From the NCBI GenBank assembly GCA_947259045.1, contig CAMYKZ010000014.1, forward strand, positions 1-64,000: DNA of 64,000 nt, written 5' to 3'. Position 1 is the stretch's first letter; each line of letters opens with the position of its first letter. The notes under the pieces were generated by a model that did not search any database, was not told where the DNA came from, and saw only the letters and a list, made by a program, of their open reading frames with translations. The translations under genes and the position numbers were made by a program. The DNA is from an uncultured Afifella sp. Its GTDB lineage: Bacteria > Pseudomonadota > Alphaproteobacteria > Rhizobiales > Afifellaceae. Of the stretch, positions 1 to 64,000 are shown piece after piece.

Positions 1-525
1 GAATGGGGGTTCCCTATTGCTGACGATCATCGCCTGTTTGAGAAACTGAGTCTGGAGAGTTTTCAATCCGGACTGAGCTGGCGCACAATCCTCGCCAAGC
101 GCGAGAACTTCCGCGCGGCGTTTCTTGATTTCGATTTCGAAAAAATAGCCCGCTTCACGCAGCGTGACATTGACCGTCTGCTGAACGATGAAGGTATCGT
201 CCGCCATCGCGGCAAGATCGAGGCGGTCATCAACAATGCAAGGCAGGCTGGCGAAATCGTCAAGCGGGAAGGCTCGCTGGCAGCGTTCTTCTGGCGTCAT
301 GAACCTGACGCGGACAAGCCCGCCAGACCGCAGACAGCATCGACCTCCACGGAATCGATTGCCCTGTCGAGGGATCTCAAGAAGCGGGGCTGGAAATTCG
401 TCGGACCGACCACGGTGTATGCCTTCATGCAGGCAATGGGATTGATCAACGATCATGTTGAGGATTGCGTGATCAGGGCCGTCGCGGAGCGCAAGCGCAG
501 GAATTTCCGCCGACCGGGTCGCTGA
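1..525 (+). CDS. tag: DNA-3-methyladenine glycosylase I (5' end missing)
   Basis: Base-excision repair enzyme of the Tag family, which removes 3-methyladenine from alkylated DNA. The open frame runs in from the window edge, so the N-terminus with the first zinc-ligand Cys is not visible. What remains (174 codons) shows family landmarks: FQSGLSW and ILAKRENFR in the helical core, KIEAVINNA, the KFVGPTTVYAFMQA block, and the HVEDC segment near the C-terminus that supplies the last zinc-binding His and Cys. The Arg/Lys-rich tail after it is normal for the family. Identity is clear; only the start is unknown. Confidence 0.93.
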   Translation, partial: EWGFPIADDHRLFEKLSLESFQSGLSWRTILAKRENFRAAFLDFDFEKIARFTQRDIDRLLNDEGIVRHRGKIEAVINNARQAGEIVKREGSLAAFFWRHEPDADKPARPQTASTSTESIALSRDLKKRGWKFVGPTTVYAFMQAMGLINDHVEDCVIRAVAERKRRNFRRPGR

Positions 526-578
526 CGTTCGATGCGGTCTCAATTCGACCTGATTCTCATCTTTTTCATGCACCTTTT

Positions 579-893
579 TCATGGACCGGCGCCGGATTGC
601 CGAAGCACAGCCTCAACATCTTCCGCCGCCGCCGTAACCTGACGTTCGATATCCTCCAGATAGGCCTTGTCTTCGGAGCCGAACCGGGTCTCGCCTTCAA
701 TCAGGCTGGCGAGCCGCGTATCCAGCTTCAGGCCGCGCGGGCGGTATTCGCAGACCAGCCGGTCGCCAAGATCGGAACGCTGATAAACCGCCTGTTCCGC
801 CGCGCTGAGCTCGATGCGGCAGAACAATTCGTGCTCCGTTCGCCGAAAAATGACGCCGTAGCGGGTCTCCGTCCAGCGTGTGTGCAATTTCAC
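579..893 (-). CDS. Conserved hypothetical protein, 104 aa
   Basis: I do not recognise a family with certainty. The protein is small, soluble, rich in Arg and Glu, and has no signal peptide or membrane segment. It begins KLHTRWTETRYG and ends with a helical Glu/Ala-rich segment (EDIERQVTAAAEDVEAVL). It starts at a GTG with a good ribosome site (AAGGA, 7 bases upstream). It converges on tag and is divergent from the mutarotase gene, so it is probably its own transcription unit. No function is proposed. Confidence 0.6.
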   Translation of the reverse strand: MKLHTRWTETRYGVIFRRTEHELFCRIELSAAEQAVYQRSDLGDRLVCEYRPRGLKLDTRLASLIEGETRFGSEDKAYLEDIERQVTAAAEDVEAVLRQSGAGP

Positions 894-1030
894 GGCAGGT
901 TCCTTGTCATCCGCGCTGCCGCAAGCCTATCGCCGATCAACAACGCTGCCAATGGTCGTAGCAGGCCCTTGCCAGCGGGCGATGGCTGCGCTTAGCCTGT
1001 CGCCGTGGGTGAACGAACGGGGAAACGCCA

Positions 1031-1483
1031 ATGCTGAAAAACATCAATCCGCTGCTCAACGCGGATGTGCTTTACGCGCTGCGGGCCATGGGCCACGGCG
1101 ATGAACTGGTGATTGCCGATACCAATTTCCCGGCCGACAGTGTCGCCCGGCAGACAGTGCTTGGCGAGGTTCTGCGCATCGACACGCCGACGGCGGCCGA
1201 CGCGGTTGCCGCAATTCTCTCCGTTATGCCGCTTGACGACTTTATCGATGATGCCGCGATGCGCATGGAAATCGTCGATGCGGCCGACGACATTCCGCCG
1301 GTTCAGCGCGAGGTCCAGGCGGTGATCGACAATGCCGAAGGCAAGTCCTGGCCGATGGGATCGATCGAACGGTTTGCGTTTTATGAGCGCGCCAAAAACG
1401 CCTATTGCGTCATCCAGACCGGCGAGCGACGGTTTTATGGCTGTTTCGTCTTTTCCAAGGGCGTTGTTCCGCCGGAGGCGTGA
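1031..1483 (+). CDS. RbsD/FucU-family sugar mutarotase
   Basis: A 150-residue member of the RbsD/FucU fold, which interconverts anomers of monosaccharides such as L-fucose or D-ribose in the cytoplasm. The MGHGDELVIADTNFPA segment near residues 20-35 is the FucU-type signature and supplies the active-site His and Asp; RbsD proper usually has GHTDEIV there. The C-terminal YERAKNAYCVIQTGERR segment is also family-typical. The downstream ribokinase-like gene follows after 47 bases, so the pair probably processes one sugar: mutarotation, then phosphorylation. The exact sugar cannot be read from sequence. Confidence 0.85.
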   Translation: MLKNINPLLNADVLYALRAMGHGDELVIADTNFPADSVARQTVLGEVLRIDTPTAADAVAAILSVMPLDDFIDDAAMRMEIVDAADDIPPVQREVQAVIDNAEGKSWPMGSIERFAFYERAKNAYCVIQTGERRFYGCFVFSKGVVPPEA

Positions 1484-1530
1484 CGCAAACAGCCCGAACG
1501 CCTGCCGGCTCGGTTCAACGGAGGATATCA

Positions 1531-2463
1531 ATGAACGCGCAAGCAACCGGCCGGGTCGCCATCCTCGGCATCTTTGTCGCCGATACGGCCTTCCGCGCCA
1601 GCCGCCAGCCGAATATCGGCGAAACGCTGATCGGGTCTGAATTCAAGCTCGGCCCCGGCGGCAAGGGCTCAAACCAGGCGGTGGCCTGCGCCCGGCTCGG
1701 CGCGGACGTGTCGATCATCACCAGCCTCGGCAAAGACGATTTCGCCGAGATCGCACTGAACACCTGGCAAAGCGAAGGCGTCAAACCGGTCGTCAGGCGC
1801 GTGGCCGACAATTATACCGGCGCCGCCTATATCTTCATTGCCGAAGAGACCGGCGACAATGCCATCATTGTCTGTCCCGGCGCCGCAATGACCATTTCCG
1901 CCGCCCAGGTCGAAGAGGCCCGGCAGACGATCGAGCAGGCTGACGTCTTCATTACCCAGCTCGAACAGCCGGTGGAAGCGGCGCAACGCGGGCTGGAAAT
2001 CGCCCGCGCCGCAGGGGTGACGACAATCTTCAACCCGGCCCCGGCGGTGCCGGTCGGCGACGAGCTTTTCCCGTTCTGCGATTTTGTCACGCCGAACGAG
2101 AGCGAGACGGAGGCGCTGACCGGCGTCGCCGTTGCCACGCTCGAGGATGCCAGGGCGGCCGCAAAGATACTTCTGGCCAAAGGCGTCGGAACGGCCATCA
2201 TCACGCTGGGCGAAAACGGCGTGCTGATCCACAATGGTGAAATGTCGGAGCATATCCCGGCAATCCAGGTTGCACCGGTGGTGGAAACCACCGGCGCGGG
2301 CGACGCATTCAACGGCGCCATGGCAACTGCACTTGCCCGCGGTATGCCACCGCTCGAGGCCGCGCGCTTCGGCTGTGCCGTGGCAGGCATTTCCGTGACA
2401 CGCGCTGGCACCGCGCCGTCCATGCCGACGCTTGCAGAGGCAGAAGCGGTCTATCGCGGCTGA
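1531..2463 (+). CDS. rbsK: Ribokinase (PfkB family)
   Basis: Cytoplasmic ATP-dependent sugar kinase of 310 residues, phosphorylating ribose or a similar sugar at O5. It shows the PfkB N-terminal signature (GPGGKGSNQAVACARLG, residues about 41-57) and the C-terminal catalytic motif ETTGAGDAFNGA, in which the Asp is the base and the GAGD loop is the anion hole. The start is the ATG 8 bases after GGAGG; a longer in-frame extension upstream lacks a ribosome site and overlaps the mutarotase gene. It ends immediately beside the convergent creatininase gene with no spacer. Substrate could be another pentose. Confidence 0.88.
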   Translation: MNAQATGRVAILGIFVADTAFRASRQPNIGETLIGSEFKLGPGGKGSNQAVACARLGADVSIITSLGKDDFAEIALNTWQSEGVKPVVRRVADNYTGAAYIFIAEETGDNAIIVCPGAAMTISAAQVEEARQTIEQADVFITQLEQPVEAAQRGLEIARAAGVTTIFNPAPAVPVGDELFPFCDFVTPNESETEALTGVAVATLEDARAAAKILLAKGVGTAIITLGENGVLIHNGEMSEHIPAIQVAPVVETTGAGDAFNGAMATALARGMPPLEAARFGCAVAGISVTRAGTAPSMPTLAEAEAVYRG

Positions 2464-3264
2464 TCAGCCCGCATCGAACCGGCTGATATCGAAAGCCTCG
2501 ACTTCTTTCAAATAGGCAATGAAACCGTCGGCCTGATGGATTGCCGTTGTTTTGCCCTTTCGTGCCGTTGCAATCGACGCATTGCCGACCGTGCCGTGCG
2601 GATTGAGGTCAGAGGCGATCCAGCCATAGGCGGTCGTGCCGGTCGGCCGCAACCGGTCCGCCGGCGCGATCTCCTCAGCCGACGAGTGGAAATGGATGGC
2701 GTGATCCATATCCACCAGGTCAGGCCGGAAATGCAGCATCAACGAGGTTTCCACATCGCCGCCATGGATGCCGTAGGCGATTTCGTCTGCCGTATAGAGG
2801 CCGTCGGGATGGCCGAATGCGCCCCACTGGCTTTTGGCGACCAGCATGCCGGCCTGCACCCGCAATTCGCGTGCGACGATGCCGATCACTTCGACATTGC
2901 CGCCATGGGAATTGACGATCACCATTTTGCGCACCCCGGCGCGGGCGACCGATAGCCCGATTTCAAGCCACAGTCCGATCACCAGATCGGCCGGCAGCGT
3001 CAGGGTGCCGGGCGCATGCAGATGTTCGTTCGACTTGCCGACGGACTGGACCGGCAGGATACGCACATCGAGATCATCGGGAATGCGCTCGCCCATTGTC
3101 GCCAGCATGCCCTGATTGATGATCGTGTCGACACCCACCGGCAGATGCGGCCCGTGCTGTTCGATCGCAGCCGTCGGCAGGATGGCGATGGTCTTCGCCG
3201 GATCGATTTCGCCGAATTCGGTGGTGCGGTAATCGGCCCAGTGCAATCGGCGTGTCATGATCAT
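2464..3264 (-). CDS. Creatininase-family amidohydrolase
   Basis: A metal-dependent amidohydrolase of the creatininase/MftE/FAPy-deformylase superfamily, 266 residues. Metal ligands are visible in order: Glu and His of IEQHGPHLPVGVD (about residues 34-46), NSHGGN near 119-124, and the later Glu in HGGDVETS. Known members hydrolyse cyclic amides such as creatinine or formamidopyrimidines, so the substrate is not set by homology. Two start codons lie 6 bases apart (3264 and 3258), both behind GAGG; the first is taken. It converges on rbsK with zero spacing and is followed upstream by another minus-strand hydrolase gene. Confidence 0.85.
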   Translation of the reverse strand: MIMTRRLHWADYRTTEFGEIDPAKTIAILPTAAIEQHGPHLPVGVDTIINQGMLATMGERIPDDLDVRILPVQSVGKSNEHLHAPGTLTLPADLVIGLWLEIGLSVARAGVRKMVIVNSHGGNVEVIGIVARELRVQAGMLVAKSQWGAFGHPDGLYTADEIAYGIHGGDVETSLMLHFRPDLVDMDHAIHFHSSAEEIAPADRLRPTGTTAYGWIASDLNPHGTVGNASIATARKGKTTAIHQADGFIAYLKEVEAFDISRFDAG

Positions 3265-3378
3265 TCAGCCTCTTTCAGTCGGTTTAGGTCAGCCGTTCTA
3301 TATATCATTCTGCGGCAATCATGCCGCGATAGTGCCGAGATTCCGTGCCATTCGCCACGACGCTTTTGGCCCGAGCGC

Positions 3379-4050
3379 TCAACCGGCAGCAAACGGCAGC
3401 GATCCGATATGGTCAGCAACGAACGTGCCAAGCCTAGCATGGTCCGGCGGATCGAAGTGGATACCGTCAACCGGGCTTGACCGGATGACCGATCCGGCGT
3501 CGATGAAGCCAATGCCGTGGCGCTCGGCAATTGCGGAGTAAAGCGATGCGAACAGGGCTGATTTTTCCGCGCCGCCGGCGAACATCGCCGCCAGACAGCC
3601 GGTTTCCAGGATCGGCGGCGGCGCGATCAGCAACATCGCCGGAGCCTTGCGCGCCGGGCCGCAATCGCTGGCCAGAACGGTCAGGATCAGGCGGCTGAGG
3701 GAGCGGGCAATATCGCCCGCCGGCAGCGCAAACCGCGCCTTCAGATCGTTGGTTCCCAGCATCACGATCACCATGTCGATCGGCGTATGGCTCTCAAGCG
3801 CGACGGGCAGCGCCGCAAGCCCGTTTTTATGGGCGCCTTCCACCGCGTCGGAATGGACAGTGGTGCGGCCCGGATGGCCTTCCTCGATGATCTGCCAGCC
3901 TTGGCCCAGCGCCGCTGACATCCGGCCCGGCCAGCGCTCGCCCGGCATCATCCGGCGCTTGTCGTCCAGGTGCTGCATCGGTTGCGTGCCATGGGTGTTG
4001 GAATCGCCGAAACACAGGATCGAGCGGTTCATGGCAGAACTTTCTGTCAT
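3379..4050 (-). CDS. SGNH/GDSL-type hydrolase (arylesterase-like)
   Basis: An SGNH-fold esterase. Block I holds the nucleophile in FGDSNTHG near the N-terminus, block III is MLGTNDLK, and block V is VDGIHFDPPDH with the catalytic Asp/His pair. No signal peptide is visible, so it is probably cytoplasmic. The frame allows two starts; the second (ATG at 4032, giving MNRSILCFGDSN) fits the family better because block I normally sits within a few residues of the start. It is in the same orientation as the creatininase gene, 114 bases upstream of it, and could be co-transcribed. Substrate unknown. Confidence 0.85.
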   Translation of the reverse strand: MTESSAMNRSILCFGDSNTHGTQPMQHLDDKRRMMPGERWPGRMSAALGQGWQIIEEGHPGRTTVHSDAVEGAHKNGLAALPVALESHTPIDMVIVMLGTNDLKARFALPAGDIARSLSRLILTVLASDCGPARKAPAMLLIAPPPILETGCLAAMFAGGAEKSALFASLYSAIAERHGIGFIDAGSVIRSSPVDGIHFDPPDHARLGTFVADHIGSLPFAAG

Positions 4051-4268
4051 CGGGGGGACCGAAAACTGTCATTATGCTGCCGGTTGAATGTCATGCTGTT
4101 TGCGTGCCTATTTGCCTTGCCGCTGCGACTTTCCGGCAATCATGGCGCGACGCCGGATGCCGCGCAAGGGACGGATTGGCGGTTCTGCCGCCATTTGGCC
4201 CGGATTTTACTGTTCGTACGCATCCACAATTTGTTAGTTTTGTGCCGATAATGACAGGTAGGCAAAAC

Positions 4269-4901
4269 ATGAAAGAGGCCAGAGGCGTGGAAATCCGGGT
4301 TCATGAGGGCGATCTGCCCGATCTTTCCAACTATAGCGACAGCGTGGCGGTGGACAGCGAAACCATGGGTCTGAAGCCCCATCGCGACCGGCTTTGTGTC
4401 GTTCAGCTGTCTCCGGGCGATGGAACCGTCGATGTGGTGCGCATTGCCAAGGGGCAGGAAGACGCGCCGATGCTGACGGCGCTGATGGCGGATCCGGCGG
4501 TGCTCAAACTGTTTCATTTCGGCCGTTTCGATATTGCCGTTCTCAAACATGCCTTCGGTGTCGACGTTTCTCCGGTCTGGTGCACCAAGATCGCCTCAAG
4601 GCTGGTGCGGACCTATACCGACAGGCACAGTCTGAAGGAACTGGTGCGTGAATGTCTTGGCATTGAACTGTCCAAGGTTCAGCAATCATCGGACTGGGGC
4701 GCAGACACGCTGAGCCAGGAACAGCTTGAATATGCCGCCTCCGACGTGCTGCACCTGCACGCACTGAAAGACATTCTGAGTGAGCGCCTGAAACGCGAGA
4801 ACCGGCTTGAGGTCGCAGAAGCCTGTTTCTCGTTTCTGCCGATGCGGGCCCGGCTTGATCTGCTGGGATGGGACGAGACGGATATTTTTGCTCATTCGTA
4901 A
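4269..4901 (+). CDS. rnd: Short ribonuclease D-type 3'-5' exonuclease
   Basis: A DEDDy exonuclease that trims RNA 3' ends. At about 210 residues it consists of the catalytic domain alone and lacks the HRDC domains of long RNase D, as is common in alphaproteobacteria. The four acidic positions are visible: Asp and Glu in VDSETMGL, Asp in HFGRFDIAVL, and Tyr/Asp in EYAASDVLHL. The start chosen is the ATG behind AGGTAGG; the frame is open further upstream but that part has no ribosome site and non-family sequence. It is divergent from the SGNH hydrolase gene. Confidence 0.87.
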   Translation: MKEARGVEIRVHEGDLPDLSNYSDSVAVDSETMGLKPHRDRLCVVQLSPGDGTVDVVRIAKGQEDAPMLTALMADPAVLKLFHFGRFDIAVLKHAFGVDVSPVWCTKIASRLVRTYTDRHSLKELVRECLGIELSKVQQSSDWGADTLSQEQLEYAASDVLHLHALKDILSERLKRENRLEVAEACFSFLPMRARLDLLGWDETDIFAHS

Positions 4902-4933
4902 AGCGGATCCGCTGCTTCTGTGCGGCCGCACAG
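4902..4933. repeat. Two adjacent perfect palindromes
   Basis: Directly after the rnd stop codon lie a 12-base perfect palindrome (AGCGGATCCGCT, 4902-4913) and, after four bases, a 16-base perfect palindrome (CTGTGCGGCCGCACAG, 4918-4933). Either could form a stem in the rnd transcript, but no T run follows, so this is not a standard intrinsic terminator. Function unknown. Confidence 0.5.
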
Positions 4934-5069
4934 CCGCCGGTGTGCAAATAGGCGGTATTTCCGCTATAGCGAATTGGTACGTGCAATCTGCGCCACACGG
5001 GCACATATAGGCTGTATTGCCCGCGCTTGAAGATATGGCGCCGATTGAAGAAACGAAGCAGGAGCCGCA

Positions 5070-5837
5070 TTGACGTTTGCCGATAGCCCACTAGACGCAT
5101 ATTCAGCCGGCCCGGATGGCCGGGCGAGCGAGCGCGACATTCGCCGCAAGGCCTATCGCTCGGCGCGGCGGCATAGTCTGCTGGTGCGGGTGCTGCGGTA
5201 TATGCTGCCGGCATCCGGAGTTCTGGCGGTCGGCGTGCTGATTGCCCTGTCGTGGATATTCACGCCCGGGCAATTCAATATCACCGTTGCCCGCACGTCG
5301 ATCACCGGCAACGGTATCGTCATGGAACGGCCGACCCTGACCGGGTTCGACAAGGATAATCGGCGCTACCAGGTATCCGCGGATACCGCTATCCAGAATA
5401 TCACCACGCCAAATGAGGTGCGGCTGAACGATATCAGTGCCGAAATCACCCTGCCGGACAAGGGTTCGGCAACGATCACTGCCGCAGGCGGAGACTATGA
5501 CAACAAGACAAGTACCCTGAAACTGATCGGTCCGATCAAGGTGGATTCGACATTTGGCTACAAGCTCAGCATGAAAAATGCCGATATTGACCTGGATGCG
5601 GGAACGCTGAAGTCGAAAAACCCGGTGACCATCCGCTATCAGGACAGCGAGATTACCGGCGATACCATGTCCGTCAGCGAAGGCGGCAAGGTCGTTGTTC
5701 TGGAAGGCCGGGTTGAATCCCACCTGATGCCGCCAAAACGTCCTGCCGATGCCGCAAAAGGCGAGGGCAAGAAGACGAAAGACGCAGCGGAGACGCCGCA
5801 ATCGATTAACGAGCTGATAGAGAGTGCGCCGAAATGA
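5070..5837 (+). CDS. lptC: LPS export protein LptC
   Basis: Inner-membrane bitopic component of the Lpt bridge that carries lipopolysaccharide from LptBFG to LptA. A cytoplasmic N-terminus is followed by one membrane helix (about residues 44-68, LPASGVLAVGVLIALSWIF) and a periplasmic beta-jellyroll of the OstA-like fold. The gene starts at TTG, with GGAG five bases upstream; no ATG fits. The C-terminal Lys/Asp-rich tail is long compared with gammaproteobacterial LptC. The stop overlaps the start of lptA (ATGA), so the two are translationally coupled. Confidence 0.88.
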   Translation: MTFADSPLDAYSAGPDGRASERDIRRKAYRSARRHSLLVRVLRYMLPASGVLAVGVLIALSWIFTPGQFNITVARTSITGNGIVMERPTLTGFDKDNRRYQVSADTAIQNITTPNEVRLNDISAEITLPDKGSATITAAGGDYDNKTSTLKLIGPIKVDSTFGYKLSMKNADIDLDAGTLKSKNPVTIRYQDSEITGDTMSVSEGGKVVVLEGRVESHLMPPKRPADAAKGEGKKTKDAAETPQSINELIESAPK

Positions 5838-6418
5838 ATGAATTCCGAGCAATGATGACAATGGCCCGGACCGGTTTCCAGGCCGGCATGCTGGCTCTTT
5901 CACTTGCCATGTCGCTTGTCATGTCATTGGCGCCGGCGGCGGCCCAGGACGCGAGCAAGGCGTTTAAAGGTTTTTCGTCGACGTCGAACGACCCGATTCA
6001 GATCGAGGCTGACCGGCTTGAGGTCCGCGACGAAGAGAAGATTGCCATCTACAAGGGCAATGTTCGCGTCCGGCAGGGCGAAACGCTTCTGAAGACCGCC
6101 GAATTGCGGGTCCATTATCTCGGCGAGGCGTCCAGCGGCGCCCCGGGCTCCGGCGTTGACCGCATCGAAACGGCCGGGCCGTTGACTGTTCAGTCTGGAA
6201 AACAGACCGCATCAGGCGACAAGGCGCTGTTTGAAATGGCCAAGGATCTGGTCACCCTGACCGGCAATGTGATACTGACGGAAGGCGACAGCGTTGTTCG
6301 CGGTGACCTTCTGGTCGTCGACCTGAAAGCCAAGAAAGCCCGGATGAGCGGCGGTGGATCGTCAGCCGGCGGACGGGTTCAGACGGTGATCAATCCGGCT
6401 GAAAAGAAGCGCAAATGA
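5834..6418 (+). CDS. lptA: LPS export periplasmic protein LptA
   Basis: Periplasmic LPS-binding bridge protein of the LptA/OstA family. A Sec signal peptide occupies about residues 1-38 and ends APAAAQD, followed by the OstA core beginning DPIQIEADRLEVRDEEKIAIYKG. The beta-jellyroll repeats (VRQGETLLKTAELRVHY; LTGNVILTEGDSVVRGD) are intact. It overlaps lptC by four bases and precedes lptB by about 110 bases, the usual order in this class. The tail is Lys/Gly-rich and probably disordered. Confidence 0.92.
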   Translation: MNEFRAMMTMARTGFQAGMLALSLAMSLVMSLAPAAAQDASKAFKGFSSTSNDPIQIEADRLEVRDEEKIAIYKGNVRVRQGETLLKTAELRVHYLGEASSGAPGSGVDRIETAGPLTVQSGKQTASGDKALFEMAKDLVTLTGNVILTEGDSVVRGDLLVVDLKAKKARMSGGGSSAGGRVQTVINPAEKKRK

Positions 6419-6527
6419 GTTGAGCGCGCGGCAGTAGGCCCGGCGCCGGACGGCCGGATTTTCATTAATCCTGAAGCGGTATATTTGACCATGCCGGGCT
6501 TGGCGCCGGCGGATCGGAACAGAACAG

Positions 6528-7364
6528 TTGAACCGGCACAACGATGATCGCCCTGTGACCCATATGACCCGGCCTGCCGATGACCGGCAGGGCGTCCGGC
6601 TGTCTGCCGGCGCGCCGGCTGACGAAACGCCATCACAATCCGAAGGCTGGCTCGTTGCCCGCGGCTTGCGCCGCGCCTTCAAGGGCCGGACGGTTGTGCA
6701 GGATGTTTCTCTTGCCCTTCGCCGCGGCGAGGCGGTTGGCCTGCTTGGCCCGAACGGCGCGGGCAAGACGACGGTCTTCTATATGATCACCGGCCTGATC
6801 AGGCCCGACGCCGGCCGTATCGAGCTTGACGGACATGATGTGACCTCGCTGCCGATGTACCAGCGGGCCCGGATGGGCATCGGCTATCTGCCGCAGGAAG
6901 CGTCGATTTTTCGCGGCCTGAATGTTGAAGACAATATCCGCGCCGTGCTGGAAATCGTCGAACCGAACCGCAAGGCGCGTGAACATGAACTGGATTCCCT
7001 GCTTGAGGAATTCCGCATCGACCATTTGCGGAAATCCCCCTCCATTGCGCTTTCCGGCGGCGAGCGCAGACGCTGCGAGATTGCCAGGGCGCTGGCCAGC
7101 CGGCCGGCTTTCATGCTGCTCGACGAACCGTTTGCCGGCATTGATCCGATTGCCGTCGGTGACATCCAGGTCCTTGTCCGTCATCTGACCAGCCGTGGCA
7201 TCGGCGTTCTGATCACCGACCATAATGTGCGCGAAACCCTCGGCCTGATCGACCGCGCCTATATCATCCATTCCGGCCATGTGCTGACAGAGGGCCAGCC
7301 GGAGGCGATCGTCGCCAACCCGGAAGTCAGGCGGGTTTATCTCGGCGAACAGTTCCGTCTCTGA
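6528..7364 (+). CDS. lptB: LPS export ABC transporter ATPase LptB
   Basis: Cytoplasmic ATPase that powers LPS extraction together with LptF/LptG, which are not in this window. Walker A is GPNGAGKTT, the signature is LSGGERRRCEIARAL, Walker B is FMLLDEPFAGID, and the switch His is in LITDHNVRETL. The core begins near residue 40, so about 40 N-terminal residues are extra. The true start is uncertain: TTG at 6528, GTG at 6555 or ATG at 6564 are all in frame and none has a strong ribosome site. Followed by rpoN after a gap of nearly 200 bases. Confidence 0.93.
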   Translation: MNRHNDDRPVTHMTRPADDRQGVRLSAGAPADETPSQSEGWLVARGLRRAFKGRTVVQDVSLALRRGEAVGLLGPNGAGKTTVFYMITGLIRPDAGRIELDGHDVTSLPMYQRARMGIGYLPQEASIFRGLNVEDNIRAVLEIVEPNRKAREHELDSLLEEFRIDHLRKSPSIALSGGERRRCEIARALASRPAFMLLDEPFAGIDPIAVGDIQVLVRHLTSRGIGVLITDHNVRETLGLIDRAYIIHSGHVLTEGQPEAIVANPEVRRVYLGEQFRL

Positions 7365-7558
7365 GCCGGGTTTTGCGGCGCCATGACGGGTGCGGACAGG
7401 TTGACATTAACCGTTAACCGGATGACGCCGGGCAAGATACTTCACCTGACACCCGATTTCATGCAAGAGTCGGGCCAACCGGAGTCCGATCGAACCTGAG
7501 CCGCCGGTGCCCGGGTCGCATCGTGTCCCGGTGTGCGAGGAAGTGGTGGGGGTGTCCC

Positions 7559-9091
7559 GTGGCCTTGTCGGCAAAGCTCCAGGTCAAACAAAGCCAGTCG
7601 CTGACGATGACGCCGCAACTGATGCAGGCCATCCGTCTGCTGCAGATGTCCGCTGTCGAGCTTGACCGGTTTGTCGAGGAGGAACTGGCCGAAAATCCGC
7701 TTCTCGCCAGCGCAGATGACGGCGACGGCGCGGCAGATGGCAGTTCGGCACAGGCCGACGGCGCAGCTGCCGAAACCGGTCCGGCCGATCAGCCGGTCGA
7801 CGAGCCGGTTGTCGCTGATATGACCGATATTATCGGATCGGACCAAACGACAGGTTCGGCCGATCTGGACGTTTCAAGCACGGATACCGATCCGGGGTCT
7901 GAGGCAGTCAGCCGGGACCCGCTTCGCGAACGCGCCGCCGGAGTGTCCGGATCCGGCCATGATGAATTTACGCCCGACATTGAGGCGACGCTGGCAGCAA
8001 AACCGGGCCTGAGCGGGCACCTGGAAGATCAGATCCAGGCCATGATGCGGGATCCGACCGACTATGCCATTTCCCTCTCCCTGTTGTCCCACCTCGATCC
8101 CGCCGGTTATCTGACGGTTGCCGTTGCCGACATTGCCCGGGATCTTGCAGTGCCGGAGCAGCATGTTGAGCAGGTTCTGCTGCGGTGTCAGGCGGTCGAG
8201 CCGACCGGTGTCTTTGCCCGCTCGCTGGGCGAATGCCTTGGCTTGCAACTGGCGGATCTCAACCGGCTGGATCCGGCAATTCAGACCCTGCTCGACAATC
8301 TGGCGATGGTTGCAGCCGGCGAGCGGTCTGCGCTGCAGCGCCAATGCGGTGTCAGTGTCGAAGAATTCAATGAGATGCTGGCGGAAATCCGGGCGCTTGA
8401 TCCCAAACCCGGACTGGCGTTCGGCCACGATCCCGTTGCCGTGGCTGTCGCCGATATCCTGGTGCGTGAGGCCCCCGATGGCGGCTGGGCAGTCGAACTG
8501 AACGACGAGGTGCTGCCGCGCGTTCTCGTCAACCGCAGCTATTACGCGCAGATTGCCGACACCGGCAGCAAGCAGGACCGGAAATATATTGTCGACTGCA
8601 TGCAGCAGGCAAGCTGGCTGGAAAAAAGCCTGGACCAGCGCGCCCGCACGATTCTCAAGGTGGCGGGGGAAATCGTCAGCCAGCAGGATGAATTTCTCCG
8701 CCACGGCGTCACCAGGCTCAAACCGCTGAACCTGCGTGTTGTGGCCGATGCCGTCGGGGTGCACGAATCGACCGTCAGCCGGGCAACGGCAAACAAATAT
8801 ATGGCGACCCCGCGCGGCCTGTTTGAATTGAAATTCTTCTTTTCCACCGCGATCATGTCGAGCACCGGCGGCGGCGATCATTCGTCGGAAGCCGTCAAAC
8901 ATCGGATTCGCCAGTTGGTGGACGCCGAATCGGCCGATGCCATTCTGTCGGACGATGCGATCGTCGATCTGCTGCAAAAGGACGGGATTGTCATTGCCCG
9001 GCGAACAGTTGCAAAATACCGTGATCTGCTGAAAATCTCGTCTTCGGTTCAACGGAGGCGGCAGAAACGGCAGGATCTTGCGGCAGAGTGA
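7559..9091 (+). CDS. rpoN: RNA polymerase sigma-54 factor
   Basis: Sigma-54 directs RNA polymerase to -24/-12 promoters and needs enhancer-binding ATPases. The Gln/Leu-rich region I (LQVKQSQSLTMTPQLMQAIRLLQMS) is at the N-terminus, followed by an acidic region II rich in Asp/Ala (about residues 45-145), the core-binding domain, a helix-turn-helix (HESTVSRATANKYMATPRG) and the C-terminal RpoN box ARRTVAKYRDLLKI. The GTG at 7559 gives the canonical N-terminus; an in-frame GTG at 7523 would add 12 unlike residues. Gene order lptB-rpoN-hpf-ptsN is conserved in related bacteria. Confidence 0.94.
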   Translation: MALSAKLQVKQSQSLTMTPQLMQAIRLLQMSAVELDRFVEEELAENPLLASADDGDGAADGSSAQADGAAAETGPADQPVDEPVVADMTDIIGSDQTTGSADLDVSSTDTDPGSEAVSRDPLRERAAGVSGSGHDEFTPDIEATLAAKPGLSGHLEDQIQAMMRDPTDYAISLSLLSHLDPAGYLTVAVADIARDLAVPEQHVEQVLLRCQAVEPTGVFARSLGECLGLQLADLNRLDPAIQTLLDNLAMVAAGERSALQRQCGVSVEEFNEMLAEIRALDPKPGLAFGHDPVAVAVADILVREAPDGGWAVELNDEVLPRVLVNRSYYAQIADTGSKQDRKYIVDCMQQASWLEKSLDQRARTILKVAGEIVSQQDEFLRHGVTRLKPLNLRVVADAVGVHESTVSRATANKYMATPRGLFELKFFFSTAIMSSTGGGDHSSEAVKHRIRQLVDAESADAILSDDAIVDLLQKDGIVIARRTVAKYRDLLKISSSVQRRRQKRQDLAAE

Positions 9092-9233
9092 CAGCCGGCG
9101 GCATCCACAGTCGCGGCGGTGATCCATTGACTTGCGAAGCCGCGGAGATTAAACGTCCGCCTCGCATTGATCGTCGCCTTGAAACGGGCGAATCTGACTG
9201 GAATAATGCAACAACCACTGGACGATCTTAATC

Positions 9234-9809
9234 ATGGTTCTGAAGATATCGGGCAAGAACGTCGATATCGGGCAGGCGCTTCGCACCCGTGCCGAAAGCG
9301 CAATCACCGATGCCGTCGGCAAATTTTTTGATGGCGGCTTTTCCGGCCATGTCACACTGTCCAAATCCGGGCGGAATTTCCGCACCGAATGTTCCGTTCA
9401 TCTCGATACCGGCATGGTGTTTGAGGCGAGCGGCAGCGACGTTGACGCCCATTCAAGTTTTGACAAGGCCTCCGAACGGCTGGAGAAACGGCTGCGTCGC
9501 TACAAACGCCGGCTGAAAGATCACAAAAAGCAGTCGGGGCGGGCAGGAAACAATGTCGGCGCTTTTGTTCTTGAAGGGCCGGCGGAAGATTCCGAAGTGA
9601 TGGACGACTGGGCTCCGGCGATTGTCGCGGAGACCCGCGCCACGATCCACACCATGTCCGTCAGCAATGCGGTGATGGAACTGGATATGACGGACGCGCC
9701 GGTGGTGGTGTTTCGCAATGCGACCCACGGCGAGATCAATGTCGTTTACCGGCGGCCGGATGGCCATTTCGGCTGGGTTGACCCCTCCCTGGCTGAATCG
9801 TCGGATTAG
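9234..9809 (+). CDS. hpf: Ribosome hibernation promoting factor, long form
   Basis: A 191-residue long-form HPF, which pairs and silences 70S ribosomes in stationary phase. The N-terminal RaiA/YfiA ribosome-binding domain covers about residues 1-100 and includes the basic helix ending RLRRYKRRLKDHK; after a linker comes the dimerisation domain (about residues 138-185: NAVMELDMTDAPVVVFRN, INVVYRRPDGHFGWVDP). It sits between rpoN and ptsN, the standard location in proteobacteria. The low-GC tract just upstream may hold its promoter. Confidence 0.93.
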   Translation: MVLKISGKNVDIGQALRTRAESAITDAVGKFFDGGFSGHVTLSKSGRNFRTECSVHLDTGMVFEASGSDVDAHSSFDKASERLEKRLRRYKRRLKDHKKQSGRAGNNVGAFVLEGPAEDSEVMDDWAPAIVAETRATIHTMSVSNAVMELDMTDAPVVVFRNATHGEINVVYRRPDGHFGWVDPSLAESSD

Positions 9810-9867
9810 GGCACTTTCCGGCGCCGCACGATGACGCCGGGCACGAAATGCAGCGAGAGCGAGTTCC

Positions 9868-10338
9868 ATGGATCTGAGCGATTTAATAGCTGAAAATGCG
9901 GTCATGCCGGCCCTGAAAGCGCAGAGCAAGAAACAGCTGCTTCAGGAAATGTGCGGCAAGGCTTCGCGTCTTACCGGTCTGTCTGAGCGCGAGATCTTCG
10001 ACACCATCCTGCAGCGTGAAAAGCTCGGTTCGACGGGTGTCGGCAACGGCGTGGCGATCCCGCACGGAAAATTGCGCTCCATTGAAAAGATCGTCGGCGT
10101 TTTCGCCCGGCTTGCCAAACCGGTCGATTTCGACGCGCTGGACGACCAGCCGGTCGATCTCGTGTTCCTTCTCCTGGCGCCTGAGGGCGCCGGCGCCGAT
10201 CATCTGAAAGCGCTCGCCCGTATCGCCCGCTTGTTGCGTGACGGACAGGTTGCCGAAAAACTCCGCGCCACCGACAACGCCGATGCGCTTTATGCGCTAT
10301 TGATCAGTTCCTCCGATCAGCCTCACGCGGCTGCCTGA
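9868..10338 (+). CDS. ptsN: PTS nitrogen-regulatory protein EIIA(Ntr)
   Basis: Phosphocarrier of the nitrogen PTS (EI-Ntr, NPr, EIIA-Ntr). It does not transport sugar but regulates potassium uptake, nitrogen and carbon metabolism by its phosphorylation state. The phosphoacceptor is His66 in GVGNGVAIPHGKL. Length (156) is normal and the C-terminal ALARIARLLRDGQVAEKLR segment is family-typical. It lies 58 bases after hpf in the same direction and faces the DUF1150 gene. Confidence 0.93.
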   Translation: MDLSDLIAENAVMPALKAQSKKQLLQEMCGKASRLTGLSEREIFDTILQREKLGSTGVGNGVAIPHGKLRSIEKIVGVFARLAKPVDFDALDDQPVDLVFLLLAPEGAGADHLKALARIARLLRDGQVAEKLRATDNADALYALLISSSDQPHAAA

Positions 10339-10345
10339 CTCTCCG

Positions 10346-10600
10346 TCAATGGACGCTGAGCGTCTGCATGTCGTTTTCCATCGCCTTGGCGATCGCCGCT
10401 GATCGCGTGTCGGTCAAAAGGATCGGTGTGCCATCGGCGTTGAGCAGCGCCCACAGTTTCTGTCCGGGCGCCAGTTCAGGCGCGCCCGGAAACAGTTCCT
10501 GAACGTCATCGGATCGAACCGGTTTGATATAGGCGATATGGCCGCCGCCCAGTTGCTCGAATATGTCAGGAGGCATCTTTTCGTATTGATCTTCGGTCAT
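10346..10600 (-). CDS. DUF1150 family small protein
   Basis: An 84-residue cytoplasmic protein matching the alphaproteobacterial DUF1150 pattern: GGGHIAYIKPVRSDDV, then PGQKLWALLNADGTPILLTD, then an Ala-rich helix. The middle segment resembles EipA/BamE-independent small regulators only superficially, and no biochemical role is established. In this class the gene commonly follows a small heat shock protein gene, as it does here, so a link with protein homeostasis is possible. The start is the ATG at 10600; an upstream extension to 10696 overlaps hsp20 and has unrelated sequence. Confidence 0.82.
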   Translation of the reverse strand: MTEDQYEKMPPDIFEQLGGGHIAYIKPVRSDDVQELFPGAPELAPGQKLWALLNADGTPILLTDTRSAAIAKAMENDMQTLSVH

Positions 10601-10637
10601 GGTCTGTCTTCCGTTCTGATTTTCCAATGGGCAGCGT

Positions 10638-11072
10638 TCATTCGCCGGATGAAATCTCGATCCTGCGCACCCTGCGGCCCTGTTCGGGGCGCACAAGATC
10701 GATCGCCAGCAAACCGTCCTTCAAGTCCGCGCCGGTGACGTTCATGCCGTCGGCCAGCACGAATGTCCTTTTGAACTGGCGTGCGGCGATGCCGCGGTGG
10801 AGATAATCCCGCCCGCCGTCGTCGACCTGCTTGCCGCTGATCGTCAGTTCCCGGTCATCGACGCTGATGTCGATTTCCGAACGCGAAAAGCCGGCAACGG
10901 CCAGCACGATGCGGATGCGGGGCTGATCTCCGTTGGCAGCGCCGATGCGTTCGATATTGTAGGGTGGATAACCATCCGACGCGGCTGCAGACACCCGGTC
11001 CAGAGTGCGTTCGATCTCCTCGAAACCCAGCAAAAACGGGCTGGAAAATACAGTCGGTCTCGTCATATCCAA
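10638..11072 (-). CDS. Hsp20 family small heat shock protein
   Basis: An ATP-independent holdase chaperone of the IbpA type, 144 residues. The alpha-crystallin domain spans about residues 40-135 and includes the conserved beta-strand DISVDDRELTISGKQ, the YLHRGIAARQFKRTF block, and ADLKDGLLAIDLVRP. The N-terminus (SPFLLGFEEIERTLDRV) is the usual IbpA-like start. It is upstream of and probably co-transcribed with the DUF1150 gene (37-base gap). Starts at 11072 or 11066 are both possible. Confidence 0.9.
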   Translation of the reverse strand: MDMTRPTVFSSPFLLGFEEIERTLDRVSAAASDGYPPYNIERIGAANGDQPRIRIVLAVAGFSRSEIDISVDDRELTISGKQVDDGGRDYLHRGIAARQFKRTFVLADGMNVTGADLKDGLLAIDLVRPEQGRRVRRIEISSGE

Positions 11073-11567
11073 AGCCCTTCAGCAAGCGACCTTGTCCGCC
11101 CGGACCCGCATCGGGCATCCGGCGCCTTCTGGGTTTATATGGTTGCCGACGGGCGAATCTTCAAGATGGCTGCAATATCAGGGGTTTATTGTTTTTGATG
11201 GTCCGTCGCCCATTGCCGCGCCAGATCTTGCGCGCTGGCGATTTCGTCAGCCGTCATTGCATGTTCCAGCACCTCAAGATGCAGGCGGAGATTGTCGAGC
11301 CTTTCGCAAGGGCCAGAACCAATTTCACCGCACTTCCTGCCTCGAGCACCTTTCACGCCCGTCAGCGCCGCAGGACCCGCCAATCCGAGACAAGACGAAG
11401 GGCGGCTACGCAGAGATAGTGTTGAAAAAGTCCGCCAGGTGATTTTGCGGGGGAAAAATTAGAAGCGCATTTCACACGAGACCGCCTACCGGAATCGGAT
11501 TTCGATTTATCGATTTCAACACAATCCAGACAAATCCGCCATTCGAGATGGCCAGATCGTGAAAGTA
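11073..11567. other. Sparse intergenic stretch at the edge of the accessory region
   Basis: Between hsp20 and the sulfurtransferase gene nearly 500 bases hold only the Sel1-type remnant at 11186-11383. The part from about 11430 to 11567 is AT-richer than its surroundings and shows no coding frame, terminator or RNA gene that I can support. Base composition changes here from the GC-rich core to the less GC-rich accessory block. Confidence 0.5.
11186..11383 (-). pseudogene. C-terminal remnant of a Sel1/TPR-repeat protein
   Basis: The last 40 or so codons read ...LRLHLEVLEHAMTADEIASAQDLARQW, which matches the usual C-terminal cap of Sel1-repeat proteins (L-x-x-x-MT-x-x-QIAxAQxLAxxW). Upstream, no Sel1 repeats are found in this frame, while a neighbouring frame holds a short Ala/Leu-rich stretch, suggesting loss of the body of the gene and a frameshift. 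I read it as a decayed fragment in the accessory region. It could also be a very short intact gene of unknown function. Confidence 0.4.
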
Positions 11568-12461
11568 TCAGTCGCGTTCGATTGGCAGTCTTTCATCAGA
11601 CCCCCATTCACTCATCGAGTTTTCGTAGACCGCGATGTTCTGGTGGCCGAGTTGGTGCAGCCAAAATGCGCCCACGGTTGCGAAGATGCCGCCTCCGCAA
11701 TAGCTGATGTGGTTTTGCGCCCGATCCGCCCCAACGGCTGCGAAGAGTTCGGTAATTCTTTTCATTGGCAGGAACTCCAGCGTCTGCGGATCAAGCAATG
11801 AGACTTGTGGGACACTCACGCTTCCGGGTATTCGGCCAGGCCGCCCGTAGCGCGAATTTTTTCCAGAGAAGATGTCAGTGCCGAGGGCGTTTATCGTGCA
11901 GGTCGCAGGATCATCTATGGCGTCCAGAACAATCTTTTTGCCAACGAACAGATCCGGGCGCAGATTAACCGACAATTCTCTAGCGGGATACGTGCTGGAG
12001 TCGGTCGAGATTCTTCGCCCATCAGCAATCCATTTATCGTAGCCGCCGTCCAGCACCGCAGCATTGTCGAAGCCAAGCCAGCGCAGCATCCACCAAAACC
12101 GCGTCGCCCAGGATACGCTTCTTCGGCTATAGACTACAACACGCGTGCCATCGGCGACGCCGTTTCGCGCGAAGGCTTTGGAAACTGTTTCCGGATCAGC
12201 CAATGTCATTGCAAACGGACTGTCCGGCACGGAAAAATCACCTTGAAGATCAAAATAACCCGCCCCTGGTATGTGCCCTGATTCGTGCTCTTCATGGCAG
12301 TTCACGACGCGGTAGGGTCGGTCGCCGTCATCTGAGAAGATAAGCTGAGTAGAGCAGTCAAAAAGGCGCAGATTCGGGTCGTCCAAGTGCTGCTCCAGCC
12401 AGTCGCAAGAGACTAATGCGTCCGGGTATTGGAGCGCTGCAGTCGCCATCATTTCCCCCAT
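11568..12461 (-). CDS. Sulfurtransferase, tandem rhodanese domains (3-mercaptopyruvate type)
   Basis: A two-domain rhodanese of about 297 residues that moves sulfur from 3-mercaptopyruvate or thiosulfate to a thiophilic acceptor. The N-terminal domain (DCSTQLIFSDD... HIPGAGYFDL... VVVYSRRS) lacks a catalytic Cys, as is normal; the C-terminal domain carries it in SYCGGGIFAT. The CGGGI loop differs from both textbook forms (CGSGVTA of mercaptopyruvate enzymes, CRKGVTA of rhodanese), so the donor is uncertain. Starts at 12461, 12452 and 12449 are all near a GGGGGAA ribosome site. It lies 22 bases after the ABM gene, probably one operon. Codon use is less GC-biased than that of neighbours. Confidence 0.85.
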   Translation of the reverse strand: MGEMMATAALQYPDALVSCDWLEQHLDDPNLRLFDCSTQLIFSDDGDRPYRVVNCHEEHESGHIPGAGYFDLQGDFSVPDSPFAMTLADPETVSKAFARNGVADGTRVVVYSRRSVSWATRFWWMLRWLGFDNAAVLDGGYDKWIADGRRISTDSSTYPARELSVNLRPDLFVGKKIVLDAIDDPATCTINALGTDIFSGKNSRYGRPGRIPGSVSVPQVSLLDPQTLEFLPMKRITELFAAVGADRAQNHISYCGGGIFATVGAFWLHQLGHQNIAVYENSMSEWGSDERLPIERD

Positions 12462-12483
12462 CGGTATCAGTTTTTTTCGCCTA

Positions 12484-12780
12484 TCAGTCCCCGACGAGGT
12501 CATAGTGCATGATCGAGCGAGACTCGACCAGCTCCGCCTCCGCTGGGTCGATGTGCGGATTTTGATAATCTTCGCCAACAAATGCCTTGAGGGCATCCAG
12601 ATCATTCCAGACCATAACGAAGCTGAAACTCCTGGGGCTGTCCGGTCTCGGTGCGCCAGGCAGCACCGACAAGATGCCTTCTGTGTTTCTCATCATCGGA
12701 ATTGCGGTCTCATGGAAGAACTTTGAAAACTCAACTTCTTTCCCAGGCCGTGTAACAACCTGGAATATCCGCATGATCAT
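12484..12780 (-). CDS. ABM-domain (antibiotic biosynthesis monooxygenase-like) protein
   Basis: A 98-residue dimeric alpha+beta barrel protein. It opens MIMRIFQVVTRPGKEVEFSKFF, followed by a buried strand SFVMVWNDLDALKAF and PHIDPAEAELV, the typical layout of ABM/YgiN-type proteins. Members include quinol monooxygenases and haem-degrading enzymes, but many have no known activity. It is the first gene of a two-gene minus-strand unit with the sulfurtransferase. Base composition is lower in GC than the core genome, which suits acquisition by transfer. Confidence 0.75.
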   Translation of the reverse strand: MIMRIFQVVTRPGKEVEFSKFFHETAIPMMRNTEGILSVLPGAPRPDSPRSFSFVMVWNDLDALKAFVGEDYQNPHIDPAEAELVESRSIMHYDLVGD

Positions 12781-13316
12781 TTTCTGGCCTCGCAGTATGC
12801 CGTAATTCGGCGCACAATTGCCTCAATCGCGCGACTTGTCGCCAGCATCAATTTAGCACAAATCCCGGAGTATGCACGGTCTGGGCTCGGAGTTGTTGTT
12901 GAAATGAATTGGCCCTGACCTTGGCCTTCCGGCGATGCAGGCCGTGATCGACTGCCAGCGGCGTTTACAGTTCAGCTTTCGGTGCTCGGACGCAGCTCGG
13001 CGAAATCGATTGGCAGGACCGGATTACCTTCCCACTTGTCGACTTGTCTCGACGCCTCCTCGCCGGTCGTGTGGTATCACGCTGTTAGCCGCTCGATCAG
13101 TCTGTCTGTGTAAACGTCGATGTAGGCCGTGTCCCTACCAGTCAATTCTATCCGTCGGTTCCGAATTTTCTGGCCCATAGCTCTTTTATTTGCCTCGGGT
13201 GTAATCCGAGACGATTGGCCTTGCCGCAAATCGACGGTCCGCGCTCCTTGCATTTTCTGTAGCGGCAGAGCAAACTTTATAACATCGGACACGGACCGAA
13301 TATTGCGGGGGACGAA
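12781..13316. other. Intergenic stretch with possible coding remnants
   Basis: These 536 bases separate two divergent accessory genes and hold no gene I can name. On the minus strand between about 13290 and 12975 a frame reads through IKFALPLQKMQ, TPEANKRAMGQKIRN and DVYTDRLIERLTA, meets a stop at 13077, and continues in the same frame to DKWEGNPVLPIDFAEL before a second stop. This may be the ruined end of a gene, but no family is recognisable and chance cannot be excluded. Confidence 0.35.
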
Positions 13317-14126
13317 ATGTCTTTTGAAGAATTCCGCACGCAAGAACTTGAAGGTTGGGACGAGCGCGCTGAATCTTATGAATGTCTGACAGCACGTGTT
13401 ACGACCCAGGCGATTCCAGCTTTGCTGGCTTCCATCCGCGCACGCGTTGGCATCAAGGTTCTCGATATTTGTACCGGTCCTGGATTTGCGGCAGGTGCCG
13501 CAGACGCTATCGGTGCAATCGCGGAAGGTATCGATTTTGCGCCCTCGATGATTGCCACTGCGAAGAAGCGGTTTCCTCGGCTTAACTTCCGGGTAGGCGA
13601 CGCCCTTGCATTGGACGCGCCGGACGCCAGCTACGACGCAGCAATATGCAATTTCGGTGTCTTCCACTTTACTGATCCAAGGATTGCATTAGGCGAAGCT
13701 TTTCGCGTTCTGAAACCCGGCGGCCGCTACGCCTTCAGCCAGTGGGCGTCACCGAAGGAATCGGCCCTGTTTGAACGGGTCTTTGGCGCCATCCTGAAGC
13801 ATGCCGATATGAGCCGGATACCACCTTCGCCTGACGCATTTGCCTTCTCGGATACCGAGAAATGCAGGCAGGCCCTCTCCACGGTAGGCTTTCGTGAAAT
13901 TGAAGTAACGCCGGTGCCGAGTATATACCACGGGTCAGCTGACGGTTTTTGGGACGAATTCTTGCGGTTCAGCGTCAGGACTCCAATCATGATGCGGCAA
14001 CAGACGATAGAAGCGGCAGCGGCGATCGAGGCCGAAATCACCGCCGCAATGGCCGAATTCGAGCAAGGGGGCATGCTTGCGATTCCAATGCCGAGTTTTG
14101 TCGTGTCAGGCGTAATGCCGGGGTAG
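13317..14126 (+). CDS. Class I SAM-dependent methyltransferase
   Basis: A 269-residue Rossmann-fold methyltransferase of the UbiE/Methyltransf_11 type. Motif I reads VLDICTGPGFAAGAA (about residues 49-63), the acidic residue of motif II lies in GIDFAPSMI, and the post-I motif is DASYDAAICNFGVFHF followed by EAFRVLKPGGRYAFSQW. The substrate is unknown; small-molecule rather than nucleic-acid methylation is more usual for this group. Start ATG is preceded by GGGGGAC. It is less GC-rich than the core and lies next to the tRNA, so it is probably part of an acquired segment. Confidence 0.85.
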   Translation: MSFEEFRTQELEGWDERAESYECLTARVTTQAIPALLASIRARVGIKVLDICTGPGFAAGAADAIGAIAEGIDFAPSMIATAKKRFPRLNFRVGDALALDAPDASYDAAICNFGVFHFTDPRIALGEAFRVLKPGGRYAFSQWASPKESALFERVFGAILKHADMSRIPPSPDAFAFSDTEKCRQALSTVGFREIEVTPVPSIYHGSADGFWDEFLRFSVRTPIMMRQQTIEAAAAIEAEITAAMAEFEQGGMLAIPMPSFVVSGVMPG

Positions 14127-14251
14127 ATGAATCGGGCCAAGCGGATTTGTTTCGCGGCGCTCGCCGTCGGGGTAAAACGGCCTGCTGTTGCAGGGCACAA
14201 AACGGTAGAAAATTTCCAGATTGTCCGGAAATAGCTAAGTCACTGAAAAAA

Positions 14252-14327
14252 TGGTGGAGCCAGACGGGATCGAACCGACGACCTCGTGAATGCCATTCAC
14301 GCGCTCTCCCAACTGAGCTATGGCCCC
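14252..14327 (-). tRNA. tRNA-Ala (anticodon GGC)
   Basis: Read on the minus strand the gene folds as a full cloverleaf. The acceptor arm is GGGGCCA with TGGCTCC, the D arm is GCTC/GAGC, the anticodon stem is CGTGA/TCACG around the loop ATGGCAT, giving anticodon GGC, and the T arm contains GGTTCGATCCC-like sequence. The terminal CCA is encoded. Its 3' end points toward the lower-GC block at 11-14 kb, the side on which integrating elements normally insert. Confidence 0.96.
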
Positions 14328-14491
14328 ATGGAACCGGATATTATCTGATCCGGTCCGGTATCAGCCGGACCGTCTGGCCCGGATAGTGATTATTGCGCCG
14401 GGCATCCGCCCGGCGCGGCGCGGAACCTATGCCCGTGCCGCGGCAAATGCAAGTCCCGGCTGCGGAACTTTTTCACAAAATCCGACTTGCC

Positions 14492-14947
14492 TCAGGTATC
14501 ATCGTCGTCAGAAGCGCCGCCGACAATGACGGCGACATTGTCATCGTCGTCGTCATCGTCTTCCAGGAACTTGTCGCTGTCGGTGTCATCGTCTTCAATA
14601 TCGTCGTCGGGCAGATCCGGCAGATCCGGCACATCGTCGTCATCGTCATCGTCATCGTCGACATTCGGATCGCCGACATCGTCGTCGTCGTCATCCTCGG
14701 CGTCTTCCAGCGAAATGACCTCAGCCTCAGCGGTCTCCGCTTCCGCTTCCGCTTCAGGTTCCTCGACTTTCTTCTTTTCAGCCGGCGCCGGCGCCGGCTT
14801 GGCAGCCTTTACAGGGGCAGCACGTGTGCGCGCCACTTCGAACGTTTCCCCGCAGGACGGGCAGATAATCGGATCGCGCTGAAGATCATAAAACTTGACG
14901 CTGCATGACAAGCAGACGCGTTTGGTTCCCAATTCCGGTTTAGTCAC
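14492..14947 (-). CDS. TIGR02300 (FYDLN-acid) family protein
   Basis: An alphaproteobacterial protein of unknown function. The N-terminus (about residues 1-40) is a zinc-ribbon: CLSC and CPSC pairs flank the name-giving KFYDLQRDPI segment. The remainder is an Ala/Pro/Lys linker and a long, extremely acidic tail with runs of 6 to 9 aspartates, encoded by GAC/GAT repeats, ending DDDDT. In many relatives the gene lies beside aroA-cmk-rpsA, as here. The acidic tail may bind basic proteins or mimic nucleic acid, but that is inference. Confidence 0.9.
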   Translation of the reverse strand: MTKPELGTKRVCLSCSVKFYDLQRDPIICPSCGETFEVARTRAAPVKAAKPAPAPAEKKKVEEPEAEAEAETAEAEVISLEDAEDDDDDDVGDPNVDDDDDDDDDVPDLPDLPDDDIEDDDTDSDKFLEDDDDDDDNVAVIVGGASDDDDT

Positions 14948-15041
14948 AGTGCCAGCCTTCTAATGTGTAATCGACGTGTCCCTAGCCATCCGAAAAGCCG
15001 CTTGTCAATTTGTTCTTTCAACCATGTGGACGATATCGTGA

Positions 15042-16495
<1,454 letters not shown>

Positions 16496-16496
<1 letters not shown>

Positions 16497-17137
16497 TGAG
16501 CGAGCAGCTGATCATCGCGATCGACGGGCCGGCAGCCAGCGGCAAGGGGACGCTCGCCCGCCGCCTGGCGGCGCATTACCGCCTGCGGCACCTGGATACC
16601 GGCCTGAGTTATCGTGCCGTTGCCGCCGAAATGATCGCCCGCGGCCTGCCGTTTGACGACGAGGCGGGCGCACTGGAGTGCGCCAGGACCATCGATCTGG
16701 GAGACCTGGACCGCGAAACGCTGTCGCGCCACGAGATCGGCGAAGCAGCCTCGCGTGTCGCGATCATGCCGGAGGTCCGCCGCGCCGTGGTCGAATTGCA
16801 GCAGGCATTCGCCGAAAAACCGCCCGGCGCAGTGCTGGACGGGCGCGATATCGGTACCGTGGTCTGCCCGGACGCGGCGGTCAAACTCTATGTCAGCGCA
16901 GCGCCTGAGGAGCGGGCGCGCCGGCGCACCGAAGAAATCCTGTCGCGCGGCGAGGCGGCGGATTTCCAGGCCGTGCTGGAGGATTTGAAGCGCCGCGACG
17001 AGCGCGATCTGAACCGGACTGAATCGCCGCTGCGGGTTGCCGACGACGCCCATATTCTCGATACTACCGATATCGGCATCGATGCCGCCTTTCAGGCAGC
17101 GCGGGAGATTATCGACACGATTGTCGACCGGTCCTGA
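16496..17137 (+). CDS. cmk: Cytidylate kinase
   Basis: Phosphorylates CMP and dCMP with ATP in pyrimidine nucleotide metabolism. The P-loop [15 protein letters not shown] is at residues 10-24, the CMP-binding [10 protein letters not shown] segment follows, and [15 protein letters not shown] is the conserved central block. Length (213) is normal. The start overlaps the aroA stop in TGATG, so translation is coupled. This aroA-cmk-rpsA order is widespread in proteobacteria. Confidence 0.95.
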
Positions 17138-17198
17138 ATTCGCGCATTTCAGTAACGCGACGACCGGAACGGCGCTCATGCTTTTGCACGCTTTGCAC

Positions 17199-17227
17199 TT
17201 GCGGTCGGCGCGTGAAATGGCTATAGA
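17199..17227 (+). promoter_or_regulatory. Candidate housekeeping promoter for rpsA
   Basis: A CTTGCGG element (TTGCGG at 17199-17204) is separated by 17 bases from CTATAGA (TATAGA at 17222-17227), close to the alphaproteobacterial sigma-70 pattern. It lies about 235 bases before rpsA in a 325-base gap that otherwise contains no gene, so rpsA would have a long leader suited to autoregulation by S1. Prediction only. Confidence 0.4.
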
Positions 17228-17462
17228 AACCCCGTTTCCGGACCGTTTGGACATTATCATCGGCTTGCCGAGGCCAGCGCCCGTAAACGAACCGTCGCCC
17301 ATCAGCCTCTGATGTGCCGAACCGCGTGAAAAAGCGGCAGGCTGATGGCGGCAAATGAAACGCTAACGAACGGCACAAAGCGGCAGCACATTCCCGGGCC
17401 CCGGTCGGATGAATCCGGCACGACGGGTTGTTGAGGCGACGGGCTGCCGATCAGGAGTATCA

Positions 17463-19193
17463 ATGAATTTGCAAACACCGACCAGGGAGGACTTTGCGTC
17501 CCTCCTCGAAGAATCTTTTGCCTCTCACGACGTGCTCGAAGGCACAGTCGTCAAAGGCACCGTGGTGGCGATCGAGAAAGATCTCGCCGTTGTCGATGTC
17601 GGCCTCAAGGTTGAGGGCCGCGTTCCGCTGAAAGAATTCGGCGCCAAGGCCAAGGACGGCCAGCTGAAACCGGGCGACGAAGTCGAAGTTTATCTGGAAC
17701 GTGTCGAAAACGCCCTCGGCGAAGCCATGTTGTCGCGCGACAAGGCGCGGCGCGAGGAGAGCTGGGTCCGGCTGGAAGTCAGCTTTGAGAAGAACGACAC
17801 GGTGACAGGCGAGATCTTCAATCAGGTCAAGGGCGGTTTCACCGTCGATCTGGATGGCGCAACGGCCTTCCTGCCGCGCAGCCAGGTGGATGTCCGCCCG
17901 GTTCGCGATGTCGGTCCGCTGATGCGCACGCCGCAGCCGTTCCGGATCCTGAAAATGGACAAACGGCGCGGCAATATCGTTGTCTCCCGCCGGTCGGTGC
18001 TGGAAGACACATTGGCCGAACAGCGCTCTGAGCTTGTCGGCAAGCTGAAAGAGGGCCAGCAGGTCGATGGTGTCGTCAAGAACATCACCGAATATGGCGC
18101 CTTCGTCGATCTTGGCGGCATTGACGGTCTACTCCATGTCACCGACATGGCCTGGCGGCGGGTCAACCATCCGAGCGAAATTCTGGCGATCGGCGAAACC
18201 GTCAAGGTTCAGATCATCCGCATCAATCCGGAAACCTTCCGCATCTCGCTTGGCATGAAGCAGCTTGAGTCCGATCCGTGGGACGGTATCGAAGCGCGCT
18301 TCCCGATGGGCGTCAGGCTGACCGGCCGGGTCACCAACATCACCGATTACGGTGCATTCGTTGAGCTGGAGCCGGGAATTGAAGGGCTGATCCACGTTTC
18401 TGAAATGAGCTGGACGAAAAAGAACGTCCATCCGGGCAAGATCGTTTCCACGTCCCAGGAAGTGGAAGTGGTTGTGCTTGAGGTCGATCCGCAGAAACGG
18501 CGCATTTCGCTCGGTCTGAAACAGACCATGCAGAATCCGTGGGAGGCGTTTGCCGAAACCCATCCGGTTGGCACTGAAGTCGAGGGCGAGGTCAAGAACA
18601 AGACCGAGTTCGGCCTGTTCATCGGCCTTGATGACGATGTCGACGGCATGGTGCACCTGTCCGATCTGGACTGGAACCGGTCCGGCGACGAAGTCATCGA
18701 AGACTTTGAAAAGGGCCAGACGGTCAGCGCCGTCGTGCTCGACATCGATGTCGAAAAAGAACGCATCTCGCTTGGCATCAAGCAGGTCGGCGGCGATCCG
18801 TTCACCGATGCCGTTGCCGGCGTCAACAAGGGCTCTGTCGTCACCGCCGAAGTGGTCGGCGTCAAGGATGGCGGGATTGAGGTCAAGGTGGCCGATTCCG
18901 ACTTCAACGCCTTCATCCGCCGTGCGGACCTGTCGCGCGATCGTTCAGAGCAGCGTCCGGAGCGGTTCGCCGTCGGCGACAAGCTCGATGCCCGGGTGAC
19001 AAATGTCGACAAGAAGACCCGCAGGCTGACGCTCTCCATCAAGGCGCTGGAAATCGCCGAAGAGAAGGAGGCGGTTGCCCAGTACGGTTCGTCGGCATCC
19101 GGCGCCTCGCTTGGCGATATTCTCGGCGCCGCCCTGAAAGACCGCGGCGATACCGACGAAGCGCCTGCAGAGGAGGACGACAGCGAAAGCTGA
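17463..19193 (+). CDS. rpsA: 30S ribosomal protein S1
   Basis: S1 captures mRNA leaders on the 30S subunit and is essential. It has 576 residues and six S1 (OB-fold) repeats. The first two bind the ribosome (TVVAIEKDLAVVDVGLKVEGRVP near the start; ...GGFTVDLDGATAFLPRSQ), and the later ones bind RNA (EYGAFVDLGGIDGLLHVTDM; DYGAFVELEPGIEGLIHVSEM; the fifth EFGLFIGLDDDVDGMVHLSDL; and the degenerate sixth). The start ATG lies behind GGAG; an in-frame ATG 54 bases earlier is less likely. The gene ends with an acidic tail and is followed by an intrinsic terminator. Confidence 0.96.
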   Translation: MNLQTPTREDFASLLEESFASHDVLEGTVVKGTVVAIEKDLAVVDVGLKVEGRVPLKEFGAKAKDGQLKPGDEVEVYLERVENALGEAMLSRDKARREESWVRLEVSFEKNDTVTGEIFNQVKGGFTVDLDGATAFLPRSQVDVRPVRDVGPLMRTPQPFRILKMDKRRGNIVVSRRSVLEDTLAEQRSELVGKLKEGQQVDGVVKNITEYGAFVDLGGIDGLLHVTDMAWRRVNHPSEILAIGETVKVQIIRINPETFRISLGMKQLESDPWDGIEARFPMGVRLTGRVTNITDYGAFVELEPGIEGLIHVSEMSWTKKNVHPGKIVSTSQEVEVVVLEVDPQKRRISLGLKQTMQNPWEAFAETHPVGTEVEGEVKNKTEFGLFIGLDDDVDGMVHLSDLDWNRSGDEVIEDFEKGQTVSAVVLDIDVEKERISLGIKQVGGDPFTDAVAGVNKGSVVTAEVVGVKDGGIEVKVADSDFNAFIRRADLSRDRSEQRPERFAVGDKLDARVTNVDKKTRRLTLSIKALEIAEEKEAVAQYGSSASGASLGDILGAALKDRGDTDEAPAEEDDSES

Positions 19194-19215
19194 TCGTCAC
19201 CCCACTGACAAGATC

Positions 19216-19247
19216 AAACCCGCGGCGGAAACGCCGCGGGTTTTTTG
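19216..19247 (+). terminator. Intrinsic terminator of rpsA
   Basis: A 12-base perfect GC-rich stem (AAACCCGCGGCG with CGCCGCGGGTTT, loop GAAA) runs straight into a T tract, 23 bases after the rpsA stop. Textbook rho-independent terminator. Confidence 0.93.
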
Positions 19248-19349
19248 TTTGTCCGGGCAGAAGATTCCGTCGGCCTGCGATCCGGTTGATCGGCTGGATT
19301 TTTTGCTTGATCGGTGCTCGTCTCCGCTTTGCAGAACCGTTTGCGCCGG

Positions 19350-19491
19350 CCCTCGCCAAAAGGGGGAGGGTAAAAGGCGTCTGATGATCAACGGGAGAGT
19401 TCCTGCTTGGAAATTGACGGCAACAGGAAAGGATTCTGTGCAAGCAGAGGCTGCCGGCGCTTCGCCCCTTGTGGCGAGGGTTGCCGAAGCG
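19350..19491. repeat. Inverted-repeat intergenic element
   Basis: In the 340-base gap after the rpsA terminator, the segment CCCTCGCCAAAAGGGG at 19350-19365 recurs in inverse orientation (as CCCTCGCCACAAGGGG on the minus strand) at 19464-19479, about 100 bases away. The right copy is itself enclosed by the palindrome CGCTTCG...CGAAGCG (19458-19491). No coding frame is supported here. The arrangement looks like a palindromic interspersed element of the REP/MITE kind; copy number cannot be judged from one window. Confidence 0.45.
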
Positions 19492-19589
19492 AAGGCCGGG
19501 TGGGGCGACGCTGCAAACCCGTTTCCTGCAAGCTGACTAAATTTTTTCTAACGCGGTCAATGCTCAGCTGGGGCCCGGCGCCGCCCGGT

Positions 19590-20453
19590 TTATTCCCGTT
19601 CTGCCGCCAGAATAGCGCGCAGTCCTTCCCGGTAAGTCGGGTGGATCAAACTGATGCCGAGATCGCGCTTGATCTTCTCGTTCTTCACCCGTTTGTTTTC
19701 GCTGTAAAAGCTGCGCCCCATCGGCGTCATGTCGGCGTCTGCGAAGGCCACCTCAGGCGGCGGTTCGATGCCGAGCAGGTCTGCGCCGAACGTTATCACG
19801 TCTTGCGGCGGCGCCGGCTCGTCGTCAGCGCCGTTGAAAATACCGTTTGCCCGCCGGATCAGCGCAGCCCCGGCAATCTGGGCAATATCATCGACATGGA
19901 TGCGGTTGAACACCTGGCCCGGTTTGATGATCCGCCGGCTGGTGCCCGATTTCAGCTTCTGGAACGGGCCGCGGCCGGGTCCGTAAATGCCTGCGAGCCG
20001 GATGATCGACACCGGGATCGAAGCCTTGTCGCCGAAATCGGCCCAGGCCTGTTCCGCCGCGACCCGGCGGCGCGAACGCGCTGACACCGGGCGGCATTCG
20101 CTTGTCTCGTCGACCCAGGCGCCGTCATGATTGCCGTAGACGCCGACGGTGGAGAGATAACAGATAGCCTCCGGCCGGGCCTGCACCAGTGCGGCGGACC
20201 AGGCGTTCAGCACCGGATCGCCGTCGTCATCCGGCGCTATGGAGACCAGGACGTGGCTGGTTTCCGCCAGCGCGCGCTCGATCGTGTCGCCGCCGGTCGC
20301 TCCGGGCCAGATGACCGGCGTCGCGCCAAGAGCGGCGATGGCGGCGGCTTTGCCTTCGGATCGCGCCGTGCCCCAGGCATGCGCCAGTCTTGCAGCGGTC
20401 AACGCCACTGTCGCCTGCGCCGAATAACCCATGCCGAAGCATAACAGTTTCAT
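19590..20453 (-). CDS. NAD(P)-dependent epimerase-like SDR protein (YeeZ type)
   Basis: An extended short-chain dehydrogenase/epimerase-like protein of 287 residues. The N-terminal dinucleotide fold starts [13 protein letters not shown], a compact variant of GxGxx[19 protein letters not shown] carries the Ser and Tyr region of SDR epimerases, and [13 protein letters not shown] and [10 protein letters not shown] are epimerase-family blocks. The substrate is unknown. The ATG at 20453 overlaps the queG stop (ATGA), so the genes are coupled; the longer frame upstream reads through queG and is not real. Confidence 0.8.
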
Positions 20454-21580
20454 ATGGCGTTCAATCCTTCCTGCCACTCCGCCAGCACATCCTCGTCGTG
20501 CTCGCCGGGCATCGCCCGATCCGCCATGTGGCGGAAGTCCGCCGCCTCCGCAAGTTGTGCAAGCGCCCACACGGCCATGCCGCGCACCAGCGGGTTAGCA
20601 TCGCCGGCAAGCCGCTCCGCGTCTGCCTTGAACGATGCCTTGCCGGAATTGCCGATGGCGATCAGCACATTGCGGACAAACCGGTCGCGGCCGATCCGCT
20701 TGACCGGCGAGCCGGAAAAAAATGCGCGAAATGCGCCGTCGTCAAGCCGGCAGAGTTCGGCCAGCGGCGGGGCGTTGAGATCGTCTCGGGCGGCAAGCTT
20801 CGCCTCCCGTCCGGCCTCGGCAAACTTGTTCCACGGACAGACGGCAAGGCAATCGTCGCAACCAAAGATGCGATTGCCGATTTTGGGCCTCAGCGCCCGC
20901 TCGATCGGTCCCTTGTGCTCGATCGTCAGATAGGAGATGCAGCGCCTGGCATCGAGCCGGTAGGGCGCCGGGAAGGCGTCGGTCGGGCAGATGTCGAGGC
21001 AGGCCCGGCAGGTGCCGCAATGATCGGTTTCCGGTGCATCCGGCTGCAGCACGGCGTCGGTGAACAATGCGCCGAGAAACAGCCATGATCCGAGATCCCG
21101 GCTCACCAGATTGGTGTGCTTGCCCTGCCAGCCGAGCCCCGCCGCTTCCGCCAGCGGCTTTTCCATCACCGGCGCGGTATCGACGAACACTTTCAGGTCT
21201 GCGCCGGCCCTGGCGGCAAACCGGCTGCCGATCCGCTTCAGCGCGCCCTTGATGATGTCATGATAATCCCGGTTGCGGGCATAGACGGAGATCGTGCCGG
21301 CATCGCGCAAGGCAAGGCTCGCCATCGGATCGCTGCCGGGGGCGTAATTGAAACCGAACATGCCGATTGATTTGACGTCGGCCCACAGAGCCGTTGGCGT
21401 CTGCCGGCGACCGGCGGTGTCGGCCAGCCAGTCCATGGTGCCGTGATGGCCGTCGCTGAGCGCCTGCTGCAGCCGCCCGCCAGCCTCCGGGATCGCATCG
21501 GGATGGGTCACGCCGAGAACCGAGAAACCTTCATCGGCGGCAAGATCGTCCAGAAACGTGCGCAGCGCCTGCGGGGTCAG
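20450..21580 (-). CDS. queG: Epoxyqueuosine reductase QueG, probable CTG start
   Basis: Last step of queuosine synthesis: cobalamin-dependent reduction of epoxyqueuosine in tRNA. The protein (about 376 residues) has the QueG N-terminal domain ([53 protein letters not shown]), two 4Fe-4S clusters ([16 protein letters not shown] and [13 protein letters not shown]) and C-terminal HEAT-like helices. No ATG, GTG or TTG exists in frame near the expected N-terminus. The best start is the CTG at 21580-21578, which overlaps the upstream gene's stop as CTGA and has GGAG ten bases ahead. It overlaps the next gene by ATGA. Confidence 0.93.
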
Positions 21581-22269
21581 AAGTCCGGGTCTCCATAATG
21601 GTCGGGCGGCCTGACGCCGCGCACCTGATCGGCCAGCAGGGTGCGGAACGAGGGCCGCGATTTCATTTTCGCATACCAGTCCTTGACCTCGCCGGCATCG
21701 GACCACGGCACCTCGCCGAGAAAATCGGCCACCGAGAGGGCCGCAGCGGCGGCCAGATCGGCAAAGGTGATGCGGTCTCCGGCCAGCCATTTCCGCTCCA
21801 CCATCAGATGGCTGATATAACCGAGATGCGGCTTGATATTGGCGCGGGCGGCGCGCAGCAGGCTGGAGTCGGGCGATCCGCCGCCGCCGAATTTGGCGCG
21901 CTCGCGCTTGATCACCTTTTCCTCCGCCAGATAATCGGTCACCTCGGCATCGAACTTGACGAGAAACCATTCCGTCAGCCGGCGGACTTCCGCCCGCTGG
22001 TCGGCATTGGGCGGCAAAAGCCGGCGCTCCTCCAGAGCAAAGCCGCGGGTTTCGTCGAGATATTCCGACACCGGCCAGGCGCCGACAACCGGCGGGCCGT
22101 TATCTTCAATCAGCACCGGCAGCGTGGTCGCCGGGTTCATGATCAGGAAATCCTCGCGCCGCTCCCATGGCCGCTCTTCGACAAGTTCAGCAGTCATTTC
22201 GCATTCGCTTAAAATCAGCCGGATAAAGCGCGAGCTGACGGAGAGCGGGTAATGATAAAGCCTGATCAT
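21577..22269 (-). CDS. GST-family protein, FzlA-like
   Basis: A 230-residue glutathione-S-transferase fold protein: thioredoxin-like domain ([34 protein letters not shown]) and all-helical C-terminal domain ([20 protein letters not shown]). The LYHYPLS start, the [11 protein letters not shown] block and the [24 protein letters not shown] region resemble alphaproteobacterial FzlA. In Caulobacter that protein is a non-enzymatic FtsZ-binding factor that controls constriction. The neighbouring uppP, a peptidoglycan precursor gene, fits a cell-wall role. I infer FzlA rather than a detoxifying GST, with moderate confidence. It is the first gene of a coupled unit with queG and the epimerase gene. 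Confidence 0.8.
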
Positions 22270-22413
22270 GGGTGCCCTGGATTCATTATTCGTTCGCTAG
22301 TGTGCCGTGGTAGACGATGCCGCTGCCGGATCATGGTATGCCCGTGCCGGTGATTAGCCGATTCGCGCTGAAAACACGTCATCGGGCGGCATTCGGGCAT
22401 TGTGAGGGCATGC

Positions 22414-23220
22414 ATGCAAGAAGAAACCATAATCCAGGCTGTTTTTCTCGGTCTGTTGGAGGGTTTAACGGAATTTATCCCCGTCTCGTCAACCGGTCAT
22501 TTGCTGCTGGCAGGGCATTTTCTCGGTTTTCAGTCGCCGGGAAAAACCTTTGAAGTGCTGATCCAGCTGGGTGCCATCCTGGCGATATTGTCGATCTATT
22601 TCACCAGATTGTGGACCGTCGCCATTGCGCTGCCGCGAGAGCGCCCGGCGCGCATGTTCGTGTTGTCGGTGCTGCTGGCGTTTCTGCCGGCCGCCTTTGT
22701 CGGTGTACTGGCGCATGATTTCATCAAGACCGTGCTGTTTGAAAGCCCGACCCTGGTCTGTGTGACCCTGATCACCGGCGGTGTTCTGCTCGCGCTTGTC
22801 GACCGCATGACAATCGATCCGGTTCACACCGATGCGATGCATTATCCGCCTGGGCTGGCGTTCAAGATCGGCGTCTTCCAGTGCCTGGCGCTGGTGCCCG
22901 GCGTGTCACGCTCCGGCGCGACGATCGCCGGCGCGCTGCTGATGGGCTGCGACAAGCGCTCGGCGGCGGAATTTTCGTTTTTCCTTGCCATGCCGACCAT
23001 GGCCGGCGCCTTTGCCTACGATCTCTACAAGAACCGCAATGTGCTGTCGATCGACGATGCGGCGACGATTGCCGTGGGATTCGTCGCCGCCTTCATTGCC
23101 GCCGTCGTCGTTGTCCGTTTCGTGCTCGACTTCATCTCCAGGCACGGCTTCGCACCGTTTGCCTGGTGGCGCATTTTCGTCGGCACGGCCGGGCTGATCG
23201 GCCTGTGGCTTGTGGGCTAG
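22414..23220 (+). CDS. uppP: Undecaprenyl-diphosphate phosphatase
   Basis: Integral membrane phosphatase that recycles undecaprenyl pyrophosphate, the lipid carrier for peptidoglycan and LPS sugars; also known as BacA and linked to bacitracin resistance. Family motifs are present: [20 protein letters not shown] near the N-terminus and [19 protein letters not shown] in the middle. Eight or so hydrophobic helices follow. Of the clustered starts at 22402 (GTG), 22410 and 22414, the in-frame ATG at 22414 has GAGGG five bases upstream and is preferred. It is divergent from the fzlA-like gene. Confidence 0.95.
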
Positions 23221-23251
23221 GGTTCAGAAGATGTTTCACGTTAAACGGGCC

Positions 23252-24229
23252 TCATGTTAAACGGGTACGGGCGAACTGCCCGTGCTCGCGGAAACGCATC
23301 AGATAGGTCGGCAGGATGACGTCCATCGCCGTGGCCTCGATACCCAGGCCAGCAAGCGTGCGGCCTTCGGTTTCGGCCGCTTCGGAAACGACATTGTCGA
23401 TCTCCAGCATCCGCACCTGATCGCGGGTCAGCGGCGATTTCGGCAGCAGCCCGAGCACGCTGCCCATCATCTTGCCGACGGCGAACGGCACCGGCACAAG
23501 CAGGCGTTTGCGGCCGATGATCTCCAGCATCATTTCCATGCACTGGCGGAAGGTGACCTGTTCGGGGCCGCCCAGTTCGTAGATAGAGCGCGGTTTCGCT
23601 TCACCGTTTACGGCTTTTACCGCAGCGTTTGCAACGTCGCTGACATAGACCGGCTGGAAGCGTGTGTGTCCGCCGCCGAACAACGGCAGCGCCGGGGAAA
23701 GACCGGCCATGGCGGCAAACCGGTTGAAGAAACCGTCTTCCGGCCCGAACAGGATCGAGGGCCGCAGAATCACGGCCTCCGGCACTGTTTCCAGCATCCC
23801 GGCCTCGCCGTCGCCCTTGGAACGCAGATAGGCGATATTGGAGGTAGAATCGGCGCCGATCGCCGAAAGATGCACCACATTGCGGATATTCTGCGCCCGC
23901 GCCGCTTCTGCAATGGCCCGCGGCCCGAAGGCCTGCACTGCGTCGAAGCGCTGGCCGCCGGATGCAGCCAGGATGCCGACGCAGTTGATCACCGCATCGG
24001 CGCCTTGCACGGCCCGGTCGACCGACCAGCGATAACGCAGATTGGCCTGCATCGCCTGGATCTGGCCGACGCCGCCCAGCGGCTGCAGATGACCGGCAAG
24101 GTCGGGCCGTCGCACCGCCACGCGGATACGATGGCCCTGTTTTGCCAGAAGCCTGACGATTTGCCGACCGATAAAGCCGGAGCCACCGAATATGGTGACG
24201 GTTTTCGCCGTTGAATTCGGCAAAGTCAT
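23252..24229 (-). CDS. NDUFA9-like NAD(P)-binding SDR protein
   Basis: An atypical extended SDR protein of the complex I NDUFA9/39-kDa type. The N-terminal nucleotide-binding turn is TIFGGSGFIGRQIVRLL; further blocks are NCVGILAASGG, VVHLSAIGADSTSN, RPSILFGPEDGFFNRFA and YELGGPEQVTF. In alphaproteobacteria these proteins are mostly stand-alone and of uncertain role, perhaps in respiration or quinone metabolism. The ATG at 24229 has a GGGAGAG site; upstream extension to 24283 is unlikely. It faces uppP and follows the TrmH gene in the same orientation with a 69-base gap. Confidence 0.85.
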   Translation of the reverse strand: MTLPNSTAKTVTIFGGSGFIGRQIVRLLAKQGHRIRVAVRRPDLAGHLQPLGGVGQIQAMQANLRYRWSVDRAVQGADAVINCVGILAASGGQRFDAVQAFGPRAIAEAARAQNIRNVVHLSAIGADSTSNIAYLRSKGDGEAGMLETVPEAVILRPSILFGPEDGFFNRFAAMAGLSPALPLFGGGHTRFQPVYVSDVANAAVKAVNGEAKPRSIYELGGPEQVTFRQCMEMMLEIIGRKRLLVPVPFAVGKMMGSVLGLLPKSPLTRDQVRMLEIDNVVSEAAETEGRTLAGLGIEATAMDVILPTYLMRFREHGQFARTRLT

Positions 24230-24298
24230 TGCCGCTCTCCCGCTCTCTCGTTGCTTTTGATATCCAATATATCGCCAGAGCATGCCTGTATAGGGCGT

Positions 24299-25138
24299 TT
24301 ACGCATCGTCGGCCCTGGGCAATTGCCTGCGCAGGGCCTCATAGATCATCAGGCCGGTGGAAACCGCGAGATTGAGCGAATCGGCCCGGCCCGTCATCGG
24401 GATGCGCAGGGTCTGGTCGCAGGCTGCCGCAAGTGCTGCCGTCAGCCCCTGCTGCTCGTTGCCCATCAACAGGATCAGAGGTTGCGCATAATCGGCATCG
24501 CGGTAGTCGATACTGGCGTCAAGGTGGGTGCCCAGAAGGCGCGCCGGCGCAAGGCCGGCCTGGCCGAGAAACGCGCTCTCGCCGGCCCGCACCAGCGGCA
24601 CGTGAAACAGCGACCCCATGGTGGCGCGGACGGCTTCAACGGAAAACGGATCGCAGGTCTCGCCGACAAGCACAACGCCCTGAACACCTGTCGCATCGCA
24701 GGTGCGCAGGATGGTGCCCAGATTGCCGGGATCGCGCACCCGGTCGAGCGCCACCCAGAGCCCGTCACGGCCGACATCGGAAAGCTTGCCGAGGCGCTGC
24801 TCGAACACGCCGAGCACGGATTGCGGATTGTCGCGCCGGGAAATCTTCTCCAGGATCTGCCGGGTCACTTCCAGAACCATGCCGCCGGAAGCCTTGGTGC
24901 GGGCCGCCAGCGCGCCGATCGCCGGATCGTCCACCGATTGCGCGCCATAGATCAGGGTGCGGATCGCCCAGCCGGCCTCGATCGCATCGCGCACAAGCTT
25001 CTGGCCTTCAGCCAGGAACTGTTTGCCGGCATCGCGGAATTTCTTCTGGTGCAGCGCCCGCACATCCTTGACCAGCGGGTTTGAGACGCTGGTGATCTTG
25101 CGGTAGCTGCCGACCTTGTTGTCACCTGAGCGATGCAC
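24299..25138 (-). CDS. TrmH/SpoU-family RNA 2'-O-methyltransferase
   Basis: A SPOUT-fold RNA methyltransferase. The substrate-binding N-terminal domain (KITSVSNPLVKDVRALHQKKFRDAGKQFLAEG) is followed by the trefoil-knot catalytic domain with its three motifs: ALDRVRDPGNLGTILRT, ILLMGNEQQGL and PMTGRADSLNLAVSTGLMIYE. This resembles 23S rRNA 2'-O-ribose methyltransferases, but the target nucleotide is not certain. The GTG at 25138 has AAGGAT upstream and gives 279 residues; the frame is open further but unlike the family. Confidence 0.9.
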   Translation of the reverse strand: MHRSGDNKVGSYRKITSVSNPLVKDVRALHQKKFRDAGKQFLAEGQKLVRDAIEAGWAIRTLIYGAQSVDDPAIGALAARTKASGGMVLEVTRQILEKISRRDNPQSVLGVFEQRLGKLSDVGRDGLWVALDRVRDPGNLGTILRTCDATGVQGVVLVGETCDPFSVEAVRATMGSLFHVPLVRAGESAFLGQAGLAPARLLGTHLDASIDYRDADYAQPLILLMGNEQQGLTAALAAACDQTLRIPMTGRADSLNLAVSTGLMIYEALRRQLPRADDA

Positions 25139-25238
25139 GGGATATCCTTTCAGCGCATCAGTTGGTGTGTCCCGGGACACATCGCTTTTCCAGCCTGGCG
25201 GCCCAACTCGGCATCCGCCGGAATCACGCGCCGCCGGC

Positions 25239-26144
25239 TCATACCGCCGACCAGCGCGCAAACAGCGATGTCGACAACCGTCTGCCGTCTTCGCCGACGA
25301 GCACCAGTTCGCCGCTGTCAAGCCTGCCGCCCAGCGGCGCAAGCAGGCTGTCGCGGCAAAGCTCCTCCAGCATCAGGAACGACGACCGGATGGCGTAGCT
25401 GGTCAGAAGGATCAGGCCGGCTTCAGGATCGATCAGCTGGCGGCACAGATCGATCATCGGCGGCAATTCGTCGAACAGCCGCCAGACCTCGTTTTTAGGA
25501 CCGCGCCCGAATTTCGGCGGATCAAGCAGAATGCACTGGTAGCGCCTGCCGCGGCGTACTTCGCGGGCGGCGAATTTCATCGCATCGTCACAGATCCAGC
25601 GGATCGGGCTTTCATCAAGGCCGGACAGCGTCTGATTTTCCTTCGCCCAGGCAATCGCCTTTTTCGAGGCGTCAACATGGGTGACGCCGGCGCCGGCGCC
25701 GGCAGCGACAAGCGAGGCCAATCCGGTATAACCGAACAGGTTCAACACCTGCGGACTGTCGCCCATCCCCGGCAGACGGTCCTGCATCAGCCGCCAGTGG
25801 GCTTCCTGCTCCGGGAACGCGCCGACATGGCGAAACGAGGTAAAGCGGCAGGTAAAACGCAGATCGCCATGACGGCAGATCCAGTCTTCATCGCCCTGTC
25901 CGTTCCGGCGTTTCCAGCGCCCCGCGCCTTCTTCTTCCGTATCGCCGGTGAACGTTGCGTCAGCCGCGGCCCAGACGCTGTCATCAAGCCGCGGCGCCCA
26001 GATCGCCTGCTCTTCCGGCCGGATCAGCGTTATCCGGCCGAAACGCTCCAGCTTCCGGCCGTGGCCGCTGTCGACCAGGCTGTAATCGTCCAGGCCTCTG
26101 GTTTCCAGCAGCAGCGGCGCATTCTGGCGCTCAGGCACCGGCAT
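25239..26144 (-). CDS. Class I SAM-dependent RNA methyltransferase (RlmI/RlmK-like)
   Basis: A 301-residue methyltransferase of the RlmI/RlmK group, whose members methylate 23S rRNA. A PUA-like region is reduced or absent; the Rossmann catalytic domain includes VLNLFGYTGLASLVAAGAGA (motif I), VDASKKAIAWAKENQ (motif II) and ILLDPPKFGRG (the catalytic DPPK motif IV). LTSYAIRSSFLMLEEL follows. Exact target and whether it is m5C or m7G specific are unknown. It lies 6 bases downstream of cysQ and is probably co-transcribed with it. Confidence 0.87.
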   Translation of the reverse strand: MPVPERQNAPLLLETRGLDDYSLVDSGHGRKLERFGRITLIRPEEQAIWAPRLDDSVWAAADATFTGDTEEEGAGRWKRRNGQGDEDWICRHGDLRFTCRFTSFRHVGAFPEQEAHWRLMQDRLPGMGDSPQVLNLFGYTGLASLVAAGAGAGVTHVDASKKAIAWAKENQTLSGLDESPIRWICDDAMKFAAREVRRGRRYQCILLDPPKFGRGPKNEVWRLFDELPPMIDLCRQLIDPEAGLILLTSYAIRSSFLMLEELCRDSLLAPLGGRLDSGELVLVGEDGRRLSTSLFARWSAV

Positions 26145-26150
26145 GGTCAG

Positions 26151-27002
26151 TCAGGCCCCTTGCGCAACGGCGGCAGCGAGCAGGGCTTCGTCACCGGTGG
26201 CGATGAAAAACGGATTCTCAAACGGCCGCATCCCGGCAACACTGGATTTGCCGTAGATCAGGGTTTTGCCGTCGCAAGTCACGACGCGGCCGCCGGCTGC
26301 CCGCAAGACGGCATCGCCTGCCGCCGTGTCCCATTCCATGGTCGGGCCCATGCGCGGATAAAAATCAGCCTCGGCATCGGCAACCAGACAGAATTTCAGC
26401 GACGAGCCGATCGACCGCCGCTCGCCGGCGCCGACCGCTTCCAGCATCTGTTCCGTCTCCGGCGTCAGATGAGACCGGCTGGCCACCGCGACAGGCGCTG
26501 CGGCGCTCTTGCGGGTGCGGATTGGCGTCAGGCTGGTGACATTTGTGCTGGCTTCGTCAACGGTCCCCGACCAGGCTCTGCCGCGCCAGCCGACAAAGAT
26601 GCGTTTGAGAACCGGCGCCAGTACGACGCCGCCGACCGGTTCATCATGTTCGATCAGGCCGATATTGACAGTAAACTCGCCATTGCGGCGAATGAATTCC
26701 TTGGTGCCGTCGAGCGGGTCGACCAGGAAGAATGTATCGCCGCATTCGGGAATCTTTCCTTCCGACGCCATTTCTTCGGCAACAACCGGTATGCCTTCAA
26801 ACTGCCGCGCCAGATGCTCCAATATGACAATCTCCGCGTCGCGGTCGGCCTGGGAGACCGGGCTGTCGTCGCTTTTGGTCTCGACGGTAAATTCGGTTGC
26901 GTAGACGGCCAGCACGGCCTGGCCGCCGGCAAGGGCAGCCTCAACCAGCCTGGCGGCTTCGTCTGGAAGCTGATCAATGGGGAGTTGATCGTCGAGTGTC
27001 AT
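26151..27002 (-). CDS. cysQ: 3'(2'),5'-bisphosphate nucleotidase CysQ
   Basis: A lithium-sensitive phosphatase of the inositol monophosphatase superfamily that converts adenosine 3',5'-bisphosphate, a by-product of sulfate assimilation, to AMP. Metal-binding motifs are VVAEEMAS (Glu), LVDPLDGTKEFI (two Asp and Thr) and MEWDTAAGDAVLRAAGG (the second Asp motif). Length 283 is slightly above the usual 250. The start ATG has an AAAGGCG site. It is divergent from the cox-like operon with a gap of about 220-250 bases. Confidence 0.92.
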   Translation of the reverse strand: MTLDDQLPIDQLPDEAARLVEAALAGGQAVLAVYATEFTVETKSDDSPVSQADRDAEIVILEHLARQFEGIPVVAEEMASEGKIPECGDTFFLVDPLDGTKEFIRRNGEFTVNIGLIEHDEPVGGVVLAPVLKRIFVGWRGRAWSGTVDEASTNVTSLTPIRTRKSAAAPVAVASRSHLTPETEQMLEAVGAGERRSIGSSLKFCLVADAEADFYPRMGPTMEWDTAAGDAVLRAAGGRVVTCDGKTLIYGKSSVAGMRPFENPFFIATGDEALLAAAVAQGA

Positions 27003-27249
27003 GCGGAACGCGCCTTTTGGATTTGTCGGCGGAACTCATAATGATTTCCGTTCGAAAGGCCAGCGACAAGTGTATCTTCGGCCAGCAACACGTTTGTCTT
27101 TGGAATGGCTTAACAGCGAAAATTGCACGCAAAGTGTTGCCGAGCGCCCCACTGGTGTGCACTATCAAAAAAAATACCGGTACGGCAACTGCCGGACAGT
27201 TCGTCCTGAATCTTAGGGGCCGATGACCGATAGAGGAGGTGCCTGTCGG

Positions 27250-27954
27250 ATGCAGCTGAAAGGTGAGTATCAGATTGCCGCTCCGCGGGAGCGGGTCTGG
27301 GCGATGCTGAACGATGCCGACGTGTTGCGCGCCTGCATTCCGGGCTGCGAGAGCCTTGAGGCGGACGGTCCGGAAGCCTTCAAGGCAAAGGTGACCACCA
27401 AGATCGGCCCGGTCAAGGCGACCTTCAACGGCGCTGTGACGCTCAGCAACATGAACCCGCCGGCAAGTTACACCATTACCGGCGAAGGCAAGGGCGGCGT
27501 TGCCGGATTTGCCAAGGGCGGCGCCGATATCGATCTGGCCGAAGACGGCGATGCGACAATCCTGACCTATACCGCAGACGCCCAGGTGGGCGGCAAACTG
27601 GCTCAGCTTGGCGGCCGGCTGATTGAATCCACGGCCCGGAAGATGGCCGACCAGTTCTTCGGAAAATTCGTGAAAATGGCAGGCGGCGACGTGGCCGAGC
27701 CCGTTTCTGAAGCGGCTGAAAGTGAAGAAGAGGGCGTTGTATTCGCTGCCATGCACAAGGTGGAAGATGCCGCCTCCGATGCGCTCCACGGCGCCGAGGA
27801 CGTCGTGGCCGACGCTGCGCACCAGATTTCCGATGCGGCTCACAAGGCGGAAGAAAGCCTGGAGCGTGAAGCCGCGGCCGGAACCCTTGGCGGACCGATC
27901 GTCTGGGGCCTGCTGGTGCTGGCGGCCATCATATTGTTCTATCTGATTTTCTGA
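27250..27954 (+). CDS. coxG: CoxG-like membrane-anchored SRPBCC protein
   Basis: First gene of a molybdenum-hydroxylase operon. Residues about 1-145 form an SRPBCC/START-type hydrophobic pocket ([44 protein letters not shown]). Residues about 155-215 are an Ala/Asp/His-rich amphipathic helix with recurring AA-x-x-A spacing, and the last 20 residues are one membrane helix ([20 protein letters not shown]). CoxG in CO dehydrogenases attaches the enzyme to the membrane and has been linked to quinone transfer. An alternative ATG at 27223 would add nine residues. coxS follows after 35 bases. Confidence 0.88.
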
Positions 27955-27989
27955 CCGGGCACATGAAGACAAAACTGGAGGAGTAACCA

Positions 27990-28463
27990 ATGGCGAATGT
28001 AACAATGACGGTGAACGGGAGGTCCGTCTCCAAATCCGTCGAAGACCGCACCCTGCTGGTGCAGTTTCTTCGCGATGAACTGGGCCTGACGGGCACCCAT
28101 GTCGGTTGCGATACGTCGCAGTGCGGGGCCTGTGTCGTTCATATTGATGGCAAGTCCGTCAAATCCTGCACCGCATTGGCGGTCCAGGCCGAAGGGGCCG
28201 AGGTGACGACGATCGAAGGTCTCGCCAACGGCGGCGATCTGCATCCGGTACAGGCGGCGTTCCGTGAGCATCACGGGCTGCAGTGCGGTTTCTGCACCCC
28301 GGGCATGATCATGTCGGCCGTTGACATGATCAACCGCCACGGCGCCGGCAATCTCGACGAAACGACGGTTCGCGAAGAGCTGGAAGGCAATATCTGCCGC
28401 TGTACCGGTTACCACAATATCGTCAAGGCGATCGTTGCCGCATCAAACCAGATGGCTGGCTGA
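27990..28463 (+). CDS. coxS: 2Fe-2S small subunit of a molybdenum hydroxylase (CoxS-like)
   Basis: Electron-transfer subunit of 157 residues carrying two 2Fe-2S clusters. The plant-ferredoxin-type cluster is ligated by [21 protein letters not shown], and the second, on a four-helix bundle, by CGFCTPGM and [10 protein letters not shown]. All eight cysteines are present. It passes electrons from the molybdenum site to FAD in the medium subunit. The ribosome site GGAGGAG is strong. Gene order here is S-L-M, different from the M-S-L order of true CO dehydrogenase operons. Confidence 0.93.
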
Positions 28464-28544
28464 ACCCGTCATTAATTCAATTTCGACCGGCGCGCGGAAA
28501 ATCATCAACAACAGCGCAGCCGAACGACTACAGGAGGAAACCCG

Positions 28545-30884
28545 ATGGGTGTAGAAGGAATTGGCGCACGGGTGTTGCGCAAGGAAGACAAGAGATTTAT
28601 CAGCGGCAAGGGCCGCTATACCGATGACAAGACGGTTCCGGGCATGTGCCACGCTGCATTCGTGCGCTCGCCGCACGCCCATGCCAGGATCGGTTCGATC
28701 GATATTTCCGCAGCGGAAGCCATGCCCGGCGTGATCGGCGTGCTCAACGGCACACAGCTTGCCGCCGACGGCATCGGCAACCTGATCTGCGGCTGGATGA
28801 TCCATTCCAAGGACGGCACGCCGATGAACATGGGCGCGTGGCCGGCTTTGGCCTCTGAAGTCGTCCGCCATGTCGGCCAGGCGGTTGCAGTCGTCGTTGC
28901 CGAGACCCAGGCCCAGGCCCGCGACGCTGCTGAAAAAGTTGAGATTGACTGGCAGGAACTGCCGGCCGTCGTCGACGGACCCAAGGCGCTCGAAGCCGGC
29001 GCGCCTCAGCTTCATCCTGAAGCGCCGAACAATCTGATTTATGACTGGGAAATCGGTGACGGCGCCGGCACCGATGCCGCCCTTGCCGGTGCCGCCCATG
29101 TCACGACAATGGAAATCACCAACAACCGGCTCGTGCCCAATGCGATGGAACCGCGCTCGGCGCTGGCCGTCTACGATAGTGCTGAAGAGCATTACACCTT
29201 GTGGACGACAAGCCAGAACCCGCATGTGGCGCGACTGGTCCTTTCAGCCTTCTATCAGGTGGCGCCGGAACACAAACTGCGGGTGATCGCTCCTGACGTC
29301 GGCGGCGGATTCGGCTCCAAGATCTATATCTATCCGGAAGAAATCGTCTGCCTGTGGGCGTCGAAGAAAACCGGCGTGCCGGTCAAATGGACGTCGGACC
29401 GCACCGAGGCCTTCCTGACCGATGCCCATGGCCGGGACCATGTATCGACCGCGCAGATCGGCTTTGACGCCGACAACAAGATCGTCGGGCTGAAGGTCGA
29501 TACGATCGCCAATCTCGGCGCCTACATGTCGCTGTTTTCGTCTTCGGTGCCGACTTACCTCTACGCGACCTTGCTGTCGGGCCAGTACAATATCAAAAAT
29601 ATTCACTGCAATGTCCGCACCGTCTACACCAATACGGTTCCGGTTGACGCCTACCGCGGCGCCGGGCGTCCTGAAGCCACCTATCTGGTTGAACGGATCA
29701 TGGAAACGGCCGCGCGAGAGCTTGGTGTGTCTCCGGCCGAACTCCGGCGGAAAAACTTCATCACCGAGTTCCCGCACCAGACGCCGGTGATCATGGCCTA
29801 TGATGCCGGCGATTATGAAGCCTCGCTGAGTGCCGCCATGGCGGCGTCCGATTATGACGGTTTCCCGGCCCGAAAGGCGGAAGCCGAAGGCCGCGGCATG
29901 AAACGCGGCATCGGCATGTCGTGTTACATCGAAGCCTGCGGCATCGCACCCTCCCAAGCGGTCGGGTCTCTGGGCGCCGGCGTCGGTCTTTGGGAAAGTG
30001 CCGAAGTGCGGGTCAATCCGGTCGGCACGATCGAGGTTCTCACCGGCTCGCACAGTCACGGCCAGGGCCATGAGACGACCTTCGCCCAATTGGTCTCCGA
30101 CCGCTTCGGCCTGCCGACCGACAGCATCCAGATCGTCCACGGCGATACCGACAAGGTGCAGTTCGGCATGGGCACCTACGGTTCGCGCTCCGGCGCGGTC
30201 GGCATGTCGGCCATCGTCAAGGCGCTCGACAAGGTTGAAGCCAAGGCGAAGAAGATCGCCGCCCACCTGCTTGAGGCGTCTGAGAACGATATCGAAATCT
30301 CAGGCGGCGAGGTCAGCGTTGCCGGCACCGACAAGAAACTCGGCTGGCACGAGGTCTGCCTCGGGGCCTATACGGCGCACAATCTGCCCGAAGGCATGGA
30401 GCCTGGCCTGAAGGAGGGGGCGTTCTACGATCCGACCAACTTCACCTTCCCGGCCGGCTGTTATATCTGCGAAGTGGAAGTCGATCCCGCAACCGGCCAT
30501 GTCGAGATCGTCCAGTTCGTCGCAGCCGACGATTTCGGCCGGATCATCAATCCGATGATCGTCGAAGGCCAGGTCCATGGCGGTATCGCCCAGGGTGTCG
30601 GCCAGGCCTTGCTGGAAGGCGCTCATTACGATCAGAGCGGCCAGTTGGTGACGGCAAGCTACAATGATTATTGCATGCCGCGCGCCGACGACCTTCCATC
30701 GTTCCAGGTATCGACGACGGAAACCCTGTGCCCGGGCAATCCGCTCGGCATCAAGGGTTGCGGAGAGGCCGGAGCGATCGGTTCGCCGCCGGCGGTGATG
30801 AACGCCATCACCGATGCCATCGGCAACAATGATCTTTCGATGCCGGCCACGCCTGAAAAAGTCTGGGCGGCAGCCAGCAGGTAA
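28545..30884 (+). CDS. coxL: Molybdopterin-binding large subunit, form II CODH-like
   Basis: Catalytic subunit of a xanthine dehydrogenase-family hydroxylase, 779 residues. It binds molybdopterin cytosine dinucleotide (DVGGGFGSK, GSHSHGQGHETT, YGSRSGAVG) and carries the active-site Glu near GCGEAGAIGSPPAV close to the C-terminus. The substrate loop reads AYRGAGR at about residues 369-375. Genuine (form I) CO dehydrogenase has AYXCSFR there with the Cys that coordinates copper; this enzyme lacks that Cys and is therefore a form II enzyme whose substrate is not known. Start has an AGGAGG ribosome site. Confidence 0.92.
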   Translation: MGVEGIGARVLRKEDKRFISGKGRYTDDKTVPGMCHAAFVRSPHAHARIGSIDISAAEAMPGVIGVLNGTQLAADGIGNLICGWMIHSKDGTPMNMGAWPALASEVVRHVGQAVAVVVAETQAQARDAAEKVEIDWQELPAVVDGPKALEAGAPQLHPEAPNNLIYDWEIGDGAGTDAALAGAAHVTTMEITNNRLVPNAMEPRSALAVYDSAEEHYTLWTTSQNPHVARLVLSAFYQVAPEHKLRVIAPDVGGGFGSKIYIYPEEIVCLWASKKTGVPVKWTSDRTEAFLTDAHGRDHVSTAQIGFDADNKIVGLKVDTIANLGAYMSLFSSSVPTYLYATLLSGQYNIKNIHCNVRTVYTNTVPVDAYRGAGRPEATYLVERIMETAARELGVSPAELRRKNFITEFPHQTPVIMAYDAGDYEASLSAAMAASDYDGFPARKAEAEGRGMKRGIGMSCYIEACGIAPSQAVGSLGAGVGLWESAEVRVNPVGTIEVLTGSHSHGQGHETTFAQLVSDRFGLPTDSIQIVHGDTDKVQFGMGTYGSRSGAVGMSAIVKALDKVEAKAKKIAAHLLEASENDIEISGGEVSVAGTDKKLGWHEVCLGAYTAHNLPEGMEPGLKEGAFYDPTNFTFPAGCYICEVEVDPATGHVEIVQFVAADDFGRIINPMIVEGQVHGGIAQGVGQALLEGAHYDQSGQLVTASYNDYCMPRADDLPSFQVSTTETLCPGNPLGIKGCGEAGAIGSPPAVMNAITDAIGNNDLSMPATPEKVWAAASR

Positions 30885-30953
30885 CACGTTCAATCAGCCT
30901 TCGATCCGTCGCGGATCGAAGGCGGCGAACAGAGAATTTGAAGGAAACCGACA

Positions 30954-31766
30954 ATGTATGAAACCAACTATCACAGGCCTTCAAGCCTTGCAGAAGCCGC
31001 GCAATTGTTTTCCGGCGCGGACGATGCGGCCTATCTGTCCGGTGGTCACACACTGATCCCGACCATGAAACAGCGCCTGGCGGCGCCATCCGATCTGATC
31101 GATCTGACCCGGATCGCCGAACTGACGGGCATCGACCAGTCCGGCGATACGCTGACCATCGGCGCGCTGACAACCCACGCTGAGGTGGCGGCATCGCCCG
31201 CCGTTCGCAGTGCTATCCCGGCCCTTGCCGATCTAGCCGGCTCAATCGGCGACAGCCAGGTCCGTCATCGCGGCACGATCGGCGGCTCAATCGCCAACAA
31301 CGATCCGGCGGCCGATTACCCGAGTGCCGCCCTGGCGCTGGTGGCGACCATCCATACCGATAAACGGTCCATCGCCGCCGATGATTTTTTCACGGGCCTT
31401 TATGACACCGCCCTCGAAGACGGTGAAATCGTCACCAAGATCACCTTCAAGGTGCCGGCGGAAGCCGGTTACGGGAAGTTCCGCAACCCGGCCTCGCGTT
31501 ATCCCATGGCCGGCGTCTTCATCGCCAAACATGGCGATGGCGTCCGTGTGGCGGTGACAGGTTCCGGCTCCGATGGCGTATTCCGCCTGGCGGATGCCGA
31601 AAGCGCCCTTGCCGGTGCGATATCGGCCGATGCGCTTTCCGCCCTCAACGTAGACGCCGGCGGACTGATGTCGGATATTCACGGCTCTGCCGCATACCGC
31701 GCCAACCTGATCAAGGTGATGGCTCAGCGCGCGGCCGGCAATATGGGCAAAGCAATTATCGTTTAG
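30954..31766 (+). CDS. coxM: FAD-binding medium subunit of the molybdenum hydroxylase (CoxM-like)
   Basis: A 270-residue flavoprotein subunit that receives electrons from the iron-sulfur subunit and hands them to an acceptor. The two FAD-binding loops are LSGGHTLIP near residue 28 and TIGGSIANNDPAADYPSAAL near residues 108-127; a CO_deh_flav C-terminal domain follows. It begins with the family-typical NYHRPSSLAEAAQL. It follows coxL after 69 bases and precedes a second SRPBCC gene by 11 bases. Confidence 0.93.
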   Translation: MYETNYHRPSSLAEAAQLFSGADDAAYLSGGHTLIPTMKQRLAAPSDLIDLTRIAELTGIDQSGDTLTIGALTTHAEVAASPAVRSAIPALADLAGSIGDSQVRHRGTIGGSIANNDPAADYPSAALALVATIHTDKRSIAADDFFTGLYDTALEDGEIVTKITFKVPAEAGYGKFRNPASRYPMAGVFIAKHGDGVRVAVTGSGSDGVFRLADAESALAGAISADALSALNVDAGGLMSDIHGSAAYRANLIKVMAQRAAGNMGKAIIV

Positions 31767-31777
31767 GAGGAAACACC

Positions 31778-32185
31778 ATGGCAGATGTCAAATTATCGAT
31801 ACCGGTTGCAGCTTCGACCGCGCAGGTCTGGGACACGATCGGTAATTTCAACGCGATGGCGGACTGGCATCCTGCCGTGGAACGGTCTGAACTGGAAGAC
31901 GGCGGCAGCGTCCGCCGCCTTCACCTGGTTGGCGGCGGCGAGATTGTGGAGAAACTGGAAGCCTCCAAAGACGGGCAGAGCTATACCTATTCCATTCTCG
32001 AAGGGCCGCTGCCGGTCATGAATTACACCAGCACGCTGCGGGTAGTCGAAGGCGCCGACGGCAAAGCCGAGGTGGAATGGTCGTCCGACTTCGATCCGGT
32101 CGGTTCTGCGGACGAAGCCGTCAAGGTCATGCAGGGCGTCTATCAGGCCGGCCTGGACAATCTGAAAAAGATGTTCGGCGGCTAG
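31778..32185 (+). CDS. SRPBCC (polyketide cyclase-like) protein
   Basis: A 135-residue soluble START-like protein (LSIPVAASTAQVWDTIGNFNAMADWHPAVERSEL at the start, SWSSDF-type strand and a C-terminal amphipathic helix). These proteins bind hydrophobic ligands in a deep pocket and some are enzymes. It is the last gene of the cox-like operon, 11 bases behind coxM, so it probably acts on the substrate or product of the hydroxylase or on a quinone. It is distinct from the coxG product: no membrane anchor. A terminator follows. Confidence 0.82.
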   Translation: MADVKLSIPVAASTAQVWDTIGNFNAMADWHPAVERSELEDGGSVRRLHLVGGGEIVEKLEASKDGQSYTYSILEGPLPVMNYTSTLRVVEGADGKAEVEWSSDFDPVGSADEAVKVMQGVYQAGLDNLKKMFGG

Positions 32186-32206
32186 ACTGCTCGATCTGAA
32201 AATATC

Positions 32207-32236
32207 AAAACGGACGGCTCAAGGGCCGCCCGTTTT
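32207..32236. terminator. Bidirectional intrinsic terminator
   Basis: AAAACGGACGGC pairs with GCCGCCCGTTTT around a TCAAGG loop (one A/C mismatch in 12), 21 bases after the SRPBCC stop. The A and T ends let it serve both the cox-like operon and the convergent cytochrome gene. Confidence 0.85.
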
Positions 32237-32270
32237 CATCTGCAGACTGGCGGTGCTCTTCCAGCCGGCG

Positions 32271-33119
32271 TTATTCAGCCGGCAGCGTTCTTGCATACGC
32301 GAGCAGATCGATAGAATCCTGCATCGGCATCGCCCGCAGCGAGATCATCTCCACGCCCGGATGGGCATTGCGGATCTTGTGCAGGGTTTCCCACGGATTG
32401 GCGTTTGCTTCCGTGCCGACATAACCGTGTTCCTTGTCATCGCCCCAGTCGAGCGCCCGGCCGTCAAAGCCATGACAGGCCGCACAAGTGGTCTGGAAGA
32501 TGGCTGCGCCGTGATCCGAGTTTCCATTCTTGACGTCGCCGCTTGCTGAATCGATGACAGCATCCATGTCATCAAGACCACCGGCAACGAAGGCTGCCAG
32601 ATAGGCCATCTGCTCGTCCGGAATCATGTCGGTGGTGAATCCGTGGGTGGCGTCCATCATCCGTGCTTTGATGGCGTCGACGCTGTTGCCGGCCGACGGC
32701 AGAACACCGCCAATACCGGTCTTGTATGAGCCGCTGCCATATTTGCCGTCAGCCCCCTTGTAATCCCAACCGTGGCAGGACTTGCAGCGCCAGGTGACCG
32801 CACCCGATTTCTCATTGCTGGCCGGCCATGCGGGATGCGTGCCTTCCGGTTCGTCAGCGTCCAGCGCACTGAACCAATTGTCATAAAGACGGCCGCCGCG
32901 CGACATGATCCAGGCATCGGTCGGCTGCGCTGGTGCGCCGTAGATATAGTCCTGATGATAGGATTCGTCCTCCCGGTCGGCGGCATAGCCAGGGCCTGCA
33001 CCCGGTATGGTCAATGCAAGCGCCATGATCATCGTCATCACGGCTGCGCCAGAACAACTCGAAACAACCGGTCGGCAGGTTGGCGAAACGCTATAGTCAG
33101 ATCTGATTTCCTGTCCCAT
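32271..33119 (-). CDS. Exported cytochrome c with two haem-binding motifs
   Basis: A 282-residue protein with an N-terminal hydrophobic export signal (about residues 24-47, ending GYAAD) and two CxxCH haem sites: CKSCH at 112-116 and CAACH at 212-216. The first haem domain reads WIMSRGGRLYDNWFSALD... THPAWP... HGWDYKGADG, a pattern seen in exported cytochromes of uncharacterised role. It probably works in the periplasm as an electron carrier. The ATG has GGAG eight bases upstream. It converges on the molybdenum-hydroxylase operon, which makes it a possible electron acceptor, but that is inference. Confidence 0.83.
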   Translation of the reverse strand: MGQEIRSDYSVSPTCRPVVSSCSGAAVMTMIMALALTIPGAGPGYAADREDESYHQDYIYGAPAQPTDAWIMSRGGRLYDNWFSALDADEPEGTHPAWPASNEKSGAVTWRCKSCHGWDYKGADGKYGSGSYKTGIGGVLPSAGNSVDAIKARMMDATHGFTTDMIPDEQMAYLAAFVAGGLDDMDAVIDSASGDVKNGNSDHGAAIFQTTCAACHGFDGRALDWGDDKEHGYVGTEANANPWETLHKIRNAHPGVEMISLRAMPMQDSIDLLAYARTLPAE

Positions 33120-33389
33120 GGTTCAGTCTCCGATCCCCGTTTTTGTGTGTCCGTTGTCAAATCACCGCATTGGCCGGAACTCCGGCTGTTGAATTATAGC
33201 GCGGCCCGAGATGGCAGGCGTTGATCCCTGTCAATCAACAAACCCGGCACCGAATTCCGCGTCTGCCTGTGCCTGCGCTGCGATCGCATGGCATTTTCGG
33301 TCAGCCATGAGCGGATATTGCAACCACGTGCAAGCATCGACAGCATTTGCTACACTGCCTTGTGAAATTTGCGACCTGGGAGGGCAACG

Positions 33390-35228
33390 ATGATTTCCAG
33401 AGCCTTGATGATCTTGATCTTGCTGATCGTTGCCGCGATTGGTGTTCCAGCCAATGCCCAGCAGGCTGCCGATAGTGTTGCGCCGGAGGCGGGCTCGCTG
33501 GCCGTGAGGGCCGAACGGCTGCCGGTGTCCGCCGAATTCGCCATGATCGCCGCTGCCAATCCGCTGGCCGTCGAAGCGGGTGCGCAAGTGCTGGCCGCCG
33601 GCGGAACGGCCGCGGATGCGGCGGTCGCCGTGCAATTGATGCTCGGCCTTGTCGAGCCGCAATCGTCCGGTCTCGGCGGCGGCGCGTTCCTGGTCTATTG
33701 GGATGCAGAGGCAAAAAGGCTGACAACGCTCGATGGCCGCGAAACCGCGCCCTCGGCCGCCACGCCGACGCTGTTCCAGGATGAGAGCGGCGAACCGCTG
33801 AAATTTTTCGACGCCGTCGTCGGCGGCCGGTCCGTCGGCGTGCCCGGCACGCCGAAACTTCTGGCCGAAATGCATGCCCGCTGGGGCAAGGCACAATGGG
33901 CGGACCTGTTGCAACCGGCGATCGCCAGGGCAGAAAACGGATTTGCCGTGTCGCCCCGCCTCAACGAACTGATCGCCGAGGACGGTGACCGGTTGAAGAC
34001 CGATCCTGTCGCGCGCGATTATTTCTTCGGCCCTGCCGGTGAACCGCTTCGGGTTGGCGTCGTCCTGAAAAATCCGGACTATGCCGCGACCGTGACGACA
34101 TTGGCGGAAAACGGCATGGACGCGTTTTATTCCGGGCCGCTGGCCGAAATGATTGTTGAAAAGGTCCAGAATGCCGATGGCAATCCCGGCGTTCTGGCGC
34201 TTGACGATCTCGCCGATTACCGGGTCGTGGAGCGCGCACCTGTCTGCGTGACCTACCGCATCTACGAGGTTTGCGGCATGGGCCCGCCATCGTCGGGTGC
34301 ACTGACGGTCGGTCAGATTCTCGGTCTGCTGCAGCCGTTCGACATGGCGTCCATGTCGCCGGACGACCCGCAGACCTGGCGGCTGATCGGCGATGCGTCG
34401 CGCCTCGCTTTTGCCGACCGCGGCCGCTACATGGCCGACAGTGATTTCGTGCCGATGCCGGTCAAGGGCCTGCTCGATCCGGCCTATCTGGCCGCCCGCG
34501 CGGAGCTGCTGCGTGGCGACAGGGCGCTGGAAAGCATCGAGGCCGGCACGCCTGAATGGGATCATGCACTTGATCTTGCCGACGACGAGGCGATCGAATT
34601 GCCGTCGACCAGCCATTTCGTCATCCAGGATCAGTTCGGCAACATCGTCTCCATGACGACGACGATCGAAAATGGCTTCGGGTCAAGATTGATGGTCGCG
34701 GGTTTCCTGCTCAACAACGAACTGACGGATTTTTCCTTCCGCAGCCACAAGGACGGTGTGCCGATCGCCAACCGGGTGGAACCCGGCAAACGGCCGCGCT
34801 CGTCGATGGCGCCGACCATCGTTCTGCAGGAGGGCACGCCCGTCCTGGCCGTCGGCTCGCCCGGCGGCAGCCGCATCATTCCCTATGTCGCCAAAACCCT
34901 GATCGCCATACTGGACTGGCGGCTTGATGTGCAGACCGCCATCGACATGCCGCATCTTGCCAATCGCTTCGGCACTTATGATCTGGAGAAGGGTACGGCG
35001 GCGGAGTTGATGCGGCCGGCGCTGGAGGCGCTGGGTTACAAGGTCAATGTGCGTGATCTCAATTCCGGGCTTCATGCCATTGCCCTTTGGGGCGACGACG
35101 TTCCTGCGGTCTCAGTGCTGGAAAGCGGTGCGCCCTATCTGGCCGGCGGCGGGGATTCGCGCCGCGAAGGCGTGGTGTTCGGACAGGGGGCTCTGAAATG
35201 CGAACCGGTGACTGCCTGTATCCGCTGA
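33390..35228 (+). CDS. ggt: Gamma-glutamyltransferase
   Basis: An exported Ntn-hydrolase that breaks gamma-glutamyl bonds in glutathione and related compounds. A signal peptide (about residues 1-23, ending ANAQQ) is followed by the proenzyme; autocleavage exposes the catalytic Thr near residue 407 (PSTSHFVIQD), giving large and small subunits. Supporting blocks are AADAAVAVQLMLGLVEPQSSGLGGGAF, NPDYAATV and the substrate-loop PRSSMAPTIV / GSPGGSRII. Length 612 is normal. Start ATG follows GGGAGGG. The next gene (importer binding protein) is 140 bases downstream in the same direction. Confidence 0.93.
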   Translation: MISRALMILILLIVAAIGVPANAQQAADSVAPEAGSLAVRAERLPVSAEFAMIAAANPLAVEAGAQVLAAGGTAADAAVAVQLMLGLVEPQSSGLGGGAFLVYWDAEAKRLTTLDGRETAPSAATPTLFQDESGEPLKFFDAVVGGRSVGVPGTPKLLAEMHARWGKAQWADLLQPAIARAENGFAVSPRLNELIAEDGDRLKTDPVARDYFFGPAGEPLRVGVVLKNPDYAATVTTLAENGMDAFYSGPLAEMIVEKVQNADGNPGVLALDDLADYRVVERAPVCVTYRIYEVCGMGPPSSGALTVGQILGLLQPFDMASMSPDDPQTWRLIGDASRLAFADRGRYMADSDFVPMPVKGLLDPAYLAARAELLRGDRALESIEAGTPEWDHALDLADDEAIELPSTSHFVIQDQFGNIVSMTTTIENGFGSRLMVAGFLLNNELTDFSFRSHKDGVPIANRVEPGKRPRSSMAPTIVLQEGTPVLAVGSPGGSRIIPYVAKTLIAILDWRLDVQTAIDMPHLANRFGTYDLEKGTAAELMRPALEALGYKVNVRDLNSGLHAIALWGDDVPAVSVLESGAPYLAGGGDSRREGVVFGQGALKCEPVTACIR

Positions 35229-35367
35229 GCAAAGCCTGACCATCCCGGTAGCCTGCCGGGCTGATATCGTGCGACATGTGCGGCAAAGTGCGCCCGTGTT
35301 CACGAAATTGTCGATTGAACTTCAACAGAAGCGCCTGCATCAGGGCGCCACAGAGGGAGTAAAAACC

Positions 35368-36585
35368 ATGTTGAAACAATTCACTGCCGGCCTGATCGCG
35401 CTGGCCGCCGCCGCATTGCCGGTCCGCGCCGCTGATCCGGACCCGGACAATTGGGATGCGGTGCTGGCGGAAGCAAAAGGCCAGACGATCTACTTCCACG
35501 CCTGGGGCGGCGAGCCGATCATCAATGATTATATCGCCTGGGCCGGCAACCAGGTCGAAGCGCGTTATGGCGTCAAGGTCGTTCATGTGAAGGTCGATGA
35601 CACGGCGTCGGTCGTCTCCAAGGTTCTGACGGAAAAGGCGGCCGGCCGCGACGAGGGCGGCGCTGTCGACCTGGTCTGGATCAATGGCGAAAATTTTGCC
35701 GCCATGAAACGCGAAGGCCTGCTGCTGCCGAAACCCTGGGCGACGCGCCTGCCGAGCTACAAATATGTCGATGTGGAAAACAAGCCGTCCGTGGCAGTGG
35801 ATTTCACCGTTCCCGTCGACGGCCTGCAGGCACCCTGGGGCATGGCCAAGATGATTTTCTTCCATGATACCGCCCGGCTAGAAAACCCGCCGAAATCGAC
35901 CGAGGCGCTTGGCCGCTGGATTGCCGAGAATCCGGGCCGCTTCACCTATCCGCAACCGCCCGATTTCATCGGCACGTCGTTTCTCAAACAGCTGCTGATC
36001 GATCTGACGCCCGATGCGGCGGTTCTGCAGGGGCCGGCGACGGATGAAAATTTCGGCCCTGCCACCGACCCGCTGTTTGCCTGGCTCGACGCGGCAAAGG
36101 ACAATCTGTGGCGAAAGGGCCGCACCTATCCGCAGAACATGAACGCCATGCGGCAATTGCTGGCCGACGATGAAGTGGCGATCGCCTTTGCGTTCAATCC
36201 GGCAACCGCATCGAACGCCATCGCCAACAATGAACTGCCCGACAGTGTGCGCAGTTTCGTGTTCGACGGCGGCACATTGGGCAACACCCACTTTCTCGCC
36301 GTTCCCTACAATGCCAACGGCAAGGCCGGCGGCATGGTGCTGGCCAATTTCATGATGTCGGCTGAAGCCCAGGTCCGCAAGCAGGATGCCGCCGTTTGGG
36401 GCGATCCGACTGTGCTGGCGGTGGAAAAACTGCCCGCCGAAGACCGCGCGCGCTTTGAAAGCCTTGATCTCGGTATCGCGACATTGAAGCCGGAAGAGCT
36501 TGGCCCGGTGCTGCCGGAACCGCACGATTCCTGGGTCAAGCGCATCGAGGCGGAATGGGCCCGCCGGTACGGCACCAGCCAGTAG
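35368..36585 (+). CDS. ABC importer substrate-binding protein (YnjB-like)
   Basis: A 405-residue periplasmic binding protein with a clear signal peptide (MLKQFTAGLIALAAAALPVRA, cleavage after VRA). It resembles the extracellular YnjB family: IYFHAWGGEPIINDYIAWAGNQV, DLVWINGENFAAMK and NPATASNAIANNELPDSVRSFVF. The ligand of this family is not settled; thiamine-like and other small molecules have been suggested. The ribosome site is GAGGGAG. Permease and ATPase genes follow directly and in the same reading phase, forming one importer. Confidence 0.85.
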   Translation: MLKQFTAGLIALAAAALPVRAADPDPDNWDAVLAEAKGQTIYFHAWGGEPIINDYIAWAGNQVEARYGVKVVHVKVDDTASVVSKVLTEKAAGRDEGGAVDLVWINGENFAAMKREGLLLPKPWATRLPSYKYVDVENKPSVAVDFTVPVDGLQAPWGMAKMIFFHDTARLENPPKSTEALGRWIAENPGRFTYPQPPDFIGTSFLKQLLIDLTPDAAVLQGPATDENFGPATDPLFAWLDAAKDNLWRKGRTYPQNMNAMRQLLADDEVAIAFAFNPATASNAIANNELPDSVRSFVFDGGTLGNTHFLAVPYNANGKAGGMVLANFMMSAEAQVRKQDAAVWGDPTVLAVEKLPAEDRARFESLDLGIATLKPEELGPVLPEPHDSWVKRIEAEWARRYGTSQ

Positions 36586-36621
36586 GCCGGGCTGCTGGTC
36601 TCGCGCGGGGATCATCCAGGA

Positions 36622-38301
36622 TTGCTGCGGCTGCTTCCGGCAGCCGCATTTCTCGTCCTGATAGGCCCGGTGCTTGCCGGCCTTGCGGGTGCCGCGCTGC
36701 CGGCGCTGGGTTATCTGCCGGTGCTTGGCGGGACTGATTTTTCGCTGCAGCCGTTTCAGGATCTGGCCGCCACGCCGGGGCTTCTGCGCTCCTGTCTGAT
36801 CAGCCTGTGCGCAGGTCTGGTAACCACCAGCGTGTCCTTCGTACTGGTGATGGCCTTTGTTGCCGGATGGCGCGGAACCCGCGCCTTTCGCGTGCTCGAA
36901 CGGCTGATTTCGCCCCTGCTCAGCGTACCGCACGCGGCTGCCGCATTTGGCCTGGCGTTTCTGATTGCGCCGTCCGGATATCTGGCGCGGCTGTTCTCGC
37001 CCTGGCTCACCGGCTGGCAGCGTCCGCCGGACCTTCTGATCATCCATGACAGCTTTGCTTTGTCGATGATGGCCGGGCTGATCGCCAAGGAAGTGCCGTT
37101 TCTGCTGCTGGTAACACTGGCGGCCCTGCCGCAGGTGCGCGCCGCCCAGATGGCAAAGCTGACCGCGAGCCTGGGGTATGGCCGGATGCTCGGATTTGCC
37201 CGAACCATATTGCCGCCGCTCTACCGTCAGATCCGCCTGCCGATCTTTGCCGTCATCGCCTACGCGTCTTCCGTTGTCGATGTGGCGCTGATTCTGGGAC
37301 CGACAACGCCGCCGCCGCTTGCCGTACGGATTGTCGAATGGCAGGCCGATCCGGATCTCGCCATGCGTTTTGTCGCCGCCGCCGGCGCCGTCCTGCAACT
37401 GGGCGTCACATTTGCGGCTCTGGTCCTGTGGTGGCTGGCGGAACGGCTGATCGTCCGGCTGGACAGATCCGGCGGGTTGTCCGGATGGCGCGGCCGCAAC
37501 GACTGGATCGCCCGGCATGTAGCCGCTGCCGCTGCGTCATTGTCAGCGGCTGCGATCCTCGCCGGCATTTTCATTTTGCTGATCTGGTCGTTTGCCGGGT
37601 TCTGGCGGTTCCCCGATCTTTTGCCGCAATCGTTCGGCCTGAAGACCTGGATGCGCACCATACCGCTGCTCACCAGCGTCATGGGCAATGCCATGCTGAT
37701 CGGATTTGCCTCAAGCGCGATCGCCACGATCCTGGCGCTCGGCGCGCTGGAATATGAAGCCCGTGTCGGCCGCACGCCGACCATCCGCGCGCTTGTGGCG
37801 CTCTATCTGCCGCTGCTTGTGCCGCAGATTGCGTTTCTGTTCGGATTGCAGATCGTGCTGACCCGTTTCAACATGGATGGTACGCTCGCCGCTCTGGTGC
37901 TGGTCCATCTGGTTTTTGTCTTTCCCTATGTCCTCTTGTCGCTGGCCGATCCCTGGCGCAGCTGGGACAGCCGTTTCGGTTATATGGGCAGGGCGCTTGG
38001 CCATGATGCCAACGCTATTTTCTGGCGGGTTCGCCTGCCAATGCTGGTCCGCCCGGTGCTGACCGCCGCGGCCGTCGGATTTGCCGTTTCCATCAGCCAG
38101 TATCTGCCGACGCTTCTGATCGGTGCAGGCCGCTGGCCAACCATTACAACCGAAGCCGTGGCACTTGCATCCGGCGGCGACCGGCGGATCATCGGCGCCA
38201 CGGCCTTGCTCCAGGCCGTGTTGCCGTTTATCGGCTTTGCTGTAGCGCTCATCGTTCCGGCGCTGTTGTTCAGAAACCGTCAGGACATGCGGGCAAGCTG
38301 A
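36622..38301 (+). CDS. ABC importer permease with fused transmembrane domains (YnjC-like)
   Basis: A 559-residue inner-membrane protein with two binding-protein-dependent permease domains joined head to tail, as in YnjC and ThiP. Each half has about six hydrophobic helices and an EAA-type loop (ASLGYGRMLGFARTILPPLYRQIRLPIF in the first; GRALGHDANAIFWRVRLPMLVRPVL in the second). The start is uncertain: TTG at 36622 is the best available codon and no ATG lies near. The stop overlaps the ATPase start (TGATG). Confidence 0.87.
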   Translation: MLRLLPAAAFLVLIGPVLAGLAGAALPALGYLPVLGGTDFSLQPFQDLAATPGLLRSCLISLCAGLVTTSVSFVLVMAFVAGWRGTRAFRVLERLISPLLSVPHAAAAFGLAFLIAPSGYLARLFSPWLTGWQRPPDLLIIHDSFALSMMAGLIAKEVPFLLLVTLAALPQVRAAQMAKLTASLGYGRMLGFARTILPPLYRQIRLPIFAVIAYASSVVDVALILGPTTPPPLAVRIVEWQADPDLAMRFVAAAGAVLQLGVTFAALVLWWLAERLIVRLDRSGGLSGWRGRNDWIARHVAAAAASLSAAAILAGIFILLIWSFAGFWRFPDLLPQSFGLKTWMRTIPLLTSVMGNAMLIGFASSAIATILALGALEYEARVGRTPTIRALVALYLPLLVPQIAFLFGLQIVLTRFNMDGTLAALVLVHLVFVFPYVLLSLADPWRSWDSRFGYMGRALGHDANAIFWRVRLPMLVRPVLTAAAVGFAVSISQYLPTLLIGAGRWPTITTEAVALASGGDRRIIGATALLQAVLPFIGFAVALIVPALLFRNRQDMRAS

Positions 38302-38966
38302 TGATTTCAACTACCGCTTCAGGCGGCCTCCAGTTCGACCGCGTTGTCATTGCGCTCGACGGCCGGCCGCTTGTCGCCGTTGACAGGCTGATCGCGCCCG
38401 GCGAAGTGCTGACCGTGATGGGGCCGTCCGGGTCCGGCAAGTCGACCCTTCTGGCTTTCGCTGCCGGCTTTCTCGATCCGGTCTTCAGCGCCGAAGGCCG
38501 CATTCTGCTGGACGGCAAGGACGTGACCGCCCAACCGCCGGAACGGCGCGGCATGGGGCTGCTGTTTCAGGATCCGCTGCTGTTTCCGCACATGTCCGTC
38601 AGCGCCAATCTGATGTTCGGCCTGCATCCCTCCGTCCGTGGCGCGGCGGCGCGAAAACAGGCTGTTCACCAGGCGCTGGCCGATGTCGGTCTCGACCGGT
38701 TTGCCGACCGCGATCCGGCAACCCTGTCCGGCGGCCAGAAAGCCCGTGTCGCACTGATGCGGACCCTGTTGTCGGAACCGCGCGCTTTGTTGCTTGACGA
38801 GCCGTTTTCCAAGCTCGATACCGCGCGGCGCGGCCAGGTCCGTTCGCTGGTTTTTGCCGAGGCCGCCAAACGCCAGCTTCCGGTTCTGCTGGTCACCCAC
38901 GATCCCGCCGATGCGAAGGCCGCCGGCGGCCCCTGTATCGAGCTTGATGGCGTTGGCGGAAATTGA
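38301..38966 (+). CDS. ABC importer ATPase (YnjD-like)
   Basis: A compact 221-residue ATPase that drives the YnjBCD-type importer. Walker A is GPSGSGKSTLL, the Q loop is LFQDPLLF, the signature is LSGGQKARVALMRTLL, Walker B is ALLLDEPFSKLD and the H loop is LLVTHDPADA. It lacks the extra regulatory C-terminal domain of larger importer ATPases. Overlap with the permease gene indicates coupled translation. A RidA gene follows 78 bases later. Confidence 0.9.
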   Translation: MISTTASGGLQFDRVVIALDGRPLVAVDRLIAPGEVLTVMGPSGSGKSTLLAFAAGFLDPVFSAEGRILLDGKDVTAQPPERRGMGLLFQDPLLFPHMSVSANLMFGLHPSVRGAAARKQAVHQALADVGLDRFADRDPATLSGGQKARVALMRTLLSEPRALLLDEPFSKLDTARRGQVRSLVFAEAAKRQLPVLLVTHDPADAKAAGGPCIELDGVGGN

Positions 38967-39044
38967 ATCCGGATTGCCAAAGCCGTATCGCTGCGCTGAA
39001 ATCTCAAATACTGTTCCCGGCAACAACCCAAATGGAGGCAGGCA

Positions 39045-39455
39045 ATGAAGCGGGAACTGGTGCTCAACGGCAATCCGATGGAGGAGATCGTCGGTTTTGC
39101 GCGCGCGGTGCGCGTCGGTCCCTATATCACCATCGGCGGCACGGCGCCTGTCGGCGCCGATGGAAAAACCGTCGGCATAGGAGATGCCGGCCGCCAGGCT
39201 GAACGCTGTTTCGAAATCATCGGCGATGCGCTGGAACGGGCGGGTTCGGGCTGGCACGATGTGGTGCGCACCCGTATCATTCTGACAGACATTGATGACT
39301 GGAAGTCGGTGATCGATGTGCGCGCAAAATTCTGCCGACAGGCCAAACCCGTCGACACGATCATGCAGATCACCCGTTTCGTCAATCCGCAATGGCTGGT
39401 TGAAGTGGAAGCCGACGCTGTCGTTGCTGAAGACTGTCAAGCCGGTTTCCGGTAA
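39045..39455 (+). CDS. RidA-family enamine/imine deaminase
   Basis: A 136-residue trimeric YjgF/Rid fold protein. Rid proteins hydrolyse reactive enamine and imine intermediates made by PLP enzymes. The sequence has the family blocks FARAVRVGPYITIGGTAP, DVVRTRIILTDIDDWKSV and the C-terminal VEVEADAVV. The Arg in DVVRTRI corresponds to the catalytic Arg of active RidA. It sits between an ABC importer of unknown ligand and hrpB, so an amine or amino-acid substrate is possible. Confidence 0.87.
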   Translation: MKRELVLNGNPMEEIVGFARAVRVGPYITIGGTAPVGADGKTVGIGDAGRQAERCFEIIGDALERAGSGWHDVVRTRIILTDIDDWKSVIDVRAKFCRQAKPVDTIMQITRFVNPQWLVEVEADAVVAEDCQAGFR

Positions 39456-39479
39456 CCAGTATCCTGGATCGGGAATCGT

Positions 39480-41954
39480 ATGAAGCGGTCAGAAACCACC
39501 TTCCCGGTTGATGCCGCCATCTCCGATCTGCTGGAAGCCCTGGCGCGGCACGGCACGGCTGTGCTCGTTGCGCCGCCGGGTGCAGGCAAGACAACCCGTG
39601 TGCCGCCGGCGCTGATTGATCAGGGTTGGGCGGCGGGCGGCAGGATCATCGTCGTCGAACCCCGCCGTCTGGCGGCACGCGCGCCGGCGGCCTTCATGGC
39701 CCGCGCGCTCGACGAGCCGGTCGGCAAGACGGTCGGCTACCGGGTTCGCCTAGGCACCAAGGTCTCCTCGGCCACGCGGATTGAACTGGTCACCGCCGGC
39801 GTTTTTGTCCGCATGATCATCGACGACCCAAGCCTCGACGGCATCGCCGCAATCCTGTTCGACGAAGTGCATGAGCGTTCGCTGGACGCCGATCTCGGGC
39901 TGGCGCTGGCAATCGATGCGCGCGCCGGTCTGCGAGAGGATCTGCGCCTCGCCGTCATGTCGGCAACCGTTGACGGCGCACGTTACGCGTCGCTGCTCGG
40001 CGCCGGTTCCGGACCGGCGCCGCTGATTGAAAGCAAAGGCCGGCTGTTCCCGATCGAGACCGTCTATCTTGGCTCCGACAGGGACGCGCGGCTGGAGGAC
40101 CGGATGACGACTGCAGTGCTGCGCGGTGTGCAGGATCAGCCCGGCGACATTCTGGCCTTTCTGCCCGGCCAGGCGGAAATCCTGCGCACCGCCGAACGGC
40201 TGCAGGGCCGGGTCGGCACCGATATCGATATTGCGCCGCTCTACGGCGCCCTGCCGATGAAGGATCAGGATCGCGCCATCCGCCCGTCGCCCAATGGCCG
40301 CCGCAAGGTGGTGCTGGCAACCGCGATCGCCGAGACGTCGCTGACGATCGAGGGAGTCCGCCTGGTCATCGACAGCGGCCTGACGCGGCGGCCCCGCTTT
40401 GACCCGGGTTCGGGCCTGAGCAGGCTTGAGACCGTCCGTGTCAGTCAGGCCGCGGCGGCCCAGCGCCGTGGCCGGGCCGGGCGCGTGGCTGCGGGAATTT
40501 GCTATCGCCTGTGGGACGAGCCGCAGACGGCCGCCTTGCAACCCTTCGACCGGCCGGAGATCCTTGAGGCGGATCTGTCGTCGTTTGCGCTCTCGATGCT
40601 GGCCTGGGGTGTTGCCGACCCGGGCGAGTTGAGCTGGCTCGATCCGCCGCCGGATGCCGCCTTTTCCGGTGCACTCGATCTGCTGGCCCGGCTTGGCGCA
40701 CGCGGCGCAGCCGGCGGCCTGTCTGAGCATGGCCGGCGAATGCAGGAATTTCCGCTCTCGCCAAGACTGGCGCATATGATCATCGCGGCGGCCGGACACG
40801 GTTCTGCACCGCTTGCCGCCGATATTGCAGCGGTGTTGAGCGAGCCTTCGCTCGGCGGACGTGACAGCAATCTTCTCCACCGCCTTGAACGGTTCCGCGG
40901 TGACCGGTCGCCGCGCGTCAAAGCGGCCCGCTCCGCAGCAAACCGATGGGCGAAAATGGCGAAGGGCCCGGCTGGCAAAACCGGCGCGGGCCTGTCTGCC
41001 GGGCTTTGCCTGGCGCTGGCCTATCCGGAACGCATCGCCCGCCAGCGCGGCGCGCCTGGGCGTTTCGTTCTGGCCGGAGGCCGCGGCGCCCGTCTCGATG
41101 AAAGCGATCCTTTGGCCGCAGAGCCCTATCTCGCTATTGCCGAGGTGCAGGGCGGCGGCGCCGACAGCCGCATCCTGCTGGCGGCCCCGGTTCTGCGCGA
41201 AGAACTGCAACTGCAGTTCGCCGATCAGATCGTCTGTGAAGACAAGACCGAGCTTGACCGGCAGACCGGTACGTTCAAACGCCTGCGGCTGAGCCGCCTG
41301 GGTGCGGTCGAGATGGCCAGAAAGCCGGTGCCGGTGGAACCCGATGAGAAAACCGCGCGGCTGCTTGCCGATGCCGTGCTGGCGGCCGGAATCGGGTCGC
41401 TGCCGTGGTCAGCGGAACTCCAGGCATTGCGAGCCCGGATCAACTTTGCACACGCCGTCCAGGGCGGCAACTGGCCCGATCTCTCCGACGTGGCCCTGAG
41501 CGCATCTGCTGACGAATGGCTGCTGCCGCTGTGTGCAGGCCGCAAGAGCCTTGCAACGATCAAGGCGGGTGACCTGAAATCAGCCATTGCCGGCCTGCTG
41601 CCCTGGGCGCAGATGGCCGATCTAGACCGCTTGCTGCCGACGCATTTTGCCGCGCCGACCGGACAGGCCGTGCCGATCGATTATTCCGGCGAACAGCCGG
41701 TAGTCCGGCTCAAGGTGCAGAACCTGTTCGGCCTGAAAAACCATCCGGCCGTGTTGGGCGGCCAGATGCCATTGCTGATGGAGCTTCTGTCACCGGCAGG
41801 CCGGCCTCTGCAATTGACCGGAAATCTGCCGGGCTTCTGGCAGAATGCCTGGGCCGATGTTCGTGCCGACATGCGCGGCCGTTATCCCAAACATGACTGG
41901 CCGGACGATCCGGCCAATGCGCAACCGCAGAGCGGGGCCAAACGGCGGCGTTAG
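39480..41954 (+). CDS. hrpB: ATP-dependent helicase HrpB
   Basis: A DEAH-box helicase of 824 residues. Motif I is APPGAGKTTRVPPALI, motif II is FDEVHERSLDAD (DEVH in place of DEAH, as is common for HrpB), motif III is VMSATVDG, motif V is TSLTIEGVRLVIDSG and motif VI is QRRGRAGRVAAG. The C-terminal half holds the helicase-associated domains and the HrpB-specific region ending in a basic tail. The cellular role is poorly known, though it is linked to mRNA processing in some bacteria. It ends two bases from the convergent MocR gene. Confidence 0.92.
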   Translation: MKRSETTFPVDAAISDLLEALARHGTAVLVAPPGAGKTTRVPPALIDQGWAAGGRIIVVEPRRLAARAPAAFMARALDEPVGKTVGYRVRLGTKVSSATRIELVTAGVFVRMIIDDPSLDGIAAILFDEVHERSLDADLGLALAIDARAGLREDLRLAVMSATVDGARYASLLGAGSGPAPLIESKGRLFPIETVYLGSDRDARLEDRMTTAVLRGVQDQPGDILAFLPGQAEILRTAERLQGRVGTDIDIAPLYGALPMKDQDRAIRPSPNGRRKVVLATAIAETSLTIEGVRLVIDSGLTRRPRFDPGSGLSRLETVRVSQAAAAQRRGRAGRVAAGICYRLWDEPQTAALQPFDRPEILEADLSSFALSMLAWGVADPGELSWLDPPPDAAFSGALDLLARLGARGAAGGLSEHGRRMQEFPLSPRLAHMIIAAAGHGSAPLAADIAAVLSEPSLGGRDSNLLHRLERFRGDRSPRVKAARSAANRWAKMAKGPAGKTGAGLSAGLCLALAYPERIARQRGAPGRFVLAGGRGARLDESDPLAAEPYLAIAEVQGGGADSRILLAAPVLREELQLQFADQIVCEDKTELDRQTGTFKRLRLSRLGAVEMARKPVPVEPDEKTARLLADAVLAAGIGSLPWSAELQALRARINFAHAVQGGNWPDLSDVALSASADEWLLPLCAGRKSLATIKAGDLKSAIAGLLPWAQMADLDRLLPTHFAAPTGQAVPIDYSGEQPVVRLKVQNLFGLKNHPAVLGGQMPLLMELLSPAGRPLQLTGNLPGFWQNAWADVRADMRGRYPKHDWPDDPANAQPQSGAKRRR

Positions 41955-41956
41955 CT

Positions 41957-43414
41957 TCAAGCCAGGCACTGCGCCATAATCCGCACCGCCTTTTCGATCT
42001 CAGTCTCACTCCAGGCGGCAAACCCCAGCAAAAGACCGTTCCGGCATGGCGGCCCGCAACACAGATCAGACAAAGCCCGGGTTTCGACTCCGGCCTCGTA
42101 CAGGTGGCGCACCGCCTCGACATCCGGCATTTCGGTCTTGATGCGGGCGGCAAGCTGGACGCCGCCGACCGGGCGGCTGGGTATCAGGACCGGACCCAGA
42201 TGCTGCTCCAGCCCGGCAATCAGAGCGTCGCGCCGGCCGGCATAGAGCCGCTGCGATCGCCTGAGGTGGGTCGCATAATGGCCGTCTTCGAGAAAGGCCG
42301 CGGCGGCGATCTGGACATCGGTGGCAACGGCTTGTCCGGTATTGTTCTGCAATTGCTCAAGGGCGGGCGCCAGTGAGGCCGGCGCGGCGAGATATCCAAG
42401 CCGCAATGATGGCGCGACGGTCTTCGACAAGGTGCCGAGATAGATCACCGGCGCATCCGGTCTGAGGCCCTGCATGGCGGCGATCGGCCGGCCTTCGAAC
42501 TGGAATTCGCTGTCATAATCGTCTTCGATGATCGCCGCGCCGACTGATGCCGCATAATCCAGCAGCCCGCGCCGCCGCTCCAGCGACAGGGCCGAACCCA
42601 TCGGATATTGGTGCGACGGTGTCACATAGATGATCTTTGGCGGCGGCTGATCGGTGAACCGCGCAAAATTCATGCCGTCTTCGTCGACCGGTACGGCGAC
42701 AAGCTCCGCGCCGGCAAAAAGGAATGCCGCCCGGGCGCCGCGATAACCCGGCTCCTCGATCCATACGCGGTCGCCCGGCTCAAGCAGCAGCCGGGCGCAC
42801 AGGTCGAGTGCGCCCTGGGCAGTGGAGACCACCACAATCCGGCCCGGTTCGACATTGACCAGCCGCCGTTCGGCCAGATGGCTGCACAGCACCTGTTTCA
42901 GATCGGGATGTCCGGACATGTAAGCATAACCACGTTCGTGGGCGCTCAGCCTGTCATTGGCCCGTCTGAGCAATCTTCCCCAGATCTGTTTCGGGAACAG
43001 CCGCAGATCCGGCAGGCCCGGCCGCAGCGCGCGCGGTAACGCGGTTGCGTCGTCGGGCCGGCCTTCCGGCAGCAGACCTGCCCAGCGGCCGGCGGGTTTC
43101 AGGACAAATGCAGGCCTGGCGAGCGGCGTGTTTGACGGCCCGGCTTCGATTTGCCGCCGCCAGTTGGCGACGTGAACGCCCGAACCCCGACGGCTTTCCA
43201 GAAACCCTTCACCGGCAAGCTGGTCGAAAGCGGCCAGCACCGTTTTCCGGCTGACGCCGAGATCCGCCGCGGCGGAGCGGCTCGGCGGAATACGGTCACC
43301 GGCCTTTAACGTGCCAAGCAAAATGGCTTCGCGCAGCGCCCGGTAAAGCTGGACGTAGAGGTGGGCCGGATCGCTGCGGTCCAGATCGACGGCGCCGGAG
43401 AGAAGTACGTCCAA
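41957..43414 (-). CDS. MocR-type GntR/aminotransferase transcription regulator
   Basis: A transcription factor that fuses an N-terminal winged helix (about residues 15-80: LYRALREAILLGTLKAGDRIPPSRSAAADLGVSRKTV) to a fold-type I aminotransferase domain. The PLP-binding Lys is in YLGTLSKTVAPSLRLGY and the cofactor-binding region includes EPGYRGARAAF and DYDSEFQFEG. MocR proteins such as PdxR sense PLP. The start is probably TTG at 43414, with GAGG eight bases ahead; an in-frame TTG at 43459 is less likely. It is divergent from an FMN-binding oxidase-like gene with a shared control region. Confidence 0.88.
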   Translation of the reverse strand: MDVLLSGAVDLDRSDPAHLYVQLYRALREAILLGTLKAGDRIPPSRSAAADLGVSRKTVLAAFDQLAGEGFLESRRGSGVHVANWRRQIEAGPSNTPLARPAFVLKPAGRWAGLLPEGRPDDATALPRALRPGLPDLRLFPKQIWGRLLRRANDRLSAHERGYAYMSGHPDLKQVLCSHLAERRLVNVEPGRIVVVSTAQGALDLCARLLLEPGDRVWIEEPGYRGARAAFLFAGAELVAVPVDEDGMNFARFTDQPPPKIIYVTPSHQYPMGSALSLERRRGLLDYAASVGAAIIEDDYDSEFQFEGRPIAAMQGLRPDAPVIYLGTLSKTVAPSLRLGYLAAPASLAPALEQLQNNTGQAVATDVQIAAAAFLEDGHYATHLRRSQRLYAGRRDALIAGLEQHLGPVLIPSRPVGGVQLAARIKTEMPDVEAVRHLYEAGVETRALSDLCCGPPCRNGLLLGFAAWSETEIEKAVRIMAQCLA

Positions 43415-43460
43415 ATTGGTTACCTCAAATTCTGTAAATTGGAGCTTTATTAGAACCAAT
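43415..43460. promoter_or_regulatory. Inverted repeat in the MocR/FMN-protein control region
   Basis: ATTGGTT (43415-43421) and its exact inverse AACCAAT (43454-43460) lie 32 bases apart in an AT-rich spacer between two divergent genes. Distance and position suit an operator for the neighbouring MocR regulator, which may bind one dimer across the pair. Prediction only. Confidence 0.4.
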
Positions 43461-43510
43461 TACCGGGCATGATCAACCTCCAGCACACTCGTTCGATTGA
43501 GGAAAATCCG

Positions 43511-44167
43511 ATGCCGGCATTTGAAGCGCAGAAAATCAGCAAGGTCCGCGTATCCAACCGGGCGGCCTACGACCGCGAAAGCGTGTTTGCCGTGCTCGAC
43601 CGCTACATCGTCGCCCACGCCGCTTTTGTCGTCGAAAGTCGCCCGGTCGTGATCCCGATGGTCTATGGCCGCATTGGCGACCGGGTCTATCTGCACGGCG
43701 CCAGGGCGACGCGTTTTATCAAGGCGCTGCGCGATGGCGCGCCGGCCAGCGTCGGCGTGACTTTGGTCGACGGTCTGGTGCTTGGCCGCTCCGCTTTTCA
43801 TTCCTCGTGCAATTACCGCTCGGTTGTCCTGCACGGCGAAGCTGTTGAAACCAGAGACGAGGCGGAGCGCGAAGCGGCCCTTGCGGCGATCACCGACCAT
43901 CTGGTCCCCGGCCGCTGGGATGAAACGCGTCCGCCGATGCGCAAGGAGATGCGTGCTACCGGCGTCTTGCGCCTGACCATCGAGGCGGCCTCCTGCAAGA
44001 GCCGGTCCGGTCCACCGGTCGATGAGGACAGTGATTATGATCTGCCGATCTGGGGCGGTGTTATTCCGCTCGCCACAATCGCCGGAGAGCCGCAGGGTGA
44101 CGACCGCCTGCTGCCGGGAGTCGACGTTCCGGCTTCGGTGAGCCGGCTTCTGGCCGCCGGGCGTTAA
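43511..44167 (+). CDS. FMN-binding pyridoxamine 5'-phosphate oxidase-related protein
   Basis: A 218-residue split-barrel flavoprotein of the PNPOx/nitroimidazole resistance group (VRVSNRAAYDRESVFAVLDRYIVAHAAFVVESRPVVIPMVYGRIGDRVYLHGARATR; SSCNYRSVVLHGEAVE). The activity is unknown, but relatives bind FMN and reduce small molecules. It is controlled by, or paired with, the divergent MocR regulator; such pairing often concerns vitamin B6 or amine metabolism. The ATG at 43511 (behind GAGGAAAA) is preferred to an in-frame ATG at 43469. Confidence 0.85.
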   Translation: MPAFEAQKISKVRVSNRAAYDRESVFAVLDRYIVAHAAFVVESRPVVIPMVYGRIGDRVYLHGARATRFIKALRDGAPASVGVTLVDGLVLGRSAFHSSCNYRSVVLHGEAVETRDEAEREAALAAITDHLVPGRWDETRPPMRKEMRATGVLRLTIEAASCKSRSGPPVDEDSDYDLPIWGGVIPLATIAGEPQGDDRLLPGVDVPASVSRLLAAGR

Positions 44168-44216
44168 GGTTCTTTCTGCCAGGCTTCGGTCAGCCGGTGG
44201 ATGCCCTTCGAAAATC

Positions 44217-45086
44217 TCATATCTCGGCCTTCACCCGGCTCTCCCGGTAGATGATATAGATGGCGCTGGCGAAAATCACGCCGCCGCCGATCCAGGTATA
44301 GACGTCGACCGGATCGGCGAAGATATAGACGCCGAACAGGGTCGCCCATAACAGCCGCGCAAAATCGACGCTCATCACTGCGGTTGTTTCAGCCTGTCTG
44401 AGGCCGCGGATCATCGTCAGATGGCCGAGAGTGCCCAACAGGCCGATCAGGCCCAGCCAGAGAAGCTGGGTCGGGTTCGGTGTCGTCCAGAAGACGAACG
44501 CCGGTGGAATTGACAGGATGGTCAGCGAGATACCCATCCACCCGACAATCGACACGCCTGTATCGGTGCGCGACAATGTCTTGACGATGACGACGCCGCA
44601 ACCCCACATCAGCGCCGAGGCCAGGACGGCCAGCGCCTGCGCGTCGAAACTGCTGCTGCCGGGCCGGAGAATGATCAGCACGCCGATAAAACTGACGCTG
44701 ACAGCCATCCAGCGCCTGAGGCGCATCTTTTCACCCAGGAAGATCAGCGCGCCCAGCGAGGCGAATATGGCAGCGGTAAAACTCAGTGCCGTCGCCGTGG
44801 CGATCGGCACGACGCTGAGCGCATAAAACCAGCTCAGCATGGCCATGATGCCGGTAAAGCCGCGCACGATCTGCAATTTCGGTTGTTCGCTGCGCAGGCT
44901 TGACCATCCGCCGCGCAGCAGCATTGGCGAAATCGCAACGAAACCGAACAGATTGCGGAAGAAGGCGACGACAAACGGATGCAAGTCGACGGCGACATGG
45001 CGCACAACGCCATGCATGCTGGCCAGGATCGCAGTTGAAAGCAGCATCCAAAGCATGCCCTGGGCATTTGAGCTGAATTTTTGCAA
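44217..45086 (-). CDS. EamA-type DMT family transporter
   Basis: An inner-membrane exporter-like protein of 289 residues with about ten hydrophobic helices in two EamA repeats (AILASMHGVVRHVAVDLHPFVVAFFRNLFGF; ... LASALMWGCGVVIVKTLSRTD). Substrates of this family are metabolites or drugs and cannot be guessed here. The start is uncertain: TTG at 45086 or the ATG at 45059 (GMLWMLLSTA) are both possible. It lies downstream of glk in the same orientation, with an 80-base gap. Confidence 0.87.
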   Translation of the reverse strand: MQKFSSNAQGMLWMLLSTAILASMHGVVRHVAVDLHPFVVAFFRNLFGFVAISPMLLRGGWSSLRSEQPKLQIVRGFTGIMAMLSWFYALSVVPIATATALSFTAAIFASLGALIFLGEKMRLRRWMAVSVSFIGVLIILRPGSSSFDAQALAVLASALMWGCGVVIVKTLSRTDTGVSIVGWMGISLTILSIPPAFVFWTTPNPTQLLWLGLIGLLGTLGHLTMIRGLRQAETTAVMSVDFARLLWATLFGVYIFADPVDVYTWIGGGVIFASAIYIIYRESRVKAEI

Positions 45087-45166
45087 GGTTGGATATCCGG
45101 TGCGACCGATTGGTCAGACCTGTACAAGGCACGAATTTTCAGCCGATGGCAAAGAAAAATATCACC

Positions 45167-46189
45167 TCAGACGCTCCAGCGCCGCCCTTCGAGCGAAACG
45201 CCGAACAGGCCCGGCGCGCGGGCATAGGCGGCAAGCCCCGTCAATGCCGGCCGTTCGCCTGTGATCACCCAGGTCGGAACGGATCTGACAAAATCCTGGT
45301 GCGGCGCTTTGGCTTCAAAGGCCTTGCGGAACTCGCTTTCGGAAAGGATCGGCAACAGGCGCGGTGCAATGCCGCCGCCGATATAGACGCCGCCGCTGGC
45401 CATCATGATCAGCGCAAGGTCGCCGGCGAGCCGGCCGAGCAGGCGGCAATAAAGTTCCACCGTGCGCCGGGCAACCGGATCCGCGCCGGCCAGAGCCGCG
45501 TCGCTGATGGCTTCCGGGCTCGCAAACTTCGCCTCCGCGTTTTCAATGGCGGCAACACCGCGGTAAAGCCGGACCAGCCCGCGTCCGCACAACAGAGCTT
45601 CAGCCGAGATACGGCCATGTTCGCGCTCCAGCTTCGCCCACACAGGAAATTCATCCGCCTCCACCGGCCCGAACGAGACATGGCCGCCTTCACCGGGGAT
45701 CGGCACCCAGATGCCGCTGGCATGGATAAGCCCGGCCAAACCGAGCCCGGTGCCGGGACCGAGTACGACCTTCGGGCCATGGTCGTCCGCCGTACCGCCG
45801 CCGATCTGTTGCAGAACATCCTCGCCAAGCGAGGACAGCGACAAAGCGAGAGCCTCGAAATCATTCATTACCACGACATCTTCGATCCCGAGCCGCTGCA
45901 TCATCTGCCGCGGGGAAATCACCCAGTCGGCATTGGTCAGGTCAATCTCGTCGCCCTGGACAGGGCCTGCCACTGCAATGACGGCGGACCGCGGCATGAC
46001 GCTGGTCATGGCAAAGACGCTGTCTTCGATCGCTGTTTCGATATCGTCGAAATCGCCGGTCCTGACCGGATCGAACATCTTCGCGTCGGCGTGCGCATCG
46101 GTCAAAAGCGCAAAACGGGCATTGGTGCCGCCAATGTCGCCGACAAGCACGGGGAACGAGAGCGGGGTCGTGCCGGAAGATTGAGCCAT
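45167..46189 (-). CDS. glk: Glucokinase
   Basis: Phosphorylates glucose with ATP for glycolysis or the Entner-Doudoroff pathway. A bacterial glucokinase of 340 residues with the ATP phosphate motif GDIGGTNARFALL, the catalytic-Asp region VVMNDFEALALSL, GPGTGLGLAGL, the glucose-binding PGEGGHVSFGP and VYIGGGIAPRLLP. Start ATG follows CAGGACA. It is divergent from the nucleoside-importer operon with an intergenic region of about 306 bases, in which no confident promoter is visible. Confidence 0.92.
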   Translation of the reverse strand: MAQSSGTTPLSFPVLVGDIGGTNARFALLTDAHADAKMFDPVRTGDFDDIETAIEDSVFAMTSVMPRSAVIAVAGPVQGDEIDLTNADWVISPRQMMQRLGIEDVVVMNDFEALALSLSSLGEDVLQQIGGGTADDHGPKVVLGPGTGLGLAGLIHASGIWVPIPGEGGHVSFGPVEADEFPVWAKLEREHGRISAEALLCGRGLVRLYRGVAAIENAEAKFASPEAISDAALAGADPVARRTVELYCRLLGRLAGDLALIMMASGGVYIGGGIAPRLLPILSESEFRKAFEAKAPHQDFVRSVPTWVITGERPALTGLAAYARAPGLFGVSLEGRRWSV

Positions 46190-46495
46190 TGTCCTGGAAC
46201 CTGTTCGCTGCGGTCATTTCTGAAGATCGGAACTGCGAATGTGGGAGGCACGATTTCGCTGCCAATGCGTTAAACGCCATCTCCGCCGTGCTGGCAAGCA
46301 TGTCCGGTGCCGTGACTGCCGCGGGCCTGTCCGGCCGAGTTGAAAAAACCGGGTGCAATACAAAACGCGGCGTGTTTAGCTATGGCATCAGCGAACTTTC
46401 GGTCGGACCTTTCAGCTTGGAACGTTCGCTTGAGAAAGCCCGGCAAGGGCGTGTTTCAAGACCCAAATCGGGCGTTAGAGAGACGGGAGCAGATT
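46190..46495. other. Divergent intergenic region, glk and nucleoside-importer operon
   Basis: About 306 bases between two divergent genes. It should contain promoters for both, but only weak hexamer-like elements are visible (a TTGAAA at 46340). No riboswitch fold, RNA gene or repeat was recognised. Reading frames through it are short and lack ribosome sites. Confidence 0.4.
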
Positions 46496-47497
46496 ATGCA
46501 GAAAAGATGGCTTTGCGCCGCAGCCGCGTTCGTCATGACGGCTTTTACGGCGACACAGGGTATGGCCGAAGGGCCGGCGGTCGTCTTCGACCTGGGCGGC
46601 AAGTTCGACAAGAGTTTCAATGAAGCCGCCTTTAACGGCGCCGAACGGTTCAAGGCGGAAACCGGCACGGACTACCGCGAATTCGAGGTCCAGAACGCCT
46701 CGCAGCGCGAACAGGCACTGCGCAATTTTGCCCGCCGCGGCCATAATCCCGTCGTCGGCATCGGTTTCGCCCAGGCCCAGGCGCTGGAAAAGGTCGCCAA
46801 GGAATTTCCAGATACCAATTTTGCCATCATCGACATGGTCGTCGACCTGCCGAATGTCCGCTCCGTCGTGTTCAAGGAGCATGAGGGTTCATTTCTCGTC
46901 GGCATGATGGCGGCCCTGGCCTCAAAAACCGGCAAGGTCGGCTTCGTCGGCGGCATGGATATTCCGCTGATCCGCAAATTCGCCTGCGGTTATGTCCAGG
47001 GTGCAAAGGCCGTCAATCCGGATATCGAGGTCTATCAGAACATGACCGGAACCACGGGCGCTGCCTGGAACGATCCGGTCAAGGGCGGCGAACTTGCCAG
47101 GAGCCAGTTCGATCGTGGCGCCGATGTTGTCTATCACGCCGCCGGCGGCACCGGACTTGGCGTGCTGCAGGCAGCAGCTGATGCCGGCAAACTGGGGATC
47201 GGTGTCGATTCCAACCAGAATTACCTGCATCCGGGCTCTATTCTCACGTCCATGATGAAACGGGTCGACAATGCCGTGTTCAACGCCTTCACCGACGGGA
47301 CATCGGGCAATTGGAGTTCCGGCATCCAGGCGTTAGGCCTGCAGGAAGAAGGTGTTGGTTATGCGCTCGATGACAACAATGCCAAGCTGGTCTCAGACGA
47401 CATGAAGGCGAAGGTCGATGAAGCCAGGGCGAAGATCATTGCCGGAGAAATCACGGTCCATGATTACATGTCCGACAATGCCTGCCCGGCGTCCTGA
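46496..47497 (+). CDS. BMP-family nucleoside-type substrate-binding protein
   Basis: Periplasmic receptor of the BMP (basic membrane protein/PnrA) family, whose members bind purine nucleosides. It has 333 residues and a signal peptide (about 1-24, cleaved before EGPAVVFD). BMP features are VVFDLGGKFDKSFNEAAFNGAERF, IGFAQAQALEKVAKEFPDTNFAIID, GFVGGMDIPLIRKFACGYVQGAKAV and VVYHAAGGTGLGVLQAA. It lacks a lipobox Cys, as expected in a Gram-negative. It begins an operon of importer and nucleoside-catabolism genes; nucleoside ligand is inferred from that context. Confidence 0.9.
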   Translation: MQKRWLCAAAAFVMTAFTATQGMAEGPAVVFDLGGKFDKSFNEAAFNGAERFKAETGTDYREFEVQNASQREQALRNFARRGHNPVVGIGFAQAQALEKVAKEFPDTNFAIIDMVVDLPNVRSVVFKEHEGSFLVGMMAALASKTGKVGFVGGMDIPLIRKFACGYVQGAKAVNPDIEVYQNMTGTTGAAWNDPVKGGELARSQFDRGADVVYHAAGGTGLGVLQAAADAGKLGIGVDSNQNYLHPGSILTSMMKRVDNAVFNAFTDGTSGNWSSGIQALGLQEEGVGYALDDNNAKLVSDDMKAKVDEARAKIIAGEITVHDYMSDNACPAS

Positions 47498-47507
47498 TCG
47501 CGGGGCT

Positions 47508-47546
47508 CTGATCTGACGGATCCTGATCTGACGGATCCTGATCTGG
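47508..47546. repeat. 15-base tandem repeat
   Basis: CTGATCTGACGGATC occurs twice in tandem (47508-47522 and 47523-47537) and a partial third copy follows (CTGATCTGG). It starts 10 bases after the stop of the binding-protein gene, in the spacer before the ATPase gene. Role unknown; it may influence mRNA stability. Confidence 0.75.
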
Positions 47547-47570
47547 CAGGTTATGAATGAAAATTCGGTT

Positions 47571-47588
47571 CCGGGCGCATTCGCCCGG
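47571..47588 (+). promoter_or_regulatory. Intercistronic hairpin
   Basis: CCGGGCG pairs with CGCCCGG around CATT in the spacer between the binding protein and ATPase genes. There is no T tract. Such stems commonly shield the upstream mRNA from decay and so raise binding-protein levels over those of membrane components; that role is inferred. Confidence 0.45.
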
Positions 47589-47622
47589 GGCCATTCCAGC
47601 GGCAAAATTATCAGGCTCGTCC

Positions 47623-49173
47623 ATGACCTCACCTGCGCCAACAGCGCCGCCGGCCATTGAGCTGATCGGCATCGACAAAAGCTTCGGTCAGGTTCGCGCC
47701 AACCGCAACATCAACATGGCGGTCGGCAAAGGATCAATTCACGGTATCGTCGGGGAAAACGGCGCTGGCAAATCCACTCTTATGTCGATCCTTTACGGAT
47801 TTTACCAGGCCGATGCCGGCGAGGTTCGCATCGACGGCCACCGCGCCAATATCCGTTCGCCCGACGATGCCATCGAGGCCGGGATCGGTATGGTGCACCA
47901 GCATTTCATGCTGGTCGATAATTTCTCCGTACTGGAAAACGTCATGCTCGGCGCAGAAGGCGGCGCGCTTCTGAAACGCGGCGTCGCGGCCGCGCGCGCC
48001 GAGTTGCAGCGGCTCGAAGACGATTATGCGCTTGAGGTCGATCCGGATGCGATCATCGGCGATCTGCCCGTCGGTCTGCAGCAACGGGTGGAGATTCTCA
48101 AGGCGCTTTACCGGGGTGCGCAAACGCTGATCCTCGATGAGCCGACCGGAGTGCTGACCCCTTCAGAAGCCGATCATCTGTTCCGTATTCTCAAACAATT
48201 GAGCGCGCAGGGCAAAACCATCATTCTGATTACCCACAAACTGCGCGAAATCATGGCCGCCACGGATGCCGTATCGGTAATGCGGCGCGGCGAGATCGTC
48301 GCAACCTTGCCGACACCGGATACGACGCCGGAAAAGCTGGCCGAGCTGATGGTCGGCCGGCGGGTGCTGCTGCGGGTGGAAAAAGGACCGGCCAAACCGG
48401 GCCGGACAATGCTTGAGGTCGACGGCCTGATTGTTGGCGATCAACGCGGTGTGATGCGCGTCAAGAACATCTCTTTCAGCGTCAAGGCCGGCGAGATCGT
48501 CGGGATTGCAGGTGTCGCCGGAAACGGTCAGTCGGAACTGCTTGAGACTATCGCCGGGATCCGCAGGGCAACAGCAGGACAGGTCATGATCGACGGCAAG
48601 CCGATCGGCGCGACCGGGCGGGCGAACCCGTCAGCCTTGCGCGCAGCCGGCCTGGCCCATGTGCCGGAAGACCGGCACCGGATGGGACTTGTGATGGCAT
48701 TCGAGGAAAACGAAAATGCCATTCTCGGCTATCACAGCGATGATCTTTATCTCAACGGACCGTTTCTGAATATCGAGGCGATCCGCGCCGATGCCCGTGA
48801 AAAAATCGAGCAATACGATATCCGGCCGCCCGATTGCCGGCTGAAAACCGCCAATTTCTCCGGCGGCAACCAGCAGAAGATCGTGCTGGCGCGGGAAATG
48901 GAGCGCGACCCGGGTGTATTGCTGGTCGGCCAGCCGACCCGCGGCGTCGATATCGGCGCAATCGAATTCATCCATCGTCAGCTTGTCGCCATGCGCGACG
49001 CCGGCAAGGCGATCCTGCTGGTCTCGGTCGAACTGGACGAGGTCCGCTCTCTTGCCGACCGTATCCTGGTGATGTTTGACGGTCATATCGTCGGCGAAGC
49101 GGGCTCGGATGCCACCGAAGGGGAGCTTGGCCTGATGATGGCAGGTATCGACAATCGGGAGGCGGCGGAATGA
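47623..49173 (+). CDS. Nucleoside ABC importer ATPase, two nucleotide-binding domains
   Basis: A 516-residue double ATPase of the BMP/ribose-importer type (YufO/NupA-like). The N-terminal domain has Walker A GENGAGKSTLM, a non-standard signature (LPVGLQQRVEILKAL) and Walker B TLILDEPTG; the C-terminal domain has a degenerate Walker A (GVAGNGQSELLE) and an intact signature FSGGNQQKIVLAREM. This asymmetry is normal for the family. The ATG at 47623 has AGG eight bases upstream; an in-frame ATG at 47557 precedes the hairpin and is less likely. The stop overlaps the VOC gene (ATGA). Confidence 0.92.
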   Translation: MTSPAPTAPPAIELIGIDKSFGQVRANRNINMAVGKGSIHGIVGENGAGKSTLMSILYGFYQADAGEVRIDGHRANIRSPDDAIEAGIGMVHQHFMLVDNFSVLENVMLGAEGGALLKRGVAAARAELQRLEDDYALEVDPDAIIGDLPVGLQQRVEILKALYRGAQTLILDEPTGVLTPSEADHLFRILKQLSAQGKTIILITHKLREIMAATDAVSVMRRGEIVATLPTPDTTPEKLAELMVGRRVLLRVEKGPAKPGRTMLEVDGLIVGDQRGVMRVKNISFSVKAGEIVGIAGVAGNGQSELLETIAGIRRATAGQVMIDGKPIGATGRANPSALRAAGLAHVPEDRHRMGLVMAFEENENAILGYHSDDLYLNGPFLNIEAIRADAREKIEQYDIRPPDCRLKTANFSGGNQQKIVLAREMERDPGVLLVGQPTRGVDIGAIEFIHRQLVAMRDAGKAILLVSVELDEVRSLADRILVMFDGHIVGEAGSDATEGELGLMMAGIDNREAAE

Positions 49174-49607
49174 ACGGTGCACACATTTCATTGGTCAGTC
49201 TTGGAGTTGCCGACATTGAGCGTTCGGTCCGATTTTACGAAGCGCTCGGTTGGGTCAGGTCCGGCACCGGCGACGAATCTGTCGCCTTTCTCCAGGGTGG
49301 CAACATCGCGCTTGGCCTGATCGGCAGAGCTGCCTTGGCGGAAGATGCCAATGTCGACGATAGCGCGGCCGGGTTCTCAGCCGTAACGCTTGCTGTCAAC
49401 CTGCCCTCGGAAGCCGATGTCGATGAGCATTTCCAGAAAGCGCTGGCTGCCGGCGCAGCAGGCCGAAAACCGCCGCAAAAGGTTTTCTGGGGCGGCTATT
49501 CCGGTTATTTCGCCGATCCCGACGGGCACCTGTGGGAGGTTGCCCATAATCCCTTCTTCCCGCTCGATGATACAGGTGCGATCCGGCTTCCGGGAGAAAC
49601 AGAATGA
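49170..49607 (+). CDS. VOC/glyoxalase-fold protein inside the importer operon
   Basis: A 145-residue vicinal oxygen chelate protein with two beta-alpha-beta-beta-beta modules. The sequence opens HISLVSLGVADIERSVRFYEALGW and ends with FADPDGHLWEVAHNP, where the Glu is the last metal ligand. The first His is in HISL. VOC proteins include lyases, dioxygenases and resistance proteins, so the activity is not defined. Its start overlaps the ATPase stop and its stop overlaps the permease start (both ATGA), so it is translated together with the transporter. A link with nucleoside processing is inference. Confidence 0.87.
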   Translation: MNGAHISLVSLGVADIERSVRFYEALGWVRSGTGDESVAFLQGGNIALGLIGRAALAEDANVDDSAAGFSAVTLAVNLPSEADVDEHFQKALAAGAAGRKPPQKVFWGGYSGYFADPDGHLWEVAHNPFFPLDDTGAIRLPGETE

Positions 49608-50734
49608 GTGCGCCCTATGCCAAAATTCCGGCCTGGGCCGATTACGGGCTGATCCCGATTCTCAATGTCACTGCGGCTTTCCTGGTGTCCGGGCTGGTTG
49701 TGCTGTTCATCGGCGAAAATCCCATCGAGGCGGTACGCATTCTGATCTGGGGTGCGTTCGGCTGGGGCGAGGGCATCGGCTTCACGCTCTATTACGCCAC
49801 CAATTTCATCTTCACCGGCCTCGCGGTGGCGGTTGCCTTCCATGCCGGACTTTTCAACATCGGCGGCGAGGGCCAGGCCTATCTGGGCGGGCTCGGCGCT
49901 GCAGTCGCCGCCCTGGCGCTCGATCAGTACGTCCCATGGTGGGTGACGTTCCCGATTGCAATTGCCGGCGCTGCCCTGTTTGGCGCGCTGTGGGCGCTGA
50001 TCCCGGCCTGGCTGCAGGCCTATCGCGGCAGCCACATCGTGATCACCACGATCATGTTCAATTTTATCGGCGCATCAATCATGGTCTGGCTGCTGGCCGG
50101 CTATCTCCGGCCGCCCGGTTCCATGGCGCCGGAAAGCCGGACATTCGAGGCAGGTGCGCAATTGCCGAAACTGGGCCGGTTGTTTGAGTTCATCGGGTTG
50201 GAAATCGGCGGCGCGCCGGTCAACATCACCCTGTTCCTGGCTCTGGTTGCCGCCTACGGCGTCTATCTGCTGATCTGGCGGACAAAACTCGGCTATGAGC
50301 TTCGCACCACCGGGCTCAGTCCGACAGCCGGCGTTTACGCCGGTATCGCACCGGCCCGGATCATTATCATCGCGATGCTGATTTCAGGCGCACTGGCCGG
50401 CATGATGGCGCTCAATCCGGTGCTCGGCGAGCAGTACCGGCTTCAGATTGATCTGGCCGGCGGTGCCGGGTTTGTCGGCATCGCCGTTGCCCTGATGGGG
50501 CGGTCTCATCCGATCGGCGTGGTCCTGGCGGCAATTCTGTTCGGCGCCCTGTACCAGGGCGGAGCGGAACTCGCCTTCGAGATTCCCAAGATCAGCCGGG
50601 ACATGATCATTGTCATTCAGGCTCTGGTGATCCTGTTTGCCGGCGCACTTGAACATATGTTTCGGCCTTCAATCGGCCGGTTGTTTGCGATGTTCGGCAC
50701 GCGTGGATCGGAACTGGCTGAGGAGGCGTCCTGA
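49604..50734 (+). CDS. Nucleoside ABC importer permease 1
   Basis: Inner-membrane permease of the BPD_transp_2 family, 376 residues, about ten hydrophobic helices. FHAGLFNIGGEGQAYLGGLGAA is a hallmark of BMP-type importer permeases, and TTGLSPTAGVYAGIAPARIIIIAMLISGALAGMMA follows in the second half. It resembles YufP-type nucleoside permeases. The start overlaps the VOC stop and its stop shares a base with permease 2 (TGATG). Confidence 0.92.
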   Translation: MSAPYAKIPAWADYGLIPILNVTAAFLVSGLVVLFIGENPIEAVRILIWGAFGWGEGIGFTLYYATNFIFTGLAVAVAFHAGLFNIGGEGQAYLGGLGAAVAALALDQYVPWWVTFPIAIAGAALFGALWALIPAWLQAYRGSHIVITTIMFNFIGASIMVWLLAGYLRPPGSMAPESRTFEAGAQLPKLGRLFEFIGLEIGGAPVNITLFLALVAAYGVYLLIWRTKLGYELRTTGLSPTAGVYAGIAPARIIIIAMLISGALAGMMALNPVLGEQYRLQIDLAGGAGFVGIAVALMGRSHPIGVVLAAILFGALYQGGAELAFEIPKISRDMIIVIQALVILFAGALEHMFRPSIGRLFAMFGTRGSELAEEAS

Positions 50735-51738
50735 TGGATCTGCTTATCCAGACGCTTGATTCGGCGATCCGGCTCACGACGCCCCTGATCCTGGCCTGCC
50801 TTGCGGGGCTCTATTCCGAACGCGCCGGCATTTTCGATATCGGACTTGAAGGAAAAATGCTGGCCGCGGCCTTTGCCGCCGGCGCCGCTGCTGCTGTCGC
50901 CGATTCCGCCTGGGTCGGCCTGTTTGCGGCGATCCTGGCATCGACAGGTTTCGCGCTGCTGCACGGATTTGCCTCCATCACCCAGCGCGGCAATCAGATC
51001 GTCTCCGGCGTGGCGATCAATTTTCTTGCCGCCGGGCTGGCGGTTCTGCTCGGTGATGTCTGGTTTCGCCAGGGCGGGCGCACGCCCCAGCTCTCCGCCG
51101 ATGGACGTTTCAGGGGCGTCGAACTGGAAAACTTCCCGCAAATGGGCAGCGTCGGCGATACGCTCTATTCGATCATGAAGCCGATTGCGGAGATTCCGGT
51201 CATCGGCAGGCTGTTCGAACAATTGGTGCTTGGACACAATCTGCTTGTCTATGTGGCGTTTCTGGCTGTTCCGGTCACCTGGTGGATTGTCTACCGGACC
51301 CGGTTCGGCCTTCGGCTTCGGGCTGTCGGCGAAAATCCGGCTGCTGTAGACACTGCCGGGGTTTCCGTCATCTGGCTGCGTTACAGGGCGGTGATCATCT
51401 GCGGCATTCTGTGCGGCGTCGCAGGCGCCTATCTGTCGATCGCCCAGTCGGTCGGGTTCACCAAGGACATGTCGGCAGGCCGCGGGTTCATTGCGCTCGC
51501 AGCGCTGATCTTTGCCAAATGGCGGCCCTGGCCCGCGCTTGGCGCCTGTTTCCTGTTCGGCTTTCTGGAGGCTGGAGCGAACATCCTTCAGGGCCGTGAT
51601 ATGCCTGTTATCGGCGACGTGCCGGTCCAGTTCATTCAGGCGTTGCCTTATATTCTGACCGTGGTTCTGCTCGCCGGGTTTATCGGCAAGGCGGTGCCGC
51701 CCAAGGCCGGCGGCGTGCCCTATGTGAAGGAACGGTGA
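50734..51738 (+). CDS. Nucleoside ABC importer permease 2
   Basis: Second BPD_transp_2 permease, 334 residues, about eight to ten helices; forms a heterodimer with permease 1. Hallmarks are CLAGLYSERAGIFDIGLEGKMLAAAFAA near the start and RAVGENPAAVDTAGVSVIWLRYRAVIICGILCGVAGAYLS in the middle. YufQ-like. The stop overlaps the cytidine deaminase start (TGATG), physically linking uptake to catabolism. Confidence 0.92.
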   Translation: MDLLIQTLDSAIRLTTPLILACLAGLYSERAGIFDIGLEGKMLAAAFAAGAAAAVADSAWVGLFAAILASTGFALLHGFASITQRGNQIVSGVAINFLAAGLAVLLGDVWFRQGGRTPQLSADGRFRGVELENFPQMGSVGDTLYSIMKPIAEIPVIGRLFEQLVLGHNLLVYVAFLAVPVTWWIVYRTRFGLRLRAVGENPAAVDTAGVSVIWLRYRAVIICGILCGVAGAYLSIAQSVGFTKDMSAGRGFIALAALIFAKWRPWPALGACFLFGFLEAGANILQGRDMPVIGDVPVQFIQALPYILTVVLLAGFIGKAVPPKAGGVPYVKER

Positions 51739-52142
51739 TGGCTGAAACCGATAAGGACGAACTGTTCCGCGCAGCACTCGATGTGCGCGCCCGGGCCCAC
51801 GCGCCCTATTCCGGATTTCCGGTTGGTGTCGCCCTGCGGACAGAGGCCGGAAATGTCTATGCCGGCTGCAACGTTGAAAACGCCTCCTATCCGGAAGGCG
51901 CCTGCGCGGAAACCGGGGCGATTTCCGCAATGGTCGCCGGCGGCGGCGGTCAGATCATCGAGCTTTGCGTTGTCGGCGACAGCGAAGCGCCGATTTCGCC
52001 ATGCGGCGGCTGCCGCCAGCGCATTGCCGAATTCGGCTCCGTCGACACGATCGTCCATTCGGCAGATCCGGGCGGCATTCGCGAGACTTGGCGTCTGGGC
52101 GATCTGTTGCCGGTGGCATTTGGCATGGGAGGCGGATCATGA
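51738..52142 (+). CDS. cdd: Cytidine deaminase
   Basis: Converts cytidine or deoxycytidine to uridine or deoxyuridine. A 134-residue tetrameric-type enzyme: the zinc-binding signature is CNVENASYPEGACAETGAI (Cys ligand and catalytic Glu) and PCGGCRQRIAEF (two further Cys ligands). APYSGFPVGVAL is the substrate-binding start. It is the first catabolic gene after the importer; start ATG overlaps the permease stop and its stop overlaps punA. In-frame GTG three bases earlier is less likely. Confidence 0.95.
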   Translation: MAETDKDELFRAALDVRARAHAPYSGFPVGVALRTEAGNVYAGCNVENASYPEGACAETGAISAMVAGGGGQIIELCVVGDSEAPISPCGGCRQRIAEFGSVDTIVHSADPGGIRETWRLGDLLPVAFGMGGGS

Positions 52143-52939
52143 GTGCTGCAGACAATTGCGCCATCGTTGAACAACGCACAAAGCTCAGGCCGAAGCTGGC
52201 TCTGGTGCTCGGTTCCGGCCTGGGTGATTTCACCGGCCAGGTCGCGGACCCGGTGACCATCCCCTATGGCGATCTTGCAGGGTTCCCGCCGACCGGCGTT
52301 TCCGGCCATGCCGGCACTCTGGTCATCGGTCTGATATCCGGCGTGCCTGTCGCCGTACTGTCGGGCCGCGCGCATTATTACGAACACGGCAATGCGGCTG
52401 CGATGCGCCCGGCGCTGGAAACTCTTGCCGCTTTCGGCATCGAAGACCTGATCCTGACCAACTCCGCCGGCGGCCTGAACCCGGACAATGCGCCCGGTTC
52501 CGTCATGCTGATCAGCGACCATATCAATTTTTCCGGCACCAACCCGCTGATCGGCGAACCGTCCGATGCGCGCTTCGTCGGTTTGACGGAGGCCTATGAC
52601 AGGGCCATCTGCGGGCGCCTGAAATCTGCTGCCGCCCGGCTTGAGATTGAATTGCCGGCAGGCGTCTATATGTGGTTCTCCGGCCCGTCCTTCGAGACGC
52701 CGGCGGAAATCCGGGCGGCCCGCGTGCTCGGGGCCGACGCCGTTGGCATGTCGACTGTGCCGGAGGTCATTCTGTGCCGCTTTCTCGGCCTGCGGGTCGC
52801 AGCCCTGTCGATCATCACCAATCTGGCTGCCGGCATGACCGGCGCGGAACTGTCGCATGAGGAAACCAAGCACGTCGCGCCGCAGGGCGGTGCGAAACTG
52901 GCGAAGATCATCGCGGCTTATCTGGAGGAAGCGTCATGA
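52139..52939 (+). CDS. punA: Purine-nucleoside phosphorylase (PunA type)
   Basis: Phosphorolyses inosine and guanosine and their deoxy forms to free base plus (deoxy)ribose-1-phosphate. A trimeric PNP-family protein of 266 residues: phosphate-binding GSGLGDF and GRAHYYEHG, TNSAGGLNP, the GPSFETPAEIRAARVLGADAVGMSTVPEVILC block, and ITNLAAGM with the Asn that selects 6-oxopurines. Start is the ATG overlapping the cdd stop (ATGA); a long in-frame extension upstream reads through cdd and is spurious. Confidence 0.94.
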   Translation: MSAADNCAIVEQRTKLRPKLALVLGSGLGDFTGQVADPVTIPYGDLAGFPPTGVSGHAGTLVIGLISGVPVAVLSGRAHYYEHGNAAAMRPALETLAAFGIEDLILTNSAGGLNPDNAPGSVMLISDHINFSGTNPLIGEPSDARFVGLTEAYDRAICGRLKSAAARLEIELPAGVYMWFSGPSFETPAEIRAARVLGADAVGMSTVPEVILCRFLGLRVAALSIITNLAAGMTGAELSHEETKHVAPQGGAKLAKIIAAYLEEAS

Positions 52940-53757
52940 CCGATCAGGGCGGCGCCGGAGATGACCGCAAGGACCGGGCAAGGCTGGCGCTCACCTGCCT
53001 GGATCTGACCGATCTCAATGACGATTGCACGGCGGCCGATATCGAAAACCTGTGCGCCCGCGCGGTAACCCCATTCGGTCATGTTGCTGCAATCTGCATC
53101 TGGCCGCGATTTGTCAAACAGGGTGTGGAACTGCTGAAGGACACGCCGGTGCGGGTGGCGACTGTTGTCAATTTCCCGGCCGGCGGCGAAGACGCCGGGG
53201 CGGTGATTGCCGAAACCGAGGCTGTTATTGCCAATGGCGCCAATGAAGTGGACCTGGTGATGCCCTACCGGCGGATTCTGGACGATACCAATCTGGTCTA
53301 TTCCGTGATTGCCGGGACCCGCGGGGCGGCAGGCAAGGCGCTGCTCAAGGTGATCCTGGAAACAGGCGAACTCAAAGACGGCGTACTGATCCGCATGGCA
53401 TCGGAAATCGCCATGGACGGCGGCGCAGATTTCATCAAGACATCGACGGGCAAGGTGCCGGTCAATGCAACGCCGGAGGCCGCCGCCATCATGCTGTCGG
53501 TGATTGCCGACCATGGCGGCGATGTCGGTTTCAAACCGGCCGGCGGCATCAGGACGCTTGCCGACGCAGACGTCTATCTCGATCTGGCGGACGAGGCGCT
53601 TGGGTCCGACTGGGCAACGCCACGGACATTCCGGCTCGGGGCGTCGAGCCTGCTCGATAATCTGCTGACCTATCTGGAAGGCAGGCCGGCTGCCAGCGCG
53701 GATAACAGTGCGGATAACAGTGCGGATAACAGTGCGGATGCCGGGAAAGGCTATTGA
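52936..53757 (+). CDS. deoC: Deoxyribose-phosphate aldolase with repeat-encoded tail
   Basis: Splits 2-deoxyribose-5-phosphate to glyceraldehyde-3-phosphate and acetaldehyde. Class I aldolase; the Schiff-base Lys is in DFIKTSTGK (about residue 168), with the second active-site Lys in VGFKPAGGIRT. VNFPAGGEDAGAVIAE and NEVDLVMPYRRIL are conserved. The C-terminus carries a non-conserved tail with ADNS repeated three times, encoded by 12-base tandem repeats. The start overlaps punA (ATGA); deoA follows after three bases. Confidence 0.94.
   Translation: MTDQGGAGDDRKDRARLALTCLDLTDLNDDCTAADIENLCARAVTPFGHVAAICIWPRFVKQGVELLKDTPVRVATVVNFPAGGEDAGAVIAETEAVIANGANEVDLVMPYRRILDDTNLVYSVIAGTRGAAGKALLKVILETGELKDGVLIRMASEIAMDGGADFIKTSTGKVPVNATPEAAAIMLSVIADHGGDVGFKPAGGIRTLADADVYLDLADEALGSDWATPRTFRLGASSLLDNLLTYLEGRPAASADNSADNSADNSADAGKGY
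53698..53739. repeat. 12-base tandem repeat inside deoC
   Basis: GCGGATAACAGT occurs three times perfectly, followed by a half copy (GCGGAT). It encodes ADNS-ADNS-ADNS-AD in the poorly conserved tail. As 12 is a multiple of three, copy-number change would lengthen or shorten the tail without frameshift. Confidence 0.9.
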
Positions 53758-53760
53758 TCC

Positions 53761-55074
53761 ATGGTGCTGATGCCGCAGGAAATCATCCGCAGGAAACGTG
53801 ACGGCGAGGCGCTGGACGCCGGAGAAATCGCATTCATGGTCGAGGGTTTGACCGACGGGCGTGTCACCGAGGGGCAGGTCGCCGCCTTCGCCATGGCGGT
53901 TTTCTTCCAGGATATGAATATGGACGAGCGTGTGGCCCTGACATTGGCCATGCGCGATTCCGGTGACGTGCTCACCTGGCCCGACGCCGATGGCCCGGTG
54001 CTCGACAAACATTCCACCGGCGGTGTCGGCGACAATGTCTCCCTGATGCTGGCGCCGATCGTTGCTGCATGCGGCGGTGTCGTGCCGATGATTTCAGGCC
54101 GCGGACTGGGCCACACCGGCGGCACGCTGGACAAGCTTGATTCCATTCCAGGCTATGCGACGCAGCCCGACAATGACCTGTTTCGCAAGGCGGTCGCCGA
54201 GGCCGGATGCGCCATCATCGGCCAGACCGGCGATCTGGCGCCTGCCGACAAACGCTTCTATGGCATCCGCGACGTGACGGCGACGGTGGAATCCGTTTCG
54301 CTGATCACCGCTTCCATCCTGTCGAAAAAGCTTGCGGCCGGCCTTGAAGGCCTGGTGCTTGACGTCAAGACCGGCTCCGGCGCTTTCATGTCGGGGCTGG
54401 AGGAAGCACGCGAGCTGGCCCGGAGCCTGGTCAGTGTCGCCAACGGGGCCGGGCTGAAAACGACGGCGCTGATTACCGATATGGATCAGCCGCTGGCGTC
54501 GGCTGCGGGTAATGCCGTTGAAGTGCTGAATGCGATCGACTATCTCACAAGCGACGGGCGCGATGACCGGCTGCATCAGGTGGTCCTGGCGCTGGCGGCG
54601 GAAATGCTCGTATCGGGCGGTCTTTCAGACAATGCAGAGGCCGGGCATGCGGCAGCGCTCAACGCGCTGGAAAGCGGTCGGGCGGCGGAGCGTTTCCAGA
54701 CCATGGTCGACGTGCTCGGCGGGCCGGCTGATCTGGTTGAAAGGCCCGGCGATCATTTGCCTGTAGCGCCGATCATCGGGCCGGTGCAGGCCGGCCGGGA
54801 TGGTGTGCTCGCTTCGGTTGATGCAAGGGCAATCGGCGTTGCCGTGATTGCCCTTGGCGGCGGCCGCACGCGTGCTGCCGATGCCATCGATCATGCCGTT
54901 GGTTTGACCGGACTTGCCCTGATCGGCAGGGACATCAGAGCCAACGAGCCGCTGGCGTTTGTCCATGCCCGCGACGAAGCGTCGTTGCAACAGGCGGCAG
55001 AGATGGTCAGACAGGCCTATCGTTTCGGCGGTGCGCCGGAGCCGGCGCCGATGATTATTGAAAGGATCGATTGA
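53761..55074 (+). CDS. deoA: Thymidine phosphorylase
   Basis: Releases thymine or uracil from deoxynucleosides, giving 2-deoxyribose-1-phosphate. A family-3 glycosyltransferase-fold phosphorylase of 437 residues: the signature [24 protein letters not shown] binds phosphate, and [21 protein letters not shown] is DeoA-typical; [11 protein letters not shown] and the C-terminal alpha/beta domain are complete. It lies three bases after deoC and abuts deoB directly. Confidence 0.95.
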
Positions 55075-56292
55075 GTGGCCCGCGCAATTCTTCTGGTGAT
55101 GGATTCCGTCGGCATCGGCGGTGCGCCCGACGCTGCCGATTTCGGCGATGAGGGGTCCGATACATTTGGCCATATCGCCGCGGCCTGTGCTGCAGGCGAA
55201 GCCGACAATGATATCCGCAAAGGACCGTTGCAGGTGCCCAACATGAACCGTCTCGGCCTGTGTCGTGCTGCGGAAGCCTCTACCGGTCGACACCCTGACG
55301 GCATTGAGCGGATCAAGATGCCGCAATCGATATGGGGTCATGCCAGCGAAGTCTCCAAAGGCAAGGATACGCCGTCCGGCCATTGGGAACTGGCCGGGCT
55401 GCCGGTTCCGTTCCAATGGGGTTATTTTCCCCAAACCGTGCCGACCTTTCCAGCCGATCTGACGGACGCGCTGATTGAGCAGGCGGCGCTGCCGGGAATT
55501 CTCGGCAACAAACACGCATCGGGCACACAGATCATTGCCGAGCTCGGCGAAGAGCATGTCAGCAGCGGAAAACCCATCTGCTACACATCCGCCGACTCCG
55601 TCATGCAGATTGCCGCCCACGAAGACCATTTCGGTCTTGACCGGCTTTACAGCCTTTGCGAAATCGCCCGCCCGCTATGCGATCCGCTGAATATCGGCCG
55701 CGTCATTGCACGGCCGTTTCTCGGCGAAAGCGCCGATACGTTCCAGCGCACGGCCAACCGGCGCGATTATTCCGTGCCGCCGCCCGGCGTGACATTGCTG
55801 GATCATGCGGTTTCAATCGGCCGCCGGGTATTCTCCATCGGCAAGATCGACGACATTTTCGCCCATCGCGGCATAACCGACAGAATCAAGGCGGACGGCA
55901 ACGACGCGCTATTCGATGCGACGCTGCAGGCCTTGAACGAGGCCGGGCCGGGCGATCTGGTATTCGCCAATTTCATCGATTTCGACCAGCTTTACGGCCA
56001 TCGCCGCGATGTCGCCGGTTATGCCGCCTGCCTGGAAGCTTTCGACAGGCGGCTTCCGGAGCTGGAATCGCAGCTCGTAAAAGGCGATTTTGCCGTGCTG
56101 ACGGCCGATCACGGCAACGACCCGACCTGGACCGGGACCGATCATACCCGCGAGAACGTGCCTGTCCTGGCCTTCGGCCCGGGGTTGGAACCGCGCAGTG
56201 CCGGTCATATGCAGACCTTTGCCGATGTCGGCCAGACCCTTGCCGCCCATCTCGCATTGCCGCCGATGGGCGCAGGCGCCAGTTTTATTTGA
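55075..56292 (+). CDS. deoB: Phosphopentomutase
   Basis: Moves phosphate from C1 to C5 of ribose or deoxyribose, linking the phosphorylases to DeoC. Alkaline-phosphatase-fold metalloenzyme of 405 residues. Metal sites are visible as [14 protein letters not shown] (Asp), GHWELAGL, and [21 protein letters not shown] near the C-terminus. The start is GTG, directly following the deoA stop. The gene is followed after 16 bases by the PHYHD1-like dioxygenase gene. Confidence 0.95.
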
Positions 56293-56308
56293 ACCAACGG
56301 AGTGTGTC

Positions 56309-57190
56309 ATGAAAATTGCCGCCCGATTTGCCGCCTCCGACGATGGTCATCTGGACGAGGCCATGCATTCAGCCTGGCAGCGCGACGGTTTTCTGGTGCT
56401 TGAGAATTTCAAATCGCCGGACGATCTGTTGGAACTGCGCCGGCGGATTGACACCATGGTCGGCGATTTCGACCCCGAAAGCGTACGGACGATCTTCTCC
56501 ACCAGCGAGCAAAGCCATGCCGGCGATGCCTATTTCCGCGAATCCGGCGACAAGGTGCGGTTTTTCTTTGAAGCCGGCGCTTTTGGAGAAACAGGCGAAC
56601 TGAACGTTCCCAAACGCCGGGCGCTGAACAAGATAGGTCATGCCATGCATGATCTGGATCCGGTTTTCAGCCGGTTCTGCCGCGATCCCAAGCTTGCGGC
56701 ACTTGCCGGTGATCTGGGACTGGCCGATCCCGGCCTGATCCAGTCGATGGTGATCTTCAAGCAACCGCGCATCGGCGGTGAGGTCGGCATGCACCAGGAC
56801 GCGACTTTTCTGTACACCGAGCCGGTGTCAGCCACCGGATTGTGGTTCGCACTGGAAGATGCCGATAGGGAGAATGGCTGCCTTGTCGCCTTGCCCGGCG
56901 CCCACAGGGGCCCGCTGGCAGAGCGTTTCCGGTATCACGGCGATGACCTGCGAATGGATCAGTTGCAAGACCCGAATTGGGACGAGGACGATCTGGTCGC
57001 GCTGGAGGCGCCTGCCGGCACTCTTGTCGTTCTGCACGGGCTGTTGCCGCATGGGTCCGCACCCAATTCGAGCCCGCGTTCGCGCGAAGCCTTTGCCCTG
57101 CATGTCTATGATCGCGCATTTGAATGGTCAGATGACAATTGGCTGCGACGGTCTGAAGACATGCCAGTGCGGGGCTTTGCGGACCAGTGA
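56309..57190 (+). CDS. PHYHD1-like 2-oxoglutarate/Fe(II) dioxygenase
   Basis: A 293-residue phytanoyl-CoA dioxygenase-family protein. Iron ligands are His162 and Asp164 (GGEVGMHQDATFLYTEP) and His248 (HGLLPHGS); the 2-oxoglutarate Arg is probably Arg259 (SREAF). From memory the human orphan oxygenase PHYHD1 shares SGDK-x-RFFFE, NKIGHA-x-H-x-x-DPVF, QSM-x-IFKQP, GGEV-x-x-HQDA and ENGCL with it, a very close likeness across kingdoms. The substrate of that family is unknown. Here the gene sits between deoB (16-base gap) and add (overlap of GTGA), suggesting a nucleoside or modified nucleoside substrate. It lacks a signal peptide. Confidence 0.9.
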   Translation: MKIAARFAASDDGHLDEAMHSAWQRDGFLVLENFKSPDDLLELRRRIDTMVGDFDPESVRTIFSTSEQSHAGDAYFRESGDKVRFFFEAGAFGETGELNVPKRRALNKIGHAMHDLDPVFSRFCRDPKLAALAGDLGLADPGLIQSMVIFKQPRIGGEVGMHQDATFLYTEPVSATGLWFALEDADRENGCLVALPGAHRGPLAERFRYHGDDLRMDQLQDPNWDEDDLVALEAPAGTLVVLHGLLPHGSAPNSSPRSREAFALHVYDRAFEWSDDNWLRRSEDMPVRGFADQ

Positions 57191-58155
57191 CGGTGTTGAA
57201 GGCGGAGCTGCACTGCCATCTTGAGGGTGCCACGCCGCCGGCCCTGGCCCGCGCCAAGGCTGCCAAATATGGCGTGACTGTCGATGATCTGATCACGCCG
57301 GATGGTGAAAGTTATGCCTGGTCGGATTTCACGACATTCCTCGCAGCCTATGACAGGATCGCGGGTCTGTTCCGCACGCCGGACGATTTTTTCGATCTCA
57401 GCCACGCTCACTTCGCAGAACTGGCAGGGCAGGGTGCGATTTACGCTGAGGTTTTTCTGTCGCCGGACCATATGGGGCGGCACGGATCCTATCCGGACTG
57501 TCTCGACGCGGTCATTGAAGGCTCGCTGAAGGCGCGTGAGGAGACCGGCATCGAGGGCCGGTTCATCCCGCTGGCGGTTCGAAACTTCGGCCCGGAACGC
57601 GCGCTTGCTGCGGCCGAACAGGCCGTGCGGTACGCCCGGCCTCAGGTAACAGGGTTCGGCCTGGCCGGTGACGAGCGGGCTTTTCTGCCCGCCGATTTTC
57701 ACGCCGCCTTTGCCACCGCCCATGAAGCCGGCCTCTCCTGCACGGCGCACGCCGGAGAACTGGCCGGTGCCGAAAGCGTTCGCCAGGCGCTGGACGCGCT
57801 GCCGGTTTCGCGTATCGGCCACGGTGTGCGGGCGGTCGAAGACGCGGATCTGGTGCGGCGGCTGGCTGATGAAAAAGTGGCCCTGGAAGTCTGCCCGGGA
57901 TCGAATATCGCCTTGGGCATCTATGCCGACCTGGCGGCCCACCCGTTGCGGGCATTGATGGACGCCGGTGTCCGTGTAACGCTGAATTCCGATGACCCGC
58001 CGTTTTTCCGGACGTCGCTTGCGCAGGAGTATGAGTCTTGCGGCGCATCCTGCGGGTTGAGCGAGGCTGAACTGGCCGATCTCACCCGGACCGCGCTGGC
58101 CGCCGCGTTCGTCGACGAAGAGACGCGTCAGCGTCTTTTGCACAGTTTGCCGTGA
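57187..58155 (+). CDS. add: Adenosine deaminase
   Basis: Converts (deoxy)adenosine to (deoxy)inosine, which PunA can then cleave. TIM-barrel amidohydrolase of 322 residues: zinc-binding HCHLEG near the N-terminus, SCTAHAGELAG with the catalytic Glu, RIGHGVRAV and LNSDDPPFF with the final Asp ligand pair. Slightly shorter than E. coli Add (333). GTG start overlaps the dioxygenase stop as GTGA. An adenine deaminase activity cannot be fully excluded, but operon context favours adenosine. Confidence 0.92.
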   Translation: MTVLKAELHCHLEGATPPALARAKAAKYGVTVDDLITPDGESYAWSDFTTFLAAYDRIAGLFRTPDDFFDLSHAHFAELAGQGAIYAEVFLSPDHMGRHGSYPDCLDAVIEGSLKAREETGIEGRFIPLAVRNFGPERALAAAEQAVRYARPQVTGFGLAGDERAFLPADFHAAFATAHEAGLSCTAHAGELAGAESVRQALDALPVSRIGHGVRAVEDADLVRRLADEKVALEVCPGSNIALGIYADLAAHPLRALMDAGVRVTLNSDDPPFFRTSLAQEYESCGASCGLSEAELADLTRTALAAAFVDEETRQRLLHSLP

Positions 58156-58260
58156 GGTCTCTTGCCTGTGCCTTGCGCGCCGGTGCTTTCAGGCTGATAA
58201 CGGTCAGGATTGAGAAACAGGCCGAAATGATGCGGTCGACAATACGGACAGGGACGGTTA

Positions 58261-58896
58261 ATGGGCAAAAAAGGCGTAATGGTAGTTGATCATCCGCTGG
58301 TGCAGCACAAGCTGACGATCATGCGCGACGTGAAGACGTCAACCGCCGGCTTTCGGCAGTTGCTGCGCGAGATCGCCGGTCTTCTGTGTTACGAGGCCAC
58401 CCGCGATCTGAAATTGACGAGCAAACCGATACAGACGCCGATGGCGGAAATGGATGCGCCGACGCTGGCTGGAAAAAAGCTGGTGTTTGCGTCGATCCTG
58501 CGCGCCGGCAACGGCTTGCTTGAGGGAATGCTGGAAATGGTGCCCTCAGCCCGGGTCGCCCATGTCGGCCTCTACCGCGATCACAAGACGCTGGAACCGG
58601 TGGAATATTATTTCAAGGCGCCGGAAGATCTGTCGGAGCGCCTTGTCATTGTCGTCGACCCGATGCTCGCAACGGCAAATTCGGCCATTGCGGCGGTGCA
58701 GCGCCTGAAAGATCAGAATGCCCGCAATCTGCGCTTTGTCTGTCTTCTGGCGGCGCCGGAAGGGGTGGAGAAATTCACCAAGGCCCATCCTGATGTCCCG
58801 GTCATAACCGCAGCAATCGACAGCCATCTGAACGAGAAAGGCTACATTGTGCCTGGGCTGGGTGACGCCGGTGACCGGATGTATGGAACCAAATAG
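58261..58896 (+). CDS. upp: Uracil phosphoribosyltransferase
   Basis: Salvages uracil released by DeoA to UMP using PRPP. A type I PRTase of 211 residues: [41 protein letters not shown], the PRPP loop [11 protein letters not shown] and the uracil-binding C-terminus [17 protein letters not shown]. The PRPP loop is unusual: most bacterial enzymes read ATGGSA where this one reads ATANSA. The gene lies 105 bases after add, last in the cluster and followed by a likely terminator. Confidence 0.93.
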
Positions 58897-58914
58897 CGGA
58901 ATTTACGCTTTGTT

Positions 58915-58944
58915 AACGCTGCGGACGGAAACTGCGGCGTTTTA
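58915..58944 (+). terminator. Likely intrinsic terminator of upp
   Basis: AACGCTGC can pair with GCGGCGTT (one G-T pair) around an 11-base loop, followed by four Ts, 18 bases after the upp stop. Weaker than the rpsA terminator but well placed for the end of the nucleoside cluster. Confidence 0.55.
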
Positions 58945-59005
58945 CAGTTCAGAAACAGCGATTTTCAACCGCTGAGTGGCAATATCGGGCGAAAGGACGT
59001 TCGAT

Positions 59006-59536
59006 ATGCGCGAAATCATGTTTTTCTGCGCTGTGATGGGAATTGCAGCACTCTTCGCACCACAATTGCTCAGCCAGTTTGCGGCTCAGACAACCACTGC
59101 CGATACAAGGCGCGTGGAGAAAACCGAAACGCACAGGGAGACGAACAGGGTTCGCTCGTCTGTGCGTGGCACCGTTGAAATTCCTGTGGCCCGGAACGGT
59201 CATTTTGTCGTCGATGCCGACGTCAATCTCAGTCCGGTCCGTTTTGTCGTCGATACCGGGGCTTCGTTTGTCGCACTTCGCCAGTCTGACGCCGAAATTG
59301 CCGGCATTTATCTGAACCAGTCCGATTTCAATGTTCCCGTTTCCACGGCCAACGGAACCGCCTATGCCGCGCGCGTCCAGCTGGATTCTGTCGAAATTGA
59401 CGGGATCGACATTGATCGAGTCAATGCTGTGGTTTTGCCCGACGGACTTCTTGGAATCAGTCTGCTCGGCAATTCGTTCCTCAATCGTCTGCACCGTTTC
59501 CAGGTATCGGACAATCGGCTGGTGATGGAAAACTAG
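59006..59536 (+). CDS. TIGR02281-type periplasmic retropepsin-like aspartic protease
   Basis: A membrane-anchored clan AA aspartic protease of 176 residues. One N-terminal hydrophobic segment (IMFFCAVMGIAALFAPQLLSQF) serves as anchor, then a retropepsin-like domain with the catalytic FVVDTGASFVALRQSDAEIAGI and the strand GISLLGNSFLNRLHRFQV. It probably works as a homodimer. The cellular role of this family is unknown. ATG at 59006 is preceded by AAAGGA; the longer in-frame start at 58976 is less likely. Confidence 0.87.
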   Translation: MREIMFFCAVMGIAALFAPQLLSQFAAQTTTADTRRVEKTETHRETNRVRSSVRGTVEIPVARNGHFVVDADVNLSPVRFVVDTGASFVALRQSDAEIAGIYLNQSDFNVPVSTANGTAYAARVQLDSVEIDGIDIDRVNAVVLPDGLLGISLLGNSFLNRLHRFQVSDNRLVMEN

Positions 59537-59715
59537 GCATCCGGCGGATTGCCGGTCTTTGCCGCTGACGCGCTTGTCAACGGCGGCGAATTCAGCGATT
59601 AATCGCGCCAAATCACGTTCCGGGCTGACATATGCCAAAGTCGCTGCGCTGCAGAGATCACCGAAGGCAGAGCATAAACCGTTGGGTCGACAGGAGATTC
59701 CTTTGCGAATTCTCA

Positions 59716-60912
59716 ATGTCGGCCGCGATCTGTCTTGTCCTGGTTTTTCTGATCATGCCCGATGCGGGCCTGGCTCAGCAGGCAAACGAAGAGACCGCAA
59801 AACCGCCGGCCGATACTGCGCCGGCCGATACTGCGCCTGTTGAGTCGTTACCTGGAATATCGACGTCGGAAATCGAGCAAATCCGCTCCACATTGTCGGT
59901 GGACCAGGAAAACGAGGCGGCAGGCGGACTTGGCGATCTCGGCGCTGAAGAGACGGCAAAAACACCATTTCGCATAGGCATCATCCCGCGTGGTGATTCC
60001 GCCCGGTTTCTGAAATATCTGGAGCCGGTGCAGCGCGGACTGGCCGATGTTCTTGGAAAACCGGTGGAAATTCTGCCGATGGCTACGTTTTCCGCAATGA
60101 TCGACGCTCATACGCTGAGACGGATCGATCTCGGATTCTACTCCTCCAGTGCCTTTGCGACGGCCAACCGGTTATGCCGGTGCCTTGAGCCATTGGTGGT
60201 GCCTCTGGCCGTTGACGGCACGTCATCATACTACGCGCTTGTCGTTACCCGGCAGGGTAGCGGCCTTCGGGAACTCGCCGATCTTGAAGGCAAGCGCATC
60301 GCCACATCATCATTTGATTCAGTGGCTGGATACCGGGTTCAGATGGCGTCGATGATCCGCGCCGGAATTGATGTCGGAACCTTTTTTGGCGAGGTCAACA
60401 GCGTCGGTTCAAGCGTCGAGGCGCTCCGTCATGTTCGCGACGGGTTGGCGGATGCCGCTTTTATCTGGTCTTCGATGAGCGGCGAGCAATCGGCCGGTTA
60501 TACACGGGGGCCCCTGGCTTACCTTGTCCGCTCGCGGGAAATCGAGATGAGTGAAATATCGATTGTCTGGCAATCCAAGCCGATTGCGCACGCGCCGGTG
60601 GCCGTGTCGAAATCCCTGCCGGCGCAAGAGCGGGAAACAGTGCGGACATTTCTGCTGGCGATGCCGGAGAGTGACACGGCAACCTATGATTTCCTGGACG
60701 TCTATTATGGCGGTGGTTACAAGGCTGCGGAAATCGCCGATTTTCGCGGCGTCAGCATCCTTGCGGATGTGGATTTGCGCAGCCTGGACAAGGCTGCTTC
60801 GCCGATTGCACCACGCTCGTCGGGCGCACCATTGTCGGAGCAGATCGCTCCGTTGCCGCGTCAGCGTCCGGATCCGGCGCCATTGATCCAGCAGAACCCC
60901 GGAGTTCAATAA
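59716..60912 (+). CDS. PhnD/SsuA-type exported substrate-binding protein
   Basis: A 398-residue exported binding protein. Signal peptide: MSAAICLVLVFLIMPDAGLAQ; then a low-complexity segment with a duplicated PADTA (15-base DNA repeat) and an acidic linker, then the PhnD-like domain (FRIGIIPRGDSARFLKYLEPVQRGLADVLGK, LGFYSSSAFATANR, LADLEGKRIATSSFDSVAGYR). No transporter genes adjoin, so it is an orphan receptor or a sensor partner. The C-terminal region is Pro-rich. Start is ambiguous: the ATG at 59716 gives a clean signal peptide, but the strongest Shine-Dalgarno-like sequence lies about 20 bases upstream. Confidence 0.75.
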   Translation: MSAAICLVLVFLIMPDAGLAQQANEETAKPPADTAPADTAPVESLPGISTSEIEQIRSTLSVDQENEAAGGLGDLGAEETAKTPFRIGIIPRGDSARFLKYLEPVQRGLADVLGKPVEILPMATFSAMIDAHTLRRIDLGFYSSSAFATANRLCRCLEPLVVPLAVDGTSSYYALVVTRQGSGLRELADLEGKRIATSSFDSVAGYRVQMASMIRAGIDVGTFFGEVNSVGSSVEALRHVRDGLADAAFIWSSMSGEQSAGYTRGPLAYLVRSREIEMSEISIVWQSKPIAHAPVAVSKSLPAQERETVRTFLLAMPESDTATYDFLDVYYGGGYKAAEIADFRGVSILADVDLRSLDKAASPIAPRSSGAPLSEQIAPLPRQRPDPAPLIQQNPGVQ

Positions 60913-60942
60913 AAAACCGGCCGGAAAACAATCCGGCCGGCT
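60909..60942 (-). terminator. Intrinsic terminator of the minus-strand pilus-related gene
   Basis: CCGGCCGG at 60917-60924 pairs with CCGGCCGG at 60933-60940 around an 8-base loop; on the minus strand this is followed by a run of six Ts. It lies about 40 bases after the stop of the secretin-N-domain gene and also begins at the stop of the convergent binding-protein gene. Confidence 0.8.
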
Positions 60943-60980
60943 TGATTGATCCGCTGCCGGCTATGCCGGCCGAATTCAGT

Positions 60981-61460
60981 TTAATTGTTGTTTTCTGACT
61001 GCTGGCGGCCAAAAATCTGCGCCAGAGCTTCGTTGAACGCCTCATTGTCATCGCCGATGATGGCAACCTGCTCACAACGCGGCTGGCAGGAAAAGGATTG
61101 CCGTTCCGTTCCCTGATAAACAGTTGTCAGTTCGCGGGTGTCCGTGGCGACGACGACACGGACATTCTCCATCTCGTTGCCGTCAATATCCATAACGATG
61201 ATGTTTGTAGAGCCAGGCGCCTGTCCGGTCAGGATCATCGTCTTGTCATCTTCGATGGCCGCTTCGACAATACCGGAATTGCCCACGATAACCGTTGAAG
61301 CCGGCTCGTCCAGTTTCACGATCTTGGCGAAGTCGATGGTAACACGCACCGTCTCCTTGTAATCACTGGCCATCGTCGTATTTGCCGTTGCAATGGCGAT
61401 ACCGGCAGCGCACAGCAGCTGCAGGCTAATGGGAAAAATCTTTTTAATGTTCGCTAACAT
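60981..61460 (-). CDS. Pilus assembly protein N-terminal (secretin N-domain-like) protein
   Basis: A 159-residue exported protein (signal peptide about 1-31, ending TTMASD). The rest matches the secretin-type pilus N-domain that also opens CpaC: RVTIDFAKIVKLDEPASTVIVGNSGIVEAAIEDDKTMILTGQAPGSTNIIVMDIDGNEMEN. It lacks any secretin channel domain, and carries a C-terminal Cys pair (SCQPRC). Probably a periplasmic accessory of the Flp pilus system. It is divergent from flp across an AT-rich control region. Confidence 0.82.
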   Translation of the reverse strand: MLANIKKIFPISLQLLCAAGIAIATANTTMASDYKETVRVTIDFAKIVKLDEPASTVIVGNSGIVEAAIEDDKTMILTGQAPGSTNIIVMDIDGNEMENVRVVVATDTRELTTVYQGTERQSFSCQPRCEQVAIIGDDNEAFNEALAQIFGRQQSENNN

Positions 61461-61876
61461 GCGTCAATCTCCACGTGGATCGGCTGGTAGTATCCGCCAA
61501 AAGGGTGAACGAATTGCAAACAGGTTCATTTCGAGGTCACTATTTTCGGGCAAAAGAGATGCCATTTCGACTTTATATATAGGGCTTGTACATTGCGAGA
61601 TGAGCATCGAATTGATCAATCGATTATGTATACAATTTGTTAATCACGTTATCATTAACAAAATATGTAATCACAAAATGACATTGAAAACATTTGTCTG
61701 CATTCGTTGAGTATATATTTACGATATAAACCAAATCAACTGGTATAAATTTCCGAAGACGTCTAGTTAACTTGAGCGCAAGCAATTCCTGATACCGCTT
61801 GTGACAGTTCCGAACGAAATGAATTTGTTTTGGAGCAGACCTTAAGGTCAATGTGGATAAAATAAGGAGCAGAGAT
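61461..61876. other. AT-rich divergent control region upstream of flp
   Basis: 416 bases without a gene, strikingly AT-rich compared with the rest of the window, between two divergent pilus-related genes. It contains the inverted repeat described at 61636-61662, several short TTAA motifs and the flp ribosome site AAGGAG. No RNA gene is recognisable. Strong, regulated promoters probably lie here. Confidence 0.55.
61636..61662. promoter_or_regulatory. Inverted repeat, candidate operator of the pilin region
   Basis: TTTGTTAAT (61636-61644) and its perfect inverse ATTAACAAA (61654-61662) are separated by nine bases in the AT-rich spacer about 215 bases upstream of flp. Nine-base arms with a half-turn spacing suit a dimeric regulator. 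Which protein binds is unknown. Confidence 0.4.
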
Positions 61877-62047
61877 ATGAAGAACCTCGTAAAGCGTTTT
61901 GCTAAGGACGAATCTGGTGCAACAGCTATTGAATACGGCCTGATTGCCGCCCTGATTTCGGTTGTGATCATTACGGTCCTGACCAACGTCGGTACGTCCC
62001 TGAACGCCAAGTTCGGTTCGGTCGAGAGCGCTCTTAAAGGCGCGTAA
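61877..62047 (+). CDS. flp: Flp-family type IVb pilin
   Basis: A 56-residue prepilin that polymerises into Flp/Tad pili for surface attachment. A short basic leader (MKNLVKRFAKDESG) ends at the prepilin peptidase site, followed by the Flp motif ATAIEYGLIAALISVVIITVL with the processing-critical Glu and Tyr. The leader's AAGGAG ribosome site lies six bases ahead. A longer in-frame start at 61853 is less likely. A strong terminator follows, so flp can be expressed in excess of the assembly genes. Confidence 0.94.
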   Translation: MKNLVKRFAKDESGATAIEYGLIAALISVVIITVLTNVGTSLNAKFGSVESALKGA

Positions 62048-62115
62048 GCCGGTTAAAGCAGTTATTCGCCTCACCAGGCGAGCGGCGCAACAGCGCCAGC
62101 TGCGGAAACGGAAGA

Positions 62116-62147
62116 ACGGAGGGCTGCAAAGCCCTCCGTTTTTTTTC
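62116..62147 (+). terminator. Intrinsic terminator of flp
   Basis: ACGGAGGGCT pairs with AGCCCTCCGT around GCAA, followed directly by eight Ts, 68 bases after the flp stop. Partial read-through into cpaA would set a high pilin to assembly-protein ratio. Confidence 0.92.
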
Positions 62148-62209
62148 GTTCAGATAAGCCTTTGTTTAAGTCTTGCTGGCATTAGCAGACATCAAAGGGA
62201 GTCCTCTTC

Positions 62210-62725
62210 ATGAGCAGCGCTCAGATTTTTGCATCAGCCATCACCGTGATGTTTCCGGCGGTCATGATATTTGCCGGCATTATGGATCTGATGACATTGA
62301 AGATCCGCAACATGCTCGTCATTTCGGTGGCCGTGGCATATTTCATTGCGGCCCTGATTGTCGGACTTGGGCTGTATGACATTTTGCTCAGCGTCGGCGC
62401 TGCAAGCCTGGTGCTGGCAGTTTCATTTGGGTTCTTTGCCGCGGGCTGGATCGGCGGAGGCGATGCCAAACTGGCCGCCGCGACCGCACTCTGGTTCGGC
62501 TGGGATCAGATATTGCCTTACCTTTTTGTCTCGACATTGATTGGCGGATTGCTCACGCTGATGATCATCGGCTTTCGCAGCATGCTGCTGCCGGCGTCAT
62601 TCTATGGGCATGACTGGCTGGTCAAACTGCACGAGTCGAAAACCGGAGTTCCTTATGGTGTCGCATTCGCCATTGCCGCGTTGATCGTGTTTCCGGACAC
62701 TGTTTGGTTCAAGGCAATCGGCTAG
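62210..62725 (+). CDS. cpaA: Prepilin peptidase CpaA
   Basis: A24-type membrane aspartic peptidase of 171 residues that cleaves the Flp leader. Both catalytic Asp residues are visible: in GIMDLMTLKI near residue 26 and in the GGGDAKLAAA motif near residue 84. About six hydrophobic helices. It lacks the N-methylation zinc domain of large PilD enzymes. The ATG has AAAGGGAG upstream. Confidence 0.93.
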   Translation: MSSAQIFASAITVMFPAVMIFAGIMDLMTLKIRNMLVISVAVAYFIAALIVGLGLYDILLSVGAASLVLAVSFGFFAAGWIGGGDAKLAAATALWFGWDQILPYLFVSTLIGGLLTLMIIGFRSMLLPASFYGHDWLVKLHESKTGVPYGVAFAIAALIVFPDTVWFKAIG

Positions 62726-62952
62726 AGTTTTCCGCTTACTCGCCGTTAATAAAACCTTACCGTTTCATTCAGTAATAATTAACTGTTATTAGCCTCATCG
62801 GCTGAAAAGCCTGAGAAAAATCACGAATTCATTGTTTTTATTTGCGGTTGCAGACAACAATATCAAAATTGTTAACCATCCTTTGACGATTAAAATGCAA
62901 ACTCCGTTCATCTAATCGCCCATCCGGGTGGGAATGTATCGGGGCTTCCACG
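62726..62952. other. AT-rich spacer upstream of cpaB
   Basis: A 227-base gap with lower GC, containing the candidate CtrA half-site at 62872-62879 and a TTGACG at 62883 that could be a -35 element. No confident -10 element is visible. It suggests that cpaB onward has its own promoter. Confidence 0.4.
62872..62879 (+). promoter_or_regulatory. Candidate CtrA half-site before cpaB
   Basis: TTAACCAT matches the CtrA half-site known from Caulobacter and relatives, and lies three bases ahead of a possible -35 (TTGACG). CtrA controls polar pilus genes in Caulobacter, so the position makes sense. An eight-base match can be chance. Confidence 0.3.
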
Positions 62953-63729
62953 ATGAATATATTTCGCGTACTTGTGCTTGTAATCGCGCTGCTTGCGGGC
63001 GGCGTCGCAGCCTATCTTTCACTGAATACCGCTCCACCGGCTCCGGTGCAGCAGATCGTTCAACCGACCATCGAGACGACCGAAGTGCTCGTGGTGGCAG
63101 GCGATGTGGCAACCGGCGGTGTCCTCAATCCTGAGAATGTACGCTGGGAAGAATGGCCGTCTTCGGCGGTCAATCCCGCGTTCATCGACCGCGAGTCGCA
63201 GCCTGATGCCATTGAAAAGCTGGAAGGCACGATCGTCAGGAGCCAGTTCTATGACGGCGAACCTGTGCGTGACGGCAAACTGGTCCGGTCCGATAGCGGA
63301 TTTATGTCAGCCATCCTGCCGGCCGGAAAACGCGCTGTTGCCGTGCGGGTGACCGCACAGAGCACCGCTGGCGGCTTCATTCTTCCCAATGACCGGGTCG
63401 ACCTGGTGCATACGATCAGCCAGACAAGCGATGGCCAGACCCGTTTCGTAAGCCAGACATTGCTTTCAAACATCCGCGTCATGGCGATCGATCAGACGAT
63501 CGAAGAGAAAAATGGCGAGAAGGTCGCTGTCGGCAAGACGGCAACGCTGGAGCTCAGCCCGTCTGAGGTCGAGATCGTTTCCGCGGCTGAAAAGGCGGGA
63601 AGTCTTTCGCTGGCCCTGCGCAGCATGGCCGACATCAAGATTGACGACGCTGTGCAGAAGAAGCGCCGCAGCGGCACCGTGCGCCTTTACCGGTCGGGCA
63701 AGGCAGTCCTGGTGACAACATCACAATGA
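62953..63729 (+). CDS. cpaB: Flp pilus assembly protein CpaB
   Basis: Periplasmic/outer-membrane-associated protein of the RcpC/CpaB family, 258 residues. One N-terminal membrane segment (VLVLVIALLAGGVAAYLSL), a SAF-like domain (VLVVAGDVATGGVLNPENVRWEEWPSSAVNPAF) and the RcpC domain (AVAVRVTAQSTAGGFILPNDRVDLVHT; VGKTATLELSPSEVEIVSAAEKAGSLSLALR). It works with the CpaC secretin in pilus export. cpaC follows after 35 bases. Confidence 0.93.
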   Translation: MNIFRVLVLVIALLAGGVAAYLSLNTAPPAPVQQIVQPTIETTEVLVVAGDVATGGVLNPENVRWEEWPSSAVNPAFIDRESQPDAIEKLEGTIVRSQFYDGEPVRDGKLVRSDSGFMSAILPAGKRAVAVRVTAQSTAGGFILPNDRVDLVHTISQTSDGQTRFVSQTLLSNIRVMAIDQTIEEKNGEKVAVGKTATLELSPSEVEIVSAAEKAGSLSLALRSMADIKIDDAVQKKRRSGTVRLYRSGKAVLVTTSQ

Positions 63730-63764
63730 CGAAGAACGGCGGCATGATGCCGAGGAGTGGGAAA

Positions 63765-64000
63765 ATGAATGCGCATAATCTAATTCGCGCCCTGTTGGTT
63801 TTGGTTCTCGCAGCCACCTTTACCGGTGGCGTCGAGCAGGCCCAGGCTGAAGGGGCAAAGGAATTCCCCAGATATCTGGATCTTTCCAACGAAACGCTGG
63901 TTCAAAACCGTTTCATCCGGGTCGGGCGGCACAAATCACTGGTTGTGTCTCTGCCACGGGAAGCAGGCGATGTCCTGGTTTCAAATCCGGATATTGCGGA
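63765..64000 (+). CDS. cpaC: Flp pilus secretin CpaC (3' end outside window)
   Basis: The first 78 codons of the outer-membrane secretin of the Flp/Tad system. A signal peptide (about 1-28, ALLVLVLAATFTGG... ending AQAEG) precedes the pilus N-domain (RVGRHKSLVVSLPREAGDVLVSNPDIAD). The ATG at 63765 has GAGGAG eight bases upstream; in-frame ATGs at 63744 and 63747 are less likely. The downstream genes cpaE/F and tad are outside the window. Confidence 0.88.
   Translation, partial: MNAHNLIRALLVLVLAATFTGGVEQAQAEGAKEFPRYLDLSNETLVQNRFIRVGRHKSLVVSLPREAGDVLVSNPDIA

Follow-up and report, generated by a model that had tools for sequence, protein, structure and literature searches.

A PHYHD1-type oxygenase gene in a conserved alphaproteobacterial nucleoside operon, predicted to encode a demethylase of free 2'-O-methyl nucleosides

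2'-O-methylation is one of the commonest RNA modifications and, to our knowledge, the destiny of freed 2'-O-methyl nucleosides was almost unknown before December 2025. Stonkus et al. (Nucleic Acids Res., 17 Dec 2025; PMC12709175) used growth on 2'-O-methylcytidine as a selection on soil DNA and thereby obtained the oxygenase FJS, encoded in a metagenomic insert of ~1200 bp. They reported that free 2'-O-methyl nucleosides are demethylated by FJS and human PHYHD1 and also by relatives from animals, plants, bacteria, a fungus and a giant virus, with enzymes from Sphingomonas, Poribacteria and Acidisoma among those tested; for PHYHD1 and its bacterial relatives, the activity was demonstrated both in vitro and by complementation in E. 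coli. The FJS reaction depends on 2-oxoglutarate (2OG), is stimulated by iron and releases formaldehyde. Neither FJS nor PHYHD1 accepts 3'-O-methyl nucleosides or nucleoside mono- and triphosphates, methylated RNA is not a substrate of PHYHD1, and human PHYH has no activity on 2'-O-methyl nucleosides; zebrafish without PHYHD1 build up these nucleosides in free form (PMC12709175). Bacteria are known to process 2'-O-methyl nucleosides by one other route, that of the nucleoside hydrolases RK9NH, LbNH and AgNH (PMC6278475, PMC12709175), which belong to an unrelated enzyme class and cleave the glycosidic bond, so that 2'-O-methylribose remains; a likeness to the locus described here is that the RK9NH gene is likewise found adjoining a deoC-like aldolase gene (PMC6278475).

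The DNA stretch analyzed here (hereinafter, the window) comprises 64,000 nucleotides from an uncultured Afifella sp. and contains an open reading frame (ORF) with exact boundaries, running from ATG to TGA, that encodes an oxygenase of 293 aa. The gene starts 16 bp past the deoB stop codon and shares the 4 bp GTGA at its 3' end with the GTG start of add, and both coordinates given in the first-pass annotation, which was made from the sequence alone, were confirmed. The operon, at 46340-58896, lies on a single strand, with small gaps or none between the genes, and its content, namely, a Bmp-type ABC transporter, cdd, punA, deoC, deoA, deoB, the oxygenase gene, add and upp, amounts to nucleoside uptake and degradation (Table 1). 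The neighbors were identified with curated family models, each scoring above its own cut-off; these matches and the Bmp-type transporter confirm the earlier placement of the oxygenase gene amid nucleoside-degrading genes. Promoter and terminator scans across the window operon yielded signal no greater than in shuffles.

Table 1 Features of the nucleoside operon in the window
Feature	Coordinates	Strand	Evidence and remarks
Bmp/PnrA-type substrate-binding protein of an ABC transporter, nucleoside kind	46340..47497	+	PF02608, E 1.8e-68; true start may be inside the ORF
ATPase of the Bmp-type ABC transporter	47557..49173	+	PF00005
ABC permease 1	49604..50734	+	PF02653 (BPD_transp_2)
ABC permease 2	50734..51738	+	PF02653 (BPD_transp_2)
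cdd, cytidine deaminase	51735..52142	+	TIGR01354 and NF004064 above cut-off
punA, purine-nucleoside phosphorylase	52136..52939 (start approximate)	+	TIGR01698 above cut-off
deoC, deoxyribose-phosphate aldolase	52936..53757	+	TIGR00126 above cut-off
deoA, thymidine phosphorylase	53761..55074	+	TIGR02643 above cut-off
deoB, phosphopentomutase	55075..56292	+	TIGR01696 above cut-off
PHYHD1-type Fe(II)/2-oxoglutarate oxygenase, 293 aa	56309..57190	+	ORF, Pfam, sequence and structure comparison
add, adenosine deaminase	57187..58155	+	NF006848 and TIGR01430 above cut-off; GTGA overlap with the oxygenase gene
upp, uracil phosphoribosyltransferase	58261..58896	+	TIGR01091 above cut-off

Two further genes were observed at this locus. 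A small gene of the glyoxalase/VOC fold (PF00903; 49170-49607, +) separates the nucleoside transporter's ATPase gene from the genes for its permeases; it recurs in the same slot in a distantly related genome within the order (locus L022, 17263-17682, 65% identity) and is absent from most of the other operons surveyed. An ORF on the 3' side of upp (58976-59536, +) contains the motif FVVDTGAS and resembles, by eye, a bacterial retropepsin-type aspartic protease.

Among the PDB sequences, the top match of the window oxygenase in a phmmer search is human PHYHD1 (218.8 bits, E 9e-64), whereas the runners-up, EvdO2 and PHYH (2A1X), score 50.4 and 46.9 bits, respectively; the Pfam assignment is PhyH, PF05721 (E 2e-43). 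With an AlphaFold2 model obtained from a 32-row alignment (mean pLDDT 92, pTM 0.92), both PHYHD1 entries head the Foldseek ranking (E 3.7e-32, TM 0.86), and a second structure aligner gives Z 36 and rmsd 1.7 over 267 residues for PHYHD1, against Z 23.9 for the next family. The resemblance to PHYHD1 noticed at first pass is thus borne out by sequence and by the structure comparison proposed there; the accompanying description of PHYHD1 as an orphan enzyme is outdated, the demethylase function having been published (PMC12709175). Identity with human PHYH, the phytanoyl-CoA 2-hydroxylase, was rejected: this protein shares the superfamily, the Pfam family and the iron triad with the window protein but is far more remote (Z 23, and 46.9 against 218.8 bits). 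Also rejected were the ectoine hydroxylase EctD (TIGR02408, 24.2 bits, cut-off 336.5) and a non-haem Fe/2OG halogenase, in view of the presence of Asp164 rather than the Gly or Ala of HxG/HxA motifs; the chlorinating-enzyme model TIGR01762 scores 30.3 bits, short of its cut-off of 226.3.

The iron ligands H162, D164 and H248, which the first-pass annotation had numbered correctly, and R259 of the 2OG site are invariant in 89 homologues. In human PHYHD1, docking, as distinct from a substrate complex, places K102, H105, Q139 and W277 at the ribose and F161 beneath the base (PMC12709175). According to the phmmer alignment, the four ribose contacts correspond to K108, H111, Q145 and W278 of the window protein, all invariant in the 89 homologues, and F161 corresponds to F167, at a position occupied by Phe in 58 of these homologues and by Tyr in 31. 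The window protein and human PHYHD1 isoform A (2OPW, 3OBZ; ~41% identity across the 267 superposed residues) accordingly have in common the fold, the iron triad, the docked ribose contacts and the base-stacking Phe. They differ in that Ser154, which contacts the purine in the docked human enzyme, is replaced by Gly160, a substitution that may alter base preference and does not imply a catalytic change. The region of helix alpha 4 (Q56-L71 in human PHYHD1), which lies near the pocket opening and is missing from some active demethylases (PMC12709175), is about four residues shorter in the window protein (66-77), where the model has two short helices, at 69-72 and 74-77, and the pLDDT is lower. 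Furthermore, the window protein is bacterial and encoded in a nucleoside operon, and its activity is predicted, whereas that of PHYHD1 has been assayed. With FJS, it shares bacterial origin, the PhyH family and a similar size, and a common activity is expected; by the published description, Tyr occupies the F161 position in the bacterial enzymes of that study, in contrast to Phe in the window protein, and C-terminal helices are predicted near the FJS pocket (PMC12709175).

Taken together, our analysis indicates that the window protein is very probably a PHYHD1-type demethylase of free 2'-O-methyl nucleosides that would serve salvage or nutrient use; the reaction has been demonstrated for its relatives in the literature, and we infer both the same reaction and the salvage or nutrient role for the window protein. 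The substrates would be Am, Gm, Cm and Um, originating from rRNA and tRNA turnover or imported via the Bmp-type ABC transporter, with the 2'-methyl group expected to shield them from phosphorolysis. The oxygenase, with Fe(II) and 2OG, would hydroxylate the 2'-O-methyl group, with 2OG converted to succinate and CO2, and the resulting hemiacetal would break down into formaldehyde and an ordinary ribonucleoside. The freed nucleosides would be passed on to Cdd (C to U) and Add (A to I), after which nucleoside phosphorylases would release the base and pentose-1-phosphate, DeoB would convert the latter to pentose-5-phosphate, and Upp would handle uracil. Disposal of formaldehyde would fall to functions outside the operon; no formaldehyde-detoxifying gene was recognized within the window operon.

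The genomic context of the oxygenase gene is conserved far beyond the window. We surveyed a sample of 150 genomes from the order to which the window belongs; 11 are carriers (E below 1e-40), and in all 11 the oxygenase gene adjoins add and/or deoB. We further collected the best 80 homologues from a named collection with their flanks and scanned them by tblastn with the operon proteins of the window; together with the window and the order-survey loci, and with three duplicates discarded, these made up a set of 86 rows. In 42 of the 86, nucleoside genes occur on the strand of the oxygenase gene at a distance of up to 3 kb, and in the maximum-likelihood tree, all 42 fall within one 44-row clade (support 97/89), such that the context label changes twice along the tree, compared with 29 times in shuffles. 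One of the two exceptions in the clade is L063, where the upstream context cannot be read because the gene starts 433 bases from the contig end. The clade is mostly alphaproteobacterial, including Stappiaceae, Paracoccaceae, Rhodobiaceae, Dongiaceae, Reyranellaceae, Kiloniellaceae and others, along with two rows from the gammaproteobacterial Woeseiaceae. Many homologues outside the clade, among them those from Burkholderiales, Acidobacteria, SAR324 and Polyangium, have no such neighbors. Elsewhere, a single match was found on plasmids (Azospirillum, 45%), and among the pattern matches in viral contigs, none was confirmed as a relative. Because the PHYHD1-like gene recurs in the nucleoside operons of many Alphaproteobacteria, clearing of methyl-blocked nucleosides for salvage is its probable role. 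The nucleoside link proposed at first pass, which was to be sought beside deo and add genes across bacteria and given up if the context proved to be conserved nowhere, fits both the published activity of the family and this neighborhood, which is kept in many relatives.

The commonest gene order is transporter-cdd-punA-deoC-deoA-deoB-oxygenase-add-upp. Where add lies 3' of the oxygenase gene, the spacing is between -1 and +73 bp (33 of 33 such loci). Related operons that differ by lacking only the oxygenase gene (L106-L111) run from deoB directly to add, with distances of ~17-32 bp between the matches (e.g., L108, L106), so that the oxygenase gene seems to add an accessory step to a core pathway. 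In Reyranella-type operons, the oxygenase gene is kept and deoB and deoC are missing at the locus, and in IMCC20636 and two relatives, an oxygenase-add-upp unit is distant from deoA, which ties the oxygenase to add and the nucleoside pathway generally rather than to deoxynucleosides.

These arrangements bear on the small chance, in our estimate, that the operon clade acts on something different from the published substrate, e.g., by 2'-hydroxylating deoxynucleosides, which would link the breakdown of deoxynucleosides with that of ribonucleosides through a route not known from bacteria. Specifically, unmodified 2'-deoxynucleosides would be hydroxylated at C2' to ribonucleosides, as by the fungal pyrimidine deoxynucleoside 2'-hydroxylase; Neurospora crassa is known to have a 2OG-dependent enzyme that 2'-hydroxylates nucleosides (work cited in PMC12709175), the operon is shared with deoA, deoB and deoC, and deoxynucleosides are missing from the published substrate table (PMC12709175). 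We nevertheless regard this activity as distinctly unlikely, given that the operon already encodes phosphorolysis, mutase and aldolase steps for deoxynucleosides, that the oxygenase gene persists apart from deoA or without deoC and deoB in the operons just described, and that members of the family demethylate 2'-O-methyl nucleosides (PMC12709175).

The breadth of function within PF05721, with 11 PhyH matches in the source genome, and the location of homologues from Burkholderiales, Acidobacteria and SAR324 away from nucleoside genes would be compatible with a general PhyH-family hydroxylase of another small molecule in an incidental operon position. However, the window protein is much nearer to PHYHD1 than to PHYH, and the slot between deoB or deoA and add is occupied repeatedly in many alphaproteobacterial families, unlike that of an incidental neighbor; with such a difference in score and a context that keeps recurring, a hydroxylase of this sort is very unlikely. 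As for the removal of N-alkyl groups from the nucleobases of free nucleosides (e.g., m6A), in the manner of AlkB and FTO on nucleic acids, other 2OG oxygenases do perform N-demethylation, and the oxygenase gene directly precedes add, with N6-methyladenosine requiring demethylation or a special deaminase, but PHYHD1 and FJS convert N6,2'-O-dimethyladenosine to N6-methyladenosine and N4,2'-O-dimethylcytidine to N4-methylcytidine, retaining the N-methyl group (PMC12709175, Table 1), so this activity is improbable in the extreme.

The substrate guess made at first pass can be sorted along the same lines. Its proposal of O-alkyl removal before salvage coincides with the published function because PHYHD1 and its bacterial relatives demethylate free 2'-O-methyl nucleosides (PMC12709175); N-alkyl removal is disfavored by the retained N-methyl groups. 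Sugar-phosphate and nucleotide substrates were discarded, the former as unlikely, because neither PHYHD1 nor FJS acts on phosphorylated nucleosides, 5'-phosphates included (PMC12709175).

The reaction type being already published for the family, the conserved operon context appears to be the new contribution: a term search of the text of PMC12709175 found no discussion of the gene neighborhoods of the dioxygenases, and no prior mention of this context was found in the open-access papers searched. The conserved placement gives the demethylase a physiological pathway, from uptake through demethylation and deamination to phosphorolysis, and provides independent support for the function assigned to the human enzyme. 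The placement occurs in genera with cultured members, including Stappia, Pseudovibrio, Roseibium, Dongia and Reyranella, and the bacterial role becomes directly testable by gene deletion.

The source genome contains a further add-oxygenase-deoB block (L025, contig C105, 5917 bp), in which the oxygenase is 78% identical to that of the window. The block is followed by the C-terminal half of deoA and then by flippase-like (polysaccharide) and methyltransferase-like genes. A true paralogue was rejected because the block and half of deoA are joined to the flippase-like gene and the genome bin is contaminated at 5.3%; C105 is probably a chimeric or foreign, contaminating contig.

Several additional genes were observed around the oxygenase in other lineages. 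In Reyranella-type operons, add is followed by a gene (PF03767) for a class B acid phosphatase whose start resembles a signal peptide (L074, 11748-12602; this cluster is also represented in L041, L042, L069, L070, L080, L083, L088 and others), which suggests that nucleotides are dephosphorylated outside the cell before uptake and fits an oxygenase that needs dephosphorylated substrates. In operons of Pseudovibrio, Roseibium and Breoghania, a DUF1688 gene (PF07958), which we take to represent the URC4 uracil-catabolism family, directly precedes upp on its 5' side (L029, 12131-13411; also L030, L031, L035 and L039). In Oxalobacteraceae (L090, L066, L052 and other Duganella, Rugamonas and Massilia loci), the PHYHD1-type gene is often accompanied by a divergent LysR regulator and, downstream, by a xylose-isomerase-like TIM-barrel gene (PF01261), outside a deo operon; this arrangement suggests a different pathway or an alternative use of the product. 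In the Woeseiaceae locus L057, a gene divergent from the oxygenase (8482-9981, -) appears, by eye, to encode an amidohydrolase-type nucleoside deaminase of the methylthioadenosine/S-adenosylhomocysteine deaminase kind, a possible additional nucleoside link.
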